A DNA stretch of 64,000 nt. Source: Paracoccaceae bacterium. GTDB lineage: Bacteria > Pseudomonadota > Alphaproteobacteria > Rhodobacterales > Rhodobacteraceae. The position numbers were made by a program, and so were the translations under genes. This document shows positions 1 through 64,000 of the stretch, piece after piece (position 1 is the stretch's first letter; every line of letters starts with the position of its first letter). The DNA is taken from positions 49,229 to 113,228 of the forward strand of contig JAFWNM010000032.1 in NCBI GenBank assembly GCA_017510335.1, read 5' to 3'. A model generated the notes under the pieces. That model ran no database searches and was not told the DNA's origin. It saw only the letters and a list, made by a program, of their open reading frames with translations.

Positions 1-755
1 GCCTTCAGGAATGCCTCAATGATGCCGAATATTACCGCGAGGAATTGCGCGCCCTGTTCCGCCGTGGCGTGATCGGCATCGAAGAAGTCGCGCGCGCCGA
101 GCAGATATTCCTGTATGTCGTGGGTCGCATCAAGGATCTGGTGGCCCAAACGCCGGATGTGCCGCAAGAAGTGCTTGAAGAACTGTCCGCGCACCGTGAC
201 ATTTACCGCGCGAATTTCAGCCTGTTCCAGTCCCTGCCGGATGTATGGGCGATTGACCAGCTTGTGCCCATCGCGCCCCTGCAGCGCCTGAACGAGGTGC
301 CCACCCGCCGCGCGGTGTTGTCAGACATCACCTGTGACAGTGACGGCAAGATTGACCAGTTTGTTCTGGGCGATGGCATTGGAAACGCGCTGCCGGTCCA
401 TGAACTGCGCCCGAACGAGCGGTATTTCATCGGCATTTTCCTTGTGGGCGCCTATCAGGAAACGCTGGGCGACCTGCATAACCTGTTTGGCGACACCAAT
501 GTTGTGACAGTGGATTTCAATGAAGATGGCGTGCTGGAACTGCAGCACGAAGTAGAAGGCGACACCGTGGCCGAAGTGATGGCCTATGTCGAATATGAAC
601 CCAAACAATGCCTTGATGCGTTCAAACGCATCGTGGAACGCGGCGTGCGCAACGGCACGCTGAACCCGTCACAGCGGCGCATGCTGATGGAAACCTATCG
701 CCATGCCATCAATGGCTACACCTATTACGAACATGAGGAGCACACCCATGGCTGA
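1..755 (+). CDS. speA: Biosynthetic arginine decarboxylase, C-terminal part
   Basis: Last ~250 residues of SpeA, the PLP-dependent (fold type III) decarboxylase that turns arginine into agmatine; the full family protein is about 630 residues, so the gene enters from the left edge. The frame is open from base 3, and it continues upstream of the TTG at 45 as family-like sequence (LNDAEYYREE), so that TTG is internal and not a start. A Thr-Cys-Asp-Ser-Asp-Gly loop near bases 330-350 is a SpeA hallmark. The stop overlaps the next start by 8 bp, making this the first visible gene of a four-gene spermidine operon. The active-site lysine domain lies outside the window. Confidence 0.93.
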   Translation, partial: LQECLNDAEYYREELRALFRRGVIGIEEVARAEQIFLYVVGRIKDLVAQTPDVPQEVLEELSAHRDIYRANFSLFQSLPDVWAIDQLVPIAPLQRLNEVPTRRAVLSDITCDSDGKIDQFVLGDGIGNALPVHELRPNERYFIGIFLVGAYQETLGDLHNLFGDTNVVTVDFNEDGVLELQHEVEGDTVAEVMAYVEYEPKQCLDAFKRIVERGVRNGTLNPSQRRMLMETYRHAINGYTYYEHEEHTHG

Positions 756-1971
756 AAACAAGGACGTTCTGGTTATCGGCGCGGGCGGCGTCGCATCTGT
801 AACCCTGCACAAGATGGCAATGAACCGCGACCTGTTTCCGGGCCGCATTGCAGTGGCCAGTCGCACGCTGTGCAAATGCGACGCTATTGCCGCATCCATC
901 AAGGACCGCACCGGGCAGGTGATTGAAACCTATCAGGTGGATGCCGATGATGTGGCGCAGACAGTTGCGCTGATCGAAACCGTGAAACCCGCGCTTCTGG
1001 TCAATCTGGCGCTGCCCTATCAGGATCTGGCGCTGATGGACGCGTGCCTGAAAACCGGCGTGCATTATCTGGACACCGCGAATTATGAACCGCCAGAAGA
1101 AGCGAAGTTCGAGTATTCGCACCAGTGGAAACTGCATGACCAGTTCAAACAAGCGGGGCTGATGGCCACGCTGGGTGTGGGGTTTGACCCGGGCGTGACC
1201 AGCATTTTTGCCGCCTATGTGCGCAAGCACCATCTGGCAGGCATTCGCCAGATTGATATTCTGGACTGCAACGGCGGCGATCACGGCCACCCTTTTGCGA
1301 CCAACTTCAACCCCGAAATCAACATCCGCGAAGTGACCGCAGACGTGAAGCATTGGGAAAATGGCGGCTGGGTCACCAGCCCTGCCATGTCCACCAAAGT
1401 GCCGTTCGATTTTAAAGCGGTTGGCGAAAAGAACATGTATCTGATGTATCACGAGGAATTGGAGTCGCTTGTGACCCATTTCCCCGAGATCGAGCGTGCG
1501 CGCTTCTGGATGACCTTTGGCGATGCCTATATAAACCATGTCACCGTGTTGCAAAATGTCGGCATGACAGGGATCGAGCCTGTGGACTATAACGGGCAGC
1601 AGATCATCCCGCTGCAGTTCCTGAAGGCGGTGTTGCCCAACCCGGGCGATCTGGGCGAACGCACCAAAGGCAAGACCAATATCGGCGACATCATCACTGG
1701 CCCTGCCAGGGACGGGTCGGGCGAAAAGACTGTCTATATTTACAACATATGCGATCATGAGGAATGCTTCCGCGAAGTGGGGTCGCAGGCGGTCAGCTAT
1801 ACCACCGGCGTGCCTGCCATGATTGGCGCGGCCCTTATGCTGAATGGCACATGGTCCGGCGCGGGGGTGTTCAACACCGAACAGCTGGACCCCGACCCGT
1901 TCATGGAAATGCTGAACCAGCACGGCCTGCCATGGCAGGTTGTGGAACTGTCAGGGCCGGTTGATTTCTGA
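748..1971 (+). CDS. Carboxynorspermidine/carboxyspermidine dehydrogenase (saccharopine dehydrogenase family)
   Basis: 407 residues. Family knowledge: it reductively condenses L-aspartate beta-semialdehyde with putrescine (or diaminopropane) using NADPH to give carboxy(nor)spermidine. An N-terminal Rossmann motif VLVIGAGGVAS (about residues 7-17) and the overall length fit the Lys1-like family. I chose ATG 748 because GAGGAG lies 7 nt upstream; the in-frame ATG at 703 would sit deep inside speA. It overlaps speA by 8 bp, and its stop shares one base with the nspC start (TGATG), so the genes are translationally coupled. Lysine biosynthesis via saccharopine is an unlikely alternative because the partners are nspC and speB. 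Confidence 0.93.
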   Translation: MAENKDVLVIGAGGVASVTLHKMAMNRDLFPGRIAVASRTLCKCDAIAASIKDRTGQVIETYQVDADDVAQTVALIETVKPALLVNLALPYQDLALMDACLKTGVHYLDTANYEPPEEAKFEYSHQWKLHDQFKQAGLMATLGVGFDPGVTSIFAAYVRKHHLAGIRQIDILDCNGGDHGHPFATNFNPEINIREVTADVKHWENGGWVTSPAMSTKVPFDFKAVGEKNMYLMYHEELESLVTHFPEIERARFWMTFGDAYINHVTVLQNVGMTGIEPVDYNGQQIIPLQFLKAVLPNPGDLGERTKGKTNIGDIITGPARDGSGEKTVYIYNICDHEECFREVGSQAVSYTTGVPAMIGAALMLNGTWSGAGVFNTEQLDPDPFMEMLNQHGLPWQVVELSGPVDF

Positions 1972-3137
1972 TGGCAATGCAAACGCATGCAGGCGATCCG
2001 GGCGCGTTTCGGGGGTTTGACCTGACGCGCGTTCCGTCCCCCTGTTTTGTGGTGGACGAAGCGCGGCTTGAACAAAACCTGCAGGTGCTTGCCGATATTC
2101 AGGCGCGTTCGTGCGCAACTGTTCTATGCGCGCTCAAGGCGTTTTCCATGTGGTCGCTGGCCCCCTTGGTCAGCCGCCACTTGTCAGGGGTGTGCGCATC
2201 CGGCCTGTGGGAAGCGCGGCTTGGGCGGGAACATTACGGCGGGATCGTGGAAACCTATTCGGCAGGCTACAAGCCCGATGAAATGGGCGAAATCATCGCG
2301 CTGTCAGACCACATCATCTTCAACACCCCCGCCGCAAAAGACCGTTTTCTGCCCATGATCAAGGCAGCGGGCAAGGAAGTGCATGTGGGCCTGCGTTTCA
2401 ACCCCGGCCTGCCTATGGGGGATGACGCGAAATATGATCCCGCCGCCCCCGGTTCCCGCCTAGGCACCCCGATGGACAGGCTTGACGCCACCGCACTGGA
2501 CGGCGTGGACGGGTTGCATATGCACACGCTGTGCGAACAGGACCTTGAACCGCTGCTGGCCATCTGGGACCATATCGCGCCGCGCATCCGCGACCTTGCC
2601 CCGCACCTGAAATGGATCAATTTCGGGGGCGGCCACCACATTACCCGCGCCGATTATGACCGCGAAGGGTTGATTGCGTTCCTGCAGCGCGTAAGCGCAG
2701 AGACGGGTTTGCACTGCTATCTTGAACCCGGCGAAGCGGTCGCGCTGGATTGCGGCATTCTGGTGGGCGAAGTGCTGGATCTGGTCGAAAATGACGGCGC
2801 GAATGCCATTCTGGACATTTCCGCCACCTGCCATATGCCCGATGTGATCGAGGCCCCCTACCGCCCCGCCCTGCTGGGTGAAGGGGGGGACACGCAAGTG
2901 CGCCTTGGCGGGCCGTCATGCCTGGCGGGCGATGTGATCGGGCGCTATGCATTTGAAAAGCTGCCCGAAATTGGCACGCGCATCGCGTTTCTGGATCAGG
3001 CGCATTATTCGATGGTCAAGACCACCACCTTCAACGGGGTGCGCCTGCCGTCCCTTGCCATCTGGAACAGCACCACCGACGCGCTGCGCGTGGTGCGCCA
3101 GTTCGATTACACTGACTTCAAAGGCCGCCTGTCATGA
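1971..3137 (+). CDS. nspC: Carboxynorspermidine decarboxylase
   Basis: 388 residues; decarboxylates carboxyspermidine/carboxynorspermidine to the triamine, the last step of the SAM-independent spermidine route. PLP lysine is K56 in the CALKAF context, the GLHMHTLCEQ segment is typical of the family, and C287 in TCHMPD is the likely catalytic cysteine of this fold type III decarboxylase. Start ATG 1971 overlaps the preceding stop by one base; an in-frame ATG six bases later is also possible. The stop overlaps speB as ATGA. Confidence 0.94.
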   Translation: MAMQTHAGDPGAFRGFDLTRVPSPCFVVDEARLEQNLQVLADIQARSCATVLCALKAFSMWSLAPLVSRHLSGVCASGLWEARLGREHYGGIVETYSAGYKPDEMGEIIALSDHIIFNTPAAKDRFLPMIKAAGKEVHVGLRFNPGLPMGDDAKYDPAAPGSRLGTPMDRLDATALDGVDGLHMHTLCEQDLEPLLAIWDHIAPRIRDLAPHLKWINFGGGHHITRADYDREGLIAFLQRVSAETGLHCYLEPGEAVALDCGILVGEVLDLVENDGANAILDISATCHMPDVIEAPYRPALLGEGGDTQVRLGGPSCLAGDVIGRYAFEKLPEIGTRIAFLDQAHYSMVKTTTFNGVRLPSLAIWNSTTDALRVVRQFDYTDFKGRLS

Positions 3138-3997
3138 TTTTCCTGAATTCCGAACTGTCCGTCACTGAACGCAGCCCGAAGGCCCGGTTTCATGTCGTGC
3201 CGATGCCGCTGGAAAAAACCGTGTCCTACGGGTCCGGCACCGCGGACGGGCCTGCCGCGCTGATTGCGGCGTCAGATCAGTTGGAACGGTTGTGGCGCGG
3301 GTTTGAACCCTGCGCGGCAGGCATTTGCACCACCCCGCCCATCGACTGCTCTGGTGCGCTGGACGTGGCATTGTCGGCGCTTGCCACCCGCACCGAAGGA
3401 ATTGCCCGCGCGGGACAAATTCCCGTCACGCTGGGCGGTGAACACAGCCTGACATGGGCCGCGGTCATGGGCGTGAAGCGCGCATTGGACCGGCCCATCG
3501 GCATTATCCAGATCGACGCACATGCAGACCTGCGCCGCGCCTATCAGGGGTTTCGCCATTCCCATGCGTCGGTCATGCAGCTTCTGACCGAAGAAGAAGG
3601 CCTGCCGCTTGCGCAATATGGCGTGCGCGCCCTATGCGCTGAAGAAGTGGACTGCCGCGCGCGCAACAATGTCATTTTCATTGATGCCGAAGACCTGGTT
3701 ACCGGCAACATCCATGATGTGACCCTGCCTGATGATTTCCCCGAAGATGTCTATGTCAGCTTCGATGTGGACGGGCTGGATGCGGCCATCATGCCCGCCA
3801 CCGGCACACCTGTTCCCGGCGGTCTGGGCTATTACCAGTCGCTTGCGCTGGTGCGCTCGGCCCTGAAGGGGCGGCGCTGCGTGGGCCTTGATGTGGTCGA
3901 ACTGGCCCCTATTGATGGCGCCGATGTCTGGGACTTTACGGCGGCGCAATTGACCTATGCGCTGATCGGTATTGTGCAGCAAAACGAACACGCCTGA
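3134..3997 (+). CDS. speB: Agmatinase (ureohydrolase family)
   Basis: 287 residues. Hydrolyses agmatine to putrescine and urea, using the product of SpeA and feeding the condensing dehydrogenase. Binuclear Mn2+ ligands of the arginase family are visible: H104 (GGEHS), D128, H130 and D132 (DAHAD), D211 and D213 (SFDVDGLD). The PATGTPVPGG stretch near 221-230 favours agmatinase/guanidinobutyrase over arginase. Four-base ATGA overlap with nspC. Together the four genes encode arginine to agmatine to putrescine to carboxyspermidine to spermidine. Confidence 0.94.
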   Translation: MIFLNSELSVTERSPKARFHVVPMPLEKTVSYGSGTADGPAALIAASDQLERLWRGFEPCAAGICTTPPIDCSGALDVALSALATRTEGIARAGQIPVTLGGEHSLTWAAVMGVKRALDRPIGIIQIDAHADLRRAYQGFRHSHASVMQLLTEEEGLPLAQYGVRALCAEEVDCRARNNVIFIDAEDLVTGNIHDVTLPDDFPEDVYVSFDVDGLDAAIMPATGTPVPGGLGYYQSLALVRSALKGRRCVGLDVVELAPIDGADVWDFTAAQLTYALIGIVQQNEHA

Positions 3998-4069
3998 AAA
4001 CAGCACCCGCCACCAGTGCGGCACCACTTGGCAGACAACGGCGTAAACGCTAAATCTTGTGTCTTGGGC

Positions 4070-4098
4070 GTGACAATCCCGCGCGAACTGCCTATAAC
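4070..4098 (+). promoter_or_regulatory. Candidate sigma-70 promoter of gyrB
   Basis: GTGACA (4070-4075) and TATAAC (4093-4098) are separated by exactly 17 bp; each matches the consensus in five of six bases. It lies in the 129-bp speB-gyrB gap and would start transcription near 4105, 22 nt before the gyrB ATG. A Shine-Dalgarno AGAAGGA follows at 4111-4117. Confidence 0.55.
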
Positions 4099-4111
4099 TG
4101 CGGCAGTCTAA

Positions 4112-6544
<2,433 letters not shown>

Positions 6545-6567
6545 CGCGCTGTGCAATTGCGAAAACT

Positions 6568-6597
6568 GAAACAGGGGGCAGCAATGCCCCCTGTTTC
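6568..6597. terminator. Bidirectional terminator between gyrB and proV
   Basis: Perfect 13-bp stem GAAACAGGGGGCA / TGCCCCCTGTTTC with a GCAA loop, 24 bp after the gyrB stop and 21 bp before the convergent proV stop. It ends in TTTC on the plus strand and TTTC on the minus strand, so it can serve both genes. Confidence 0.85.
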
Positions 6598-6618
6598 ATG
6601 CGACCGGCTGAATGATGA

Positions 6619-7632
6619 TCAGGACCGCATCGCTTGCAGCGCATCTTTCAAGGTGACAGCACCAATCAGCCGTCCCTCTTTGTTGGCAACAGCAAGCCGC
6701 TGGTCCGGTGCATCCACAAGCTGCGTCAGCGCATCTTCCAGCAAGGTATCACCGGACAGGGGCGCGCCCTGTTCCGGAGGCTGGCCAGTTGCCAGACTGC
6801 CCAGACGAATGACCCGCCCGCGATTGATATCCTTGATGAAATCGCGGATGTAATCGTCGGCGGGCTTCAAAACGATTTGTTGCGCATCGCCTTGTTGCAC
6901 CATCGCACCATCGCGCAGAATGGCAATATTGTCGCCAAGGCGCAGCGCTTCATCCAGATCATGGGTGATGAAAATGATCGTCTTGTGCAGTTCGTTCTGC
7001 AATTCCAGCAGGATTGATTGCATGTCATAGCGGATAAGCGGGTCCAGCGCGGAAAACGCTTCGTCCATCAGCAGGATTTCCGCATCGGTGGCCAGCGCGC
7101 GGGCCAGCCCGACACGTTGCTGCATGCCGCCGGACAATTGCGCAGGATAATGGTCTTCATAGCCGCTCAGGCCCACACGGTCGATCCAGTGGCGTGCCTG
7201 CTTGTCGCATTGCGCGGCACTTTTGCCCTGCACAACCAGACCATAGGCCACATTTTCGATGATCCTGCGATGGGGCAGAAGCCCGAATTTCTGGAACACC
7301 ATCGACGCCTTGAAGCGGCGCAAATCCTGTAGCTGGCTGTCGGACATGGACAGGACATCTTCGCCATCAATCAGGATTTCGCCTGCGGTCGGTTCGATCA
7401 GGCGGTTGATATGGCGTATCAGGGTGGATTTGCCCGAACCCGAAAGGCCCATAACCACCTGAATGCGCTTTTCCGGGATATCAAGCGACACATTCTGGAT
7501 GCCCAGAACATGGTTGTGTTGTTCCAGCAGGTCAGTTTTTGACAAACCATCCCTGACCAGCGGCAACACCTTCTGCGGGGCCTTGCCAAATATCTTATAC
7601 AGGTTTGAAATGCGGACCTTGGCATCAGTCAT
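6619..7632 (-). CDS. proV: Glycine betaine/proline ABC transporter ATP-binding protein
   Basis: 337 residues from ATG 7632. ATPase of the osmoprotectant importer ProVWX/OpuA. Walker A GLSGSGKST (62-70), signature LSGGMQQR (166-173), Walker B LLMDE (187-191) and H-loop H224 are intact; the last ~60 residues form a single CBS-like region, whose family role is sensing ionic strength. ATG 7632 was preferred over ATG 7638 because AAGGGG then sits 7 nt upstream; the start overlaps the proW stop by 8 bp. Last gene of the proX-proW-proV operon, convergent with gyrB. Confidence 0.92.
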   Translation of the reverse strand: MTDAKVRISNLYKIFGKAPQKVLPLVRDGLSKTDLLEQHNHVLGIQNVSLDIPEKRIQVVMGLSGSGKSTLIRHINRLIEPTAGEILIDGEDVLSMSDSQLQDLRRFKASMVFQKFGLLPHRRIIENVAYGLVVQGKSAAQCDKQARHWIDRVGLSGYEDHYPAQLSGGMQQRVGLARALATDAEILLMDEAFSALDPLIRYDMQSILLELQNELHKTIIFITHDLDEALRLGDNIAILRDGAMVQQGDAQQIVLKPADDYIRDFIKDINRGRVIRLGSLATGQPPEQGAPLSGDTLLEDALTQLVDAPDQRLAVANKEGRLIGAVTLKDALQAMRS

Positions 7633-8515
7633 GGCCATGCCCCTTACGATGGGCCTGCAACCGCTTGCCATAGGTTTGCGACACGCGGTCAAAGATAATG
7701 GCGAGTGCAACAATCGCCAGCCCGTTCATGACGCCCAGCGCCAGATACTGGTTGGAAATGGCGCGCAACACTGGCACGCCCAACCCCTGCACCCCGATCA
7801 TGGACGCAATCACCACCATTGCCAGCGCCATCATGATGGTCTGGTTCACACCTGCGAAGATATTGGGCAACGCTAGGGGCACCTGCACCCCCCACAATTT
7901 CTGCCGCGGCGAGGCCCCGAACGCATCTGCGGCTTCCAGAATGTCCTTGTCCACCAGCCGAATGCCCAGATTGGTCAAGCGCACAATGGGCGGAATAGCA
8001 TAGATGCACACAGCAATCAGCCCCGGCACCTTGCCAATGCCCAGCAACATGACAACAGGAATAAGATACACAAAGGACGGGATGGTTTGCATCACATCCA
8101 GAACCGGCGTGATGGCCGCCTGCATCCGGTCGGACCGCGCCATCACAATGCCCAATGGAATACCGATTGCGATGCACAGGAATGTCGCAACTGAAATGAT
8201 TGCCAACGTCGACATGGTGTCTTCCCACATGCCGAAATACCCGATCGTCACAAATGCCAGCACAGACGCCGCCGTAATTTTCCAGCTGCGCGCGCCTGCA
8301 AAGCATAACCCGCCAATCACAATCAGGATGACGGGCCAGGGCGTGGCCAGCAACAGGTTTTCGAACCAGACCAGAAAGCGCAACAAAGGGTTGAAAAAGC
8401 TTTCCAGCGTTTCCGCCCAGCTGCGCGTGAAGTCACGAAACGCCCCGTCGATGGACCGGCGCAACGACGCCAGTTCCGCACGCGACAATGACGGGAATTC
8501 CATGAAAAAATCCAT
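7625..8515 (-). CDS. proW: Glycine betaine/proline ABC transporter permease
   Basis: 296 residues. Inner-membrane permease of the ProVWX importer. A hydrophilic N-terminal ~40 residues precedes several membrane segments, and the BPD_transp_1 coupling motif EAADAFGASPRQKLWGVQVP (about 194-213) that docks on ProV is clear. Shine-Dalgarno AAAGGAC lies just upstream of ATG 8515. Separated from proX by an 89-bp gap with a hairpin, overlapping proV by 8 bp. Confidence 0.93.
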   Translation of the reverse strand: MDFFMEFPSLSRAELASLRRSIDGAFRDFTRSWAETLESFFNPLLRFLVWFENLLLATPWPVILIVIGGLCFAGARSWKITAASVLAFVTIGYFGMWEDTMSTLAIISVATFLCIAIGIPLGIVMARSDRMQAAITPVLDVMQTIPSFVYLIPVVMLLGIGKVPGLIAVCIYAIPPIVRLTNLGIRLVDKDILEAADAFGASPRQKLWGVQVPLALPNIFAGVNQTIMMALAMVVIASMIGVQGLGVPVLRAISNQYLALGVMNGLAIVALAIIFDRVSQTYGKRLQAHRKGHGHD

Positions 8516-8555
8516 TTATCTGTCCTTTGAATCTGATGTGCCAGCCCAATGCATC

Positions 8556-8581
8556 AAAGGCCCGCAGGTTTGCGGGCCTTT
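8556..8581 (-). terminator. Intercistronic hairpin between proX and proW
   Basis: 10-bp perfect stem AAAGGCCCGC / GCGGGCCTTT with a 6-nt loop between the proX stop and the proW start. It lacks a following T-run on the minus strand, so partial attenuation or 3'-end protection of the proX message is more likely than full termination (inference). Confidence 0.6.
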
Positions 8582-8604
8582 GGTCGTTTGGGTTTTGCAG
8601 CGCG

Positions 8605-9615
8605 TTACAGTGCGCCCCGGATGCGGTCGGCCACGTCGTCACTGACCCATTGGGTCCAGACATCTTCATGCGTCAGCAGGAATTCGAACGCGGCATCTTC
8701 GCCCAGCGCCTGATTTTCGTTCATGAACACCAGCATTTCGTTCATCACATCACCGGGGAAAACGCGGTTTTCGAAATAGGAGGCCGCTGGACCTGCCTTG
8801 TCCATGAACCCCGATGTGACAACGGTTTCCACCTCGGACACAGTCCAGGAAGTGGGTTGGGGGTCCAGACAATCCTGTTCGGCCAGCGCGATGCAGCTGT
8901 CCCAGTTTTCAGTGCCGGCCCATTCGGCCTCGAATGGCAGCAAGACCATTTCATATTTGCCAATCATGGATGTGGGCGCCCAGTAATAGCCGAACCATGG
9001 CACACCACGTTCGGCCGCGCGGGCCATCGACCCATCCAGCCCGGCCGCCGACCCCGGGTCAACCAGACGCCAGCCCTTGTCTTCCATTTCAAACGCGCGG
9101 AACAGGTTTGCATTGACCAACTGACAGCCCCAACCGGCAGGACACCCGATAAAGGCCCCTTTGGACGGGTCTTCGGGATGGGGGAACAGGTCGGGGCGTT
9201 CCAGCAGTTTTTCAACTGTGTCCAGTTCGGGGTATTCGGCATGGAATGCGGGCGTCACCCACCACCCTTCACCAAGGTCGGTGATGGGCGCGGGGTTCAG
9301 GGCCTGCAAGCTGCCTTCTTCCTTGGCGGTTTCCAAGGCGATGCGCACCGCATTGATCCACAATTCCGGGGCCACATCAGGCTGGCCGCGTTCACTCATG
9401 GAAGCGAAGGTGGTTTCAGTGGCACCTGGAACAAGCGTCACATCGCATCCGAACCCTTCTTCCAGAATGATCGCGTCGACATTCGCCATCAGTTCCGCCG
9501 AGGCCCAGTTCATTTCTGCAATCGACACTGCGCCGCACTCATCTGCGGCGGCGGCCTGCGTCATGCCGATGGTCAATGCAAGCGCGCCGGCGGCGCCCAG
9601 AATTCCAGTTTTCAT
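8605..9615 (-). CDS. proX: Glycine betaine ABC transporter substrate-binding protein
   Basis: 336 residues with a Sec signal peptide (first ~24 residues, ending in A-A-A-A-D-E). Periplasmic OpuAC-type binding protein that captures betaine/proline for ProWV. Tryptophan- and tyrosine-rich motifs such as GEGWWVTP and FGYYWAPTS are consistent with aromatic-cage binding of quaternary amines. First gene of the operon; AGGGAG lies upstream of ATG 9615. The upstream 286-bp gap is shared with the divergent MFS gene. Confidence 0.92.
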   Translation of the reverse strand: MKTGILGAAGALALTIGMTQAAAADECGAVSIAEMNWASAELMANVDAIILEEGFGCDVTLVPGATETTFASMSERGQPDVAPELWINAVRIALETAKEEGSLQALNPAPITDLGEGWWVTPAFHAEYPELDTVEKLLERPDLFPHPEDPSKGAFIGCPAGWGCQLVNANLFRAFEMEDKGWRLVDPGSAAGLDGSMARAAERGVPWFGYYWAPTSMIGKYEMVLLPFEAEWAGTENWDSCIALAEQDCLDPQPTSWTVSEVETVVTSGFMDKAGPAASYFENRVFPGDVMNEMLVFMNENQALGEDAAFEFLLTHEDVWTQWVSDDVADRIRGAL

Positions 9616-9706
9616 GATGATCTCCCTGTTTCATTCGCATTTTTGTGCTTCATTGGACCGGATCCTCCAGAACACTGGTGGCTTTGCCGTAGGGATTTGG
9701 CAAAAA

Positions 9707-9733
9707 GCGACACATCCGGCCCGCTAATGTCGC
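9707..9733. promoter_or_regulatory. Inverted repeat in the proX/MFS divergent gap
   Basis: GCGACA and TGTCGC face each other across 15 bp, and each arm is flanked by an AAAAA run on its outer side. It lies about 90 bp upstream of proX. It could bind a regulator of osmolyte uptake; the half-sites also resemble PrrA/RegA-type sites. No family can be assigned firmly. Confidence 0.3.
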
Positions 9734-9901
9734 AAAAAGACCATAAGCAACCTGTGTTGTAAAGCTGCATTCACCAAATCCCGGTTTCGGGCAGGCGACA
9801 TGCCCCAAGTCACGGCACTACGCACAACATCTGCAGCACAATCCGCTTGCCAGCCAGCATGCAGCCTGCGTTAATTGGGTGGGACAATCCAAAGGGGCAG
9901 C

Positions 9902-11257
9902 ATGGACAGCGCGCGCAAACGTATCTGGGGGTGGTGGGCCTTTGACTGGGCGAACCAACCCTATAACACCTTGCTACTGACGTTCATTTTCGCACCCTAT
10001 TTTGCCGCATCGGTCGCGCCGGACCCGGGCAGCGGGCAGGCCATGTGGGGCTGGATGCTGGCCATTTCGGGGGTGCTGACCGCGTTCTTTGCGCCCATTC
10101 TTGGCGCAGTTGCGGACAATACGGGCCATAAACGCGCATGGATATCACTGTGGTCGCTGTTGTATGTTGTGGGCGCATTTGCGCTGTGGTGGGCCACGCC
10201 GGATGCGGATCAGATGACGATTGTGCTGGTCTTGCTGGCATTCGCCATAGGGCTGGTGGGGCTGGAATACGGCATCGTTTTCACCAATTCGATTTTGCCA
10301 AGCCTTGGCCCGCGCACAGAACTGGGGCGCATTTCGGGCACGGGATGGGCCTTGGGGTATGTGGGGGGCCTGATGTCCCTGGCGGTCATGCTGGCAGTGC
10401 TGGCGGAAAATGACGCGGGCGTGACCATGCTGGGGATCGCGCCGCTGTTCGGTCTGGACCCGGAGTTGCGCGAAGGCACGCGCGCCGTCGGTCCTTTCAC
10501 GGCGCTTTGGTATATCGTCTTCGTCATCCCGTTCTTTCTGTGGGTCAGGGAACCGGGCGCCCCGCCAAAAGCGCCGGGTGCTGTGGCGCGGGGCCTGACC
10601 GAACTGAAGGCAACGCTGCGCGCCCTGCCCACTCGGCGCAGCCTGTTTGCCTATCTGGGGTCGTCAATGCTGTATCGGGATGCGCTGAACGGCATCTATG
10701 CCTTTGGGGGTATTTACGCGGCAGGTGTGCTGGAATGGACCATCATCCAGATTGGCGTTTTCGGCATTCTGGCGGCGGCGGTGGGCGCTGTGGCGTGCTG
10801 GTTCGGCGGCAAGCCGGATTCCCGCTTTGGGCCGAAACCCGTCATCATTGGCTGTATCCTGCTGTTGATTGTCGTGTGCATCATCATTGTGGGGACAGAT
10901 CGCACCATGGTCGTGTTTGTTGGCGTTGAGCCATCCTCGAACCTGCCCGATATCGTGTTCTACATTTGCGGCGGGCTGATCGGCGCGGGCGGGGGCACAC
11001 TTCAGGCAGCGTCGCGCACCATGCTGGTGCGGCAGGCCAACCCCGAACGCATGACCGAAGGGTTCGGGCTATATGCGCTGTCGGGCAAGGTGCTGTCCTT
11101 CATCGCACCCGCGCTGATTGCGTTGGCCACCACCGTGACAGGCAACCAGCGGCTGGGGATCACACCGTTGATCGGGCTGTTCGTAGTAGGGCTTGTGCTG
11201 TTACTGTGGGTCAACCCCAAAGGAGAGCCGGAATTCGAATGCGCGCCATCATCCTAG
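9902..11257 (+). CDS. MFS transporter, UMF1 (Atg22-like) family
   Basis: 451 residues with about 12 hydrophobic segments. The N-terminus WWAFDWANQPYNTL is the signature of the UMF1/Atg22 branch of the major facilitator superfamily; bacterial substrates are not known. ATG 9902 was chosen because AAAGGGG lies directly upstream, and the earlier in-frame start at 9875 has no ribosome site. It overlaps mepA by 19 bp, so the two are likely cotranscribed. Confidence 0.85.
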   Translation: MDSARKRIWGWWAFDWANQPYNTLLLTFIFAPYFAASVAPDPGSGQAMWGWMLAISGVLTAFFAPILGAVADNTGHKRAWISLWSLLYVVGAFALWWATPDADQMTIVLVLLAFAIGLVGLEYGIVFTNSILPSLGPRTELGRISGTGWALGYVGGLMSLAVMLAVLAENDAGVTMLGIAPLFGLDPELREGTRAVGPFTALWYIVFVIPFFLWVREPGAPPKAPGAVARGLTELKATLRALPTRRSLFAYLGSSMLYRDALNGIYAFGGIYAAGVLEWTIIQIGVFGILAAAVGAVACWFGGKPDSRFGPKPVIIGCILLLIVVCIIIVGTDRTMVVFVGVEPSSNLPDIVFYICGGLIGAGGGTLQAASRTMLVRQANPERMTEGFGLYALSGKVLSFIAPALIALATTVTGNQRLGITPLIGLFVVGLVLLLWVNPKGEPEFECAPSS

Positions 11258-12123
11258 CCCTGTTCATTGCCGCCACCCCTATGGCGGTCACCGCACAATC
11301 GCTTGCCAACCAGATGTTTGGCGCACATTCCATGCCATCCTTGCAAACGCCCGAAGCCATCGGGTCCTATGCGAATGGCTGCGCGGCGGGCTTGGTGCGG
11401 CTGCCGGAAACAGGACCGACATGGCAGGCCATGCGCCTGTCGCGCAACCGCAACTGGGGCCACCCGGACGCGATTGCCTATGTGCAGGACCTGTCACGCA
11501 AGGCCGTGCAGATTGGCTGGAACGGGCTGTATATCGGGGATATCAGCCAGCCGCGCGGCGGGCCAATGACATCCGGTCATGCCAGCCACCAGATTGGCCT
11601 TGATATCGACATATGGATGTTGCCGCCCGCGCGCCTGAACCTGTCACATAACGAACGCGAAACCCTAAGTTCGATTTCCGTGCGCACCGACGACCAGCGC
11701 AGAATCAATTCCAACTGGACACCCGCACATCATGCCTTGATGAAACACGCAGCACTTGACCCGCGCGTAGACCGCATTTTTGTGGCGGCGGCGGTCAAGC
11801 TGGAAATGTGCAGAACCGCAACCCGCGCCGATACAGCCTGGTTACAGAAAATCCGGCCTGCGGTCGGGCATAACTATCATTTCCATGTGCGCCTGTCCTG
11901 CCCGCGTGGAAACCGCCATTGCGTGACGCAATCGCCCACTGTCGCGGACCTGTCCAATGGCGGGAATGGCTGCGATGAAACACTGGACTGGTGGGTGACC
12001 GATTTCCTGAACCCGCCACGGCGCGAACGCACTGAACCCCCGGCACCGCGCGCACGCCACCCGCGCGAATTCACCATGGCCGATTTGCCCGCGCAGTGCC
12101 AGCAGGTGCTGGCCACACAATAA
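11239..12123 (+). CDS. mepA: Penicillin-insensitive murein endopeptidase
   Basis: 294 residues. Zinc-dependent M74 peptidase that cuts D-Ala-meso-DAP cross-links in periplasmic peptidoglycan. Signal peptide at residues 1-19 (MRAIILALFIAATPMAVTAQ). Zinc-site motifs of the family are visible: SGHASHQIGLDID (HxxxxxxD) and GHNYHFHVR (HxH). Four or more cysteines suggest disulfides. Start ATG 11239 lies inside the end of the MFS gene with AGGAG upstream; the frame stays open further upstream but only as a shadow of that gene. Confidence 0.93.
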   Translation: MRAIILALFIAATPMAVTAQSLANQMFGAHSMPSLQTPEAIGSYANGCAAGLVRLPETGPTWQAMRLSRNRNWGHPDAIAYVQDLSRKAVQIGWNGLYIGDISQPRGGPMTSGHASHQIGLDIDIWMLPPARLNLSHNERETLSSISVRTDDQRRINSNWTPAHHALMKHAALDPRVDRIFVAAAVKLEMCRTATRADTAWLQKIRPAVGHNYHFHVRLSCPRGNRHCVTQSPTVADLSNGGNGCDETLDWWVTDFLNPPRRERTEPPAPRARHPREFTMADLPAQCQQVLATQ

Positions 12124-12125
12124 GC

Positions 12126-12196
12126 GCGCCAGACTTGCCTTTTGGTGCCAGTCTGGCTATCTGGCGCCATGCCGCTTGCGGCACAAGTCTCCGCAA
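12126..12196 (+). promoter_or_regulatory. Structured leader with mutually exclusive stems before the queuosine-precursor transporter
   Basis: The segment around 12126-12137 can pair three ways: GCGCCAGA with TCTGGCGC (12160-12167), GCCAGACT (12128-12135) with AGTCTGGC (12150-12157), and AGACTTG (12131-12137) with CAAGTCT (12184-12190). A fourth perfect stem TTGCGG/CCGCAA (12176-12181/12191-12196) is followed by an A6 run before a weak Shine-Dalgarno. Sharing one strand among exclusive stems is typical of a switch, but a plain terminator for mepA is also possible. Confidence 0.45.
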
Positions 12197-12220
12197 CCTT
12201 GAAAAAACGGAATACATATC

Positions 12221-12856
12221 ATGACCCGCGCCCACCTGCCCGGCATCATTGCCATGGCGGCGATTGTCGTCGCATCCAATATCCTTGTTCAATTCCTGTT
12301 CGGAAACTGGCTGACTTGGGGGGCTTTCACCTACCCGCTGGCGTTTCTGGTCAATGACGTGATGAACCGCGTCTATGGCCCGCAGGCCGCGCGCCGCGTG
12401 GTCTGGGTCGGTTTCGCTGTGGGCGTTGCCTGTTCGCTGATCGGCACGCAGATTGTCGGGGAATATGGCCCGCTTGTAACACTGCGTATCGCGCTGGGGT
12501 CGGGCATCGCGTTCCTGACCGCGCAACTGGTCGATGTGGCCATATTCGACCGCCTGCGCGAAGACAAACACGGCGGCCCATGGTGGCGCGCGCCGCTGGC
12601 ATCCACACTTGTGGGGTCCACATTGGACACTGCCTTATTTTTCAGCATCGCCTTCTCGGCATCATTGGCGTTTGTCGAACCCGGCAATGATGTGTCATGG
12701 GCCGGTGAAATTCTGCCTATGCTGGGGTTTGGGCCTGAAGTGCCGCTATGGGTCAGCCTGGCTGTCGCGGATTGGGGCGTGAAACTGGGGCTGGCGTTGC
12801 TGGCTTTGGTGCCATTCAGGGTCATTGTCAGGAAAATATCGCAACCTGTCGCATAA
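12221..12856 (+). CDS. Queuosine precursor transporter (YhhQ/VUT family)
   Basis: 211 residues with about six membrane segments. Family role: import of queuosine precursors such as preQ0/preQ1 for tRNA modification. FTYPLAFLVNDVMNRVYG (about 38-55) and the Asp-rich LVDVAIFDRLR motif are family signatures; the segment WWRAPLASTLVGSTLDTALFF is also typical. Only a weak AACGGA ribosome site precedes ATG 12221. The 97-bp leader is highly structured. No queuosine biosynthesis genes are seen nearby. Confidence 0.87.
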   Translation: MTRAHLPGIIAMAAIVVASNILVQFLFGNWLTWGAFTYPLAFLVNDVMNRVYGPQAARRVVWVGFAVGVACSLIGTQIVGEYGPLVTLRIALGSGIAFLTAQLVDVAIFDRLREDKHGGPWWRAPLASTLVGSTLDTALFFSIAFSASLAFVEPGNDVSWAGEILPMLGFGPEVPLWVSLAVADWGVKLGLALLALVPFRVIVRKISQPVA

Positions 12857-12862
12857 TTTCTT

Positions 12863-12890
12863 TTGACAAACACAAAATATGTGCCACCAT
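12863..12890 (+). promoter_or_regulatory. Candidate promoter of the small anti-16S-leader transcript
   Basis: Perfect -35 TTGACA (12863-12868); at 16-bp spacing the -10 would be CACCAT (12885-12890), a weak match (three of six). The position, a few bases after the transporter stop, would give a transcript from about 12897 to the terminator at 13082. Confidence 0.4.
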
Positions 12891-12910
12891 CCCCTTAACC
12901 GCAACGCAAT

Positions 12911-12927
12911 GAAAGGAGGTGATCCAG
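12911..12927 (+). promoter_or_regulatory. Extended Shine-Dalgarno complementary to the 16S rRNA 3' end
   Basis: GAAAGGAGGTGATCCAG is the exact reverse complement of the conserved alphaproteobacterial 16S rRNA 3' terminus (CTGGATCACCTCCTTTC), 17 nt without a mismatch, against the usual 4-6 nt. The match runs up to the first base of the GTG codon at 12927. A downstream CATCTCC (13038-13044) can pair with its GGAGGTG core (one G-U pair). Confidence 0.7.
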
Positions 12928-12983
12928 TGTCTAGAGTGATGTTGGAGAGAGGTGCAAAGACAGTCAAAGGGGGCAAAACCTGA
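12927..12983 (+). CDS. Short ORF of 18 codons behind the anti-16S leader
   Basis: Reads MSRVMLERGAKTVKGGKT then TGA, from GTG 12927, with the Shine-Dalgarno core 7 nt upstream. The peptide is short and strongly basic and I recognise no family. It could be a real microprotein, a regulatory leader peptide for the ribosome-rescue gene arfB downstream, or a chance ORF in a non-coding RNA. In-frame codons GTG 12936 and ATG 12939 are too far from the ribosome site. It lies in a unit bounded by a TTGACA promoter and a terminator. Confidence 0.4.
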   Translation: MSRVMLERGAKTVKGGKT

Positions 12984-13056
12984 CGGCAGCCCCGATGGGG
13001 ACACCCTTTTGATTGGGCCAATGCTCTAACTTGGCTCCATCTCCTGAAGCTCGTTT

Positions 13057-13084
13057 AGGGCCGCCTTGTTTCAGGCGGCCCTTT
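13057..13084 (+). terminator. Terminator of the small transcript before arfB
   Basis: 10-bp perfect stem AGGGCCGCCT / AGGCGGCCCT, 6-nt loop, followed by TTC; only 33 bp before the arfB start. It would end the short transcript and leave arfB to read-through or its own promoter. Confidence 0.7.
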
Positions 13085-13117
13085 CGATTCACCATCCGGT
13101 TCCGAACAGTTACGCCC

Positions 13118-13534
13118 ATGCGCATCAATGACGACATCACCTTGCAGGATTGGGAACTGACCGAATCCTTCACCCGCGCATCAGGGCCGGGGGGGCAGAA
13201 TGTGAACAAGGTTTCCACTGCCGTAGAGCTGCGGTTCGAGGCCGAACGCAGCCCGAACCTGCCCGCACCCGTAAAAGCACGCCTGAAACGGCTTGCAGGG
13301 CGGCGCTGGACACAGGATGGCGCCCTTGTTCTGCGCGTGGAAGACACGCGGTCACAGGCGCGCAACCGCGAAATCGCCCGCACAAGACTGGCAGAACTGA
13401 TCTGTCAGGCGGCAACCCGCCCCAAACCCCGCATCGGCACACGGCCGACACTGGCCAGCAAACGCCGCCGCCTTGAAAGCAAAGCCCATCGCGCCGATAT
13501 CAAGGCGCTGCGCAGCACGCCCAGACCGGACTGA
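13118..13534 (+). CDS. arfB: Alternative ribosome-rescue factor (peptidyl-tRNA hydrolase)
   Basis: 138 residues, the normal ArfB/YaeJ length. Releases nascent chains from ribosomes stalled without a stop codon. The catalytic GGQ is at residues 25-27 (SGPGGQNVNK), in an RF1-like catalytic domain, and the C-terminal basic tail (KRRRLESKAHRADIKALR, about 113-130) is the part that enters the empty mRNA channel. Its short length and tail separate it from prfA/prfB. ATG 13118 has no strong ribosome site. The anti-16S element lies about 200 bp upstream. Confidence 0.93.
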   Translation: MRINDDITLQDWELTESFTRASGPGGQNVNKVSTAVELRFEAERSPNLPAPVKARLKRLAGRRWTQDGALVLRVEDTRSQARNREIARTRLAELICQAATRPKPRIGTRPTLASKRRRLESKAHRADIKALRSTPRPD

Positions 13535-13607
13535 CGACCACATTGGGCATTCCTTCATGTTTGCGTCATACTATCCAGCCATCTACTGACTACAGGAGTC
13601 GACATTT

Positions 13608-14063
13608 GTGAACGCCGTGGCCATGTCCAGAACGCTGTTGAACCTGATTGCAGATCAGGTGCGCCCCGCTTTTGTGCAGGCGGCGGCCTTGTGCCTGCGC
13701 GACCGTCCCACCGGGCCAGAGGTGTTGCTGGTCCGCACATTGCGTTTGCGCCAATGGGTCATTCCAAAGGGCTGGCCAATGAAAGGCAAATCACTGGCCC
13801 AAGCCGCCGCAATCGAAGCATGGGAAGAAGCCGGGGTGCGCGGCACTGTGTCCGAAACCCCGATCGGGGCGTTCACATACACAAAAATCAAGAAAAGCGG
13901 CCTTCCCGTGACCTGCCGCGCGCAGGTCTACCGGCTGGACGTGCTTGAAACTGCAAACACCTATCCCGAAGCCCGCAAACGCCACCGCCAATGGTTTCCA
14001 GTCGCCGAAGCTGCCGAAATTGTGCGCGACCCCGAAGTGCAGGCCCTGTTGCAAAAACTATAG
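13608..14063 (+). CDS. Nudix hydrolase with a divergent Nudix box
   Basis: 151 residues. Predicted pyrophosphohydrolase of the diphosphoinositol-polyphosphate/Ap-n-A-like branch (PKGWPM entry). The box reads G-x5-K-x7-I-E-A-W-E-E-x-G-V against the canonical G-x5-E-x7-R-E-U-x-E-E-x-G-U: the metal-binding E-x2-E-E core is kept while the first Glu is Lys and the Arg is Ile. GTG 13608 has CAGGAG nine bases upstream. Substrate unknown. Confidence 0.85.
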   Translation: MNAVAMSRTLLNLIADQVRPAFVQAAALCLRDRPTGPEVLLVRTLRLRQWVIPKGWPMKGKSLAQAAAIEAWEEAGVRGTVSETPIGAFTYTKIKKSGLPVTCRAQVYRLDVLETANTYPEARKRHRQWFPVAEAAEIVRDPEVQALLQKL

Positions 14064-14228
14064 CGCCCGCGCCCGTTCCATCATCTGGGCGCAACACGCT
14101 TCACGCATTTATAGCGCATGTTCGCAAAGCAAAATGCCGGTCCCGCCTTTTTGCAACATGCCCCGAACAACCGCCTTAGCGACCGCGATGCATGTTGTCG
14201 TGCACTGCGAATCCTGATACCGCGCCGC

Positions 14229-14246
14229 ATGTCATAAATTCGTTAC
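14229..14246 (+). promoter_or_regulatory. Pho-box-like site before the phosphate transporter
   Basis: TGTCATAAATTCGTTACA contains two half-sites (TGTCAT and CGTTAC) with the about 11-bp repeat of PhoB sites. It ends only 6 bp before the first candidate start codon of the Pit gene. Established for rhizobial pit genes is repression by PhoB at low phosphate; a site this close to the start fits repression rather than activation. Confidence 0.5.
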
Positions 14247-14252
14247 AAACGG

Positions 14253-15728
14253 GTGTTCACGGTGTCCAATCTTTCGGAAAAATCCTGGAAGACGCTCAAC
14301 AAGGATCTGGCGCGGCTTTCGGCGATGGAACGCGCGATGGCCTATTCCGCGCGCCCGCTGGTGGCACCGGGCCTTGCGCTGGCCTTTATGGTGGTGACCG
14401 GGCTTGCAGTGGCGGCGTTCATCGGGTTTGAACCGCTGGGCCTGATCGTCATCGCCGCCGCGATCATCGGGGCGTATATGGCCATCAATATCGGCGCGAA
14501 TGACGTTGCCAACAATATGGGGCCATCGGTTGGCGCCCGCGCGCTGACAATCGGAACCGCGCTTATTGTTGCGGCAATCTGCGAAACCGCAGGCGCGCTT
14601 ATTGCCGGCGGGGATGTCGTCAACACAGTATCACGCGGCATTATCGCACCCGAATCCGTTGCTGAAACGCAAGTGTTCATCTGGGCCATGATGGCGGCGC
14701 TTCTGGCAGGCGCATTGTGGATCAACCTTGCAACATGGATTGGCGCGCCAGTTTCGACCACGCATTCCATCGTGGGCGGGGTCATGGGGGCAGGCATTGC
14801 AGCTGCGGGGTTTGCGGCTGTCAACTGGCCCATGATGGCGCGCATCGCGGCAAGCTGGGTTATCTCGCCCGTGCTTGGCGGGGTATTCGCCGCGGTCTTT
14901 CTGGCGATCATCAAGTCGCGCATCATCTATCGCCCTGACATGATCCAGGCGGCACGCTACTGGGTGCCCATACTGATTGGCATCATGGGCGGGTGTTTCA
15001 CCACCTATCTGGCGCTGAAGGGTGTGAACAAGATCGTCAAGATTGACTTCGGAACCGCCCTGGCCATCGGGCTGGTCTTTGGCACCGCGCTGACCTTCGC
15101 CATGCGCCCGGTCATTCGCCGGCAAAGCGAAGGTATGGAAAACCGCAAGAAGTCGCTGAAGGTGCTGTTCAATATTCCGCTGATCTTCTCGGCCGCGCTG
15201 TTGTCATTTGCGCATGGGGCAAATGATGTGGCCAATGCAATCGGGCCTGTCGCCGCAATTGTGCACGCCGTGCAGGATGGTGGCGCATCTGACAATGTGG
15301 GCATTCCCCTTTGGGTTATGCTGATTGGCGGGATTGGCCTGTCGGTGGGGCTGTTGTTGTTCGGACCAAAACTTATCAACCTTGTCGGGAATGAAATCAC
15401 GCGCCTGAACGCGATGCGGGCCTATTGCGTATCCCTTTCTGCGGCCATTACGGTCATCTTCGCGTCCTGGCTGGGCTTGCCGGTCAGTTCTACCCATATT
15501 GCGATCGGCGCGATATTCGGGGTGGGCTTCTTTCGGGAATGGTATCACGAACGTGTATTGAACGAACGCCGTGTGGACATAACGACCCCGCCAGAAGTGC
15601 GCAAACGCAAGAAGGTTGTGCGCCGCGCGCATTTCCTGACCATTCTGGCCGCATGGATTGTGACAGTCCCTTCCGCTGCATTGCTGTCAGCAGGGCTGTT
15701 CTATCTGATGAACCTGATCACCTATTAA
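14253..15728 (+). CDS. pit: Inorganic phosphate transporter, Pit family
   Basis: 491 residues. Low-affinity, proton/metal-phosphate symporter of the inner membrane. Both family repeats are present, each with GANDVAN (NIGANDVANNMGP about 81-93, AHGANDVANAIGP about 325-337) and the paired PVSTTHS / PVSSTHI motifs, with a central cytoplasmic loop near 285-310. The start is uncertain: GTG 14253, GTG 14262 and ATG 14325 lack a clear ribosome site; the first is used. Preceded by a Pho-box-like site and a 189-bp gap with no other gene. Confidence 0.93.
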   Translation: MFTVSNLSEKSWKTLNKDLARLSAMERAMAYSARPLVAPGLALAFMVVTGLAVAAFIGFEPLGLIVIAAAIIGAYMAINIGANDVANNMGPSVGARALTIGTALIVAAICETAGALIAGGDVVNTVSRGIIAPESVAETQVFIWAMMAALLAGALWINLATWIGAPVSTTHSIVGGVMGAGIAAAGFAAVNWPMMARIAASWVISPVLGGVFAAVFLAIIKSRIIYRPDMIQAARYWVPILIGIMGGCFTTYLALKGVNKIVKIDFGTALAIGLVFGTALTFAMRPVIRRQSEGMENRKKSLKVLFNIPLIFSAALLSFAHGANDVANAIGPVAAIVHAVQDGGASDNVGIPLWVMLIGGIGLSVGLLLFGPKLINLVGNEITRLNAMRAYCVSLSAAITVIFASWLGLPVSSTHIAIGAIFGVGFFREWYHERVLNERRVDITTPPEVRKRKKVVRRAHFLTILAAWIVTVPSAALLSAGLFYLMNLITY

Positions 15729-15743
15729 GCGCTGATACCGAAG

Positions 15744-16517
15744 CTAAAGTATGTCGATTTCGGGCAGAAACCGTTGGGTCAATTCGGCTTCTTGCAAGCA
15801 CATCAATCGGTGTGCGCCGCGCATGTGTTCGCGCAAAATCTGCCGTGCGGCCGCAGAATCGCCGCAGCGCAGCGCAGCAACAAGGCGTGACTGATACGCG
15901 ATACCAGACGCCCAAAGTTCGCGGTTGGGCTGCGCATATAGCCTGCGCGACACTGTCACATCCGCAAGCATATTTGCAGTAAACTTGATCAGGAAACGCA
16001 ACAGGCGGTTGTCCGACATTTCAGCCAGAAGCGCATGAAACCGCAAGGACGCTATGTGTTGCTCGCGTTCTTCTTCGGCATCGCGCGCCGGTTCGGCATA
16101 AGACGCCATCACCGCTTCCAGTGCGGCCAGCTGGTGGTCGTCCAGTTTCCCCGCAAGCGAGGCCGCAAGCTCTGGTTCCAGCGCCTCCCGTATCTGGTAA
16201 AGGTCATCAATCGAAAGCTGCGCAAAGTAAAAATAATTGCCCAGCAGGGCAGTTGCACGTTCTTCCGACACCTGATGCACGAAAACGCCCCCCCCCGGAC
16301 CTGTGCGCGATTTAACCAATCCCTGCGCTTCCAATATGCGCACAGCTTCGCGGATTGTGCCCTTCGCCATGCCGAAACGGGCAATCATTTCCGTTTCCGA
16401 TGGCAGGCGGTCACCGGGTTGCCAGCCGTTTTCCATGACCCATTGCTTGATCGCGTCTGCAACCTGTTGCGGCCGAGACAGTCGTTCAGTGCGGGACGGG
16501 GTGGTGGCAGGCGGCAA
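15744..16517 (-). CDS. GntR-family regulator, FadR/FCD subgroup
   Basis: 257 residues from TTG 16517. N-terminal winged helix (about residues 12-78, with PSETEMIARFGMAKGTIREAV as the recognition region) and a C-terminal all-helical FCD ligand domain (about 95-235). TTG 16517 was chosen because AAGGAG lies 6 nt upstream; it overlaps the ATPase gene by 32 bp. It is the last gene of the minus-strand ABC cluster, so it is the likely regulator of that cluster through the two operators at 21961-22008 (inference). The ligand is unknown. Confidence 0.88.
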   Translation of the reverse strand: MPPATTPSRTERLSRPQQVADAIKQWVMENGWQPGDRLPSETEMIARFGMAKGTIREAVRILEAQGLVKSRTGPGGGVFVHQVSEERATALLGNYFYFAQLSIDDLYQIREALEPELAASLAGKLDDHQLAALEAVMASYAEPARDAEEEREQHIASLRFHALLAEMSDNRLLRFLIKFTANMLADVTVSRRLYAQPNRELWASGIAYQSRLVAALRCGDSAAARQILREHMRGAHRLMCLQEAELTQRFLPEIDIL

Positions 16518-17439
16518 ACTGATCTCCTTCGACGACCCGCAACCGGGGTATGTCGCGATGGCACAAATCGGACGCGCGGGGACAGCGCCCTGCAAAAGCA
16601 CAGCCCGCAGGCGGGTTCAGCGGATCAGGCAATTCGCCCGACTGCGCGCCCCCCAGCGGACGACCCACCACAGGCGCCGAGTCCGCCAGAAGCTTCGTAT
16701 AGGGATGGCGCGGCGCTGCAAAGACCTTTTCGGCGGGGCCAGTTTCAACCACCGACCCGAAATAGAGAACAGCAATCCGGTCGCTGACGGCCTCGACCAC
16801 GGCCAGATCATGGCTTATGAACAGATAGGTCAGGTTGAATTCGGCCTTCAGCTCGGCCAGCAGGTTCAAAACTTGCGCCTGCACCGACACATCCAACGCC
16901 GACACAGGTTCATCCAGAATCAGGATGCGCGGGCTTGCTGCCAATGCGCGCGCAATCCCGATGCGCTGCGCCTGCCCGCCGGAAAATTCATGCGGGTACC
17001 GGTTCAGGAACTCCGGGCGCAGGTTCACTGCGTCAAACAATTCCGCAATCCGCGCCTCCAGCGCGCGCCCCTTCATTGCGTGCAATTGGCGCAAGGGCGC
17101 TTCCATGATCTGCCGGATGGTCTTGCGCGGGTTCAGGCTGGAAACAGGGTCCTGAAACACATACTGGATCAACCGCCCAAAGGCAGCCGGATCGGCCCGG
17201 TCCAGCGCGCGGCCCTCTATCTCTATGGTGCCCGATGTCGCGGGGGTTAACCCGACCAGCATGCGCGCAAGCGTTGATTTTCCGCACCCTGATTCACCCA
17301 CAATGCCCAGCGTCTCCCCCTGGCGCACCTCCAGCGATACAGGATGCACGGCCCGCACCTGTGCGCGCGGCGGGCCAATCAGGCGCTTGCCAATGTCAAA
17401 TGTCTTGGCAAGGTCGGTGGTCTTCAGCGCAAGCGTCAT
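16486..17439 (-). CDS. Oligopeptide-type ABC transporter ATP-binding protein (DppF/OppF-like)
   Basis: 317 residues. Walker A GESGCGKST (about 49-57), signature FSGGQAQR, Walker B ILILDEP and the C-terminal oligopeptide domain with the Cys motif CAFAGRCPRASDLC are present. ATG 17439 is preferred over the in-frame GTG 17463 because GGAGGG is upstream and the start overlaps the preceding stop as ATGA. It supplies the second ATPase of the transporter; the first is fused to a permease. Confidence 0.92.
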   Translation of the reverse strand: MTLALKTTDLAKTFDIGKRLIGPPRAQVRAVHPVSLEVRQGETLGIVGESGCGKSTLARMLVGLTPATSGTIEIEGRALDRADPAAFGRLIQYVFQDPVSSLNPRKTIRQIMEAPLRQLHAMKGRALEARIAELFDAVNLRPEFLNRYPHEFSGGQAQRIGIARALAASPRILILDEPVSALDVSVQAQVLNLLAELKAEFNLTYLFISHDLAVVEAVSDRIAVLYFGSVVETGPAEKVFAAPRHPYTKLLADSAPVVGRPLGGAQSGELPDPLNPPAGCAFAGRCPRASDLCHRDIPRLRVVEGDQFAACHHPVPH

Positions 17440-19298
17440 ACTGCCCCCTCCGGGAACAGGCACCGCACCTGCCGCCCGTCCCCTGTCAGATCAATCTCGC
17501 CCTTGCTGCAAGCCTCTTGCGCCTTGTCGCACCGCGGCGCAAAGGCGCATCCCGCAGGCAGGTCATCCACAGCAGGCGGCAATCCCGGAATGGCCGCCAG
17601 AATTCGCTGCCCGCCGCCCAGTTCGGGCACGCAGGCAATCAACCGGCGGGTATAGGGGTGGGCGGGCGCGGCCAGCACTGCGGCTGTGGGGCCAGTCTCG
17701 ACAATGCGCCCGCCATACATGACCGCCACACGGTCACATAGCTGGCCGACCACACCGAAATCATGCGTAATGAACAATATCGCCAGCCCACGGTCGCGGC
17801 GCAAATCCGACAGCAGCGCCAGAATTTGCGCCTGCACTGTCACATCCAATGCCGTGGTCGGTTCATCCGCAATGATGATGTCAGGGTCATTGGCCAGCGC
17901 CATGGCAATGCCCACGCGCTGGCGCATCCCGCCCGACAGCTCATGCGGATAGGCGCGCGCCCGCGCCGCAGCGTTCGGAATGCGCACATCCTCCAGCAAC
18001 TTGACCGCGCGCCTGTGGGCCTGTGCACGGCTGACAGGTTCATGGACACGGATCGCTTCGATCAATTGGTCGCCAATGCGATACAGCGGGTGCAGCGTCG
18101 AAAGCGGGTCCTGGAAAATATACGCCACCTTGCGCCCGCGCAGACTGCGCAACAAGTCATACGGTGCCCCGATCAGGTCTTGCCCCTCCAGCCGCACCGC
18201 GCCCCCCGTGATCACACCGGGCGGGGAGGCCACAAGCCCCATAACCGATAGCGCCGTGACCGATTTTCCCGAACCACTCTCACCAATAAGCCCCAGACAT
18301 TCACCCGGCTGCAGGTCCAGCGAAACCTTGTTCACCGCCTTGTAGACACGCGCGCCAACATGAAACTGGGTTTCCAGATCGTCGATGCGCAACAACCCCT
18401 CGCCCTTTGGCGCGGGCGCATGCCCGCGCTCCACCCGCGTTGTGGCCATAGGCCGCGCCAATGCACCAGACCGCAAGCGCGGGTCCAGCGCATCGCGAAT
18501 ACCGTCACCCAACAGATTGACCGACATGACAATCAACAAGATCATCACGCCCGGCACAATCGATGTATGGGGCGCCGTAATCAGCGCCGAGCGCGCCTCG
18601 CCCAGCATGGACCCCAGATCAGCTTGTGGCGGCTGGCTGCCAAGCCCCAGAAACGACAGGCCCGCCGTTTCCAGAATCATCCAGCCAATGGTGGTGGACA
18701 TGGCAATCACGACCACCGGGACAATATTCGGCACCACCTCGGTCAGGATAATGCGTGCATGCCCCATCCCCGCCAGCCGTGCGGCATCAATAAATTCCCG
18801 ATGCGCGATGCCCACTGTCACGCCCCGGATATTGCGCGCGAAAAACGGGATATTCACCACCGCAACAGCAATCAACGCATTCAGCAAGCCCGGCCCCAGC
18901 ACCGCGACAATCGCCAGCGCCACCAGGATATAGGGAAACGCCATCAACATATCGACACCGCGCATCGTCACATTATCCGTGCGCCCGCCGAAATAACCCG
19001 CCATCACCCCGATGGCCGCCCCCACCAGCCCCGCAGCCAAGGCCGCAGCAAACCCCACGGCCAGTGACAGCCGCGTGCCCCACATCAGCCGCGACAGCAA
19101 ATCGCGGCCCAGATGGTCCGTTCCCAGCAAATGCCCCTCAGACAAGGGGCGCAAAAACCGGCTGGCCGTGTTGGTTTCATTGGGCGCAGGCAGTGGCAAA
19201 ACAGGCGTCAGAACCGCAAGCACCACGATAATGCCCAGCACAACCGCCCCAAACCCCGCCAGTTTGTTGCGAAACAGCAGTCGCAAAAACACGGTCAT
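17436..19298 (-). CDS. ABC transporter permease-ATPase fusion (DppC-DppD-like)
   Basis: 620 residues with two complete modules. Residues 1-~285 are a DppC-type permease (N-terminal membrane segment, GTDHLGRDLLSRL motif, EAA-like loop near REFIDAARLAG). Residues ~300-620 are a DppD-type ATPase with Walker A GESGSGKS, signature LSGGMRQR, Walker B IIIADEPT and C-terminal CAFAPRCDKAQEAC. The linker is continuous, with no stop or frame change, so this is a true fusion, which also occurs elsewhere in the family. Overlaps both neighbours by 4 bp. Confidence 0.92.
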   Translation of the reverse strand: MTVFLRLLFRNKLAGFGAVVLGIIVVLAVLTPVLPLPAPNETNTASRFLRPLSEGHLLGTDHLGRDLLSRLMWGTRLSLAVGFAAALAAGLVGAAIGVMAGYFGGRTDNVTMRGVDMLMAFPYILVALAIVAVLGPGLLNALIAVAVVNIPFFARNIRGVTVGIAHREFIDAARLAGMGHARIILTEVVPNIVPVVVIAMSTTIGWMILETAGLSFLGLGSQPPQADLGSMLGEARSALITAPHTSIVPGVMILLIVMSVNLLGDGIRDALDPRLRSGALARPMATTRVERGHAPAPKGEGLLRIDDLETQFHVGARVYKAVNKVSLDLQPGECLGLIGESGSGKSVTALSVMGLVASPPGVITGGAVRLEGQDLIGAPYDLLRSLRGRKVAYIFQDPLSTLHPLYRIGDQLIEAIRVHEPVSRAQAHRRAVKLLEDVRIPNAAARARAYPHELSGGMRQRVGIAMALANDPDIIIADEPTTALDVTVQAQILALLSDLRRDRGLAILFITHDFGVVGQLCDRVAVMYGGRIVETGPTAAVLAAPAHPYTRRLIACVPELGGGQRILAAIPGLPPAVDDLPAGCAFAPRCDKAQEACSKGEIDLTGDGRQVRCLFPEGAV

Positions 19299-20242
19299 GT
19301 CCGTATCCTCGGGTCCAGAAGGCTTTGCGCGACATCCACCACAATGTTGAACCCCACATAACAGGCCGCCACAAAAACCACGCCGCCCTGCACCAGCAGA
19401 ATATCACGCTTCAAAATCGCATCGACCAGCATCCGCCCCACGCCGGGCCATTGAAACACCATTTCGATATACACTGCCCCCGACAGCACAAACCCCGCCT
19501 GAATGCCCAGCACCGGAATAATGCTAACCATCGCCGCGCGCAAACCATGGCCCCAGATCACGCGGCGCTCATGCACGCCCTTGGCGCGCGCGGTTCGGAT
19601 GAAATCCTGCCGCAGCACTTCCAGCATCGCGCCGCGCGACAGCCGCGCAATCACACCAGTGGCCACGACCGACAACGCCAGCGCAGGCATTGTCAAATGC
19701 CGGATCAGGTCAGGCAAATCCCCCCCGCCCCAGATCGAATACATCCCCGATACAGGCAACCAGCGCAATTGCACCGCAAACAACAAGATCATCATCATTC
19801 CCAGAAAAAACGATGGGACAGAAATGCCAAGGATCACCACAAAGGTAATCGCCTTGTCCGCAAAACCGTATTGCCGCGCCGCCGACACCACACCCGCCAG
19901 AATGCCCAAAGCCGAACACAGCACAAACGCCGTGCCTGCCAGAATCAGGGTGGCGGAAAACCGGTCCAGAATTTCATCCAGAACTGGACGGTTCAGCGCA
20001 AAGGACCGCCCGAAATCACCCTGCAGCAGGTTTCCCAGCCAGATGAAATACTGCCGCCATAGCGGCTCATCCAACCCCAGATGCCGGTTCAGCCGCTCCA
20101 CATTCTCGGGCGTCGCATAAGACCCAAGGATCGCTGTCGCCGGATCACCCGGTATCATCGCCATGATCAGAAACACGATAATGGTAATGCCCAACAACAC
20201 CGGAATCGCCGATAACAGCCGTGTCAGGATGTATCCCCCCAT
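19295..20242 (-). CDS. Oligopeptide-type ABC transporter permease (DppB-like)
   Basis: 315 residues. Inner-membrane permease with about six membrane segments; N-terminus YILTRLLSAIPVLLGITIIVF is typical of DppB/OppB and the conserved loop RTARAKGVHERRVIWGHGLR (about 222-241) contacts the ATPase. Overlaps the fused gene by ATGA. Lies 108 bp after the binding-protein gene, with two hairpins between. Confidence 0.93.
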   Translation of the reverse strand: MGGYILTRLLSAIPVLLGITIIVFLIMAMIPGDPATAILGSYATPENVERLNRHLGLDEPLWRQYFIWLGNLLQGDFGRSFALNRPVLDEILDRFSATLILAGTAFVLCSALGILAGVVSAARQYGFADKAITFVVILGISVPSFFLGMMMILLFAVQLRWLPVSGMYSIWGGGDLPDLIRHLTMPALALSVVATGVIARLSRGAMLEVLRQDFIRTARAKGVHERRVIWGHGLRAAMVSIIPVLGIQAGFVLSGAVYIEMVFQWPGVGRMLVDAILKRDILLVQGGVVFVAACYVGFNIVVDVAQSLLDPRIRT

Positions 20243-20296
20243 GGCGCTGTTCCCTTCACACTTTCATTCTGGTTCAAATATCCTCAGGGGGGTGAA

Positions 20297-20336
20297 TTGG
20301 GCCATATGGCCCAAGAGGGGGGCGCGAGCGCCCCCC
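20297..20336 (-). terminator. Tandem hairpins between binding-protein and permease genes
   Basis: The 18-bp perfect palindrome TTGGGCCATATGGCCCAA (20297-20314) is followed at once by GGGGGGCGC / GCGCCCCCC (20317-20336). On the minus strand they sit just after the binding-protein stop, the usual place for an attenuator or stabilising 3' structure that keeps binding protein in excess over the membrane parts. Confidence 0.65.
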
Positions 20337-20350
20337 TGCCGTCCTCTGCC

Positions 20351-21928
20351 TCAGTTCTTGATCACATCTTTCAGCAACAAGAAGAAGGACGGTTCCAGCT
20401 GGAAGTTCTGCACCGCGTCCGACGTTACGGCGTTCTGCTTCCAGTTAGCCACGAAAACCCACGGTGCATCCTCCTGGACAATGACCTGCATCTCACGATA
20501 CAGGCGCGCGCGTTCTTCGGCATCGGTTTCCACGCGGGCCGCTTCCAGCAGGGCATCGACCTCCGGGTTGGAATAATACCCCGAATTGAACCCGCCCGCA
20601 TCGGGCCAGGCATCCGTGCGCAGGGCCAGAAATGGCAGCGTGTCGGGGTCATTTGTCATCCAGGCCATCTGCGCCATGTCGGCCTTGCCTTCCAGACCGG
20701 GGTTCACACGGCCAAGGAATGTGTTCCATTCATAGGTTTCAATCGTCACATCGAACCCCACTGCCGCCAGATCTGCCTGAATGGCGGTGCCCATGGGAAT
20801 GGGGTCCAGCATACCAGACCCGCCTTCGGTCACATAGAAGGTCACGCTTGCCCCTTCCGCACCAGCGTCTGCCAGCAATTCGCGCGCGCGTTCGGGGTCA
20901 TAGGGGTAGGGTTCCAGCGCGTCATTATACGCCCATGCAAAGGCGGGCGGTGTGGGGCCTGCAGCAATATCTGCGGTGCCTTCCAGAACGTCATTCACCA
21001 AGGCTTCCTTGTTGATGGCGTAATTCGCAGCCTGGCGCACGCGCTTGTCAGCGAATGGTCCTTCCTTGGCGTTCAGAATCAGGAACCAGACATGCGGGCC
21101 GGCCTGTTCGACCAACTCATAGGCATCGCCCTGAAACTGCGACAGCGCCACAGGCGGCACTTCGACCATCATATCGATCCCGCCTGACAGCATTTCGGCA
21201 ACGCGCGTATTGGCATCGGTAATGGGCCGGAAGATGACGGCTTCGGGTGCTGCGACCCCGTCCCAGTAATCATCATTGCGGGTGACGACCACACGTTCGT
21301 TCGATCGCCATTCGGCAAAGCGGAACGGTCCTGTGCCCGACGGGTTGCGCCCGAACTCATCGCCATGTTCCATCACGGCAGCGGGCGAAACAATCAGCCC
21401 GGTCGGATAGGCCAGGTTCGACAGAAACGGCGCATAGGGTTCGTTCAGGGTGAAGCGCACAGTGCTGGCGTCCAGCGCCTCGACGGTTTCCACGGCACTG
21501 AAGAAGAACGACAGCGGGAACGGACCCGTGCCATGATAGGGGTGATCTTCATTCAGCATGCGCTCAAAATTCCAGACCACGGCATCGGCATCGAATGCAC
21601 TGCCATCGTGGAAGGTGACACCATCGCGCAGGGTGAAGGTATAGACAGTGCCATCCTCGGAAATTTCCCAGGCTTCGGCCAGGGCAGGTTCAACTTCCAG
21701 CGTGCCGGACGCATAGCGCACCAACCCGTCATAGACATTCATCAGAATGCGAAAATCATTCACAGCCGTCACGGCATGCGGGTCCAGCGCCTGCGGTTCG
21801 GCAATCTGGCCCACGACCAGAACGCCGGGGGGTGTTTGCGCGGCGGCTGGCGCCACAAGCGCGGATGACGCCAAAAGGGCCGCTGTCAACACGCCGAAAC
21901 CCCGGCGGGTGAAGGATGAATTTGCCAT
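20351..21928 (-). CDS. Oligopeptide/nickel-type ABC substrate-binding protein (SBP_bac_5)
   Basis: 525 residues from ATG 21928. Twin-arginine-like signal (SSFTRRGFGVLTAALLASS) with cleavage after APAAAQ, so export folded through Tat is plausible. The body has the family-5 pattern (PQALDPH near the start, YTFTLRDGVTFHDGS near 95-110, NPSGTGPFRF). AGGGAG lies 8 nt before ATG 21928; the upstream GTG is less well placed. First gene of the minus-strand operon, reading out of the two-operator divergent promoter. Ligand unknown. Confidence 0.91.
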   Translation of the reverse strand: MANSSFTRRGFGVLTAALLASSALVAPAAAQTPPGVLVVGQIAEPQALDPHAVTAVNDFRILMNVYDGLVRYASGTLEVEPALAEAWEISEDGTVYTFTLRDGVTFHDGSAFDADAVVWNFERMLNEDHPYHGTGPFPLSFFFSAVETVEALDASTVRFTLNEPYAPFLSNLAYPTGLIVSPAAVMEHGDEFGRNPSGTGPFRFAEWRSNERVVVTRNDDYWDGVAAPEAVIFRPITDANTRVAEMLSGGIDMMVEVPPVALSQFQGDAYELVEQAGPHVWFLILNAKEGPFADKRVRQAANYAINKEALVNDVLEGTADIAAGPTPPAFAWAYNDALEPYPYDPERARELLADAGAEGASVTFYVTEGGSGMLDPIPMGTAIQADLAAVGFDVTIETYEWNTFLGRVNPGLEGKADMAQMAWMTNDPDTLPFLALRTDAWPDAGGFNSGYYSNPEVDALLEAARVETDAEERARLYREMQVIVQEDAPWVFVANWKQNAVTSDAVQNFQLEPSFFLLLKDVIKN

Positions 21929-21960
21929 GATCGGCACTCCCTGTTTGATGATTATGCGTT

Positions 21961-22008
21961 CTATTTATCATGATAATTTGCCTTCGTCAAAATTTTCATG
22001 ATAAATAG
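21961..22008. promoter_or_regulatory. Paired operator in the divergent promoter of the uptake/hydrolysis cluster
   Basis: CTATTTATCATGA (21961-21973) and TCATGATAAATAG (21996-22008) are perfect 13-bp inverted repeats. Each arm is built on a dyad: TTATCATGATAA (21965-21976, perfect) and TTTTCATGATAA (21993-22004, one mismatch), with centres 28 bp apart. Both lie in the 102-bp gap between two divergent genes. The size fits a GntR/FadR dimer site, and the cluster encodes such a regulator. Confidence 0.75.
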
Positions 22009-22030
22009 GCGCAACGAAAGGAACCCAGCT

Positions 22031-22693
22031 ATGACATTCTCGATTCTTGCGCAGGATTTAAGCACTGGCATGATGGGTGGCGCAGCAGCGACAGGCGCGC
22101 TTTGCGTTGGTGGGTGGGTTTTGCGCGGGGATACGCGCGCCGGTATGTCCGCATCCCAGGGCGCAGCACCGTCCACCATGTGGGGCGAGGATGTGCTGGA
22201 ATTGATGCGCGCGGGAACATCAGCCGCAACGGCGGTGACGAAAGTGACGCAGCCCGATGGCGGGCGGCACTGGCGGCAACTGGCCGCGCTGGACCGCAAG
22301 GGCGGCACTGGCTGGCACACGGGCGCGCGTAACACACCATGGTGTGGCGCAATCGGGGAAACCGGCCTAGTGGTATCAGGCAACCTGTTGGCTGGACCGC
22401 AGGTTCTGGACGCATTGCGCAGCGTCTTTATCGGCACCAAGGGGACATTCGCAGCCCGCATGCTGGCCGCACTGCGCGCCGCCGAAACCGCTGGGGGGGA
22501 TACGCGCGGCCTGCAATCGGCGGCGCTTCTGGTGCTGTCGGACGATGCGCCCCCGCTGAACCTGCGCATTGACTGGGCCGACGATCCCGTAACGGCCTTG
22601 CATGACCTTTACGACCGCAGCCAAAGCGGGCCCTATGCGCAATGGCTGCCCTTCGTGCCCACGCGCAACAACCCGGAGCGCGGCCATGACTGA
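22031..22693 (+). CDS. DUF1028 protein (Ntn-hydrolase-like)
   Basis: 220 residues. The N-terminus MTFSILAQDLSTGMMGGAAATG is the DUF1028 signature; the family has an Ntn-hydrolase fold but no established reaction. The family's RQLAALDRKGGTGWHTG and GNLLAGPQVLDAL regions are present. Start ATG 22031 has AAAGGAA upstream; the ORF is open a little further but overlaps the operator region. It overlaps the amidohydrolase by 8 bp, so the two act together. A role in amide or peptide-like hydrolysis of the imported substrate is inference. Confidence 0.87.
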   Translation: MTFSILAQDLSTGMMGGAAATGALCVGGWVLRGDTRAGMSASQGAAPSTMWGEDVLELMRAGTSAATAVTKVTQPDGGRHWRQLAALDRKGGTGWHTGARNTPWCGAIGETGLVVSGNLLAGPQVLDALRSVFIGTKGTFAARMLAALRAAETAGGDTRGLQSAALLVLSDDAPPLNLRIDWADDPVTALHDLYDRSQSGPYAQWLPFVPTRNNPERGHD

Positions 22694-23960
22694 CACGGAT
22701 TGGGGCCCCCTTGCCCAAGACTGGCTGGACCGGCTGGCCGCCTGTTCGGAACCCGGCCGCGGTGTCACGCGGTTGCCCTTTACGCCGGAACACCGCGCCG
22801 CGCTGGATATATTGCGCAAATTGATGGAAGATGCCGGGCTGTCGGTGCATCTGGATGCAGCGGGCACCCTGATTGGCCGGTGCAACGGACCGGATGGCGC
22901 GCCTGCCCTGCTGCTGGGGTCACATCAGGATTCGGTGCGCGAAGGTGGCCGTTATGACGGCATCATGGGTGTCGTGCTGCCTGTGCTTGCGCTGATGAAG
23001 CTGCGCCAGAATGGCGTTGCCCTGCCCTTTGCTATCGAAGTGCTGGCCTTCGCAGATGAAGAAGGTGTGCGTTTCCCCACGGCATTGATGGGGCCACGCG
23101 CGCTAGCGGGCACATTCGACATGGCCGCGCTGGACATGTGCGACCGGGACGGCATCAGCCTGCGCCGTGCCATGCAGGATTTCGGCTTGTCCCCGGATGG
23201 AATTGCGGCCCTGAAACGTGACCCGTCGGACTGCCTGGGCTGGATCGAGTGCCATCTGGAACAGGGGCCGGTTCTGGAACAGGCAGGGCAGCCGCTGGGC
23301 ATTGTGTCGGGCATTTGCGGGATTGAGCGCCACAGCGTCACACTGGCGGGCAGGGCCGCACATGCTGGCACTGTGCCAATGACGCTGCGGCGCGATGCGC
23401 TGGCCGGTGCCGCCGAACTGGTCCTTGCTGTTGAAGATACCGCGCACCGGTCAGATGGCTTGCTGGCCACTGTGGGCCATATTCAAACGCGCCCCAATGT
23501 CGTCAATGCCGTGCCGGGCGATGTGGCGTTGACCGTGGAAATTCGCGCCCCCCATGACGACGCCCGCGCAACTGCGCGCAGGCGCATCGAACGCGCGGCA
23601 CAGCACATAGCCGCACGGCGCGGGCTGGAACTGGACATGCGGCGCAGCTACGCGCAAGCTGCCACGCCTTGCGCGCAAGCAATGACCGGCATGTTACGCA
23701 AGGCGGTTCAACACCATGGGCATGATGGGTTGGTGCTGGCATCAGGGGCCACGCATGACACATCGGCCATGGCCGACCTGTGCCCTGTGGGGATGATTTT
23801 CACGGCCTGTCGCGGCGGGGTCAGTCACCACCCCGACGAATTTGTGTCCGCGCAGGACATGGGCCATGCCGTCACGGCACTGGCCACAATGCTGGCGCAA
23901 CTGGACATTGGCCAACTGCGCCAGTCGCAGGCGCTTACGCCACCAACCCCGCGCGCCTGA
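22686..23960 (+). CDS. M20-family Zn amidohydrolase (allantoate amidohydrolase / N-carbamoyl-L-amino-acid hydrolase type)
   Basis: 424 residues. Family enzymes hydrolyse allantoate, ureidoglycine or N-carbamoyl-L-amino acids. Metal ligands of the family are visible: H80 (SHQD), D91 (RYDG), E125/E126 (DEEG), H in ECHLEQGP, and H in SHHPDEF near the C-terminus. The central GRAAHAGTVPM lid/dimer region follows. ATG 22686 overlaps the DUF1028 stop by 8 bp. The 3' end overlaps the convergent adenosine kinase by 26 bp. The exact substrate is not readable from sequence. Confidence 0.9.
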   Translation: MTDTDWGPLAQDWLDRLAACSEPGRGVTRLPFTPEHRAALDILRKLMEDAGLSVHLDAAGTLIGRCNGPDGAPALLLGSHQDSVREGGRYDGIMGVVLPVLALMKLRQNGVALPFAIEVLAFADEEGVRFPTALMGPRALAGTFDMAALDMCDRDGISLRRAMQDFGLSPDGIAALKRDPSDCLGWIECHLEQGPVLEQAGQPLGIVSGICGIERHSVTLAGRAAHAGTVPMTLRRDALAGAAELVLAVEDTAHRSDGLLATVGHIQTRPNVVNAVPGDVALTVEIRAPHDDARATARRRIERAAQHIAARRGLELDMRRSYAQAATPCAQAMTGMLRKAVQHHGHDGLVLASGATHDTSAMADLCPVGMIFTACRGGVSHHPDEFVSAQDMGHAVTALATMLAQLDIGQLRQSQALTPPTPRA

Positions 23961-24927
23961 AGGCGGCACGCAGATCGGTTTTCGGGCGCGCGCCGATATG
24001 CCCGATCACTTCTGCGGCGGCAATGCAGCCCATGCGGCCTGCAGTTTCCATGTCGCAGCCCGTGGCCAGCCCATACAGGAACCCCGCTGCGAACTGGTCG
24101 CCCGCGCCAGTTGCATCAACCGGGGTGACAGTATTCACCGGAATTTCGACCCGTGTGCCATTTTGGAGAATCACCACCGGGTCACCAGACCGCGTGCACA
24201 CCAATAGCGGGCAGTCGCGCCCTGCTTGGGCCAGCGCATCATCCAGATCATTGGCCTGATACAGCGACACCCATTCCTGTTCATTGCCCAGAACGAAATC
24301 CATCTCGCCTGCGACAAGGGCGCGGAAATCATCGCGGTGGCGGTCCACACAAAACGGGTCCGACAGGGCAATGCCCGCCTGGCCGCCCGCTGCGCGACAG
24401 GCACGGGCCGCTTTCAGGAACGCTTCCTTGCCTTTGTCCTTGTCGAACAGATACCCTTCCAGAAAGACGATATCACTGTCGGCAATGACCGATTCATCGA
24501 CATCATCGGGGCCGAATTCGGACGAAATACCCAAATAGGTGTTCATCGAGCGTTCACCGTCTGGCGTCACAAAGATCATGCAGCGCGATGTCGGCAATTC
24601 CCCGCCCGCGACCGGCGCATTGACAAAGCGCGTGCCCATCGCCGCAGTGTCCTGCGCATAGAAATGGCCCAGATCATCGGCATTCACACGCCCCAGAAAC
24701 GCGGATTTCAGCCCCAGCTTGCCCGCGCCCGCCAATGTGTTGGCAACAGACCCGCCAGATGCCTGCGCGCGGTCCTTCATGGTATCAAACAAGGCTTCGG
24801 CGCGGTCGCGGTCCACAAGCTGCATGATGCCCTTGTGAATATCCATCCGGTCCAGATACCGGTCATCCACTGTGGAAATAACGTCAACAATCGCATTGCC
24901 AATACCGGCAATCTGGTAGGTTTTCAT
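23935..24927 (-). CDS. Adenosine kinase (PfkB family)
   Basis: 330 residues. Phosphorylates adenosine or a related nucleoside; PfkB ribokinase fold. Substrate-side GGSVANTLAG (58-67) and the anion-hole DATGAGD at 271-277, with D277 as catalytic base, are clear. Annotated as adenosine kinase in alphaproteobacteria, though sugar or nucleoside relatives are possible. Starts with a 4-bp ATGA overlap with nth and ends convergent with the amidohydrolase. Confidence 0.88.
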   Translation of the reverse strand: MKTYQIAGIGNAIVDVISTVDDRYLDRMDIHKGIMQLVDRDRAEALFDTMKDRAQASGGSVANTLAGAGKLGLKSAFLGRVNADDLGHFYAQDTAAMGTRFVNAPVAGGELPTSRCMIFVTPDGERSMNTYLGISSEFGPDDVDESVIADSDIVFLEGYLFDKDKGKEAFLKAARACRAAGGQAGIALSDPFCVDRHRDDFRALVAGEMDFVLGNEQEWVSLYQANDLDDALAQAGRDCPLLVCTRSGDPVVILQNGTRVEIPVNTVTPVDATGAGDQFAAGFLYGLATGCDMETAGRMGCIAAAEVIGHIGARPKTDLRAAFRRAGLVA

Positions 24928-25568
24928 AGGGTCTTTTCCTCAAATTGGCACAGATCGCGGATCAGGCAGGTGGCACAAGCGGGCTTGCGGGCCTTGCAGA
25001 TGTAGCGCCCGTGCAGAATTAGCCAGTGATGGGCATGCAGTTGGTAGGGGGCGGGAATGTGGTCCTCGATCGCGCGTTCAACGGCAGTCACATCGCGCCC
25101 GGGACAAATGCCGGTGCGGTTGCCCACACGAAAGATATGCGTGTCCACCGCCTGCGCGGGCATGCGCCACCACATGTTCAGCACGACATTTGCTGTCTTG
25201 CGCCCCACACCGGGCAGGGATTGCAGCGCCGCGCGGCTGGACGGCACTTCACCGCTATAGTCATCAACCAGAATGCGGCTAAGTTTGATGACATTCTTGG
25301 CCTTGTTGCGAAACAGGCCGATGGTCTTGATATGCGCGATCAGCCCGTCTTCGCCAAGGGCCAGCATCTTTTCAGGCGTATCGGCAATCTGGAACAGGGC
25401 GCGTGTGGCCTTGTTGACGCCCACATCCGTGGCCTGTGCCGAAAGTGCCACGGCCACCAGCAAGGTAAAGACGTTGACATGTTCCAGTTCCCCCTTCGGT
25501 TCGGGGTCGGCGGCATAGAAGCGCCCGAATATCTCGTTTATAGTGATGTAATCAAGCTGGCGTGTCAT
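24924..25568 (-). CDS. nth: Endonuclease III
   Basis: 214 residues. Base-excision-repair glycosylase/AP lyase for oxidised pyrimidines. Helix-hairpin-helix LPGVGRKTA (118-126) with catalytic K124, D142 in VDTHIFRV, and the [4Fe-4S] cysteines C191, C198, C201 and C207 with the C-x6-C-x2-C-x5-C spacing. ATG 25568 starts the family-typical MTRQLDYITINEIF; the longer ORF is upstream read-through. The 55-bp gap to trmN6 includes part of a palindromic repeat. Confidence 0.96.
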   Translation of the reverse strand: MTRQLDYITINEIFGRFYAADPEPKGELEHVNVFTLLVAVALSAQATDVGVNKATRALFQIADTPEKMLALGEDGLIAHIKTIGLFRNKAKNVIKLSRILVDDYSGEVPSSRAALQSLPGVGRKTANVVLNMWWRMPAQAVDTHIFRVGNRTGICPGRDVTAVERAIEDHIPAPYQLHAHHWLILHGRYICKARKPACATCLIRDLCQFEEKTL

Positions 25569-25612
25569 AAGCTTTTCTATGCAATGCGAAAGCAACCGGG
25601 GCAAGCAGTTAG

Positions 25613-25640
25613 AGAATGTCCCGTTAACGCGACATGTTCT
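25613..25640 (-). repeat. Palindromic repeat, copy 1, overlapping the trmN6 stop codon
   Basis: On the minus strand AGAACATGTCGCGTT (plus 25640-25626) is identical to 15 bases of the palindrome at 53588-53633; the second arm GGACATTCT is imperfect. The repeat encodes the last residues NMSR and the TAA of TrmN6, so the gene end appears to derive from it. Confidence 0.7.
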
Positions 25641-26415
25641 GGCCCTGCGCCATCGCGGCCATATCCAAAGCGCGGGCATCGCGCATCAGCGCGCGCACGG
25701 CATCCGTGAAATGGTCGCCATCACCGGGATGGGCATCGCCTTGATGAATGACCAGCGGCGGCAGCAATACAAACGGCGCCCGCCCGCCCTTGCGGGCCTG
25801 CACGATAACGCGGCGCGCAGGCCGTTTTGCCCGCGCGGCCAATGGCAGCACACTGACCGAAGCGCGCGTCATGAACCCCGATAGCAGCTCTGGCAGGCGT
25901 TCGGTCAGCTGGATGAAGCTGACATGGCCGCCATCGCGGACCCTGCGCAGGGCCACATCCACCCATGCTGCCAGCGGCGTTTCCTCGCGCAAGGCGCGGT
26001 CGCGGCCAGCGTCATGCGCAGACGGGCCATCTGCGGCATAATAGGGCGGGTTTGCAATAACATGGTCAAACCGCTGGTTGCGCAACTGCGGGGGCAAGGC
26101 TGTCAAATCCGCGTCCCAAACTGTCAAATCAATGCCGTTTTCCAACGCATTGCGGCGCGCCAGCGCGGCATAGGGCGCTTGCACTTCAACCCCTGTCAGC
26201 TGCAGCCCCTGCACACGCGCCGCCAGACACAGGGACGCGACACCCGCCCCGCAGCCCAGTTCCAGAACCGATTGCCCCGCGCGTGCCGGAACACTGGCAG
26301 CAAGAAACACAGGGTCGGTCGCGGCGCGATAGCCATTACGCGGCTGGCGCACCAAAACACGCCCGTTCAGGAACGCGTCCTGCGTCAACCCGTCATCCGC
26401 GAAATGGTCAGTCAT
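25624..26415 (-). CDS. trmN6: tRNA1(Val) (adenine37-N6)-methyltransferase family protein
   Basis: 263 residues. SAM-dependent small methyltransferase. SAM motif VLELGCGAGVASL (about 50-62) and N6-adenine motif IV ANPPYY (about 120-125) are present; a GYRAATDPVFLAA segment near 28-40 is typical of TrmN6. Its C-terminus QNMSR is encoded by a palindromic repeat. Overlaps DUF2007 by 8 bp; divergent from the polyprenyl synthase gene. Confidence 0.88.
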   Translation of the reverse strand: MTDHFADDGLTQDAFLNGRVLVRQPRNGYRAATDPVFLAASVPARAGQSVLELGCGAGVASLCLAARVQGLQLTGVEVQAPYAALARRNALENGIDLTVWDADLTALPPQLRNQRFDHVIANPPYYAADGPSAHDAGRDRALREETPLAAWVDVALRRVRDGGHVSFIQLTERLPELLSGFMTRASVSVLPLAARAKRPARRVIVQARKGGRAPFVLLPPLVIHQGDAHPGDGDHFTDAVRALMRDARALDMAAMAQGQNMSR

Positions 26416-26623
26416 GCAGCGGCACGCCGTTTTCGCGCAGGACAGACACAGCCATGAAGTGGTCCTCTCGGCGGACCATCAGGCGCCGCGGCATCATGCC
26501 CAGCGTTGATTCTAATGTGTGCATATGGACGTCGATATCGAACACCTCTATACCTTCGCCCTGAAGCAGGGCCGTGGCAAAGGGAATGATCGTCGGGTCA
26601 GTCGTTCGCAATAGCTCTTTCAT
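26408..26623 (-). CDS. DUF2007 domain protein
   Basis: 71 residues. Begins MKELLRTTDPTIIPFATALLQ, the DUF2007 (putative signal-transducing) pattern, a small ACT-like or PII-like fold of unknown role. No membrane segment. Overlaps trmN6 by 8 bp; the pair is conserved in the family. Shares a 56-bp divergent gap with the polyprenyl synthase. Confidence 0.85.
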   Translation of the reverse strand: MKELLRTTDPTIIPFATALLQGEGIEVFDIDVHMHTLESTLGMMPRRLMVRREDHFMAVSVLRENGVPLHD

Positions 26624-26679
26624 GAAACCACTCTATTTGCCAAAAGGCAAACTTGTCGAGACAGGACACAGCAATATCA

Positions 26680-27681
26680 ATGGATACGCAGCACCTCAGC
26701 CGGGCCCCACATGATCTTCTGGCGGAGTATCTACGCGATGATCTGCTTGAGGTGAACCGGATTATCCGCGAACGCATGGCGTCGGAACATGCCCCGCGCA
26801 TTCCCGAAGTGACCGCCCATCTGATCGAAGCGGGCGGCAAGCGCATTCGTCCCATGCTGGTTCTGGCGGCAAGCCATCTGTGCGGGTATCAAGGCCCGTA
26901 TCACCACCATCTGGCCGCAACGGTTGAATTCATTCACACTGCAACCTTGCTGCATGACGATGTGGTGGATGAAAGTGCGCAACGCCGCGGGCGGGCCACG
27001 GCAAACCTGTTATGGGACAATAAATCATCTGTTCTGGTGGGCGATTACCTGTTTGCACGGGCGTTCCAGTTGATGGTTGAATGCGGCTCGATGCGGGTTC
27101 TGGACATTCTGGCCAATGCATCCGCCACGATTGCCGAAGGCGAAGTGCTGCAACTGACCACCGCGCAGAACATAGACACGACCGAAGACCAGTATCTGCG
27201 TGTCATTCGCGGCAAAACCGCCGCGCTGTTTTGTGCCGCAACCGAAGCGGGGGCCGTTATTGCCACCGCCCCCGAACCACAGGTGCAGGCATTGGTCACT
27301 TATGGCGATGCGCTTGGCGTCTGCTTCCAGATTGTCGATGATTATCTGGATTATGGCGGCGCGGGGACTGGCATTGGTAAAAACATCGGGGATGATTTCC
27401 GCGAAGGCAAGGTCACGCTGCCAGTCATCCGCGCCATTGCCGCGGCTGATGATGCAGAACGCGCTTTCTGGGCGCGCACCATCGGCAAGCGTGACCAGCA
27501 GGACGGGGATCTTGATCATGCCCTGGAATTGCTGGGCAAACATGGCGCGATGCACGATACCCGCACCCAAGCGCTGGCATGGTCGCAGCGCGCCAAGAAT
27601 GCCTTGGCGCCGCTGCCCGACCACCCGTTGCGGCAAATGCTGAATGATCTGGCCGATTACGTTGTGGCGCGCGTCAACTGA
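26680..27681 (+). CDS. All-trans polyprenyl (octa/decaprenyl) diphosphate synthase
   Basis: 333 residues from ATG 26680. Makes the ubiquinone side chain from IPP and a short allylic diphosphate. GGKRIRPML near 57-65, first Asp-rich motif LLHDDVVDES (about 90-99) and second FQIVDDYLDY (about 213-222) bind Mg2+-diphosphate. Alphaproteobacteria normally make Q10, so decaprenyl is likely. TTG 26653 with AAAAGG upstream is an alternative start, adding 9 residues. Overlaps ispE by 8 bp at the convergent end. Confidence 0.92.
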   Translation: MDTQHLSRAPHDLLAEYLRDDLLEVNRIIRERMASEHAPRIPEVTAHLIEAGGKRIRPMLVLAASHLCGYQGPYHHHLAATVEFIHTATLLHDDVVDESAQRRGRATANLLWDNKSSVLVGDYLFARAFQLMVECGSMRVLDILANASATIAEGEVLQLTTAQNIDTTEDQYLRVIRGKTAALFCAATEAGAVIATAPEPQVQALVTYGDALGVCFQIVDDYLDYGGAGTGIGKNIGDDFREGKVTLPVIRAIAAADDAERAFWARTIGKRDQQDGDLDHALELLGKHGAMHDTRTQALAWSQRAKNALAPLPDHPLRQMLNDLADYVVARVN

Positions 27682-28519
27682 CTTGGGTTGCGGGGCGAAT
27701 GCCCGTTGCAGTGACCCACCATTCGGGGTGCAGGGATTGAACGCGCGTTGCGGCAGCCTGTGCCGCCGCTTCAGTGGCAAACATACCAAAACAGGTCGCC
27801 CCAGACCCTGACATACGCGCCAGCGCGCAATCGTGCTGCGCATCCAGCACCCGCAGCACCTGCGATATTACCGGGGCCAGCGCACGCGCGGGCGCTTCCA
27901 GATCGTTGCGTTGCGCACGCAACCATGTGATCAGGGACGCAGTATCGGGCCACGCAGGCAGGGTGTCGGCCATGGGGCTGCCATTGGCACAGGCCAAAGC
28001 GCGGAACACCTGCGGGGTTGAAACATGAACCCGCGGATTGACCAACACCAACCAGAAGGGCGGCAAGGGCGGCAGCGGCGTCAACCCTTCGCCAATGCCG
28101 CGCATGCGACAAGGGGATCCCGCCAGACAAACCGGCACATCCGCGCCCAGCGCAAGGATATCTGCCATGGGCGGCAGCGGTCGTTCCGTGATCCGTGCCA
28201 GCAGCCGCAGCGCGGCGGCGGCATCTGCGGACCCCCCGCCAATACCGGATGCGACGGGAAGGCCCTTGTGCAGATGCAGGCCAATATCTTGCGCGTCCAT
28301 CACCTGCGCGGCACGGGTTACCAGATTGTCCGGCCCCGCGGACAAGCCCCCCCCTTCCGGGCCGGAAATGCGCAGGCCCGCCTGTGCAACCCTGTCCAGA
28401 CGGTCGCCGGCATCCGTAAACACCACAACTGAATCCAGCAGGTGATACCCGTCCTTGCGCCTGCCTGTGACATGCAAGGACAGATTCACCTTGGCGGGGG
28501 CGTGTTCGCACGCAGTCAT
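27674..28519 (-). CDS. ispE: 4-diphosphocytidyl-2-C-methyl-D-erythritol kinase
   Basis: 281 residues. Phosphorylates CDP-ME in the MEP isoprenoid pathway. GHMP-kinase features: K10 in APAKVNLSLHV, the ATP loop PVASGIGGGSADA (88-100) and the C-terminal MSGSGATCFG glycine motif. Lies head to head with the polyprenyl synthase; both serve isoprenoid supply. Overlaps the TPR gene by ATGA. Confidence 0.96.
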   Translation of the reverse strand: MTACEHAPAKVNLSLHVTGRRKDGYHLLDSVVVFTDAGDRLDRVAQAGLRISGPEGGGLSAGPDNLVTRAAQVMDAQDIGLHLHKGLPVASGIGGGSADAAAALRLLARITERPLPPMADILALGADVPVCLAGSPCRMRGIGEGLTPLPPLPPFWLVLVNPRVHVSTPQVFRALACANGSPMADTLPAWPDTASLITWLRAQRNDLEAPARALAPVISQVLRVLDAQHDCALARMSGSGATCFGMFATEAAAQAAATRVQSLHPEWWVTATGIRPATQVS

Positions 28520-30258
28520 TCCGCGCTGGCACCCAGCGCTGGCGCGCCTTCCTCAGTCAGGACAACGTCCAGGCCAACCTCCAGTTTGCGGCGCACACGA
28601 TCCAGATCAAGATCGGGGTGCGGCGCAAAGGAAATGGCGCGACTCCATTGAAAGCGCGCTTCTCGGTGGCGGCCGACAGCCCAATATACATCCCCAAGGT
28701 GGTCATTAAGGATGGCGTCATTTGGCGTCAGTTCAACTGCGCGTTCCATCACTGGCACGGCATCTTCATAGCGGCCCAACCGAAACAAGGCCCAGCCCAG
28801 ACTATCTACAATATACCCGCTGTCGGGTTCCCCTTCGACGGCGCGTTCTATCATGTCCAGCGCTTCATCAAGGTTGCGCTGCTGTTCGACCAGCGAATAG
28901 CCAAGGTAATTCAACACTTGCGGTTCATCCGGCACGAATTCCAGAACGCGGCGGAATTCGGTTTCCGCCCTGTCCCAATCCCCCATGCGTTCCAGCGAGA
29001 TTGCGCGCGTGTACAGCAAAACCCAATGGCGTTCCTCAACCTCGTCGATCAGGTCGATGGCGCGGGTATATGCGTCGGCGGCATCCTCGAACCGTTCTTG
29101 GCGGCGCAGCATGTCGCCCAAGGTGCTATAGGCCATGACGGAGTCGGGCGCCCCCTCCACAAGCCCTTCCAGCCAGGCGATTGCAGCATCGGTGTCGCCT
29201 GCACGGAACAGGGCATTGGCCTTGCCAAGCTGCGCATTCAGGAATTGCGGGTCATCTTCGGGCATCTGGTCGTAAACCTGCTGCGCCAGTTCATACTGCC
29301 CCACCTGTTCCAACAACTCGCCCGCCAGCAATATGGCATCAGGGTGGTCCGGGCGCAGGGCCAGCGCCAGACGCGTATACACCAGTGGCAGCCAGTCGCC
29401 CTGTTCCCCCAGCAACGCAGAAGCAAGCAGCAAATACGTTTCCGCCATGCCATCACGCGCCGAACGCACTGTGGTAAAGGGCACGGGCTGGCCTTCGGAC
29501 AGGGACGCAACAACGCGGGCTACATCCCCTTCCGGGGTCAAGCCGAACATGCTGTCGGCCAGTTCCCGCGCATCATCGAACCGGCCAAGCTGGGACAGAA
29601 TGGTGATATGCGCGACAATGCCCCGCCGTGTCAGGCTAACTGGCCCGTCAACTTCGCCTGTCAGCAGGTCGCTTGCGCCTTCCATGTCGCCCACATACGC
29701 AAGGGCCAATGCCTTATGATAGACGGCAAAAGGGGCCAGGTCCGGGGTATCGCTGATAATGGCATCAAACGCAGCGCGCGCTTCTGACATACTGCCCTTG
29801 CCAAGATAGGCCCATGCCCTGCCCAATGCATCCGTTAGCGGGCCTGTCTGGCGGCCCTGTTGCGCTGCAGCCAGCGCGGCATCATAGGCTTCGCGCAGGA
29901 ATTCATCGGCCTGCAGGATGATTTCGGCAATCTGGCTGTCTGCGCCCTGGGCATTGGCCTGCGCGGCCAACGCGGCTGCGCGTTCAAAATAACCGCTTAG
30001 CAAATACCCCTGCATTGCAAGTTCGCGGAACATTTCATTGCCAGGGTCCAACTGCAAGGCGCGGTCATAATTCAGCGCCATTTGCATGAAACTGTCAGAT
30101 GATACCGCCACGCGCCCCGACAGATACGCCCCCGCCAACCCATAGGGCAGATCTTGCACATCCATGCTTGAAAATGCAGCCGGTTGCGCCACCACAGGCG
30201 GGGCCGCCAGAAGGGCAATAACTTTGATGGTGGTCGCCAGATGGCGGAAACTGAACAC
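28516..30258 (-). CDS. Secreted tetratricopeptide-repeat protein
   Basis: About 580 residues, mostly TPR helices; clear repeats include YSTLGDMLRRQERFEDAADAY and VDSLGWALFRLGRYEDAVPV. The hydrophobic N-terminus ending AAPPVVAQPA reads as a signal peptide, so the protein is periplasmic or outer-membrane associated. GTG 30258 has GGAG ten bases upstream; GTG 30267 would start one base after it. The 4-bp overlap with ispE suggests cotranscription. Likely scaffold; partner unknown. Confidence 0.85.
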   Translation of the reverse strand: MFSFRHLATTIKVIALLAAPPVVAQPAAFSSMDVQDLPYGLAGAYLSGRVAVSSDSFMQMALNYDRALQLDPGNEMFRELAMQGYLLSGYFERAAALAAQANAQGADSQIAEIILQADEFLREAYDAALAAAQQGRQTGPLTDALGRAWAYLGKGSMSEARAAFDAIISDTPDLAPFAVYHKALALAYVGDMEGASDLLTGEVDGPVSLTRRGIVAHITILSQLGRFDDARELADSMFGLTPEGDVARVVASLSEGQPVPFTTVRSARDGMAETYLLLASALLGEQGDWLPLVYTRLALALRPDHPDAILLAGELLEQVGQYELAQQVYDQMPEDDPQFLNAQLGKANALFRAGDTDAAIAWLEGLVEGAPDSVMAYSTLGDMLRRQERFEDAADAYTRAIDLIDEVEERHWVLLYTRAISLERMGDWDRAETEFRRVLEFVPDEPQVLNYLGYSLVEQQRNLDEALDMIERAVEGEPDSGYIVDSLGWALFRLGRYEDAVPVMERAVELTPNDAILNDHLGDVYWAVGRHREARFQWSRAISFAPHPDLDLDRVRRKLEVGLDVVLTEEGAPALGASAE

Positions 30259-30375
30259 GAGGCGCACACTCCGTCTGTATTGCGGTTAGGCCAAGACTAG
30301 TGTTCCGCCCCGCCCGTGGCAATCACCCATGCGGGAAAAAGCCCCGGATGCACAGAATCGTCAGACACTTACCCG

Positions 30376-32022
30376 TCACATGTTGGGATAGTTCGGCCCA
30401 TCCCCGCCCTGCGGTGTCACCCAATGGATATTCTGGCTGGGGTCCTTGATGTCACATGTCTTGCAATGCACGCAGTTCTGGAAATTGATGACAAAGCGCG
30501 GGTCCTTGCCCTCTTCCTCGACCACCTCATAAACACCGGCGGGGCAATAGCGCTGCGCGGACTCGGCATATTTGGGCAGGTTGACACTGATGGGGATGGA
30601 CGCATCCTTCAGTGTCAGGTGCGCAGGCTGGCTTTCTTCGTGATTGGTGAAGCTGAAGGCCACATTGGTCAGCCGGTCAAAGCTGATCTTGCCATCGGGT
30701 TTGGGGTAGTCAATGGGGCTGTGATCCTTGGCCAGTCCGGTGGCGGCCGCGTCGGTCTTGCCATGCGCCATTGTGCCAAACAACGAAAAGCCCAGTGTGT
30801 TGGTCCACATATCCAGACCCCCCAGTTTCAATGATGGCAGCAAGCCCCAGCGCGACCACATGGGTTTGACATTGCGCACCTTCCACAGGTCACGGCCCAC
30901 AGGCCCTGTGCGCAGGTCGGTTTCATAAGCGGCCAGTTCATCGCCTTCGCGGCCCGCCTTGATGGCGTCGAACGCGGCTTCTGCTGCGGCCTTGCCCGAC
31001 AGCATGGCATTGTGGTTGCCCTTGATGCGCGGCACGTTGACCAGCCCCGCAGAACAGCCCAGCAACGCACCGCCCGGAAACACGACTTTTGGGATGGACT
31101 GATAGCCGCCTTCCGAAATGGCACGCGCCCCGTACGCCACACGTTTACCGCCTTTCAACAACTCCGCCACCATGGGGTGATGCTTGAAACGCTGGAATTC
31201 CTGATAGGGCGACAAATAGGGGTTGGCGTAGTTCAGATGAACCACAAAGCCCACATAGACCTGATTATTGTCCAGATGATAGATGAAGCTGCCGCCGCCC
31301 GCATTGCCGCCCAGCGGCCAGCCCATGGTATGGGTCACTGTGCCTTCGCGGTGCTTTTCGGGATCAATTTCCCAGATTTCCTTCATGCCAAGGCCAAATT
31401 TCTGCGGCTCATGGCCCTTGGACAGGTCGTATTTCGCCATCACTTCCTTGGACAGCGACCCGCGCACCCCTTCGGACAGGAAGACATATTTGCCGTGCAA
31501 TTCCATGCCCGGTTCATAACCGTCACCGGGCGTGCCGTCCGGGTTCTTGCCAAACTCGCCCGCGACCACGCCCTTGACGCGCTCGCCCTCATACACCAAT
31601 TCCGAACAGGCCATCCCGGGGAATATTTCAACGCCCAACCCCTCGGCCTGTTCGGCCATCCAGCGGCAGACATTGGCCATGGACACGATGTAATTGCCAT
31701 GGTTGTTCATCAAGGGCGGCATGGGCCAGTTGGGCACGCGAATTTGCCCCGCTTCGCCCAGCATGTAGAAATTATCCTGCCGCACCGGCACCGTGACAGG
31801 GGCACCGCGGTCCTTCCAGTCAGGGATCAGCGCATCAAGCCCACATGGGTCCAGCACCGCGCCCGACAGGATATGCGCCCCAACTTCGGACCCTTTTTCC
31901 AGAACCACCACATTCAGGTCCGCATCAAGCTGCTTCAACCGGATCGCAGCGGACAAGCCGGCAGGCCCCGCGCCGACGATGACGACATCATATTCCATGG
32001 TTTCGCGTATCATCCCGGTCAT
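30376..32022 (-). CDS. Electron-transfer flavoprotein-ubiquinone oxidoreductase
   Basis: 548 residues. Membrane-associated FAD/Fe-S enzyme passing electrons from ETF (fatty-acid and amino-acid dehydrogenases) to ubiquinone. FAD motif VGAGPAGLSAAIRL (about 16-29), C-terminal CPAGVYEV and NCVHCKTCDIKDP cysteines for the [4Fe-4S] cluster. ATG 32022 has AGGAGC 6 bp upstream. A weak promoter candidate (TTGACC, 18 bp, TAGGTC) lies at 32107-32078 in the 258-bp gap with greA, which holds no gene. Confidence 0.96.
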   Translation of the reverse strand: MTGMIRETMEYDVVIVGAGPAGLSAAIRLKQLDADLNVVVLEKGSEVGAHILSGAVLDPCGLDALIPDWKDRGAPVTVPVRQDNFYMLGEAGQIRVPNWPMPPLMNNHGNYIVSMANVCRWMAEQAEGLGVEIFPGMACSELVYEGERVKGVVAGEFGKNPDGTPGDGYEPGMELHGKYVFLSEGVRGSLSKEVMAKYDLSKGHEPQKFGLGMKEIWEIDPEKHREGTVTHTMGWPLGGNAGGGSFIYHLDNNQVYVGFVVHLNYANPYLSPYQEFQRFKHHPMVAELLKGGKRVAYGARAISEGGYQSIPKVVFPGGALLGCSAGLVNVPRIKGNHNAMLSGKAAAEAAFDAIKAGREGDELAAYETDLRTGPVGRDLWKVRNVKPMWSRWGLLPSLKLGGLDMWTNTLGFSLFGTMAHGKTDAAATGLAKDHSPIDYPKPDGKISFDRLTNVAFSFTNHEESQPAHLTLKDASIPISVNLPKYAESAQRYCPAGVYEVVEEEGKDPRFVINFQNCVHCKTCDIKDPSQNIHWVTPQGGDGPNYPNM

Positions 32023-32240
32023 GGTAGCTCCTGTTATTGCGCGTGGCGTGGCATGTGGGACACAATCTGTCGCAGTTGACCTAGCGCAGGTGCAGGCATG
32101 GGGTCAATGCAAACGCGGCGTCGAATTCGCGGGAAACGGCCTGTTCGCGCAACCGAAAGCAGACGGCACCATGTCATTGTGCTTGCAATCTGCCCAAGCC
32201 TGCGTTCTGATGGTGCGACTTCTCTGGACGGCCCCGGCCT

Positions 32241-32269
32241 TTGCCGCGGGCGGTCTTTTACATTATAAT
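32241..32269 (+). promoter_or_regulatory. Promoter of greA
   Basis: TTGCCG (32241-32246) and a perfect TATAAT (32264-32269) are spaced 17 bp. Transcription would start near 32276, leaving only about five bases before the greA ATG at 32281, with no Shine-Dalgarno. Confidence 0.7.
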
Positions 32270-32280
32270 GGTGACGTGAC

Positions 32281-32751
32281 ATGGAAAAACTGCCCCTCAC
32301 CCGCGCTGGTCAGAAACTGCTGGACACAGAACTGCGTCAACTCAAGTCGCAAGACCGGCCGGCCATCATCAAGGCCATCGCAGAGGCACGCGAACACGGC
32401 GATTTGTCCGAGAATGCAGAATACCACGCGGCCCGCGAAAAACAAAGCTTCGTTGAAGGCCGCATCAAGGAACTGGAAGCGATTCTGTCGCGTGCGGATG
32501 TGATCGACACATCGAAATTGTCGGGGTCCGTCAAGTTCGGCGCACATGTGAAATTGCTGGACGAAGACACCGATGAAGAACGCAGCTACCAGATCGTCGG
32601 CGAAGCCGAAGCCGATCTGGAAAAGGGATTGCTGAACATAAAATCCCCCCTTGCCCGCGCCCTGATCGGCAAGGACGAAGGCGACAGCGTCGATGTCCGC
32701 ACCCCCGGCGGCACAAAAAGCTATGAAATCCTGGAAATAAAGTTCCGCTAG
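32281..32751 (+). CDS. greA: Transcription elongation factor GreA
   Basis: 156 residues. Stimulates transcript cleavage by backtracked RNA polymerase. N-terminal antiparallel coiled coil (about 1-75) with the acidic tip [11 protein letters not shown] (D41, E44), then the FKBP-like C-terminal domain ending in YEILEIKF. The predicted mRNA is almost leaderless. The next gene starts 4 bp after the stop. Confidence 0.97.
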
Positions 32752-32755
32752 CACC

Positions 32756-33739
32756 ATGGCCCGCGCGCCCATCCCCACAAACAGCCCCGCGACGCCACGC
32801 CATGCAGTGATGGCCCCGCGCGGCTTTCTGGTGGGGACGATAGGCGCGATCTGGCTTCTGGCCGCGCTGGGGTTTGTTCTGCTAGCGGATTTTGGCAGCA
32901 TGGACCGCACAACCCTTGGCCTGATCGCCGCGGCGTTTATTATGGCTGCGACGCTAGTTTCCGGCGCGTTGTATCTGGCAGCGGTCGCTGCGGACCTGCG
33001 CCGCGAAACAGTGCAATTGCAGCATCTTTCCGATGAAATGCAGCGCGTTATTTCGGAACACAAGCGCGACACCCTGCCGCTGTCGCCTGTCGCGCAAAGC
33101 CGTATCGACGCACTGTCCAGCGCACAGGAACAAACCGATTCCCGCCTGACGCTGTTTTTTTCCCACCGCGCGCGCGACCGGGCAGCCACCACAGGGGCAG
33201 CGCCGGCTGCAGATGACGCGCAGCCCGCCCTTGCCTTGGGGGACATGTCCCAATCTGCGCCAGACACACCCACCCCCACCGACCTGATACGCGCGCTGCA
33301 CTTCCCCGAAGATGAAAACGATACCGAAGGGTTCAATGCCTTGCGCAAGGCCCTAAACGACACACGCTGCGCGCCGCTGATCCGGTGCGCACAGGATGTT
33401 CTGACACGCCTTGCGCAAGACGGAATTTATATGGACGACTTGCGCCCTGATCGCGCCCGCCCCGAATTCTGGCGCGCCTTCGCCACGGGCACGCGCGGGG
33501 CGCTGATTGCGCCGCTGGGGGGTATCCGGGACCGGTCCTGCCTGGCACTGACATCTGGCCGCATGCGCAATGATGTCGAATTCCGACAGGCGGCACATCT
33601 GTTCCTGCGCGAATTCGACAAGGTATTTGCCGAATTCGAAAAACAGGCCGATGACGCCCAGATTGCCGCAATGGCAGATACGCGCACAGCACGGGCATTC
33701 ATGCTGCTGGGGCGCGTCAGCGGGGTCTTTTCTCGCTAG
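32756..33739 (+). CDS. Membrane protein of unknown function, conserved type
   Basis: 327 residues; no family recognised. Two membrane segments (about 24-45 and 54-78), a basic amphipathic stretch near 82-105 that may be a short coiled coil, a Ser/Thr/Pro/Ala-rich linker (about 140-180), then a compact C-terminal region (about 182-327). The C-terminal domain would be cytoplasmic. Starts 4 bp after greA, so likely cotranscribed. Similar proteins occur next to greA in related bacteria (memory, unverified). Confidence 0.8.
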   Translation: MARAPIPTNSPATPRHAVMAPRGFLVGTIGAIWLLAALGFVLLADFGSMDRTTLGLIAAAFIMAATLVSGALYLAAVAADLRRETVQLQHLSDEMQRVISEHKRDTLPLSPVAQSRIDALSSAQEQTDSRLTLFFSHRARDRAATTGAAPAADDAQPALALGDMSQSAPDTPTPTDLIRALHFPEDENDTEGFNALRKALNDTRCAPLIRCAQDVLTRLAQDGIYMDDLRPDRARPEFWRAFATGTRGALIAPLGGIRDRSCLALTSGRMRNDVEFRQAAHLFLREFDKVFAEFEKQADDAQIAAMADTRTARAFMLLGRVSGVFSR

Positions 33740-33757
33740 GGTGCCTTGCAACACCCT
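33738..33757 (+). terminator. Short hairpin after the membrane-protein gene
   Basis: AGGGTG / CACCCT with an 8-nt loop over the stop of the preceding gene. The stem is only 6 bp with no T-run, so its strength is doubtful. Confidence 0.35.
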
Positions 33758-33782
33758 GTGCCGCAGTTTAACAATCATGAAC

Positions 33783-33829
33783 AGATGAACTAAATACCGG
33801 TTTCATCTTGCCTTAAATACTCATCTTGC
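33783..33829 (+). repeat. Tandem and inverted repeats upstream of azlC
   Basis: TAAATAC and CATCTTGC recur in the same order (33791-33811 and 33814-33829), and AGATGAA (33783-33789) faces TTCATCT (33802-33808). All lie 60-100 bp before azlC and may be a regulator binding region. Confidence 0.4.
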
Positions 33830-33887
33830 AGTCAGTTCGTGTTGCCTGACCAGAATGCCGACACACTGACAGGACAGCGGCGCCGCC

Positions 33888-34595
33888 ATGACCTTTTCGC
33901 GCGATTACTGGCACGGCTTCAGGGACGGAACGCCCTTCATCCTTCTGATCGTGCCGTTTGGTGCGGTGTTCGGCATTGTCGCCACCGAAGCGGGCCTGAA
34001 CATTGCCCAGACCATGGGCTTTTCGGTGCTGGTGATCGCGGGTGCCGCACAGTTTGTTGCCCTGCAGATGATGCTGGAAAACGCCCCGGTGTTGATCGTC
34101 CTTGCGGCATCACTGGCGGTGAATCTGCGCATGGCAATGTATTCCGCATCGCTTGCGCCCCATTTGGGACCAATCAGCTGGTGGCGGCGCAGTATCGTCG
34201 CGTATTTCATGATTGATCAATCCTATGCCGCTTCCATCCTGAAATACGAACAGACCCCCGACATGTCGCATGCGCAGAAATTTGCGTATTACATGGGCGT
34301 TGCAACACCCATCTGTCCGGCATGGTATGTCGCAACATGGGCAGGGGCCACATTGGGCACGGCAGTGCCCGCTGGTTTGCCTATCGATTTTGTTGTGCCC
34401 ATCACGTTTCTGGCGCTGATTGTGCCCATGTTGCGCACGCTGGCCCATGTGGTCGCCGCGCTGGTGTCGATTGTGGGCGTGCTGGTGTTCAGCTTTCTGC
34501 CGTTCAACCTTGGGCTTCTGGTGGCAGCGGTGCTGGCCATGATGGCAGGGGCCGAAGTGGAACGCCGCATGTCGCGCGCACGGGCCCCGTCATGA
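33888..34595 (+). CDS. azlC: AzlC family branched-chain amino-acid export permease
   Basis: 235 residues with about six membrane segments. Large subunit of the AzlCD exporter (LIV-E class) for branched-chain amino acids and analogues. FRDGTPFILLIVPFGAVFG near the N-terminus and AAQFVALQMM are family motifs. Overlaps azlD by ATGA. Confidence 0.9.
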   Translation: MTFSRDYWHGFRDGTPFILLIVPFGAVFGIVATEAGLNIAQTMGFSVLVIAGAAQFVALQMMLENAPVLIVLAASLAVNLRMAMYSASLAPHLGPISWWRRSIVAYFMIDQSYAASILKYEQTPDMSHAQKFAYYMGVATPICPAWYVATWAGATLGTAVPAGLPIDFVVPITFLALIVPMLRTLAHVVAALVSIVGVLVFSFLPFNLGLLVAAVLAMMAGAEVERRMSRARAPS

Positions 34596-34921
34596 GTTTT
34601 ACGACCACACAGATATGGACCGTCATTGTCGGTCTGGGGCTTGGGTCTTATCTTCTACGCCTGTCATTTCTGGGCATTATCGGCAATCGGGACCTGCCGG
34701 AATGGCTGTTGCGGCACCTGCGCTATACGGCTGTCGCCATCATGCCCGGCATGATCACACCGCTGATCCTGTTCCCGCAAGCGGCGGGCGGCACATTGGA
34801 CCCGGTGCGCATGATCGCCGCGCTTGCCACAATTGCCATAAGCTTCTGGACGAAAAGCGCGGTGTTGACCATATTCGGCGGGGCGGCGGTTTTATTCGCC
34901 CTGCATTTCGGTATGGGCTAG
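34592..34921 (+). CDS. azlD: AzlD family small export subunit
   Basis: 109 residues, about four membrane segments, starting MSFTTTQIWTVIVGLGLGSYL. Small partner of AzlC. ATG 34592 forms ATGA with the azlC stop. Its last 30 bp overlap the convergent FAD oxidase gene. Confidence 0.88.
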   Translation: MSFTTTQIWTVIVGLGLGSYLLRLSFLGIIGNRDLPEWLLRHLRYTAVAIMPGMITPLILFPQAAGGTLDPVRMIAALATIAISFWTKSAVLTIFGGAAVLFALHFGMG

Positions 34922-36325
34922 CACAGCACCGGGGTTCATGATGCCCTTCGGGTCCAGTGCCTGTTTTATGGCGCGCATCGCCGCCAGCTTGACCGGATCG
35001 CCATATTTTTCCAGATCGCCGGTTTTCAGCCGCCCGATTCCGTGTTCGGCACTGACCGACCCGCCCATCGCATGCACCAGATCATGGACACAGGCCTTGA
35101 TCCTGTCGCGCTGGTGTTCATGGTCGGCACGGGTATGGCCATCCGCAGGAAAGACATTGTAATGCAGGTTCCCGTCCCCCAGATGGCCAAAGCAATTCAC
35201 CCTGTATGTGTCGATGCCGGCCAGTGCAGGACCAGCGCGGTCAATGAATTCGGGCACAGCCGACAAGGGCAGCGAAATATCATGGCTGGATACCGCGCCA
35301 ATATGTCGGTTCGCTTCTGGAATGGATTCGCGCAAGTTCCAGAATTCGGCGCGCTGCCCCATGTTTTGGGCAATCACCCCGTCACTGACCAGACCTGCCT
35401 CCAGCGCGTCGGCGAACAGGTCTTCCAGCGCCGCTGCAGGGTCAATCCCGTCCGGCAGGCCAAGATCGATCAACACCATCCATTCCGGCGGGGTCGCGAA
35501 GGGCTGGCGCACCTGTGGCATGGTGCGGGCCAGAAAATCCAGCCCCATACCGCCAATCAACTCGAAGGCGGATATCCCTTCGGCCAGGCGCGCCTGCGCC
35601 ATCGCCAGCAGCGACAGCGCGGCTTCTGGGTCCGGCACCACCATGAACGCCGCCCCCTGACGTGCAGGGCGCGCAAACAGCCGCAAACTGGCCGCAGTGA
35701 TAACGCCAAGCGTGCCTTCAGACCCGATCATCAGATTGCGCAGGTCATAGCCGGTATTGTCCTTGCGCAAACGCTTCAGCCCGTTCCAGATACGGCCATC
35801 GGGCATCACAACTTCCAGCCCCAGCACCAGATCGCGCGCATTCCCGTAGCGCAACACATTCACGCCGCCTGCATTCGTGGCCAGCAGCCCCCCCACCTGC
35901 GCAGACCCTTCCGAGGCAAGTGAAAGCGGAAACAACCGCCCGATATCTTCCGCCGCCTTATGCACATCCGTCAATATCGCGCCAGCTTCGGCAATCACCA
36001 CATTCTCGCTGCGGTGAATGGACCGGATGCTGTTCATCCGCTCCAGCGACAGAACCAGCGGCACAACACCACCCGATGCGACCTGCCCCCCCACCAATCC
36101 GGTGCCCCCGCCATAGGGCACCACTGCGACCCCTGCGTGATTGGCCGTGGCCAGAATGACAGCAACCTCCTGCACGCTGCGCGGACACGCCACCGCGCCC
36201 GCCTGCCCTTGCCAGCGACCGCGCGGTTCTTCAAGAAAGCGCGGTTCGGTGCTGCGCAATGTGCCTTGCGGCAGGTCTGCCGCCAGCCGGTCCAGGAATG
36301 TTCCGTCACAGGGAAACAGGGTCAT
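34892..36325 (-). CDS. FAD-linked D-2-hydroxyacid dehydrogenase (GlcD/D2HGDH type)
   Basis: 477 residues, the size of D-lactate/D-2-hydroxyglutarate dehydrogenases. PCMH-type FAD domain with VPYGGGTGLVGG (about 69-80), then C-terminal FAD_oxidase_C with the metal-site residues CFGHLGDGNLH and HGIGRLK, and KQALDPKGIMNPG at the end. The electron acceptor and exact substrate are not readable. The 3' end overlaps azlD by 30 bp; upstream lies a 134-bp gap holding a G-rich repeat. Confidence 0.9.
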   Translation of the reverse strand: MTLFPCDGTFLDRLAADLPQGTLRSTEPRFLEEPRGRWQGQAGAVACPRSVQEVAVILATANHAGVAVVPYGGGTGLVGGQVASGGVVPLVLSLERMNSIRSIHRSENVVIAEAGAILTDVHKAAEDIGRLFPLSLASEGSAQVGGLLATNAGGVNVLRYGNARDLVLGLEVVMPDGRIWNGLKRLRKDNTGYDLRNLMIGSEGTLGVITAASLRLFARPARQGAAFMVVPDPEAALSLLAMAQARLAEGISAFELIGGMGLDFLARTMPQVRQPFATPPEWMVLIDLGLPDGIDPAAALEDLFADALEAGLVSDGVIAQNMGQRAEFWNLRESIPEANRHIGAVSSHDISLPLSAVPEFIDRAGPALAGIDTYRVNCFGHLGDGNLHYNVFPADGHTRADHEHQRDRIKACVHDLVHAMGGSVSAEHGIGRLKTGDLEKYGDPVKLAAMRAIKQALDPKGIMNPGAVLAHTEMQGE

Positions 36326-36370
36326 CAGCGTCCTTCCTTACGTCGCAGTGCCAACTTCGCGGCCACATCA

Positions 36371-36452
36371 GGCCCGCGCGCGCAGTGCCAAGGGGCTGCG
36401 CGGACCCGCGCGGCCCCGGGGGTGGGTGGGTGGGGCGCTGCGGGCGCTGGCC
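36371..36452. repeat. G-quadruplex/hairpin repeat element, copy 1
   Basis: Outer arms at 36371-36389 and 36434-36452 (16 of 19 bp pair). Inside are a 12-bp hairpin GGGGCTGCGCGG / CCGCGCGGCCCC (36392-36417) and then GGGGGTGGGTGGGTGGGG (36418-36435), four G-tracts with single-T loops. The same order of parts is found at 53675-53774. It fills most of the gap between the FAD dehydrogenase and the GNAT gene. Confidence 0.7.
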
Positions 36453-36459
36453 TTTTACC

Positions 36460-37044
36460 CTAACCAACATCTGTGCGCCCGCGCCTGTCATGGCGCAAAT
36501 TGGCATACAGAACATGATTGCGCCATCTGCCATTGATCTGCAAATAGCTTTGCGCAACCCCTTCATACTTGAAGCCCGAGCGCTCCAACACCCCGCGGGA
36601 CGCCGCGTTTTCCGGCAGACAGGCGGCTTCAATCCGCGACAGGTCCATCGCAGTGAACGCGTAATGCACCACAGCGGCAATGCTTTCACGCATGAACCCC
36701 TGACGGGCAAAGGGCGCGCCCACCCAATACCCCAGCGTTCCCGCTTGTGCGGGGCCACGCCGGATGTTGTCCAGGGTGATGGCCCCCAGAAGGCAGCTGT
36801 CATCGCGCCGGAAAATGAACAGCGGTAGCGCAGTGTCCAACTTCTCGCAGCGCGCGGCCCAGCTGACACGGTTGGTAAACGCCCGCCGCGTCAGATGGTC
36901 ATCCGACCAAGTAGGTTCCCAAGGTGTCAGAAAGCCCGAAGACTGCCTGCGAAGTTCCGCCCATTGGCGGAAATCAGAATGCTGCGGCAAACGCAACGAC
37001 AGCCTGTCAGTTTCCAGCCGCAGCTTGCCGCGCAGCCCCAGCAT
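36460..37044 (-). CDS. GNAT N-acetyltransferase, RimJ/RimL-like
   Basis: 194 residues. Acetyl-CoA-dependent acetyltransferase; the ribosomal-protein-alanine type is likely from LETDRLSLRLPQHSDF and the acetyl-CoA region GYWVGAPFARQGFMRES (about 103-119). Asn-x-Gly-x-LERSGF near 145-160 is typical. Target unknown. Its start shares one base with the M16 stop, so it belongs to the 3' end of the oxidase operon. Confidence 0.87.
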   Translation of the reverse strand: MLGLRGKLRLETDRLSLRLPQHSDFRQWAELRRQSSGFLTPWEPTWSDDHLTRRAFTNRVSWAARCEKLDTALPLFIFRRDDSCLLGAITLDNIRRGPAQAGTLGYWVGAPFARQGFMRESIAAVVHYAFTAMDLSRIEAACLPENAASRGVLERSGFKYEGVAQSYLQINGRWRNHVLYANLRHDRRGRTDVG

Positions 37045-38306
37045 CAGGCAACCAGCCTCTGGCCAAGATCCGCAAGTCGCGGCGCGCGTTCGATAGGCCC
37101 ATACAGCGCCAGCGCTGTGCGGCTGTTTTGCAGTAGTTCTTGCGCATGCGCGCGTGTGCCTTGTGCAGTAACTGCATCAATCCGCGCAATGGCTTCCGAC
37201 AGGTCCGGCACACGCCCCCAGATGGACAGCAGCTTGGCCAACCGTTCGGCCCGCGCAGACGGGCTTTCCAACCCCATCAGCAACCCCGCTTTCATCTGCG
37301 CGCGCGCGCGCGCGACTTCGGCCTCCGACAGGTCATCTGCGGCGCGCTTCAATTCATCCATCGTCAGGCCGGCCAGATCGGCAATTTCATCTGCGCCGGT
37401 CCCTGCATAGATGGTAATCATCCCTGTATCGAAATACGCGCCCGATTGTGCAAAAACCGTATAGCACAATCCGCGATCTTCACGCAGGCGCTGGAACAGC
37501 CGCGAGGACATGCCGCCGCCCAATGCGCCGGAAAATATCTGCGATGTGTAGAAATCATCGGCCCGGTAACTGGGCGCTTCCAGTGCGAAGGCGAAATGCG
37601 CCTGTTCCAGCTGGCGGGTTTCACGCCGCTCGCCGTTATGAAACCGCGCGGGTTCCGCCGTCTGGAACGGCTTGGCCGCCAGATGCCCGAACAAGGGTTC
37701 TGCCAGACGCACCAGCGTGTCATGATCCACTGCACCAGCCGCCGACAGGATCATCTGGCCCGGCCCGTAATGCGTGCCGACAAACGCGCGCAGATCGTCC
37801 TTGGAAAACGCCGAGACTGCCGCACTTGGGCCAAGGATTGACCGCCCCAGCGCTTGCGACGGATAGGCCGCTTCTTGCAGCCAGTCAAAAATCACATCGT
37901 CGGGCGTGTCCAGCGCCTGCCCGATTTCTTGCAAGATGACGCCGCGCTCCACCTCAATCTCGCGCGACTCAAAAGCGGGGTTCAGCACGATATCGGCCAG
38001 AACATCCAGCGCCAGCGCCACATCGGCGCGCAGCACCCGCGCATAATAGGCCGTCATCTCGCGCGAGGTGTAGGCGTTGATATAGCCACCCACATCTTCG
38101 ATTTCTTCGGCAATCTGCAAGGCACTGCGCCGCGCCGTGCCCTTGAACGCCATGTGTTCCAGAAAATGCGCAACACCGTTTTGATGGGTGCCTTCATGGC
38201 GCGCGCCTGCTTCGATCCACAGCCCGATCGCTGCGGATTCAAGCCCGGCCATGGGTTCTGTCACAATGCGGACCCCGTTGGGCAATGTGGTAACCTGAAC
38301 ACTCAT
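37044..38306 (-). CDS. M16 (pitrilysin) family metallopeptidase
   Basis: 420 residues. Zn peptidase related to the mitochondrial processing peptidase beta subunit. Inverted zinc motif HFLEH (H47, E50, H51) with a further Glu downstream; the later Gly-rich GGGMSSRLFQRLREDRGL loop is present. The length fits a single active subunit. Overlaps thrC by ATGA; this order with surf1 and thrC is usual in Rhodobacteraceae. Confidence 0.93.
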   Translation of the reverse strand: MSVQVTTLPNGVRIVTEPMAGLESAAIGLWIEAGARHEGTHQNGVAHFLEHMAFKGTARRSALQIAEEIEDVGGYINAYTSREMTAYYARVLRADVALALDVLADIVLNPAFESREIEVERGVILQEIGQALDTPDDVIFDWLQEAAYPSQALGRSILGPSAAVSAFSKDDLRAFVGTHYGPGQMILSAAGAVDHDTLVRLAEPLFGHLAAKPFQTAEPARFHNGERRETRQLEQAHFAFALEAPSYRADDFYTSQIFSGALGGGMSSRLFQRLREDRGLCYTVFAQSGAYFDTGMITIYAGTGADEIADLAGLTMDELKRAADDLSEAEVARARAQMKAGLLMGLESPSARAERLAKLLSIWGRVPDLSEAIARIDAVTAQGTRAHAQELLQNSRTALALYGPIERAPRLADLGQRLVA

Positions 38307-39691
38307 GCGCGCAGATTTCCACGAATATGCGCCTGCAGTTCCGCCAGATCGCCGCTTAGCCGGGTCACGCGTTCCGGGCGGTCAAACAGGTCAGCCATGC
38401 GTTCGGGCAGCGCGGGGCGGGTGCCCATTGCGGACTGAACCGCATCGGGGAATTTTGCGGGATGCGCAGTTGCCAATGTGACCATCGGTGTGGCGGACAT
38501 ATACTGGTGCGCCACATGCACACCGACTGCGGAATGCGGGCACAGGATTTCAGCCGTCTGGGCGTAGATTTGCGAAATGGTTTGCGATGTCTGCCCCTCA
38601 GAGGCGCAGCCGGACGCAAACACTTCACGCAGGAATTCCAGCGCCCCTTGACTGATGTGGAACCCGCCACTGGTTTTCAGTTCATCCATAAGCTGCGCAA
38701 CAGCTGCCCCGTCGCGCCCATATGCGTCAAACAATGCGCGTTCGAAATTGGAACTGACCTGAATATCCATCGACGGGCTGATCGAGGGTTTGACCCCGTT
38801 GGTCACATACCCGCCCGACGTGATGGCGCGGTGCAAAATGTCATTGTGGTTTGTGGCCACGACCAGCTTTTCAATCGGCAGGCCCATTTGCCGCGCAATA
38901 TAGCCTGCGAACACGTCCCCGAAATTACCTGTGGGCACTGTGAAACTGACAGGGCGGTACGGCGCCCCAAGGCTGACAGCCGACGAAAAGTAATAGACAA
39001 CCTGCGCCAGAACGCGCGCCCAATTGATGCTGTTGACCCCCGCGAGTTTCACAGTGTCGCGAAATGCGAAGTCGTTGAACATATCCTTGACCAGCGCCTG
39101 GCATGTATCGAAATCGCCATCGATTGCCAGCGCATGGACGTTCGCTTCTGTCGGGGTGGTCATCTGGCGGCGCTGGACCTCGGACACACGGCCATGCGGG
39201 AACAGGATGAACACATCAACATTGTCCAGTCCCTTGAACGCCTCGATGGCGGCAGACCCGGTGTCGCCCGAGGTTGCGCCCACAATCGTTACCCTGTCGC
39301 CCGACCGCGCCAGCGCAGCCTGAAACAGTTGGCCAATCAGCTGCATGGCGAAATCCTTGAACGCCAATGTCGGCCCGTGGAACAGTTCCAGCAGAAAATG
39401 ATTTGGCCCAAGCTGCTTCAGCGGCGCGCGGGCGGGATGGCCAAACCCCTGATAGGCCCGTGCAATCAGGCTACGGAATTCATCATCTGCGAAGGTATCG
39501 CCAATATACGGGCGCATGATGACATAGGCCTGTTCCTCATAGGTCAGCCCGGCCAGTGACGCGATTTCCGCCTGCGTCATGGGGGGCACATGATCGGGCA
39601 AATACAGGCCGCCATCACGGGCAAGCCCTGTCAACATCGTTGCTTCGAAATCCAGCGCGGGGGCTGCACCACGGGTTGAAATATATTTCAT
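38303..39691 (-). CDS. thrC: Threonine synthase
   Basis: 462 residues from ATG 39691. Converts O-phosphohomoserine to threonine. PLP lysine K112 in LAFKDFAMQ; phosphate/PLP loop GATSGDTGSAA and N-terminal GLARDGGLYLP are clear. The longer ORF start lies within surf1; ATG 39691 gives the usual MKYISTRG start and ATGA overlap with surf1. Carried in the cytochrome oxidase operon, with no threonine attenuator visible. Confidence 0.95.
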   Translation of the reverse strand: MKYISTRGAAPALDFEATMLTGLARDGGLYLPDHVPPMTQAEIASLAGLTYEEQAYVIMRPYIGDTFADDEFRSLIARAYQGFGHPARAPLKQLGPNHFLLELFHGPTLAFKDFAMQLIGQLFQAALARSGDRVTIVGATSGDTGSAAIEAFKGLDNVDVFILFPHGRVSEVQRRQMTTPTEANVHALAIDGDFDTCQALVKDMFNDFAFRDTVKLAGVNSINWARVLAQVVYYFSSAVSLGAPYRPVSFTVPTGNFGDVFAGYIARQMGLPIEKLVVATNHNDILHRAITSGGYVTNGVKPSISPSMDIQVSSNFERALFDAYGRDGAAVAQLMDELKTSGGFHISQGALEFLREVFASGCASEGQTSQTISQIYAQTAEILCPHSAVGVHVAHQYMSATPMVTLATAHPAKFPDAVQSAMGTRPALPERMADLFDRPERVTRLSGDLAELQAHIRGNLRA

Positions 39692-40395
39692 GTCCGGCCT
39701 GATCCTTGATCGCGTTGGCGCGTGATACGCCACAGAAAGAAGACTGTCATCCCCAGCCATGCAATCGCCATCAAAAACCACTGCACGGCATAGCCTAAAT
39801 GGTTGTCGGGCAAGCGCACCTCATACACTGGGACGGGGGTGGCGGGGGGCATGGGTTCAGATGTGCGACGCAGGACAACAAGCACTTCCTCGGTATTCAG
39901 CAACGCGGCCATCTGGCCTACATCGCGGGCGAATAACAGGTTTCGCCCTGCATCATAGTCCGGTGTATAGGCATTCGCATCGCGCGGCCAGTGCAGGTTT
40001 CCGGCCAGTTCCACGTTGCCTGATTCGACGACAAGCCCCGCGCGGGCCGCTTCTGGCAGAAACCCGCGGTCCACCATGACACGACGCCCGCCATTGGTTT
40101 CCAGCACCGAAATAAGGTGAAAGCCCGGCCCCTGCGACCGCTGTGCCGCCAGTGCGAAGCTGTGATCCTGCACAAAACGCCCGGCCAGCTCGACCGGCAG
40201 ATAACGGTCCTGTTCGGGGTCCGGCGCATCAGGCAGGGGCACAGGCGGCAGGAAAATGCGCGTTTCCATTTCGGCAATCAAGGCGGCCTTTTCCTCGGCG
40301 CGGGATAATTGCCACAAGCCAAGGTTCACCAGAATCGCGGTGCCGATCAGCCCGAAAATGGCCGGAATAAGGATCTGCTTCAGCATTTGTTCCAT
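39688..40395 (-). CDS. surf1: SURF1 family cytochrome oxidase biogenesis protein
   Basis: 235 residues from ATG 40395 (ATG 40386 also possible). Membrane chaperone for haem A insertion into the aa3 oxidase. N-terminal membrane helix (LIPAIFGLIGTAILVNLGLWQLSRAEEK, about 7-34), periplasmic domain with RGFLPEAAR, and a second helix near the C-terminus. The longer ORF start at 40461 would lie upstream of the hairpin at 40408-40435, so it is unlikely. Confidence 0.9.
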   Translation of the reverse strand: MEQMLKQILIPAIFGLIGTAILVNLGLWQLSRAEEKAALIAEMETRIFLPPVPLPDAPDPEQDRYLPVELAGRFVQDHSFALAAQRSQGPGFHLISVLETNGGRRVMVDRGFLPEAARAGLVVESGNVELAGNLHWPRDANAYTPDYDAGRNLLFARDVGQMAALLNTEEVLVVLRRTSEPMPPATPVPVYEVRLPDNHLGYAVQWFLMAIAWLGMTVFFLWRITRQRDQGSGRT

Positions 40396-40407
40396 TTCCC
40401 ATAGGGA

Positions 40408-40435
40408 AAAGCGCGCGCCTTTCGGCCCGCGCTTT
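40408..40435 (-). terminator. Hairpin between ctaE and surf1
   Basis: Minus strand AAAGCGCGGGCC, GAAA loop, GGCGCGCGCTTT (11 of 12 pairs), followed by a T4 run and CCC. A partial terminator or attenuator that lowers surf1-thrC expression relative to the oxidase subunit. Confidence 0.65.
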
Positions 40436-40470
40436 CTGGTTCCGGTGGTCAGCACTGTCAAGTGACGTGC

Positions 40471-41277
40471 CTATGCGCCCCACACATATATGGAGGCGAA
40501 CAAAAACAACCAGACCACATCAACAAAGTGCCAATACCATGCGGCCGCTTCGAAACCGACATGGCGTTCCACCGTGAAGTGCCCGGCATAGACGCGCATC
40601 AGGCAAATCGCCAGAAAGATGGTTCCAACGACAACGTGAAAGCCGTGAAAGCCTGTCGCCATGAAGAAATTTGCGCCATAAATATTTCCGGCAAAACCGA
40701 ATGCGGCATGGGTATATTCATAAGCCTGCAGGAAAGTGAAAATCACGCCCAGACCAACAGCGATCCACAGGCCCAGTTTCACATCATCGCGCTTGCCACC
40801 ATGCACAAGCGCATGGTGCGCCCATGTTGCAGCACAACCTGACAACAGCAGGATCAGGGTGTTAATCAAAGGCAGGTGCCAAGGGTCGAATGTTTCAATA
40901 CCAGCGGGGGGCCAGGCACCATCAACGGCAGGGCTAAGCCCTTCGGGGTGCATGGGATACAGCGCATGTTTGAAGAAACTCCAGAACCATGCCGCAAAGA
41001 ACATGACTTCCGAAATGATGAACAGAATGAACCCGTAGCGCAGCCCGATCACAACAACCGGCGTATGGTCGCCAGAATGGCTTTCGATGACGACGTTCTT
41101 CCACCACTCGAACATAACATACAACACGCCCACAAGGCCGATCAGGAACATCCATGGGCCGTTGTCATGCATCCACATAACTGCGCCAAACAGCATCACG
41201 AAGCCTGCAACAGCCCCCACAAATGGCCAGATAGACGGCGGCAGAACGTGATAATCGTGGTTTTTTTCATGCGCCAT
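40471..41277 (-). CDS. ctaE: Cytochrome c oxidase subunit III
   Basis: 268 residues with seven predicted membrane segments. Core subunit of the aa3-type oxidase. Family motifs [18 protein letters not shown] and [11 protein letters not shown] are present, ending [21 protein letters not shown]. Separated from ctaG by 40 bp. Subunit I (ctaD) is not in the window. Confidence 0.97.
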
Positions 41278-41317
41278 TGCGAAAGTTCCCTCGTATTGCT
41301 CGGTCTTATGCGCGAGT

Positions 41318-41899
41318 TCAGTTTGTCATTGCGGGTTCCGGGGCGACATAATCGGCCGGGATATCCGTTGCGTGGAAGGTGTAAGACAGCGTTATCGTAT
41401 GTGTGCCGCGCGCATCGCGATCGTCCAGAATATCTGGATCGACGAAATAGGTGACCGGCATCAGCACTGTTTCGCCCGGCTGCAGAACCTGCAACTCGAA
41501 ACAAAAGCAGTCAATCTTGGTGAAATAGCGGCCAGCCTCATAGGGGCTGACATTATAACTGGCAGTGCCGGCGATGGGGGTATCCGTGGGGTTGTGGGCC
41601 TCATAGAAGGCAAGGCCGACTTCCCCGATGCGGATTTCGGACACACGGTCTACAGGTTTGAAACTCCATGGAAAATCACGGGCCACGGATGCATCGAAAC
41701 GCACGCGCATGGTCTGGTCCAGCACAACACCTGTTGACGTGGCTGCCGTATTGGTGGTGCCGCCATAGCCGGTCACGCGGCAGAACAGGTCATAAAGCGG
41801 CACAGCCGCCCAGCCCATTGCCCCCATGAACAGAACGACACTGACTGTCTGAACTGTGGTTTTCTGTATGCCGGTCAGTCGGTTCCAGAATGTAATCAT
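41318..41899 (-). CDS. ctaG: Cytochrome c oxidase assembly protein CtaG (Cox11)
   Basis: 193 residues. Delivers copper to the CuB site of subunit I. One N-terminal membrane helix (about 14-37), then a periplasmic immunoglobulin-like domain with the copper-binding CFCFELQ Cys-x-Cys. [17 protein letters not shown] near 33-49 is the Cox11 signature. Overlaps the small ORF by 4 bp. Confidence 0.95.
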
Positions 41900-42096
41900 C
41901 GTTGCGGATACCTTACATTATCAGGATCAATGGCGGGCCTGTAGCTATGGTCATAGGCTTGCAGGCTTGCGCCGCTTTGCACCTTGGCGATGGTCAGCCC
42001 GAACACCAGCGCAATGAAGGCGACCAATACCATGGCCAGCCCGATATTCCGACCGGACCGGCGTTTGTGCAATTCATGTTCGCGCGCTATGGCCAT
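41896..42096 (-). CDS. Small membrane protein of the oxidase operon
   Basis: 66 residues: a basic cytoplasmic N-terminus ([16 protein letters not shown]), one membrane helix (about 18-40) and a short periplasmic tail. No known domain recognised. A similar short ORF sits between ctaB and ctaG in related operons. One-base overlap with ctaB and 4-bp overlap with ctaG argue that it is a real gene. Confidence 0.8.
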
Positions 42097-43070
42097 CAGA
42101 ACAGTTCCAGTATTTTCAAGGATGCTGCAAATTCTGCATAGGCAGGCAGATTTGACAGGGCCGCTTCGGCAAGAAATGCCCCGAAATGCAGGAACAAATA
42201 CGCCAGCGAAAAGCGGAAAACCCGTTTTTCGACTGCGTAACCATCAGCTTCGGCCTGATCCTCGGTGCGCCGCCAGATGGCCCATGCGCCTTGCAGGAAC
42301 ATGGCGTTCAAAACCACTGCAAAAGCCAGATAGACAGGTCCGCCAATGGATGTGAACCCGGCGGCCAACGCGAAGGGGATCAGCGCAACCGTATAGACCA
42401 GAATATGCGTCCGTGTGGCCTTGCGCCCATGGGTGACTGTCAGCATCGGCACCTTGGCCTTGTGATAGTCGCTTTTCATGAATAGCGCCAACGCCCAGAA
42501 ATGCGGCGGCGTCCACATGAAAATCAGCATGAACATAAGACAGGCTTCAAGGCTGATGCTTCCGGTCACAGCAACCCAGCCAATCATCGGAGGGAACGCC
42601 CCGGCAGCCCCGCCAATGACAATATTCTGCGGCGTCGCACGCTTCAGCCACATCGTGTAGATCACGGCATAAAAGAAGATAGTGAACGCCAGCAACGCGC
42701 CCGCCAAGGCATTGGTTGCCAGCCAAAGCATGATTACCGAAATGCCCGACAGCGCAAGGCCCAGCGCCATAGCTTCGGGGGCCGCAATACGCCCGGCAGG
42801 AACAGGCCGTTTCGCAGTGCGCTTCATCACCGCGTCAATATCGGCATCCCACCACATATTCAGCGCGCCAGACGCCCCACCCCCCAGCGCAATGAAGATG
42901 ATTGCTGCCAAAGCCTCGATCGGGTGCAGGCCGCCCGGTGCCACAATAAGGCCCACCAGCGCTGTAAACACCACAAGCGACATCACACGCGGTTTCAGCA
43001 GGGCGATGTAATCGCCGAACCCTGCGTCCTTGTCGTCACTGTAGCTGATATCGGCGCGGATATCGGTCAT
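42096..43070 (-). CDS. ctaB: Protohaem IX farnesyltransferase (haem O synthase)
   Basis: 324 residues from ATG 43070. Makes haem O, the precursor of haem A. UbiA-type prenyltransferase with [15 protein letters not shown] (first Asp-rich motif, NxxxDxxxD, about 69-83) and the second motif [19 protein letters not shown] lies 6 nt before ATG 43070, so it is preferred to the GTG at 43079. Confidence 0.96.
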
Positions 43071-43095
43071 TTGCTTCACCTGTTCGGGCGTGGCT

Positions 43096-43115
43096 GTCCG
43101 GCAGCACTGCCGGAC
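43096..43115 (-). terminator. Hairpin between ctaC and ctaB
   Basis: GTCCGGCA / TGCCGGAC with a 4-nt loop, 9 bp after the ctaC stop. It has no T-run, so partial attenuation or mRNA-end protection is more likely than termination. Confidence 0.45.
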
Positions 43116-43124
43116 TTTGCTGAC

Positions 43125-43997
43125 TTAGTTCGAGGATGCAACCTGAACCGGCTGTTCCGCCTGTGGCGCATCTGCGAACTGCGCGCCCTGACGTTCCAGC
43201 CAGGCCAGATACTCTTCTTCGCTGACCACTTTTACAGTTATCGGCATGTAGGCATGCGCAATCCCGCAAAGTTCCGAACACTGCCCGAAATAGATGCCTT
43301 CTTCTTCGGCGTTGAACCACAGCTCTGCCAGACGGCCGGGAACGCCATCTTGCTTGACCCCGAATGCGGGAATTGTCCAGGAATGGATCACGTCTGCTGC
43401 GGTCACCTGCAACACGATATTCTTGTTGACGGGCACCACCATCGCTGTGTCGGTGGCCAGCAGATACAGATCATCGGTATACCCGTAATCCGCCAGTTCA
43501 TCGCGCTCCAGCATGAATTGTGAAAATTCCACGCCATGGTCCACATATTCATAGCCCCAATACCACTGGAAGCCTGTCACCTTGATGGTCACATCCGCTT
43601 CTGGCATGATTTGCTGATGGCGCAGCGCGGGGAAGGTGAACAGCGCGATGAACAGCAAGATCAGCGCAGGCACAACAGTCCACGCGATTTCGATCGGTGT
43701 GTTATGTGTAAAACGCGCTGGTTCGGGGTTGGCGCGGCGGTTGTGAAACACAATCACCCAGATCAGCAGCGCAGTCACGAAGATGGTGATCGGAACAATG
43801 ATCCACAACAGCAGATCGTCCAGAAACCGGACTTCACGCGCCAAGGCGGTGAAAGGGGTCTGAAGCGCCGTGGCATCCGGCACGGGCGCACCCAGAACCG
43901 GCAACTGCGGCAACAAGTCGTCAGCTACGGCTTTTGTTGCAGCAGCAACCGACACGAACGCTGCGGTCATTGGCGTTATGACTTTGAAAAGGCGCAT
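43125..43997 (-). CDS. ctaC: Cytochrome c oxidase subunit II
   Basis: 290 residues. Carries CuA and receives electrons from cytochrome c. Signal peptide (about 1-25), two membrane helices (about 60-85 and 103-124), WYWGYEY electron-entry aromatics and the CuA site GQCSELCGIAHAYM (C-x3-C-x3-H-x2-M) near 238-251. First gene of the minus-strand oxidase assembly operon. Upstream sites suggest redox control. Confidence 0.97.
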   Translation of the reverse strand: MRLFKVITPMTAAFVSVAAATKAVADDLLPQLPVLGAPVPDATALQTPFTALAREVRFLDDLLLWIIVPITIFVTALLIWVIVFHNRRANPEPARFTHNTPIEIAWTVVPALILLFIALFTFPALRHQQIMPEADVTIKVTGFQWYWGYEYVDHGVEFSQFMLERDELADYGYTDDLYLLATDTAMVVPVNKNIVLQVTAADVIHSWTIPAFGVKQDGVPGRLAELWFNAEEEGIYFGQCSELCGIAHAYMPITVKVVSEEEYLAWLERQGAQFADAPQAEQPVQVASSN

Positions 43998-44132
43998 ATT
44001 TCTGTTCCCGTTCTTCTACGCGGCGATTCTGCCGCTTGCCTTGGCACACGCTTAATTCCTGCATGCCATGGAATCCCGTTGAGGTTTGTCTTTGTAAAAT
44101 CATATTCCTGAACATAGAACAAGCAAAACGAT

Positions 44133-44147
44133 GCGACAGAATGTCGT
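44133..44147. promoter_or_regulatory. PrrA/RegA-like inverted repeat upstream of ctaC
   Basis: GCGACA-GAA-TGTCG, an inverted pair like the half-sites described for the redox response regulator PrrA/RegA. It directly precedes the FNR-type box. PrrA consensus sites are loose, so this is a candidate. Confidence 0.4.
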
Positions 44148-44149
44148 TT

Positions 44150-44163
44150 TTGATCCAGATCAA
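44150..44163. promoter_or_regulatory. FNR/FnrL box between ctaC and tldD
   Basis: TTGATCCAGATCAA is a perfect TTGAT-N4-ATCAA site. Its centre lies about 160 bp from the ctaC start codon and 68 bp before the tldD start. A candidate ctaC promoter on the minus strand (TTTGCT, 17 bp, TATGAT, the last at 44104-44099) puts it near -62 to -65. Confidence 0.75.
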
Positions 44164-44224
44164 CGACACCCTGTCAAGCTGTAGCGCAACGCGGCATCCC
44201 TCTGACCCGGAAGGCTAAATATAC

Positions 44225-45646
44225 ATGAGTGATACAGATTTTCGCCCCTTCGACACCATGCTTGACGAAGCCCAGGCCCTGCGGGTGCTACAAGATGCCA
44301 CAGCCGGCGCGGATGATGGCGAACTGTTCCTTGAACGCCGCATATCGGAATCAATCGTTCTTGATGACCAGCGCATAAAGTCAGCCAGCTACAACGCTGC
44401 AGAAGGGTTCGGCCTGCGTGCGGTTCATGGCGAGGTGACCGGCTACGCCCATTCCACGCACATGACCATGGACGCGCTGCGCCGCGCTGCGCAAACAGCG
44501 CGTCTGGCTGTCAGCGATGGGGGCGGGGTTATGGCAGATGCGCCCAGTCCCACCAACCAGCGCCTGTATACTGATGCGGACCCGATTGCGGGTGCAACTT
44601 TCGCCGTCAAGCTGGACCTGCTGCGCGAGATCGACGACTTTTTGCGCGCCTTGGATGCGCGGGTTGTCCAGGTGTCAGTGTCCATGGCCGCATCATTGCA
44701 ACAGGTGGAAATCCTGCGCCCTGAAGGGATGCGCCTGCGCGACACCCGCCCCATGAGCAGGCTGAACATATCCGTCATCGTGGAACAGGATGGGCGGCGG
44801 GAATCAGGCAGTGCTGGCGGTGGCGGTCGCGCAGGGCTGGACGGCGTAATGGCGCGCGATGTCTGGCAGGCCATGGCGCGCGAAGCGCTGCGTATTGCGG
44901 TGGTGAACCTGCGCGCCGAACCAGCCCCCGCCGGTATCATGGATGTGGTGCTTGGCCCTGGCTGGCCGGGTATCTTGTTGCATGAAGCCATCGGCCACGG
45001 GCTGGAGGGGGATTTCAACCGCAAGGGCAGTTCGGCCTTCGCGGGCCTGATGGGCCAGCAGATTGCGGCCAAAGGTGTGACCGTGCTGGATGATGGCACC
45101 CTGCCTGACCGGCGCGGGTCCATCACCATGGATGATGAAGGCACGCCCGGTGCGCGCAATGTCCTTATAGATGACGGCGTGCTGGTGGGTTACATGCAGG
45201 ACCGCCAGAATGCCCGCCTGATGGGGGTGGCCCCCACAGGCAACGGGCGGCGCGAATCTTATGCCCATGCGCCCATGCCGCGCATGACCAACACCTATAT
45301 GCAGGGCGGCAATGCAACGCCCGCCGAGATTTTGGCCGATCTGAAGGACGGAATTTACGCTGTTGGTTTCGGTGGCGGGCAGGTGGACATCACAAACGGT
45401 AAATTCGTCTTCTCCTGCACAGAAGCCTATCGTGTGAAGGATGGCAAGGTCGGTGCCCCTGTCACGGGGGCCACCCTGATAGGGGACGGCGCCACCGCGC
45501 TGACCAAAATACGCGCCATCGGCAACGATATGGCACTTGACCCCGGCATGGGCACCTGCGGCAAGGCCGGGCAATGGGTGCCTGTGGGTGTTGGCCAGCC
45601 GACACTTATGATTGGCGGGCTGACAGTCGGCGGCAGCGCGGCCTGA
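44225..45646 (+). CDS. tldD: Metalloprotease TldD
   Basis: 473 residues. Forms a zinc protease with TldE/PmbA that processes peptides and modified bacteriocins. The metal motif HEAIGH is at 253-258 (H253, E254, H258). The C-terminal GMGTCGKAGQWVPVGVGQP is typical. GGAAGG about 11 nt upstream is the ribosome site. tldE is not in the window. Confidence 0.95.
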   Translation: MSDTDFRPFDTMLDEAQALRVLQDATAGADDGELFLERRISESIVLDDQRIKSASYNAAEGFGLRAVHGEVTGYAHSTHMTMDALRRAAQTARLAVSDGGGVMADAPSPTNQRLYTDADPIAGATFAVKLDLLREIDDFLRALDARVVQVSVSMAASLQQVEILRPEGMRLRDTRPMSRLNISVIVEQDGRRESGSAGGGGRAGLDGVMARDVWQAMAREALRIAVVNLRAEPAPAGIMDVVLGPGWPGILLHEAIGHGLEGDFNRKGSSAFAGLMGQQIAAKGVTVLDDGTLPDRRGSITMDDEGTPGARNVLIDDGVLVGYMQDRQNARLMGVAPTGNGRRESYAHAPMPRMTNTYMQGGNATPAEILADLKDGIYAVGFGGGQVDITNGKFVFSCTEAYRVKDGKVGAPVTGATLIGDGATALTKIRAIGNDMALDPGMGTCGKAGQWVPVGVGQPTLMIGGLTVGGSAA

Positions 45647-45650
45647 GACA

Positions 45651-45677
45651 GAAAAAACCGAAAAAACCGAAAAAAAT
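45651..45677 (+). repeat. A-rich tandem repeat after tldD
   Basis: GAAAAAACC occurs twice in tandem, then GAAAAAAA. AT-rich against a GC-rich background. It may bend the DNA or terminate tldD transcription in part. No gene. Confidence 0.5.
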
Positions 45678-45757
45678 TCTCGAAATGGTGCGAATCTTTA
45701 CAGTATTTTAACTAACTTCAGTGCAGATTGAGGCAAGAATGAGGCGAGGTTGACTGG

Positions 45758-46981
45758 ATGGCGAAAGATTTGTTTTCTTCTCACCCACCCTTCACCCCAC
45801 CCACGAAGGAAGAAGACAGGCTGTCCTGGCTTCGCCTCATTCGATCTTCCCGCGTCGGGCCTTCTACGTTTTTCCGCCTTTTGTCGGAATACGGCACCGC
45901 AGAAGCGGCGCTGGAGGCCCTGCCAAAAATCGCGCAGGCCGCCGGGGTCGATACTTATTCCCCGTTCCCTGCAGACAAGGCGCGGGCTGAAATCGACCTT
46001 GCGCGCGCCAAGGGCGCGCGCATGCTTTGCTTTGGAACCGACGCGTATCCCGCAACGCTGGCCAGCATCAACGCCCCGCCACCTGTGCTGTGGTGTATGG
46101 GCAAACGTGCGCCCATCCTGCGCCCCATGGTGGCCATTGTCGGCGCGCGCAATGCGTCCAGTCTGGGCACGCGCATGGCCCGCACCCTGGCCGAAGGGCT
46201 GGGGCATGAAGGATATACCATCGTGTCGGGCCTTGCCCGCGGGGTGGATGCCGCGGCCCACCATGCCAGCCTCAAAACCGGCACGATTGCCGTGATGGGC
46301 GGTGGGGTCGACGTGATCTACCCCACCGAAAACACAGTTCTTGCCGCGGCGATTGCCGATCAGGGATTGCGCTTGTCCGAAGCGCCCATGGGCCTGCATC
46401 CGCAGGCGCGGCATTTTCCTCCGCGCAATCGCATCATTTCCGGTCTGGCGCTTGCAGTGGTGGTTGTGGAAGCCGCCGAAAAATCCGGCACGCTGATCAC
46501 GGCGCGCGACGCATTGGACCAGGGGCGCGAAATTATGGCCGTGCCGGGCCATCCCGTTGACGGGCGCGCAGGCGGGTGCAACGGGCTGATACGCGACGGT
46601 GCCACCCTTGTGCGTCATGTCGATGACATTTTGGAAGTATTGCAGCGCTTGCAGGATCATCCGCCCGAACCCGTATCCTCGATTCCTGCCCAAACCCGCA
46701 TTGTGCAACCGGGCCAAAGCGCACGTCATGAAACCGGACCTGCCAGCGGTGCATCGCCGCGCACCAACCCGCCACCACCCCGTCAAACCGGCAATGCCCC
46801 AGCGCTGGACGCGCGCATCCTTGCCCTGCTGGGACCGACCCCGACTGCCGAAGACCAGCTTATCCGTGATCTGCAGATGTCAGCGTCGCAAATCTCGCCA
46901 GTGTTGGTAACACTGGAACTGCAAGGCGCAGTGCAACGTCACCCCGGCGGACTGGTCAGCAAACCACAGGCACGGCACTGA
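45758..46981 (+). CDS. dprA: DNA-processing protein DprA
   Basis: 407 residues. Loads RecA on incoming single-stranded DNA during transformation. N-terminal SAM-like helices, a Rossmann-like DprA fold with VAIVGARNASSLG (about 124-136), SGLARGVDAAAH and GGGVDVIYP, then a Pro/Ser-rich linker (about 308-350) and a C-terminal winged-helix domain (about 352-405). Begins with a C-rich tract that is a G4 motif on the minus strand. No other competence gene is seen. Confidence 0.95.
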   Translation: MAKDLFSSHPPFTPPTKEEDRLSWLRLIRSSRVGPSTFFRLLSEYGTAEAALEALPKIAQAAGVDTYSPFPADKARAEIDLARAKGARMLCFGTDAYPATLASINAPPPVLWCMGKRAPILRPMVAIVGARNASSLGTRMARTLAEGLGHEGYTIVSGLARGVDAAAHHASLKTGTIAVMGGGVDVIYPTENTVLAAAIADQGLRLSEAPMGLHPQARHFPPRNRIISGLALAVVVVEAAEKSGTLITARDALDQGREIMAVPGHPVDGRAGGCNGLIRDGATLVRHVDDILEVLQRLQDHPPEPVSSIPAQTRIVQPGQSARHETGPASGASPRTNPPPPRQTGNAPALDARILALLGPTPTAEDQLIRDLQMSASQISPVLVTLELQGAVQRHPGGLVSKPQARH

Positions 46982-47065
46982 CGAAAACACACGCCCAAGC
47001 AGTATTCCCGGCGCGACACTCCCGACGCAGTTTAGCGCAAACTTCTGCACGGGATTACCCCTGCA

Positions 47066-47094
47066 TTGACATTCCTGCCCCCGCCCTCACATTA
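47066..47094 (+). promoter_or_regulatory. Candidate topA promoter
   Basis: Perfect TTGACA (47066-47071) with ACATTA at 17 bp (47089-47094), a weak -10. It lies in the 162-bp gap after dprA, which holds no gene; a small CCCC-GCC-GGGG hairpin sits in the leader near 47116. Confidence 0.35.
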
Positions 47095-47143
47095 AGGCCA
47101 ACCCGCGCAACCCCGCCGGGGCAAGGATAAACCGAGGAATTTT

Positions 47144-49744
47144 ATGGCAGTCGTCGTCGTCGAATCGCCCGCCAAGGCCAAGACAATCAACAAATATCTG
47201 GGGCCGGGCTATACGGTTCTTGCGTCTTTCGGCCATGTTCGCGACCTGCCACCAAAGGATGGGTCCGTCGACCCCGAACATGATTTTGAGATGAAATGGG
47301 AAGTCGCCAGCGATTCCCGCAAGCATGTCAAAGCGATTGCCGATGCCTTGAAAATCGACAACGAACTGATCCTTGCAACCGACCCCGACCGCGAAGGCGA
47401 AGCCATCAGCTGGCACCTGACCGAAGCGCTGGAGAAAGCGCGCGCCATCAAGAAAACCACGCCCGTTAAGCGCGTGGTGTTCAACGCCATTACCAAAGCC
47501 GCCGTGACCGAGGCCATGAAAAACCCGCGCGAAGTGGATATGCCGCTGGTGCGCGCCTATCTGGCGCGGCGCGCACTGGATTATCTGGTGGGGTTCAACC
47601 TGTCGCCGGTGTTGTGGCGCAAACTGCCGGGCGCAAAATCCGCTGGGCGCGTGCAATCGGTCTGCCTGCGCCTGATTGTCGAACGCGAGATGGAGATCGA
47701 GGCCTTTCGCGCGCAGGAATACTGGAGTGTGACAGCCGGCCTGACCACGCCACGCGGTCAGGAATTCAGCGCAAGGCTGGTCAGTTTTGCAGGCAAGCGT
47801 CTGGACAAGTTCGATCTGGCCACATCAGAAGCGGCGGAAATCGCGGTGCAGGCCGTTCAATCGCGCGATTTGACGGTCACTTCGGTCGAGGCCAAGCCCG
47901 CAAGCCGCAACCCGTCGGCGCCGTTCATGACATCGACCTTGCAGCAAGAAGCCAGCCGCAAATTCGGCATGGGGGCCAAGCACTGCATGTCGACGGCCCA
48001 GCGCCTGTATGAAGCAGGCCACATCACCTATATGCGGACCGATGGCATTGACATGGCGCCCGAAGCCGTAATGGCCACGCGCGATGTCATCAAGGACCGC
48101 TACGGCGCGGATTATGTGCCCAAATCGCCGCGCATGTATAAAAACAAGGCCAAGAACGCGCAGGAAGCGCATGAATGTATCCGCCCCACGGAAATGGCCA
48201 CCAGCCCCGACCGCCTGAAGATCACTGATAACGACCAGCGCAAACTGTATGACCTGATCTGGAAACGGACCATCGCCTGCCAGATGGAGGCTGCGCGTCT
48301 GGAACGCACCACAGTTGATATCGGCAGCCGCGACGGGCAAGTGGGCCTGCGCGCCACAGGCCAGGTGGTGCTGTTTGACGGGTTCCTGAAAGTGTATGAA
48401 GAAGGGCGCGATGATGTTGTCGATGACGACGACAAGCGCCTGCCGCAAATGGCCCAAGGCGATGCGCTGGCCAAGCGCTCGGTCACGCCAGAGCAGCACT
48501 TCACCCAGCCCCCGCCCCGTTATACCGAAGCCACGCTGGTCAAGCGCATGGAAGAACTGGGCATCGGCCGGCCGTCCACCTATGCCAGCATTGTCACCAC
48601 AATTCAGGATCGTGGCTATGTCCTGAAGGACAAGAACCGCCTGATAGCGCAGGACAAGGGCCGCTTGGTCACCATATTCCTTGTGAATTATTTCAAACGC
48701 TATCTGGAATATGATTTCACCGCCGCGCTGGAAGAACAGCTTGACGATGTGTCGGCCGGGGAACGCGACTACAAGGAAGTGCTGGAACGCTTCTGGCGCG
48801 ATTTTTCTGCCGCTATCGCGGAAACATCGGACCTGCGCATAACCGAAGTTCTTGAAAAGATTGACGAGGTTCTGGCCCCGCATCTGTATCCGCCGCGCGA
48901 AGATGGCAGTGACCCGCGGTCCTGCCCCAAATGCGGGGCCGGGCGGCTGAACCTGAAAACCGCGCGTTCCGGTGGGGCCTTCATCGGCTGCAACAACTAC
49001 CCCGAATGTCGCTATACCCGCCCCCTTGCAGGCGAGGACGAGGGCAATGCCGAACTTGCAGGTGACGGCAAGCTGCTGGGCCATGATGCGGGCGATCCGA
49101 TTTCGCTGCGCACTGGCCGTTTCGGCCCCTATGTGCAGCGCGGCGAAGCCACGACCGAAGACCCCAAGCCGCCGCGCGCGTCGCTGCCCAAAGGCTGGGA
49201 GGTAGACAGTATCGATCTGGACCGCGCGCTTATGCTGTTGTCGCTGCCGCGTCCTGTCGGCCCCCACCCCGAAGATGGCGAATTGATCGAAGCCGGGATC
49301 GGGCGCTATGGCCCGTTTGTCAAACACGGCAAGAAATACGCCAACCTGCCAGACGTGGACGAAGTGTTCATCATTGGCATGAACCGCGCAGTCGAAGTGC
49401 TGGCCGCCAAACAGACACGCGGGCGCACAGCGGCAGAACCCCTGAAAACGCTGGGCATGCACCCCGATGGCGGGGAGCTGGCCGTGATGAAAGGGCGCTA
49501 TGGACCCTATGTGAAATGGGAAAAGGTTAATGCGACATTGCCCAAGGATATGGAACCGGACGCAATAACGCTGGATCAGGCTGTCGAGCTGGTCAATGCA
49601 AAGGCCGCAACCAAGCCCAAGGCCAAGGCCAAAAAGGCCGCAGCCGCCAAGAAACCGGCGGCCAAGAAACCCGCTGCCAAAAAGCCTGCCGCAAAAAAAT
49701 CCAGCCCAAAAGCGAAAGCCGCAAAATCAGGCGGCACAGAGTGA
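47144..49744 (+). CDS. topA: DNA topoisomerase I
   Basis: 866 residues. Relaxes negative supercoils. TOPRIM motif VVVESPAKAKTINKYLG (3-19) and TDPDREGEA; active-site Y296 in ITYMRTDG. A zinc ribbon with CPKCGAGRL and a later CNNYPEC (near 590-630), then repeated topo C-terminal modules, and a Lys/Ala/Pro tail (KKPAAKKPAAKKPAAKK) like those known to boost DNA binding. AGGAA precedes ATG 47144. Confidence 0.97.
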   Translation: MAVVVVESPAKAKTINKYLGPGYTVLASFGHVRDLPPKDGSVDPEHDFEMKWEVASDSRKHVKAIADALKIDNELILATDPDREGEAISWHLTEALEKARAIKKTTPVKRVVFNAITKAAVTEAMKNPREVDMPLVRAYLARRALDYLVGFNLSPVLWRKLPGAKSAGRVQSVCLRLIVEREMEIEAFRAQEYWSVTAGLTTPRGQEFSARLVSFAGKRLDKFDLATSEAAEIAVQAVQSRDLTVTSVEAKPASRNPSAPFMTSTLQQEASRKFGMGAKHCMSTAQRLYEAGHITYMRTDGIDMAPEAVMATRDVIKDRYGADYVPKSPRMYKNKAKNAQEAHECIRPTEMATSPDRLKITDNDQRKLYDLIWKRTIACQMEAARLERTTVDIGSRDGQVGLRATGQVVLFDGFLKVYEEGRDDVVDDDDKRLPQMAQGDALAKRSVTPEQHFTQPPPRYTEATLVKRMEELGIGRPSTYASIVTTIQDRGYVLKDKNRLIAQDKGRLVTIFLVNYFKRYLEYDFTAALEEQLDDVSAGERDYKEVLERFWRDFSAAIAETSDLRITEVLEKIDEVLAPHLYPPREDGSDPRSCPKCGAGRLNLKTARSGGAFIGCNNYPECRYTRPLAGEDEGNAELAGDGKLLGHDAGDPISLRTGRFGPYVQRGEATTEDPKPPRASLPKGWEVDSIDLDRALMLLSLPRPVGPHPEDGELIEAGIGRYGPFVKHGKKYANLPDVDEVFIIGMNRAVEVLAAKQTRGRTAAEPLKTLGMHPDGGELAVMKGRYGPYVKWEKVNATLPKDMEPDAITLDQAVELVNAKAATKPKAKAKKAAAAKKPAAKKPAAKKPAAKKSSPKAKAAKSGGTE

Positions 49745-49835
49745 GCGCGCAGCGCGCAAGGCTTGCGCCAAAGGTTGACTTCACGCCAAGGCCGCGCCAT
49801 CAGTTTGGCCAGATTATGAACGAGGGAGTGACGCA

Positions 49836-50531
49836 ATGAAAAAGGTTTACGGCTCTGCCGCGGAGGCCCTGGACGGGCTTTTATTTGACGGGATGACCAT
49901 TGCCGCAGGCGGTTTTGGCCTATGCGGCATCCCCGAATTGCTGATCGATGCCATTCGCGATGCGGGCACCAAAGATCTGACCATTGCCTCCAACAACGCG
50001 GGCGTTGATGATTTCGGGCTGGGCGTGCTGCTGAAAACCCGGCAGGTTCGCAAGATGATGTCATCCTATGTCGGTGAAAACGCAGAATTCATGCGCCAGT
50101 ATCTGTCCGGCGAACTGGAACTGGAATTCAACCCGCAAGGCACATTGGCCGAACGCATGCGCGCAGGCGGGGCTGGCATTCCCGGGTTTTACACACGCAC
50201 CGGCGTTGGAACCCAAATTGCCGAAGGCAAGGAACACAAGGAATTCGGCGGCGAAACCTTTATTCTGGAACGCGGCATTGTCGCTGATCTTTCCATCGTG
50301 AAGGCCTGGAAAGCCGACACCACAGGCAACGCAATTTTCCGCAAGACGGCGCGCAATTTCAACCCGCCAGCGGCAAAATGCGGCAAGGTCTGCATTCTGG
50401 AGGTTGAGGAAATCGTGGAACCCGGAACCCTTGACCCGGATCATGTGCACCTGCCCGGCATTTATGTTCACAAAATGATCCAGGGCGAGCACGAAAAACG
50501 CATCGAGCAGCGCACCACGCGCGCCGCCTGA
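49836..50531 (+). CDS. scoA: 3-oxoacid CoA-transferase subunit A
   Basis: 231 residues. Transfers CoA from succinyl-CoA to acetoacetate (or another 3-oxoacid) with subunit [18 protein letters not shown] (about 21-37) and the A-subunit GAGIPGFYT are diagnostic. GAGGGAG lies upstream of ATG 49836. It is separated from scoB by a sulfotransferase gene and a 133-bp spacer, which is unusual for a pair that is normally adjacent. Confidence 0.94.
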
Positions 50532-50664
50532 GAGTGGTGCAGGTGACGCGCCCAGTCTGTCACGCGCTGCGGGCAACACTGTTGGCCCGCTGCCTTGCTG
50601 CGTTCGCTGCACAGGTGTCGGATATGGCCAAGGCACAACGCCTGAACACAATTTCTGCGGAGCC

Positions 50665-51633
50665 ATGAGGGACATGGCCCCGCAGAATTATCTTTTCATC
50701 ATCGGAACCGCCAAGGCTGGCACATCTGCGCTGGCAAACTGGTTGGGCGCACGCGATGATATGGTCCTTGGAAAAATCAAGGAACCCCGCACCCATTCAG
50801 ACCTGGACCAGACACCGTGGGATGGCCCCGCTTCTGCGGAATTCAGGCAAACAATTCTGGCGGACACGCACAGTTATGACCAGAATTTTGCCCATAAACC
50901 CGAAGCGGAATGGGTGATTGACGCCTCCACGGATTATTTATGGTGTCCCGCATCACCCGGCAGGCTGGCAGATTTTGCCAAAACACGGCGCTGCAAATTC
51001 GTTTGTCTGACACGCGATCCTGTTGCGCGCACTATTTCCCAGTATCGCCATACCCTGCGCCTTGGCACCGCCGAGACATTGCGCCAGGCCCTGGACCGCG
51101 AAGCGGCGCGCATCAAGATGCATTGGCAGCCACTGTATTGGCATATCCGGCGCAGCCACATAGAACGCGACATTCAAACTTATGCCGATCTGTTCGGGAA
51201 TGACCTTCTGATCCTGGATTATGACGACCTGCAGGACCCCAACAAGGTGCTTGCCCGCGTTGCCAGATTCCTGGAAGTGCCTGTCCAGCCGTTGCTGGGC
51301 CAGTCAGAATATAATACAACATTGTTGCCCCGGAACCGCCTTGTGGCAGCGCTTTACAGGAACGCGGGCTTGCGCGACACGCTGCGCAATCTGGTTCCCG
51401 TACCCTTGCGCAGCCGTTTGCGCGCGCTTGGTCACACAACGCGCCCTGTTCAGGTCAGCGAGAAGGAAAAACACCTTGTGCTGACATTGCTGAAGGACGA
51501 AATTGCCGCTTGCATTACCAACCCGCTTATACCAACCCAAAACTGGCGCAGCGCGCAGGCGCTTGATACATGCACCGCGACACACACTCATAGCCTGCTG
51601 AAAAAATGGAGGAAAAATGCCCTGGGATCGTAA
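50665..51633 (+). CDS. Sulfotransferase-domain protein inserted between scoA and scoB
   Basis: 322 residues. PAPS-dependent sulfotransferase family: 5'-phosphosulfate loop [17 protein letters not shown] (about 11-27) and 3'-phosphate region [13 protein letters not shown] (about 117-129). The acceptor is unknown. ATG 50665 has GCGGAG upstream. It ends 17 bp inside scoB. Position between the two subunit genes of one enzyme suggests insertion of a transferred gene; base composition seems similar, so this is not proven. Confidence 0.85.
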
Positions 51634-52246
51634 TCAGATGGCCGCGCGTGCGGCGCAGGAACTGCAAGACGGAATGTATGTGAACCTTGGTATCGGAATT
51701 CCGACCTTGGTTGCAAACTACATCCCCGAAGGCGTAAGCGTCACGCTGCAATCCGAAAACGGAATGCTGGGCATCGGCCCGTTCCCCACCGAAGATGATG
51801 TTGACGCAGACCTGATCAATGCCGGCAAACAGACTGTAACAGCCCTGCCGCATACTGCTTATTTTGACAGTGCGGAATCCTTCGCCATGATCCGCGGTGG
51901 CAAGATCAACATGGCAATTCTGGGCGCGATGGAAGTTGCCGAAAACGGCGACATCGCAAACTGGATGATCCCGGGAAAGCTGGTCAAGGGTATGGGCGGT
52001 GCGATGGACCTTGTCGCGGGGGTGGAACGAATTGTGGTTGTGATGGATCACACCAACAAGACGGGCGACTCCAAATTGCTGAAAGCCTGCACGCTACCGC
52101 TGACGGCGCAGGGCGTGGTCAAGCGCATCATCACCAATCTGGGCGTTCTGGATGTGGTCGAGGGTGGCTTGAAAATTGTTGAATGCGCGGAAGGTGTCAG
52201 CGAGGACGAAATCCGCGCTGCAACCGAAGCAAAAATCGTGAACTGA
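51617..52246 (+). CDS. scoB: 3-oxoacid CoA-transferase subunit B
   Basis: 209 residues. Carries the catalytic glutamate of the CoA-transferase; [11 protein letters not shown] (about 49-59) is the motif around it. [17 protein letters not shown] near 27-43 is typical. GGAGG lies 7-8 nt before ATG 51617. Its start overlaps the sulfotransferase stop by 17 bp, so translation is coupled to that gene and not to scoA. A strong terminator follows. Confidence 0.95.
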
Positions 52247-52254
52247 CAGGAAAC

Positions 52255-52292
52255 GACGGGACGGCCCTGCATTGTGTCAGGGCCGTCCCGTC
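52255..52292. terminator. Bidirectional terminator between scoB and the enoyl-CoA hydratase gene
   Basis: 15-bp perfect inverted repeat GACGGGACGGCCCTG / CAGGGCCGTCCCGTC around an 8-nt loop, between convergent genes. Confidence 0.8.
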
Positions 52293-52304
52293 ACCGGCGC
52301 ATGA

Positions 52305-53093
52305 TTACGCCCAATCGGGCTTGCGTTTTTCCAGGAAGGCAGAAATCCCTTCATCTGTGTCGCGCCACAGCATGTTTTCCACCATCACCTGTCCGGCATG
52401 TGCATACGCATCTGCTAGCGTCATTTCCGCTTGCGCATAGAACGCCTGTTTGCCGATTCTGACAGCGGGGCCCAGCTTTTCAGCAACTTTATGCGCAAGC
52501 GCCATGGTCTGGGCATCCAATTGCCCGGCAGCAACAACATGATTGACCAGCCCCAGTTCAGCGGCGCGCGCCGCATCAATGAACTGTCCTGTGGTCAGCA
52601 TTTCGAATGCCATCTTACGGGGAATATTGCGTGTCAGCGCAACCATGGGGGTGGAACAGAACAAACCGATATTCACGCCGTTCACGCCGAATCGTGTTCC
52701 TTCTGCCGCCACAGCCATGTCGCAACTGGCAACCAGCTGACAGCCGGCGGCAGTGGCAATGCCATGCACTTGCGCAATGACAGGCTGCGGCAAGGCGGGG
52801 ATCATTTGCATCAAGCTTGAACAGCGCGCGAAAAGATCCGCGAAATAGGCCGCGCCCTTGTCCGGCGCTGCGCGGCCCGCTTGCATTTCCTTCAGGTCAT
52901 GACCTGCGCAAAACGCCTTGCCCGCGCCCCGCAAAACAATCACCCTGACGCTGGCCTGCTGTGACACCGCGTCAAGCTGCGCCGCCAATGCAGCCAGCAT
53001 CGCATCTGACAACGCATTCAGGTTGGCAGGGGAATTCAGCGTTATCCGCGCAATCCCTGCCGTCACGTCACATTGGACAATCGCATCGCTCAT
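52305..53093 (-). CDS. Enoyl-CoA hydratase/isomerase family protein
   Basis: 262 residues. Crotonase fold. Oxyanion-hole segments GKAFCAGHDLKEM (about 57-69) and HGIATAAGCQLVASCD (about 109-124) are present. The second catalytic region GVNGVNIGLFCSTP looks like the ECHDC3-type subgroup, in which a cysteine replaces the usual glutamate position, so hydratase activity is not certain. Divergent from the thioesterase gene, with an 80-bp gap. Confidence 0.9.
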   Translation of the reverse strand: MSDAIVQCDVTAGIARITLNSPANLNALSDAMLAALAAQLDAVSQQASVRVIVLRGAGKAFCAGHDLKEMQAGRAAPDKGAAYFADLFARCSSLMQMIPALPQPVIAQVHGIATAAGCQLVASCDMAVAAEGTRFGVNGVNIGLFCSTPMVALTRNIPRKMAFEMLTTGQFIDAARAAELGLVNHVVAAGQLDAQTMALAHKVAEKLGPAVRIGKQAFYAQAEMTLADAYAHAGQVMVENMLWRDTDEGISAFLEKRKPDWA

Positions 53094-53172
53094 CTTGTCA
53101 TTCCTCCCCTGCTGCGTTGACTATAGCGACAACAGGGACGCAAATAAAAGTCAAACAGAACAGGGGACAGGC

Positions 53173-53592
53173 ATGGAAATGAATCGCGAAACACTTACCG
53201 AATTTCTGAAATCCGAATTCCGTCAGGTCGCTGACATGTTTGCAATCGAAGATGTCCGCCCCCGCGCCGTGACGGTCCGCCTGCACCAGGACGACCGCCA
53301 TCTGCGGCCCGGCGGCACAGTTTCGGGGCCAGCCATGTTTGCCTTGGCCGATGTGTCTGTTTATCTGGCCATCCTGTCCATGATCGGGCCGAAAGCGCTC
53401 AGTGTCACCACGAATTGCTCCATCGACTTCATGCGCAAACCCGCTGCGGGGGTGGACCTGATCTGTCAGGCCCGCATCCTGAAACTGGGGCGCATTCTGG
53501 CGGTCGGGGACTGCCTGCTGTTTTCCGAAGGGCTGGAAGACCCTGTTGCGCGCGCATCGCTGACCTATTCCATCCCACCAGCCCCCCGTTAG
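53173..53592 (+). CDS. PaaI-type hotdog thioesterase
   Basis: 139 residues. Hydrolyses acyl- or phenylacetyl-CoA thioesters in this family. The GGTVSGPAMFALADVSVYLA helix and NCSIDFMRKPAAG follow the hotdog pattern. AGGGG precedes ATG 53173 by 6 nt; the longer ORF is upstream shadow. The TAG stop lies inside the left arm of a palindromic repeat. Confidence 0.9.
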   Translation: MEMNRETLTEFLKSEFRQVADMFAIEDVRPRAVTVRLHQDDRHLRPGGTVSGPAMFALADVSVYLAILSMIGPKALSVTTNCSIDFMRKPAAGVDLICQARILKLGRILAVGDCLLFSEGLEDPVARASLTYSIPPAPR

Positions 53593-53633
53593 AACATGTC
53601 GCGTTCATTCGTATTCACGCGACATGTTCTAAC
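53588..53633. repeat. Palindromic repeat, copy 2, overlapping the thioesterase stop
   Basis: Perfect 16-bp arms GTTAGAACATGTCGCG (53588-53603) and CGCGACATGTTCTAAC (53618-53633) with a 14-nt loop. Fifteen bases match the copy at the trmN6 stop (25626-25640). It can act as a terminator for the thioesterase gene. Confidence 0.8.
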
Positions 53634-53674
53634 CCCCGCCACAGCCCAATAGGGTCCTTGCTGCACCATCCGGG

Positions 53675-53774
53675 CAGAACGGTCCCCGCGCGCGCCAGGC
53701 GCAAGGCCCCTGACGAATGTCAGGGGCCGGTTGGGCGGGTGGGTGGGCGACTGGCGCGCGCGGGGACCGTTCTG
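53675..53774. repeat. G-quadruplex/hairpin repeat element, copy 2
   Basis: Perfect 24-bp inverted repeat (53675-53698 with 53751-53774). Inside lie the hairpin GGCCCCTGAC / GTCAGGGGCC with a GAAT loop (53705-53728) and then GGGCGGGTGGGTGGG (53733-53747), four G3 tracts with one-base loops. Same plan as 36371-36452. It fills the gap before the RsmB-like gene, whose ORF remains open through it. Confidence 0.8.
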
Positions 53775-53827
53775 GTCAAGAACGCGCGCGCTTGCTATGG
53801 CAATCAGACGCAAACCCCGAGGAACAG

Positions 53828-54982
53828 ATGACCCCCGCCGCACGCCTGCAAGCCGCCACTGACATTCTGGACCGGATTCTGTCCGGCACCCCTGCCGAGC
53901 AAGCCCTGACAGGTTGGGCACGCAGCAGCCGCTTCGCGGGCGCCAAAGACCGCGCCGCTATCCGCGACCATGTCTTTGACTGTTTGCGCTGCAGGCGTTC
54001 GTTCGCCCATCTGGGCGGGTCCGAAAGCGGTCGGGGGCTTGTGCTGGGCTTGCTGCGCGCACAGGGAATTGACCCAGAACCGCTGTTCACCGGACAGGGC
54101 TATGCGCCGCCCCCCTTGACGGCCAAAGACATGCACCAACCCGCAAACACCATGTCCGACACCACCGCGCTTGATTGCCCCGACTGGATAGCCGATGACT
54201 TGCGCGCCAGTCTGGGGGCAAATTTTCGCGCTGTCCTGCAGGCGCTGCAAAAACGCGCACCTGTCTATCTGCGCGTCAATCTGGCACGCACCACCCGCGC
54301 GCAGGCCGCCCGCCTGCTTGAACATGACGCGATCCTGACAAAACCCCATGCACTGGCCGACACTGCGCTGGAGGTTGTGGAAAACGCCCGCCGCGTGCGC
54401 CAGTCAGATGCGTATATCAATGGTCTGGTCGAATTGCAGGACGCCGCATCGCAGGCAGTTGTGAACGCTGTTCCCCTGACGGCCGGTGCCCGTGTTCTGG
54501 ATTACTGCGCCGGGGGCGGGGGCAAATCACTGGCATTTGCGGCGCGCGGGGCGCGTGTAACCGCCCATGACGCCAATCCCGCACGCATGAAGGATATTCC
54601 AGAACGCGCGCAACGTGCTGGTGCCCGTATAGACATGACACAAACGCCAGAAGGACTGTTCGACATTGTGGTAACAGATGTGCCCTGTTCAGGGTCCGGC
54701 AGTTGGCGGCGCGCACCTGCCGGCAAATGGTCGCTTGACCGCACCGCGCTTGAGTCCCTTCTGCAAGTGCAGGCAAAAATTCTGAAGCAGGCTGCCGGCC
54801 ATCTCAAACCCGGCGGCGTCCTTTGCTACATGACATGCTCCCTGCTGGACGCGGAAAATGCGGATCAGGTGACCCGGTTTTTGACCCATGCGCCCCAGTT
54901 TTCGCTTCTGGCGCAAAAACAGTTCACGCCATTGGACGGCGGCGACGGCTTTTTTCTGGCAGTGCTGCAACACTCGTCCTGA
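53828..54982 (+). CDS. RsmB-family (NOL1/NOP2/Sun) RNA (cytosine-C5)-methyltransferase
   Basis: 384 residues. SAM-dependent m5C methylation, likely of 16S rRNA. N-terminal NusB-like helical part, SAM motif VLDYCAGGGGKS (about 223-234), DVPCSGSGSWRR with the motif IV Cys, and YMTCSLL with the motif VI Cys. GAGGAA lies 4 nt upstream of ATG 53828; the upstream extension is the repeat. Short for RsmB (about 430), so target specificity is open. Confidence 0.92.
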   Translation: MTPAARLQAATDILDRILSGTPAEQALTGWARSSRFAGAKDRAAIRDHVFDCLRCRRSFAHLGGSESGRGLVLGLLRAQGIDPEPLFTGQGYAPPPLTAKDMHQPANTMSDTTALDCPDWIADDLRASLGANFRAVLQALQKRAPVYLRVNLARTTRAQAARLLEHDAILTKPHALADTALEVVENARRVRQSDAYINGLVELQDAASQAVVNAVPLTAGARVLDYCAGGGGKSLAFAARGARVTAHDANPARMKDIPERAQRAGARIDMTQTPEGLFDIVVTDVPCSGSGSWRRAPAGKWSLDRTALESLLQVQAKILKQAAGHLKPGGVLCYMTCSLLDAENADQVTRFLTHAPQFSLLAQKQFTPLDGGDGFFLAVLQHSS

Positions 54983-55085
54983 AATCCATTGCAGGCGCGC
55001 AACCAAAAGTTGAATCGGCATTCAAGGCTTTGTTAACCAATTCTAAAGTCTCTTATTCCTAAAGTAGTTTTCAACGCCGCGTTTC

Positions 55086-57416
55086 ATGACATGCGATAGG
55101 CATGGCCCCATTTGGCAGAACAAAATGCATCTTGTAGCCGAGTTTCGTCCGCGCCATCTGCTTTTGCTCGCTATGGCGGGGCTGGTGGTCAGCGCCAGCG
55201 CCGTGTCAGGGCTGCGCGGGACATTCTGGTTCACACCGGCGCTTGCCATCGGGGCTTCATTGGGCATTGCGGCCATCCTGCTTTGGGCAAGTGGGGGTTT
55301 GTCAAAACTACTGCAGGCCCATGAACGCAAGGCCATCCGGGCCCTTCTGGATAATTCCGAAACATCTTGCTTTCTGGTGTCGGGCGGGGACCAGACCACC
55401 ACTTGGCAAAACCGCGCAGCAACCAGGAATTTCGGGTCACTGCCCGACCTTGGGGCGCTGCTGGGCAATTACTGCGCAGCGCCCGCCAATGTCATGACGC
55501 AACTGCATGACCAAGCCAGCGCACGCGGACATGCCACCAAATACCTAAGCATCGGGGCGCAACCCAGCCGGGTAGAAGTCATATTGACCGATGGGGGCAA
55601 TTATCTTTGGCGTATCCCCCCTGACGCTGTCAGTCAGGGCCAGTCTGATCTGCCCGTGGAATGGGCACGGTGCGACCTAAGCGGGCGCATTTTGTATCTC
55701 TCGCCACTGCTTGCGGCCCATTTCGACACTGCGCCAACACATGTGGGCGACCTTGTGAAGCCCCCCCTACCCGACGGGAACCACGCGTCTCAGGTTCAAC
55801 TGGCCAACACATCTATCGACCGCCTTGCCTGCCGGGTGCCTTATGGCCCCGGCCAGCAGGCCGTTATCTTTCTGCCTGCGCCCCCTGCACCCGCTACGCC
55901 CGCTGACGCGGACACCGCCATGAACCAATTGCCGGTGGCCATTGCCCATATCGCCCCCGACGGGCATATCGCCTATGCCAACCGCGAGGCACGCCGACTT
56001 TTGCACCTGAACCCACAGCAGGAAATTTTGTTCAGCGACCGCCTTGAGGGCCTTGGCAGGCCCATCTGCGAATGGATGGAAGATGTGCGATCCGGGCGGC
56101 TGAAACGCAGCACGGAGGTCATGCGCCTGGTCCGCCACGGGGAGGAAACTTATATCCAGGTATCACTTCGGGCGCTTCCCTCTGGCCCGGCGGGGTATAC
56201 TTTGGCGGTGATGAATGATGCGACGGAACTGAAATCGCTGGAAGCAAAATTCACGCAAAGCCAGAAAATGCAGGCAATCGGGCAACTTGCCGGTGGGGTC
56301 GCGCATGATTTCAACAACCTGTTGACCGCAATATCGGGACATTGCGAACTTATCCTGATGCGCCACGACAGCAGCGATGTCGACTACCCTGACCTGATGC
56401 AAATCCAGCAAAACAGCAACCGTGCGGCAGCACTGGTGCGCCAGTTGCTGGCGTTTTCGCGCAAACAGACGCTTCAGTTTGAAACTGTGGACCTTCAGGT
56501 GGCGCTGGCCGAACTGGTGCATCTGCTCAACAGGCTGGTGGGGGCCAAGATCACACTGTCACTGCGCTTTGCCGAACAGACCATCAACATCCGTTCGGAC
56601 AGGCGCCAGTTCGAACAGATTCTTGTCAATCTGGTGGTGAACGCGCGCGACGCCATGCCGCTGGGCGGTGAAGTGGTGATCGAAACCGCCATACAGAAAC
56701 TGCCCAAAGGGCTTTGCCGCGATCAGGCGACATTGCCGCCTGGCGACTATGCCGTAATTGAAGTGCGCGACAAGGGACAAGGCATTCCCAAAGCGAACCT
56801 GTCCAAACTGTTTGAACCGTTCTTCACAACCAAACGCCAAGGCGAAGGGACAGGGCTGGGCCTGTCCACGGTCTATGGTCTGGTCAAGCAAATGGGCGGT
56901 TTCATCTTTATCGACAGCGAAGAAGGCACGGGAACGACTGTCAGCCTGTATTTCAAGCCGCAACCTGCCGCCGCATTGCCGCAAAAGGCCCGCCCGTCCA
57001 AAACAGCGGTGGCCGCGCAACCCCTGCGCCCCCGCAGCCTTGTGCTGCTGGTCGAAGATGAAGCGCCGGTCCGGTCCTTCGCGGCACGCGCGCTGCAGTT
57101 ACAAGGCCATCGCGTGCTGGAAGCAGAATCGGGCGAGGCCGCCTTGAAAATTCTTGCCGATGACGAAATTTGCCCTGACCTGTTCGTTACTGATGTCATC
57201 ATGCCCGGCATTGACGGGCCGGGCTGGGTCAGCAAAATCAGGTCCAGGTATCCGCGAACCCCGGTCGTTTTCATGTCCGGCTATGCCGAAGACAGCCGGT
57301 CTGCCGCGCAGGCCCGGATAGAAAATTCAGTGTTTCTGGCAAAACCGTTTTCACTTAGCGACTTCACCTCGACGGTGAATGCACAGCTTTTGCAGCATGC
57401 CAGTAGCGAGACATAA
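55086..57416 (+). CDS. cckA: CckA-type hybrid sensor histidine kinase
   Basis: 776 residues. Cell-cycle kinase that phosphorylates ChpT and so controls CtrA. Two N-terminal membrane helices (about 23-43 and 48-68), PAS-like region (about 275-390), HisKA with H407 in GGVAHDFNNLL, HATPase (NARDAMP, DKGQGIP, GEGTGLGLSTVYG), and a C-terminal receiver with D703 in LFVTDVIMPG. ATG 55125 is a second start candidate. No divK or chpT nearby. In this group, CtrA affects motility and gene transfer agents (family knowledge). Confidence 0.93.
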   Translation: MTCDRHGPIWQNKMHLVAEFRPRHLLLLAMAGLVVSASAVSGLRGTFWFTPALAIGASLGIAAILLWASGGLSKLLQAHERKAIRALLDNSETSCFLVSGGDQTTTWQNRAATRNFGSLPDLGALLGNYCAAPANVMTQLHDQASARGHATKYLSIGAQPSRVEVILTDGGNYLWRIPPDAVSQGQSDLPVEWARCDLSGRILYLSPLLAAHFDTAPTHVGDLVKPPLPDGNHASQVQLANTSIDRLACRVPYGPGQQAVIFLPAPPAPATPADADTAMNQLPVAIAHIAPDGHIAYANREARRLLHLNPQQEILFSDRLEGLGRPICEWMEDVRSGRLKRSTEVMRLVRHGEETYIQVSLRALPSGPAGYTLAVMNDATELKSLEAKFTQSQKMQAIGQLAGGVAHDFNNLLTAISGHCELILMRHDSSDVDYPDLMQIQQNSNRAAALVRQLLAFSRKQTLQFETVDLQVALAELVHLLNRLVGAKITLSLRFAEQTINIRSDRRQFEQILVNLVVNARDAMPLGGEVVIETAIQKLPKGLCRDQATLPPGDYAVIEVRDKGQGIPKANLSKLFEPFFTTKRQGEGTGLGLSTVYGLVKQMGGFIFIDSEEGTGTTVSLYFKPQPAAALPQKARPSKTAVAAQPLRPRSLVLLVEDEAPVRSFAARALQLQGHRVLEAESGEAALKILADDEICPDLFVTDVIMPGIDGPGWVSKIRSRYPRTPVVFMSGYAEDSRSAAQARIENSVFLAKPFSLSDFTSTVNAQLLQHASSET

Positions 57417-57561
57417 CCACCTGGCGCGCGACCTGCTGAACCTGCCGCGTGCTTTCAGATTGCATGATGCTTGGTGGCCCTTTACGATATTTGAACACCA
57501 GCCATGACCCGGTTACGTCAGGACTGTGGCGTGATTACATGCTTTCTTCTTCAGGATGACC

Positions 57562-58575
57562 ATGACCGACCAGACCCACCGCCTTAGCCCTGCTGAAATC
57601 CAGCATGCCATCGACACCAAGACCAAGCCCGTGGGCGCATTGGGGCGCATTGAAACGCTGGCGGCGCAGATTGCGGCGTTCCGCAACAACCTGGCACCAC
57701 GCGTGGACAGTTGCGTGTTAACCATTTTTGCGGCGGATCATGGCATCGCGCATGAAGGTGTGTCCGCCTATCCGCAGGAAGTCACCGCGCAAATGATGCT
57801 GAATTTCTTGGCCGGCGGGGCCGCGGCGAATGTGTTTGCCGCAACCCTGAACATTCCGGTGCAGGTTGTCGATGCAGGTGTGGCAGGCGATGCCATTGCC
57901 CACCCTAAACTGATATCGCGCCGCATTGCCGCAGGCAGTGCCAGTTCCCTGACTGGCCCGGCCATGACCGCTGCGCAACTTGCGCAGGCCCTTGCGCATG
58001 GCGCAGACATCGCCCGCACCACCACTGCGGATGCGCTGGCTTTTGGGGAAATGGGCATCGCAAACACCGCGACCGCCAGCATTTTGCTGCATAAACTGTC
58101 GGGTTTGTCGTTGCATCATCTGGTCGGACGGGGCACCGGATTGACGGACACAGCCCTGGATCACAAGCGCCGCATTCTGGAACGTGCCGCCGCGCGCTGC
58201 CCCGATAAAATGGACCCGGACACTATTCTGGCCGAATATGGCGGTTTTGAAATTGCCATGATGGCGGGCGCGATGCAGGAAGCTGCAGAAATCGGGCGGC
58301 TTGTGCTGGTGGACGGGTTTATCGCCACAGCCGCAGCGGCTGCGGCGCTTGCGCGGGCACCGCATATTCGCCCTGCCATGATATTTTGCCACCGTTCACA
58401 AGAAGCGGGCCATCGCGCCGCACTGGACTGGCTGGGTGCCGACCCGCTGCTGGATCTGGACATGCGGCTGGGCGAAGGGACAGGTGCGCTTCTGGCATGG
58501 CCGCTGGTCCGGGCGGCGGCGGCCATGCTGTGTGACATGGCCAGTTTCGAAAGTGCTGGCATAAGCACAGGCTGA
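57562..58575 (+). CDS. cobT: Nicotinate-nucleotide-dimethylbenzimidazole phosphoribosyltransferase
   Basis: 337 residues. Activates the lower base of cobalamin to alpha-ribazole phosphate. KTKPVGALGRIE (about 20-31), FAADHGIAHEGVSAYP and GEMGIANTATAS are CobT hallmarks, with a Glu in the LAEYGGFE region near the C-terminal part. ATG 57562 has AGGA upstream, better than ATG 57556. First gene of a cob cluster; no cobalamin riboswitch was recognised in the 145-bp leader. Confidence 0.95.
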   Translation: MTDQTHRLSPAEIQHAIDTKTKPVGALGRIETLAAQIAAFRNNLAPRVDSCVLTIFAADHGIAHEGVSAYPQEVTAQMMLNFLAGGAAANVFAATLNIPVQVVDAGVAGDAIAHPKLISRRIAAGSASSLTGPAMTAAQLAQALAHGADIARTTTADALAFGEMGIANTATASILLHKLSGLSLHHLVGRGTGLTDTALDHKRRILERAAARCPDKMDPDTILAEYGGFEIAMMAGAMQEAAEIGRLVLVDGFIATAAAAAALARAPHIRPAMIFCHRSQEAGHRAALDWLGADPLLDLDMRLGEGTGALLAWPLVRAAAAMLCDMASFESAGISTG

Positions 58576-58579
58576 TATC

Positions 58580-59350
58580 ATGGCCCCGTTGCGCGACATT
58601 GCTGCAGAATTCGCTTTGGCCCTTCAGTTCCTAAGCCGCGTTCCGATTGGGGGTGGCGATATCTACAGCCCGGAACGCTGGGCGCGCATTCCATGCTGGT
58701 TTGGCATGGTGGGGCTGGTTCTGGGGCTGCTGGCAGCGGGGTTCTTGTGGATTGGCGCAGCGGTTTTGCCGCACTCCGTGGCGGTCGTGCTGACGCTTGG
58801 GGTGATGGCGCTGGTAACCGGCGGCCTGCATGAAGACGGCCTGGCCGATTCTGTTGATGGCATGGGCGGAGGCCGCACGCCGGACCGCACCCTGGAGATT
58901 ATGCGCGACAGCCATATCGGCAGCTATGGGGTGCTTGCGCTGGTCATGGCGCTGTTGCTGCAAGCGGCCTGTCTGGTGCATATGCCACTGGCCTGGGCCA
59001 TGGGGGCATTGGTTCTGGCGCATGTGTTCAGCAGGTCGGTCATGGCCCTGGCCCTGGGCCAGGGGCGGTATCTGCGCCCCCGCGGGGCCGGGACAGGACT
59101 GGACCGCCCCCTTGGGGCAAAGGGAATGGCTTTGACACTGACCGCAATACTATGTGCGACGGGGTTTGGTTTTATGCTGGCCATACCTGCTGTGGCCATG
59201 GTTCTGGCAATGCTTATCAGCGCGGGCGCGGCCGGGCTGTGGCTGCACCTGACAAGGCGGAAAATACAGGGTGATACAGGCGACACGCTGGGTGCTGCAC
59301 AAATGATTGCAGCCACCGCCTGCATGATCGGGCTTGTGGCATGGGTATGA
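58580..59350 (+). CDS. cobS: Adenosylcobinamide-GDP ribazoletransferase
   Basis: 256 residues, several membrane helices. Joins adenosylcobinamide-GDP and alpha-ribazole at the membrane. FLSRVPIGG near the N-terminus and HEDGLADSVDGMGGGRTPDRTLEIMRDSHIGSYG region (about 84-117) with its Asp-rich site are diagnostic. 4 bp after cobT, overlapping cobC. Confidence 0.95.
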   Translation: MAPLRDIAAEFALALQFLSRVPIGGGDIYSPERWARIPCWFGMVGLVLGLLAAGFLWIGAAVLPHSVAVVLTLGVMALVTGGLHEDGLADSVDGMGGGRTPDRTLEIMRDSHIGSYGVLALVMALLLQAACLVHMPLAWAMGALVLAHVFSRSVMALALGQGRYLRPRGAGTGLDRPLGAKGMALTLTAILCATGFGFMLAIPAVAMVLAMLISAGAAGLWLHLTRRKIQGDTGDTLGAAQMIAATACMIGLVAWV

Positions 59351-59874
59351 TATTGCTGCGCCACACCAAGCCCGATGTGGCGCCCGGTATTTGCTACGGG
59401 CGCAGCGACCTGGCACTTGCGCCCTGTTTTGAGGAAACTGCGCAAACTGTCAGTCGAACCCTTCCTGATGTGGCGCGCATCGTTTCGTCGCCGCTGGCAC
59501 GGTGCCTGCAGCTGGCCAGACATGTGGCGCAGGCGCGTGCACTTCCCCTGACCATTGACCCCCGCCTGAGCGAAATGGATTTCGGCACATGGGAAGGACA
59601 GCCCTGGGATGACATTCCACGCGCGCAACTGGACGCATGGGCCAGCGACATTTTGCACGCCCGCCCCCATGGTGGCGAAACCGTGGCTGCACTGCGCAAC
59701 CGTGCGCTGGCCGCGCTGCGCGACCACGCGGCCCCTGCCACACTGGTTGTCACGCATCATGGCGTTATCAAATGTGCACGCAGCCTGATCATGGGCAATG
59801 ACGCTTGGCAATCGTCCCTTGCGTTCGGTCAGTGGATAACGATTGCCCCGCAGGTATTCACCGATGCAACATGA
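59347..59874 (+). CDS. cobC: Alpha-ribazole phosphatase (histidine phosphatase)
   Basis: 175 residues. Removes the phosphate from the cobalamin lower-ligand nucleotide. Histidine phosphatase signature LLRHTKPD (RHT, near residues 3-10) and second His in VVTHHGVIK. ATG 59347 gives ATGA overlap with cobS; ATG 59341 is an alternative. Role in cobalamin is from context; other phosphomonoesterases share the fold. Confidence 0.85.
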   Translation: MILLRHTKPDVAPGICYGRSDLALAPCFEETAQTVSRTLPDVARIVSSPLARCLQLARHVAQARALPLTIDPRLSEMDFGTWEGQPWDDIPRAQLDAWASDILHARPHGGETVAALRNRALAALRDHAAPATLVVTHHGVIKCARSLIMGNDAWQSSLAFGQWITIAPQVFTDAT

Positions 59875-60403
59875 CCTGACGCTAATTCTGGGTGGCGCGC
59901 GGTCGGGCAAAAGCGCATTGGCCGAACGCGAAGTCACGGCCCTGCCCGCGCCGTGGCACTACATCGCCACAGCGCAAGCGTTTGACGACGAAATGCGCGA
60001 CCGAATCCGCCATCATCAGGCCCGACGCGCGGATGGCTGGCACATATATGAAGACCCGTTTGATCTGGCCCAGCGCCTGTGCGGCCTGCCCGACGGCGCG
60101 CCCGTACTGGTGGATTGCCTGACCCTGTGGCTGACAAACCACCTGCTGGCCGATCATGACCTGCAAGGACAAAGTGACGCGCTGGAACTTGCCCTTCTGG
60201 CGCGCAAAGGCCCGGTCTGGCTGGTGTCCAACGAAGTGGGCCTTGGCATTGTCCCCGATAACGCCCTTGCGCGCAGGTTCCGTGACGAAGCAGGCCGGTT
60301 GAACCAACGCATGGCCGTCCTTGCCAGCCGCGTCATTTTCGTGGCCGCTGGCCTGCCGTTGCAATTGAAGGGACCTGCGCGCGCCCCTATGATGGACCCA
60401 TGA
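59864..60403 (+). CDS. cobU: Adenosylcobinamide kinase / adenosylcobinamide-phosphate guanylyltransferase
   Basis: 179 residues. Bifunctional enzyme of nucleotide-loop assembly. P-loop LILGGARSGKSALAE (about 7-21), YIATAQAFDDEMRDRI and the Walker B-like VLVDCLTLWLTN segment; SNEVGLGIVP is diagnostic. ATG 59864 overlaps cobC by 11 bp; the stop overlaps dnaE by ATGA, a tight junction between cobalamin and replication genes. Confidence 0.95.
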   Translation: MQHDLTLILGGARSGKSALAEREVTALPAPWHYIATAQAFDDEMRDRIRHHQARRADGWHIYEDPFDLAQRLCGLPDGAPVLVDCLTLWLTNHLLADHDLQGQSDALELALLARKGPVWLVSNEVGLGIVPDNALARRFRDEAGRLNQRMAVLASRVIFVAAGLPLQLKGPARAPMMDP

Positions 60404-63400
60404 CACACACACCCCGCTTCATTCACTTGCGCACGCATACCGAATATTCCCTGCTGGAAGGGGCCTTGCCGCTGAAAAAGCTGGTCAAGGACTGCGCCGC
60501 GCAGGGCATTCCCGCCATCGCCGTCACCGACACCGACAACATGTTTGCCGCGCTGGAATTTTCGGTGCTGGCGTCGGGGGCGGGCGTGCAACCCATTATC
60601 GGGTGCCAGATTTCCGTGGCTTATGACCCGCCCGCGCCGGGTGAAAAACTGCGTATGCCCGCACCTGTTGTGCTGCTGGCGCAGTCCGAAGCCGGATATA
60701 TGAGCCTGATGAAGCTGAATTCCTGCCTGTATCTGCCCAAGGACAGGCCCGTGCCACAGGTCACGCTGGAAGAACTGGAACAGCATTCAGAAGGGCTGAT
60801 CTGCCTGTCCGGCGGGGCCGAAGGGGCTGTGGGCAAGCTGGTCCAGACCAACCAGATGCCCAAGGCCCGCGCCCTGATGGAACGGCTGGCGGCAACCTAC
60901 CCCAACAGGCTATATATCGAATTGCAGCGCCACGCAGGCGAAGACGGCCAGATGATGGACGCCCAGCGCGTGACCGAACGCCCCTTCGTCGAAATGGCCT
61001 ATGACATGGGCCTGCCGCTGGTGGCGACCAATGATGTCTATTTTCCGAAATCCAAGATGTATGAAGCCCATGATGCGCTTTTGTGCATCAAGGAAGGGTC
61101 CTATGTCGACCAATCCGCGCCGCGCCGCCGTTTGACGCCGCAGCATTACCTGAAATCCCCCGAAGAAATGGCAGCCCTGTTTGCCGACCTGCCCGAAGCG
61201 CTGGAAAACACTGTCGAAATTGCGCGGCGCTGTGCCTACAAGGCCGAACGTCGCGCGCCCATCCTGCCGCGCTTTGCCGATGACGAGGTGCAGGAACTGC
61301 GCCGTCAGGCCAAGGAGGGACTGGCCGCGCGGCTGGCCGTTATTCCCCATGCAGCCCCCGTGGCGGAATATGAAGAACGGCTGGAGTTTGAGCTGGGCAT
61401 CATCGAAGGCATGGGCTTTCCCGGCTATTTCCTGATTGTTGCGGATTTCATCAAATGGGCCAAGGATAACGGCATTCCTGTTGGCCCCGGCCGGGGGTCG
61501 GGGGCGGGTAGTCTTGTGGCCTATGCGCTGACGATCACGGACCTTGACCCGCTGCGCTATGCACTGCTGTTTGAACGGTTTTTGAACCCCGAACGCGTGT
61601 CCATGCCGGATTTCGACATCGATTTCTGCATGGACCGCCGCGAAGAAGTCATCCGCTATACCCAGAACAAATATGGCGATGACAAGGTCGGCCAGATCAT
61701 CACCTTCGGTGCGTTGCTGTCCAAGGCTGCGGTGCGCGATGTGGGGCGCGTGCTGCAATTGCCCTTCGGTCAGGTCGACAAATTGTCGAAAATGATTCCC
61801 GTAGAAGGGGTAAAACCCGTCAGCATTGAAAAAGCGCTGGCCGATGAACCGCGCCTGCGCGAAGCCGCCAAATCCGAAGAAGTGGTTGACCGCCTGCTGA
61901 CCTATGCCCAACAGGTCGAAGGGTTGTTGCGCAATGCCTCAACCCATGCGGCGGGGGTCGTGATTGGCGACCGCCCGCTGGATGAACTGGTGCCGCTATA
62001 CCGCGACCCGAAATCGAACATGCCCGCCACGCAATTCAATATGAAATGGGTGGAACAGGCCGGCTTGGTCAAGTTCGACTTTCTGGGTCTGAAAACCCTG
62101 ACGGTCATTCAGAACGCGGTTGATCTGCTCAAACGGCGCGGGGTGGACCTGGACATTTCCGCCATCCCGCTGGACGATAAACCCACATATGACCTGTATG
62201 CCAGCGCGCGCACAGTGGCCGTGTTTCAGGTGGAAAGTTCGGGCATGATGGACGCGCTGCGCCGCATGAAACCCACCTGTATCGAAGATATCGTGGCGCT
62301 TGTGGCGTTGTATCGCCCCGGCCCGATGGAGAATATTCCGACATATTGCGAGGTGAAGAACGGCCTTAAGCCGCTGGAATCCATTCACCCGTCGATTGAT
62401 TTCATTCTGGAAGAAACCCAAGGCATCATCGTTTATCAGGAACAGGTGATGCAGATTGCGCAGGTCATGGCAGGCTACAGCCTTGGCGGTGCGGACCTGC
62501 TGCGCCGCGCCATGGGCAAGAAAATCGCCGAGGAAATGGCCAAGGAACGCCCCAAATTCGTGAAAGGGGCCATTGCCAATGGCGTGGATGAGAAGAAAGC
62601 AGGCGAGGTGTTCGACCTGCTGGAGAAATTCGCCAATTACGGCTTCAACAAATCCCACGCAGCCGCCTATGCGGTGGTCAGCTACCAGACCGGCTATCTG
62701 AAGGCCAATTACCCCGTCGAGTTCATGGCCGGGGTGATGAATTGCGATATCCACCTGACCGAAAAGCTGGCGGTGTATAAGCGCGAAGTGGACAGGATGG
62801 ACATTGCCGTTGTGCCCCCTTGCGTCAACCGGTCGCGCGCACGGTTCGATGTAAAAGACGGGGCATTGGTCTATGCACTTGGCGCCCTGAAGAATGTCGG
62901 TCTGGACGCCATGCGCCTGATCGTGGACGGGCGCGGCGACAAACCCTTTGTCACGCTGTTTGACCTTGCGCGCCGTGTGGACCTGAAACGTGTGGGCAAA
63001 CGTGCGCTGGAAATGCTCGCGCGGGCGGGCGCGTTTGACCAGCTGGACCGCAACCGCAGGCGCGTATTCGACAGCCTTGACGGGCTTGTAAGTTATTCCG
63101 CCGCCATCCATGACGCGCGCGCGTCCAACCAGGTGTCGCTTTTTGGCGAGGCAGGCGCAGACATTCCCGAACCGCGCCTGTCGCAATGCGACGACTGGCT
63201 GCCCACCGAACGGCTGGGCCATGAACATCAGGCCATCGGCTTCTATCTGTCCGGCCATCCGCTGGATGATTACGCAGCCGCATTGAAACGCAAACAGGTC
63301 ATGACACTGGCCGAACTTGAAAAGAAAGCAGCCGGCGGGGCCATGGTGGCCAAAATTGCGGGCGCGGTTTCAGGCAAGCAAGAACGCAAATCCGCACGCG

Positions 63401-63843
63401 GAAACCGCTTTGCTTTCGTGCAACTGTCCGACACCACGGGCCTGTTTGAAGTGACCGTGTTTTCCGACACATTGGAAGCAGGACGCCAATATCTTGAAAC
63501 CGGCCAGAATGTGGTTCTGACTGTAGAAGCCACCATGGAAGCCGAAACCCTCAAGCTGCTGGCGCGCGGCATCCAGCCCATTGACTCCGTGGTGGCTGAT
63601 GCAGGTGCCGCAGGGCTGCGTATTCATGTGGACAATATCACGGCCATCCAGTCGGTGGCAAAACTTCTGGGATCAGGGCAGGCGCAGGCGCTGCGCGGTC
63701 AAGGCCCGGTGCGGTTTTGCGTGGCAGATTTGGGACATGGCCGTGAAATCGATATCGATACAGGGCTGAACTTTGCAATAACACCACAGATCAAAGGTGC
63801 TGTGAAATCCCTTGGGGGCGTTATAATGATCGAGGATCTTTAG
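60400..63843 (+). CDS. dnaE: DNA polymerase III alpha subunit
   Basis: 1147 residues (E. coli 1160). Replicative polymerase. N-terminal PHP domain ([16 protein letters not shown], 7-22), polymerase core with catalytic D404 and D406 in PDFDIDF (403-409) and the [14 protein letters not shown] region, helix-hairpin-helix, and C-terminal OB fold ([14 protein letters not shown], about 985 onward). ATG 60400 overlaps cobU by 4 bp, so dnaE may be transcribed with the cob genes. Confidence 0.97.
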
Positions 63844-63921
63844 ACGCAGATGCAGCAAAAAAGACGCAGCTTTCTTGTAGCATGCACCTTTCAACCGAAA
63901 TGGCACCAGCCATAAGGTTGC

Positions 63922-63953
63922 GCCTTGTGGCCTGCCTTCGGCAGACACAAGGC
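63922..63953 (+). terminator. Terminator-like hairpin after dnaE
   Basis: GCCTTGTG / CACAAGGC with an inner CTGCC-TTC-GGCAG stem, 79 bp after the dnaE stop. There is no T-run after it, so its strength is uncertain. Confidence 0.6.
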
Positions 63954-63976
63954 ACCCCAGTGGGGGCGGGCGTAGG

Positions 63977-64000
63977 CCCCCCCCCCCCGCCCCCCCCCCC
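63977..64000. other. Poly-C low-complexity window edge
   Basis: C12, one G, then C11 to the window edge, after a G/C-run stretch from about 63951. No gene. Homopolymer C (G on the other strand) at an edge is a known sequencing/assembly artefact pattern, though a natural G-rich element like those at 36 and 53 kb cannot be ruled out. Confidence 0.55.

Follow-up and report, generated by a model that had tools for sequence, protein, structure and literature searches.

What is the purpose of a small RNA whose leader appears able to pair with the entire 3' tail of 16S ribosomal RNA, and which then encodes only a very short peptide? Such an RNA seems to be specified in the window, which here means the whole 64,000-nucleotide stretch of Paracoccaceae bacterium DNA that was analysed. 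At approximately 12897-13083 there is a compact unit consisting of a promoter, a 17-nt complement of the 16S 3' end, an 18-codon open reading frame (ORF) and a terminator.

Comparison of relatives shows a conserved, putative RNA, about 185 nt long and flanked by a promoter and a terminator of its own. Its leader is predicted to match the conserved 16S tail. The start and stop of the ORF are apparently kept, and its C-terminal codons drift. The best reading is that translation, and not the peptide, is the signal. The picture points to a switch made of RNA and operated by ribosomes, as opposed to a gene whose peptide is useful.

Layout of the unit

The features are as follows, where SD stands for Shine-Dalgarno and the lock is the set of helices described below.

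12221-12856: Vut_1 (PF02592) transporter-domain gene preceding the unit, E 7e-32
12863..12890, + strand: putative promoter block; TTGACA (12863-12868), TGn before the -10, CACCAT (12885-12890), 16-nt spacer
12902..12905, + strand: CAAC element in the 5' leader, enriched over background
12911..12927, + strand: 17-nt complement of the 16S 3' end, or SD, GAAAGGAGGTGATCCAG
12915..12921, + strand: lock helix 1, SD strand GGAGGTG, pairing with 13038-13044
12923..12946, + strand: start-codon hairpin (helix 2), 12923-12930 with 12939-12946, from the alignment
12927..12983, + strand: 18-codon ORF, GTG start, TGA stop, peptide VSRVMLERGAKTVKGGKT
12955..12957 with 13031..13033, + strand: helix 3, CAA with TTG, from covariation
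12961..12965 with 13011..13015, + strand: helix 4, CAGTC with GATTG, from covariation
13038..13044, + strand: lock helix 1, anti-SD strand CATCTCC, from the alignment of relatives
13057..13082, + strand: terminator hairpin of 10 bp, stem 13057-13066/13073-13082, from covariation
13118..13534, + strand: arfB; PF00472 RF-1 domain, E 5e-20, GPGGQNVNK motif

The letters were re-read at every place for which an earlier note on this DNA gave coordinates (17-mer, CATCTCC, stem and ORF), and all were correct. The RNA start near 12897 is an estimate.

That note also described a TTGACA promoter and a strong terminator. The TTGACA is there, as is a conserved hairpin, but the -10 (CACCAT) is weak and so is the T tail of the terminator. 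A simple scan of the window listed neither signal; both calls rest on conservation. A fuzzy search found a TTGACA-16-CANNNT block in 70 of 88 Rhodobacteraceae loci. The block was rejected as the mark of a regulon: the genome itself holds a single further site, with 3 mismatches.

CAAC is present no more than 14 nt upstream of the 17-mer in 54/88 Rhodobacteraceae and 25/30 Alphaproteobacteria loci, against a background of 3-4%. Such counts are meaningless in the 80-locus genome-contig set, since the search pattern itself demanded CAACA.

The promoter spacer also carries an inverted repeat, CACA-N5-TGTG (12871-12883), kept in most of the 70 aligned Rhodobacteraceae promoters. It is possibly an operator, or merely a piece of an extended -10.

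Sequences compared

BLASTN found the unit in 158 of 198 Rhodobacteraceae genomes. A covariance model (R1) built from 86 relatives raised this to 179, including 157 of the 174 good-quality ones. Ninety of the 158 BLASTN-matching genomes were examined, 30 returned as loci and 60 chosen from the listing. Two of these, L063 and L069, have a gapped 17-mer and stand outside the 88. One locus duplicates another (L001 and L002) and was left out of the Rhodobacteraceae counts, with the exception of one count (72/89). Named loci of the same peptide type mostly bear labels of Rhodobacteraceae or of its genera.

The genome-contig set comprises 80 loci kept of the 120 stretches listed, of which 74 were used for shuffles (5 incomplete and 1 without a terminator were dropped). 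Nearly all have alphaproteobacterial names. Two MAGs are labelled just 'Proteobacteria', and one locus is labelled Ramlibacter, perhaps through mis-binning.

The strict motif AAAGGAGGTGRTCCNDTGTC occurs in 74 of 387 genomes of the class, with no control genome among the matches listed. Over Pseudomonadota it is found in 62 of 299 genomes, all of them the genome itself, the same family or the same class; a count made from the listing gives 0 in 186 non-alphaproteobacterial Pseudomonadota genomes.

Neighbouring genes

The gene 35 nt past the terminator stem is presumably arfB, going by its GPGGQNVNK motif. The earlier note pointed to this neighbour. Counting loci that offer more than 700 nt of sequence, an arfB motif follows the unit in 78/98 VSR-type, 0/49 SHC-type and 0/19 SSE-type loci. 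It is also found upstream on the opposite strand in 4/22 SSE-type loci, and downstream in three loci of other types. The link is lineage-specific.

The unit could be a cis-acting leader of arfB, an attenuator in which translation of the leader ORF decides terminator read-through into the rescue gene. Where arfB follows in those 78 loci it is next and on the same strand. Its start, where present, comes a median 45 nt after the stem and within 40 nt in 40/82 loci, leaving little space for another promoter. Yet the fixed association with a regulated gene that marks an attenuator is absent: the unit persists in the 20 of 98 VSR-type loci without a downstream arfB motif, and no SHC-type locus has one at all. 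Seventeen Rhodobacteraceae loci without the motif were viewed. One candidate antiterminator, in which the terminator would pair with the 3' arm once that is freed, can form in many loci; it shows no covariation and was rejected.

The SD of arfB is often poor, with a median duplex of -5.15 kcal/mol (13083-13117 in the window). In 8/84 loci there is a TAnnnT at -12 of arfB, as in leaderless mRNAs, which hints at a leaderless promoter of its own in some; with so few, the idea that arfB is leaderless everywhere was rejected. Given the distribution over the VSR and SHC types, a leader role is at most lineage-specific. As the main function it is unlikely, though it may be an added use in this lineage.

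Outside Rhodobacteraceae, no neighbour other than arfB recurs in more than 4/58 SHC-type or 4/22 SSE-type loci, counted over the 25 largest gene clusters with crude ORF calling.

Complement of the 16S tail

The 3.6-Mb genome has a single copy of the 15-nt core AAAGGAGGTGATCCA and none of its reversed control. The 16S end was read in relatives: of 41 genomes, 5 contain GAACCTGCGGCTGGATCACCTCCTTTC, including 3 from the same genus; the genome's own assembly comes without it. The predicted 17-bp duplex with the 16S tail is worth -31.0 kcal/mol. An A-to-G variant reaches -30.4, and a plain AAGGAGGU -11.6.

For the 20 nt upstream of the ORF the predicted anti-SD pairing is -28.5 kcal/mol. The same score over 91 window frames of at least 200 codons, which are stop-to-stop frames and not all genes, has a minimum of -19.1 and a median of -7.4. 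An SD matched to the 16S tail, as the earlier note described, is supported by comparison. To our knowledge it is the most complete complement of the 16S tail.

Over the 88 Rhodobacteraceae loci, 14 of the 17 positions are invariant, although choosing the loci by their DNA similarity to the window biases towards a constant 17-mer. Position 12 is A in 50 and G in 38, and position 2 is A in 87 and G in 1; both still pair with 16S through wobble. Position 17, with which the start codon begins, is A in a single locus. The 17-mer is ungapped in 88/90 loci examined. The other two lack 1-2 nt, yet in both the ORF has 18 codons. The proposal under review was staked on the 17-mer and ORF being conserved in related genomes; they are, hence it survives this comparison.

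The GAAA of the 17-mer is constant and lies outside the tested helices. Its sole possible partner, column 171 opposite A6, is unconserved. Given this lack of a conserved internal partner, pairing with 16S would be the simplest reason for its constancy.

Alternatively, the RNA might be a decoy, where the 17-bp duplex keeps 30S subunits, or the maturing 16S 3' end, out of use and the ORF is secondary. An ungapped complement in 88/90 loci at -31 kcal/mol would serve it well, as would a constant GAAA that lacks a conserved partner within the RNA. A pure decoy has no need of a start codon, a fixed stop or a lock, however, and all three are kept. PMC13009471 moreover indicates that in S. aureus an SD duplex extended close to the start codon can be of use to initiation. 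We regard the decoy as unlikely.

The short ORF

The ORF has 18 codons in 84 of the 88 Rhodobacteraceae loci; three others have 20 and one has 17. Codon 19 is TGA in 44, TAG in 25, TAA in 15 and something else in 4, and it is never TGG. Outside Rhodobacteraceae the start is GTG, ATG or TTG, and lengths run from 18 to 35 codons. Comparison says that the ORF is probably translated, in line with what had been proposed, and a translated ORF of the kind found in dual-function sRNAs is present in so far as conservation of start and stop by itself can tell.

For pN/pS, 84 loci were compared pairwise wherever two of them showed no more than 14 differences; the pairs are non-independent, and significance is not claimed. 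The ratio is 0.04 for codons 2-3, 2.7 for 4-5 and 0.52 for 6-12. It is 1.06 for codons 13-18 and 1.09 for 14-18, the latter looking neutral, and 0.83 for codons 2-18 as a whole. Codon 3 is AGA in 82/88 loci, although over 45 long frames of the window, part of which are non-coding, AGA accounts for 1.9% of Arg codons.

A second SD-like stretch, GGAGAGAGGTG, sits within the ORF at 12944-12954 (codons 6-10) and is well conserved in the 86-sequence alignment. Such a stretch might make ribosomes pause, or offer CAUCUCC another pairing partner.

In mRNAs of the hok type the 5' end folds back onto the 3' end, and this pairing shuts the start region. The present RNA resembles these in its foldback. 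It differs in its product: seen by eye, the peptides are variable and polar with many charged residues, unlike the conserved hydrophobic peptide of a hok-like type I toxin.

The earlier suggestion of a rescue-related microprotein is left unsupported by the neutral look of codons 14-18. More generally, the unit could encode a microprotein with a function of its own, some 18-28 residues long and translated from a very strong ribosome binding site. The conserved start and stop fit this, as do the strongly constrained codons 2-3 and the moderately constrained codons 6-12. The neutral-looking codons 14-18 do not, and neither do the N-termini outside Rhodobacteraceae, which change together with compensating changes in the RNA, as described further on. 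We hold such a gene to be improbable.

The lock in Rhodobacteraceae

A lock of five helices was tested on 86 aligned Rhodobacteraceae RNAs; L067 and L072 had been left out of this alignment, the terminator call being wrong. The helices pair in 96.7% of cells, versus 92.3% for column shuffles and 34.6-53.0% when slid. Two-sided changes occur at 18 pairs. Shuffles give 8.0 and 0/500 reach 18, with the caveat that the tested structure came out of this very alignment, supplemented by hand with helix 4 and one further pair, and that kinship inflates such tests.

Covarying pairs, for which the earlier note proposed a test, occur in helices 3 and 4 and in the terminator. Helix 1 (GGAGGUG/CAYCUCC) is paired in 97.7% of cells over the 86 sequences, and helix 2, the start-codon hairpin, in 97.1%; changes in both are one-sided only. 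Helix 3 has two-sided changes at all 4 aligned pairs, helix 4 at 4/5, and the terminator hairpin at 10/11. In the window, helix 3 has CAA/UUG in place of the common UCGG/CYGG, and the fourth pair is mismatched.

The SD core in these RNAs is predicted to be unpaired at 0.0017 and to cost 10.6 kcal/mol to open (medians of 87 Rhodobacteraceae RNAs, 1 of the 88 loci being too long). For the window RNA the core is at 0.001 and the start codon at 0.63, which makes helix 2 doubtful there.

Sequestration of the SD core by CATCTCC, an earlier claim, is supported by the alignment of relatives. From the window alone it is not: 45/100 shuffles match as well, no better than chance, so the lock is credible through relatives only. 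Taken whole, the window RNA folds better than 196/200 shuffles. Among the 88 Rhodobacteraceae loci there are 47 for which at most 5/100 shuffles do as well, and the window is not one of these.

A base-pairing sRNA, whose anti-SD-like 3' arm (CUAACYGGNCCAYCUCC) would once released repress other mRNAs, is a putative role that we deem very improbable: the arm is conserved and would be freed if the ORF is translated, but helices 1 and 3 explain much of that conservation.

The lock elsewhere in the class

Outside Rhodobacteraceae it is codons 2 to 6 that pair with the segment directly before the terminator. The helices found are CAUUGUC/GACAAUG, CAUUGC/GCAAUG, CAUAGUU/GACUAUG, CAUGAAU/AUUCAUG, AUGAGAUU/AAUCUCAU and GUGAGU/ACUCAC.

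A locus's own pre-terminator partner beats those of other loci: over 86 loci, 0/10000 permutations are as good, in a test which still contains relatedness and excludes loci with SR, SK or SG as residues 2-3, plus L176. With one locus for each of 28 minority types the result is again 0/10000. Several loci fit poorly (L107, L139 and L146 rank 61, 45 and 36 of 86). The N-termini (SHC, SSE, SNE and others) differ in step with compensating RNA changes. As own partners beat permuted ones, residues 3-5 outside Rhodobacteraceae follow RNA pairing.

The SD there is half closed, with the core at 0.43 unpaired and an opening cost of 3.2-3.7 kcal/mol. The mark of at most 5/100 shuffles is passed by 10/30 class loci and 18/74 genome-contig loci (of mixed types), compared to the 47/88 in Rhodobacteraceae. 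The SD/anti-SD match was accordingly rejected as a class-wide rule, and with these low pass rates the match is claimed for Rhodobacteraceae only. What comparison does show throughout is a start region that would pair with a pre-terminator segment, by different helices within Rhodobacteraceae and elsewhere.

Proposed mechanism

On the preferred reading, to which we give an even chance, the unit encodes a translated small RNA that locks itself and that 30S subunits would open by pairing along the full tail. The nascent RNA would leave its SD exposed during the roughly 110 nt of synthesis that precede the 3' strand of the lock. A 30S subunit, where one is free, would seize the SD through up to 17 bp. 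The ORF would then be read and ended at a fixed place, keeping the 5' strands of the lock occupied; with these occupied, the 3' strand, itself 16S-tail-like, would be left free. A shortage of 30S subunits would let the RNA snap shut and stay silent.

Translation would be the input and the state of the RNA the output. That output may take the form of an anti-SD-like arm set free, of a change in how stable the RNA is, of a 30S subunit kept bound or, for this lineage, of read-through into arfB. Conjectural in this model are the sequence of events, the role of the ribosome as ligand, and whatever the output may be. The earlier thought that the RNA senses ribosome availability or binds 30S tightly is plausible, if putative.

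A broader version is conceivable but appreciably doubtful. The RNA would be a class-wide, riboswitch-like device with the 30S subunit as its ligand. A probe for the 16S tail, shut by an internal strand, would report free initiation capacity, and translation of a throw-away ORF would be the read-out.

If ribosomes are the ligand, cells would own an RNA gauge of free 30S subunits. Sensing of spare initiation capacity would, if true, be directly testable through mutations of the start, the stop and the lock.

Related systems in the literature

The extended SD-anti-SD pairing of S. aureus, described in PMC13009471, is likewise prolonged toward the start, and G:U can replace A:U. There it concerns 2 extra pairs in ordinary mRNAs; here it is the whole tail, in a self-pairing small RNA from another phylum. 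Sinorhizobium rnTrpL and other dual-function sRNAs, described in PMC10117765, are also small RNAs with a short translated ORF. rnTrpL is a leaderless trp attenuator, however, and the ORF in the window is preceded by a full SD.

In searches of the open-licence literature, CC2171, the Rfam family discussed below, was found named only in PMC5596092 and PMC11701678. No account was found there of the function of CC2171 or of a 16S-tail leader, nor of a whole-tail complement or of changing locks. PMC5596092 reports 19 annotated sRNAs detected by RNA-seq, and a table row for Mesorhizobium MH_s33 bears RF01867 with two coordinate sets, one of 215 nt, taken here as the sequenced product. In PMC11701678, RF01867 is among the families with improved structures. 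According to PMC4117421, two earlier Caulobacter ncRNAs, not named there, are translated; ncRNA regions are otherwise untranslated, which counts against the self-locking translated model. If CC2171 is one of those two, translation has already been demonstrated for a relative; evidence of it may be in a published supplement.

Relation to Rfam RF01867 (CC2171)

An Rfam scan of the window at the gathering threshold (75 bits for RF01867) gave no match. Scanning by E-value gave RF01867 CC2171 at 33.4 bits, E 1.6e-5, over 12903-13081. In Alphaproteobacteria, 49/240 genomes match RF01867 at E<=0.001, only 7 of the 49 above the gathering score. Among 14 control genomes, Caulobacter vibrioides alone matches. 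Conversely, of 30 CC2171-type loci of the class, 27 are matched by model R1 at E<=0.01, with the match covering the 5' block, although these E-values are rough.

The 5' block GAAAGGAGGUGAUCCAGUGUCU is identical in the alignment, and the size and the G+C-rich 3' terminator hairpin are also alike. The window differs in that it comes without the CAUUGUC/GACAAUG long-range helix before the terminator, which is unaligned, and uses other helices. Rfam calls the family an sRNA, whereas the unit in the window reads as translated. From the shared 5' block and terminator, and from two models that find each other's loci, we infer that the unit is a distant relative of CC2171 lying below the curated cut-off.

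An sRNA family named after Caulobacter would then be far wider than the Rfam cut-off shows and, by comparison, translated. Different lineages would close its start region with different helices.

Two individual records stand out. A Pararhizobium MAG record (L145) has a copy of the Rhodobacteraceae type (MSKAILEIEVRKIGGNGI), which is either a transfer or a mis-assignment. One genome, G185, carries two strong copies, at C19:171010-171198 (E 1.4e-41) and C41:15045-15214 (E 3.7e-38).
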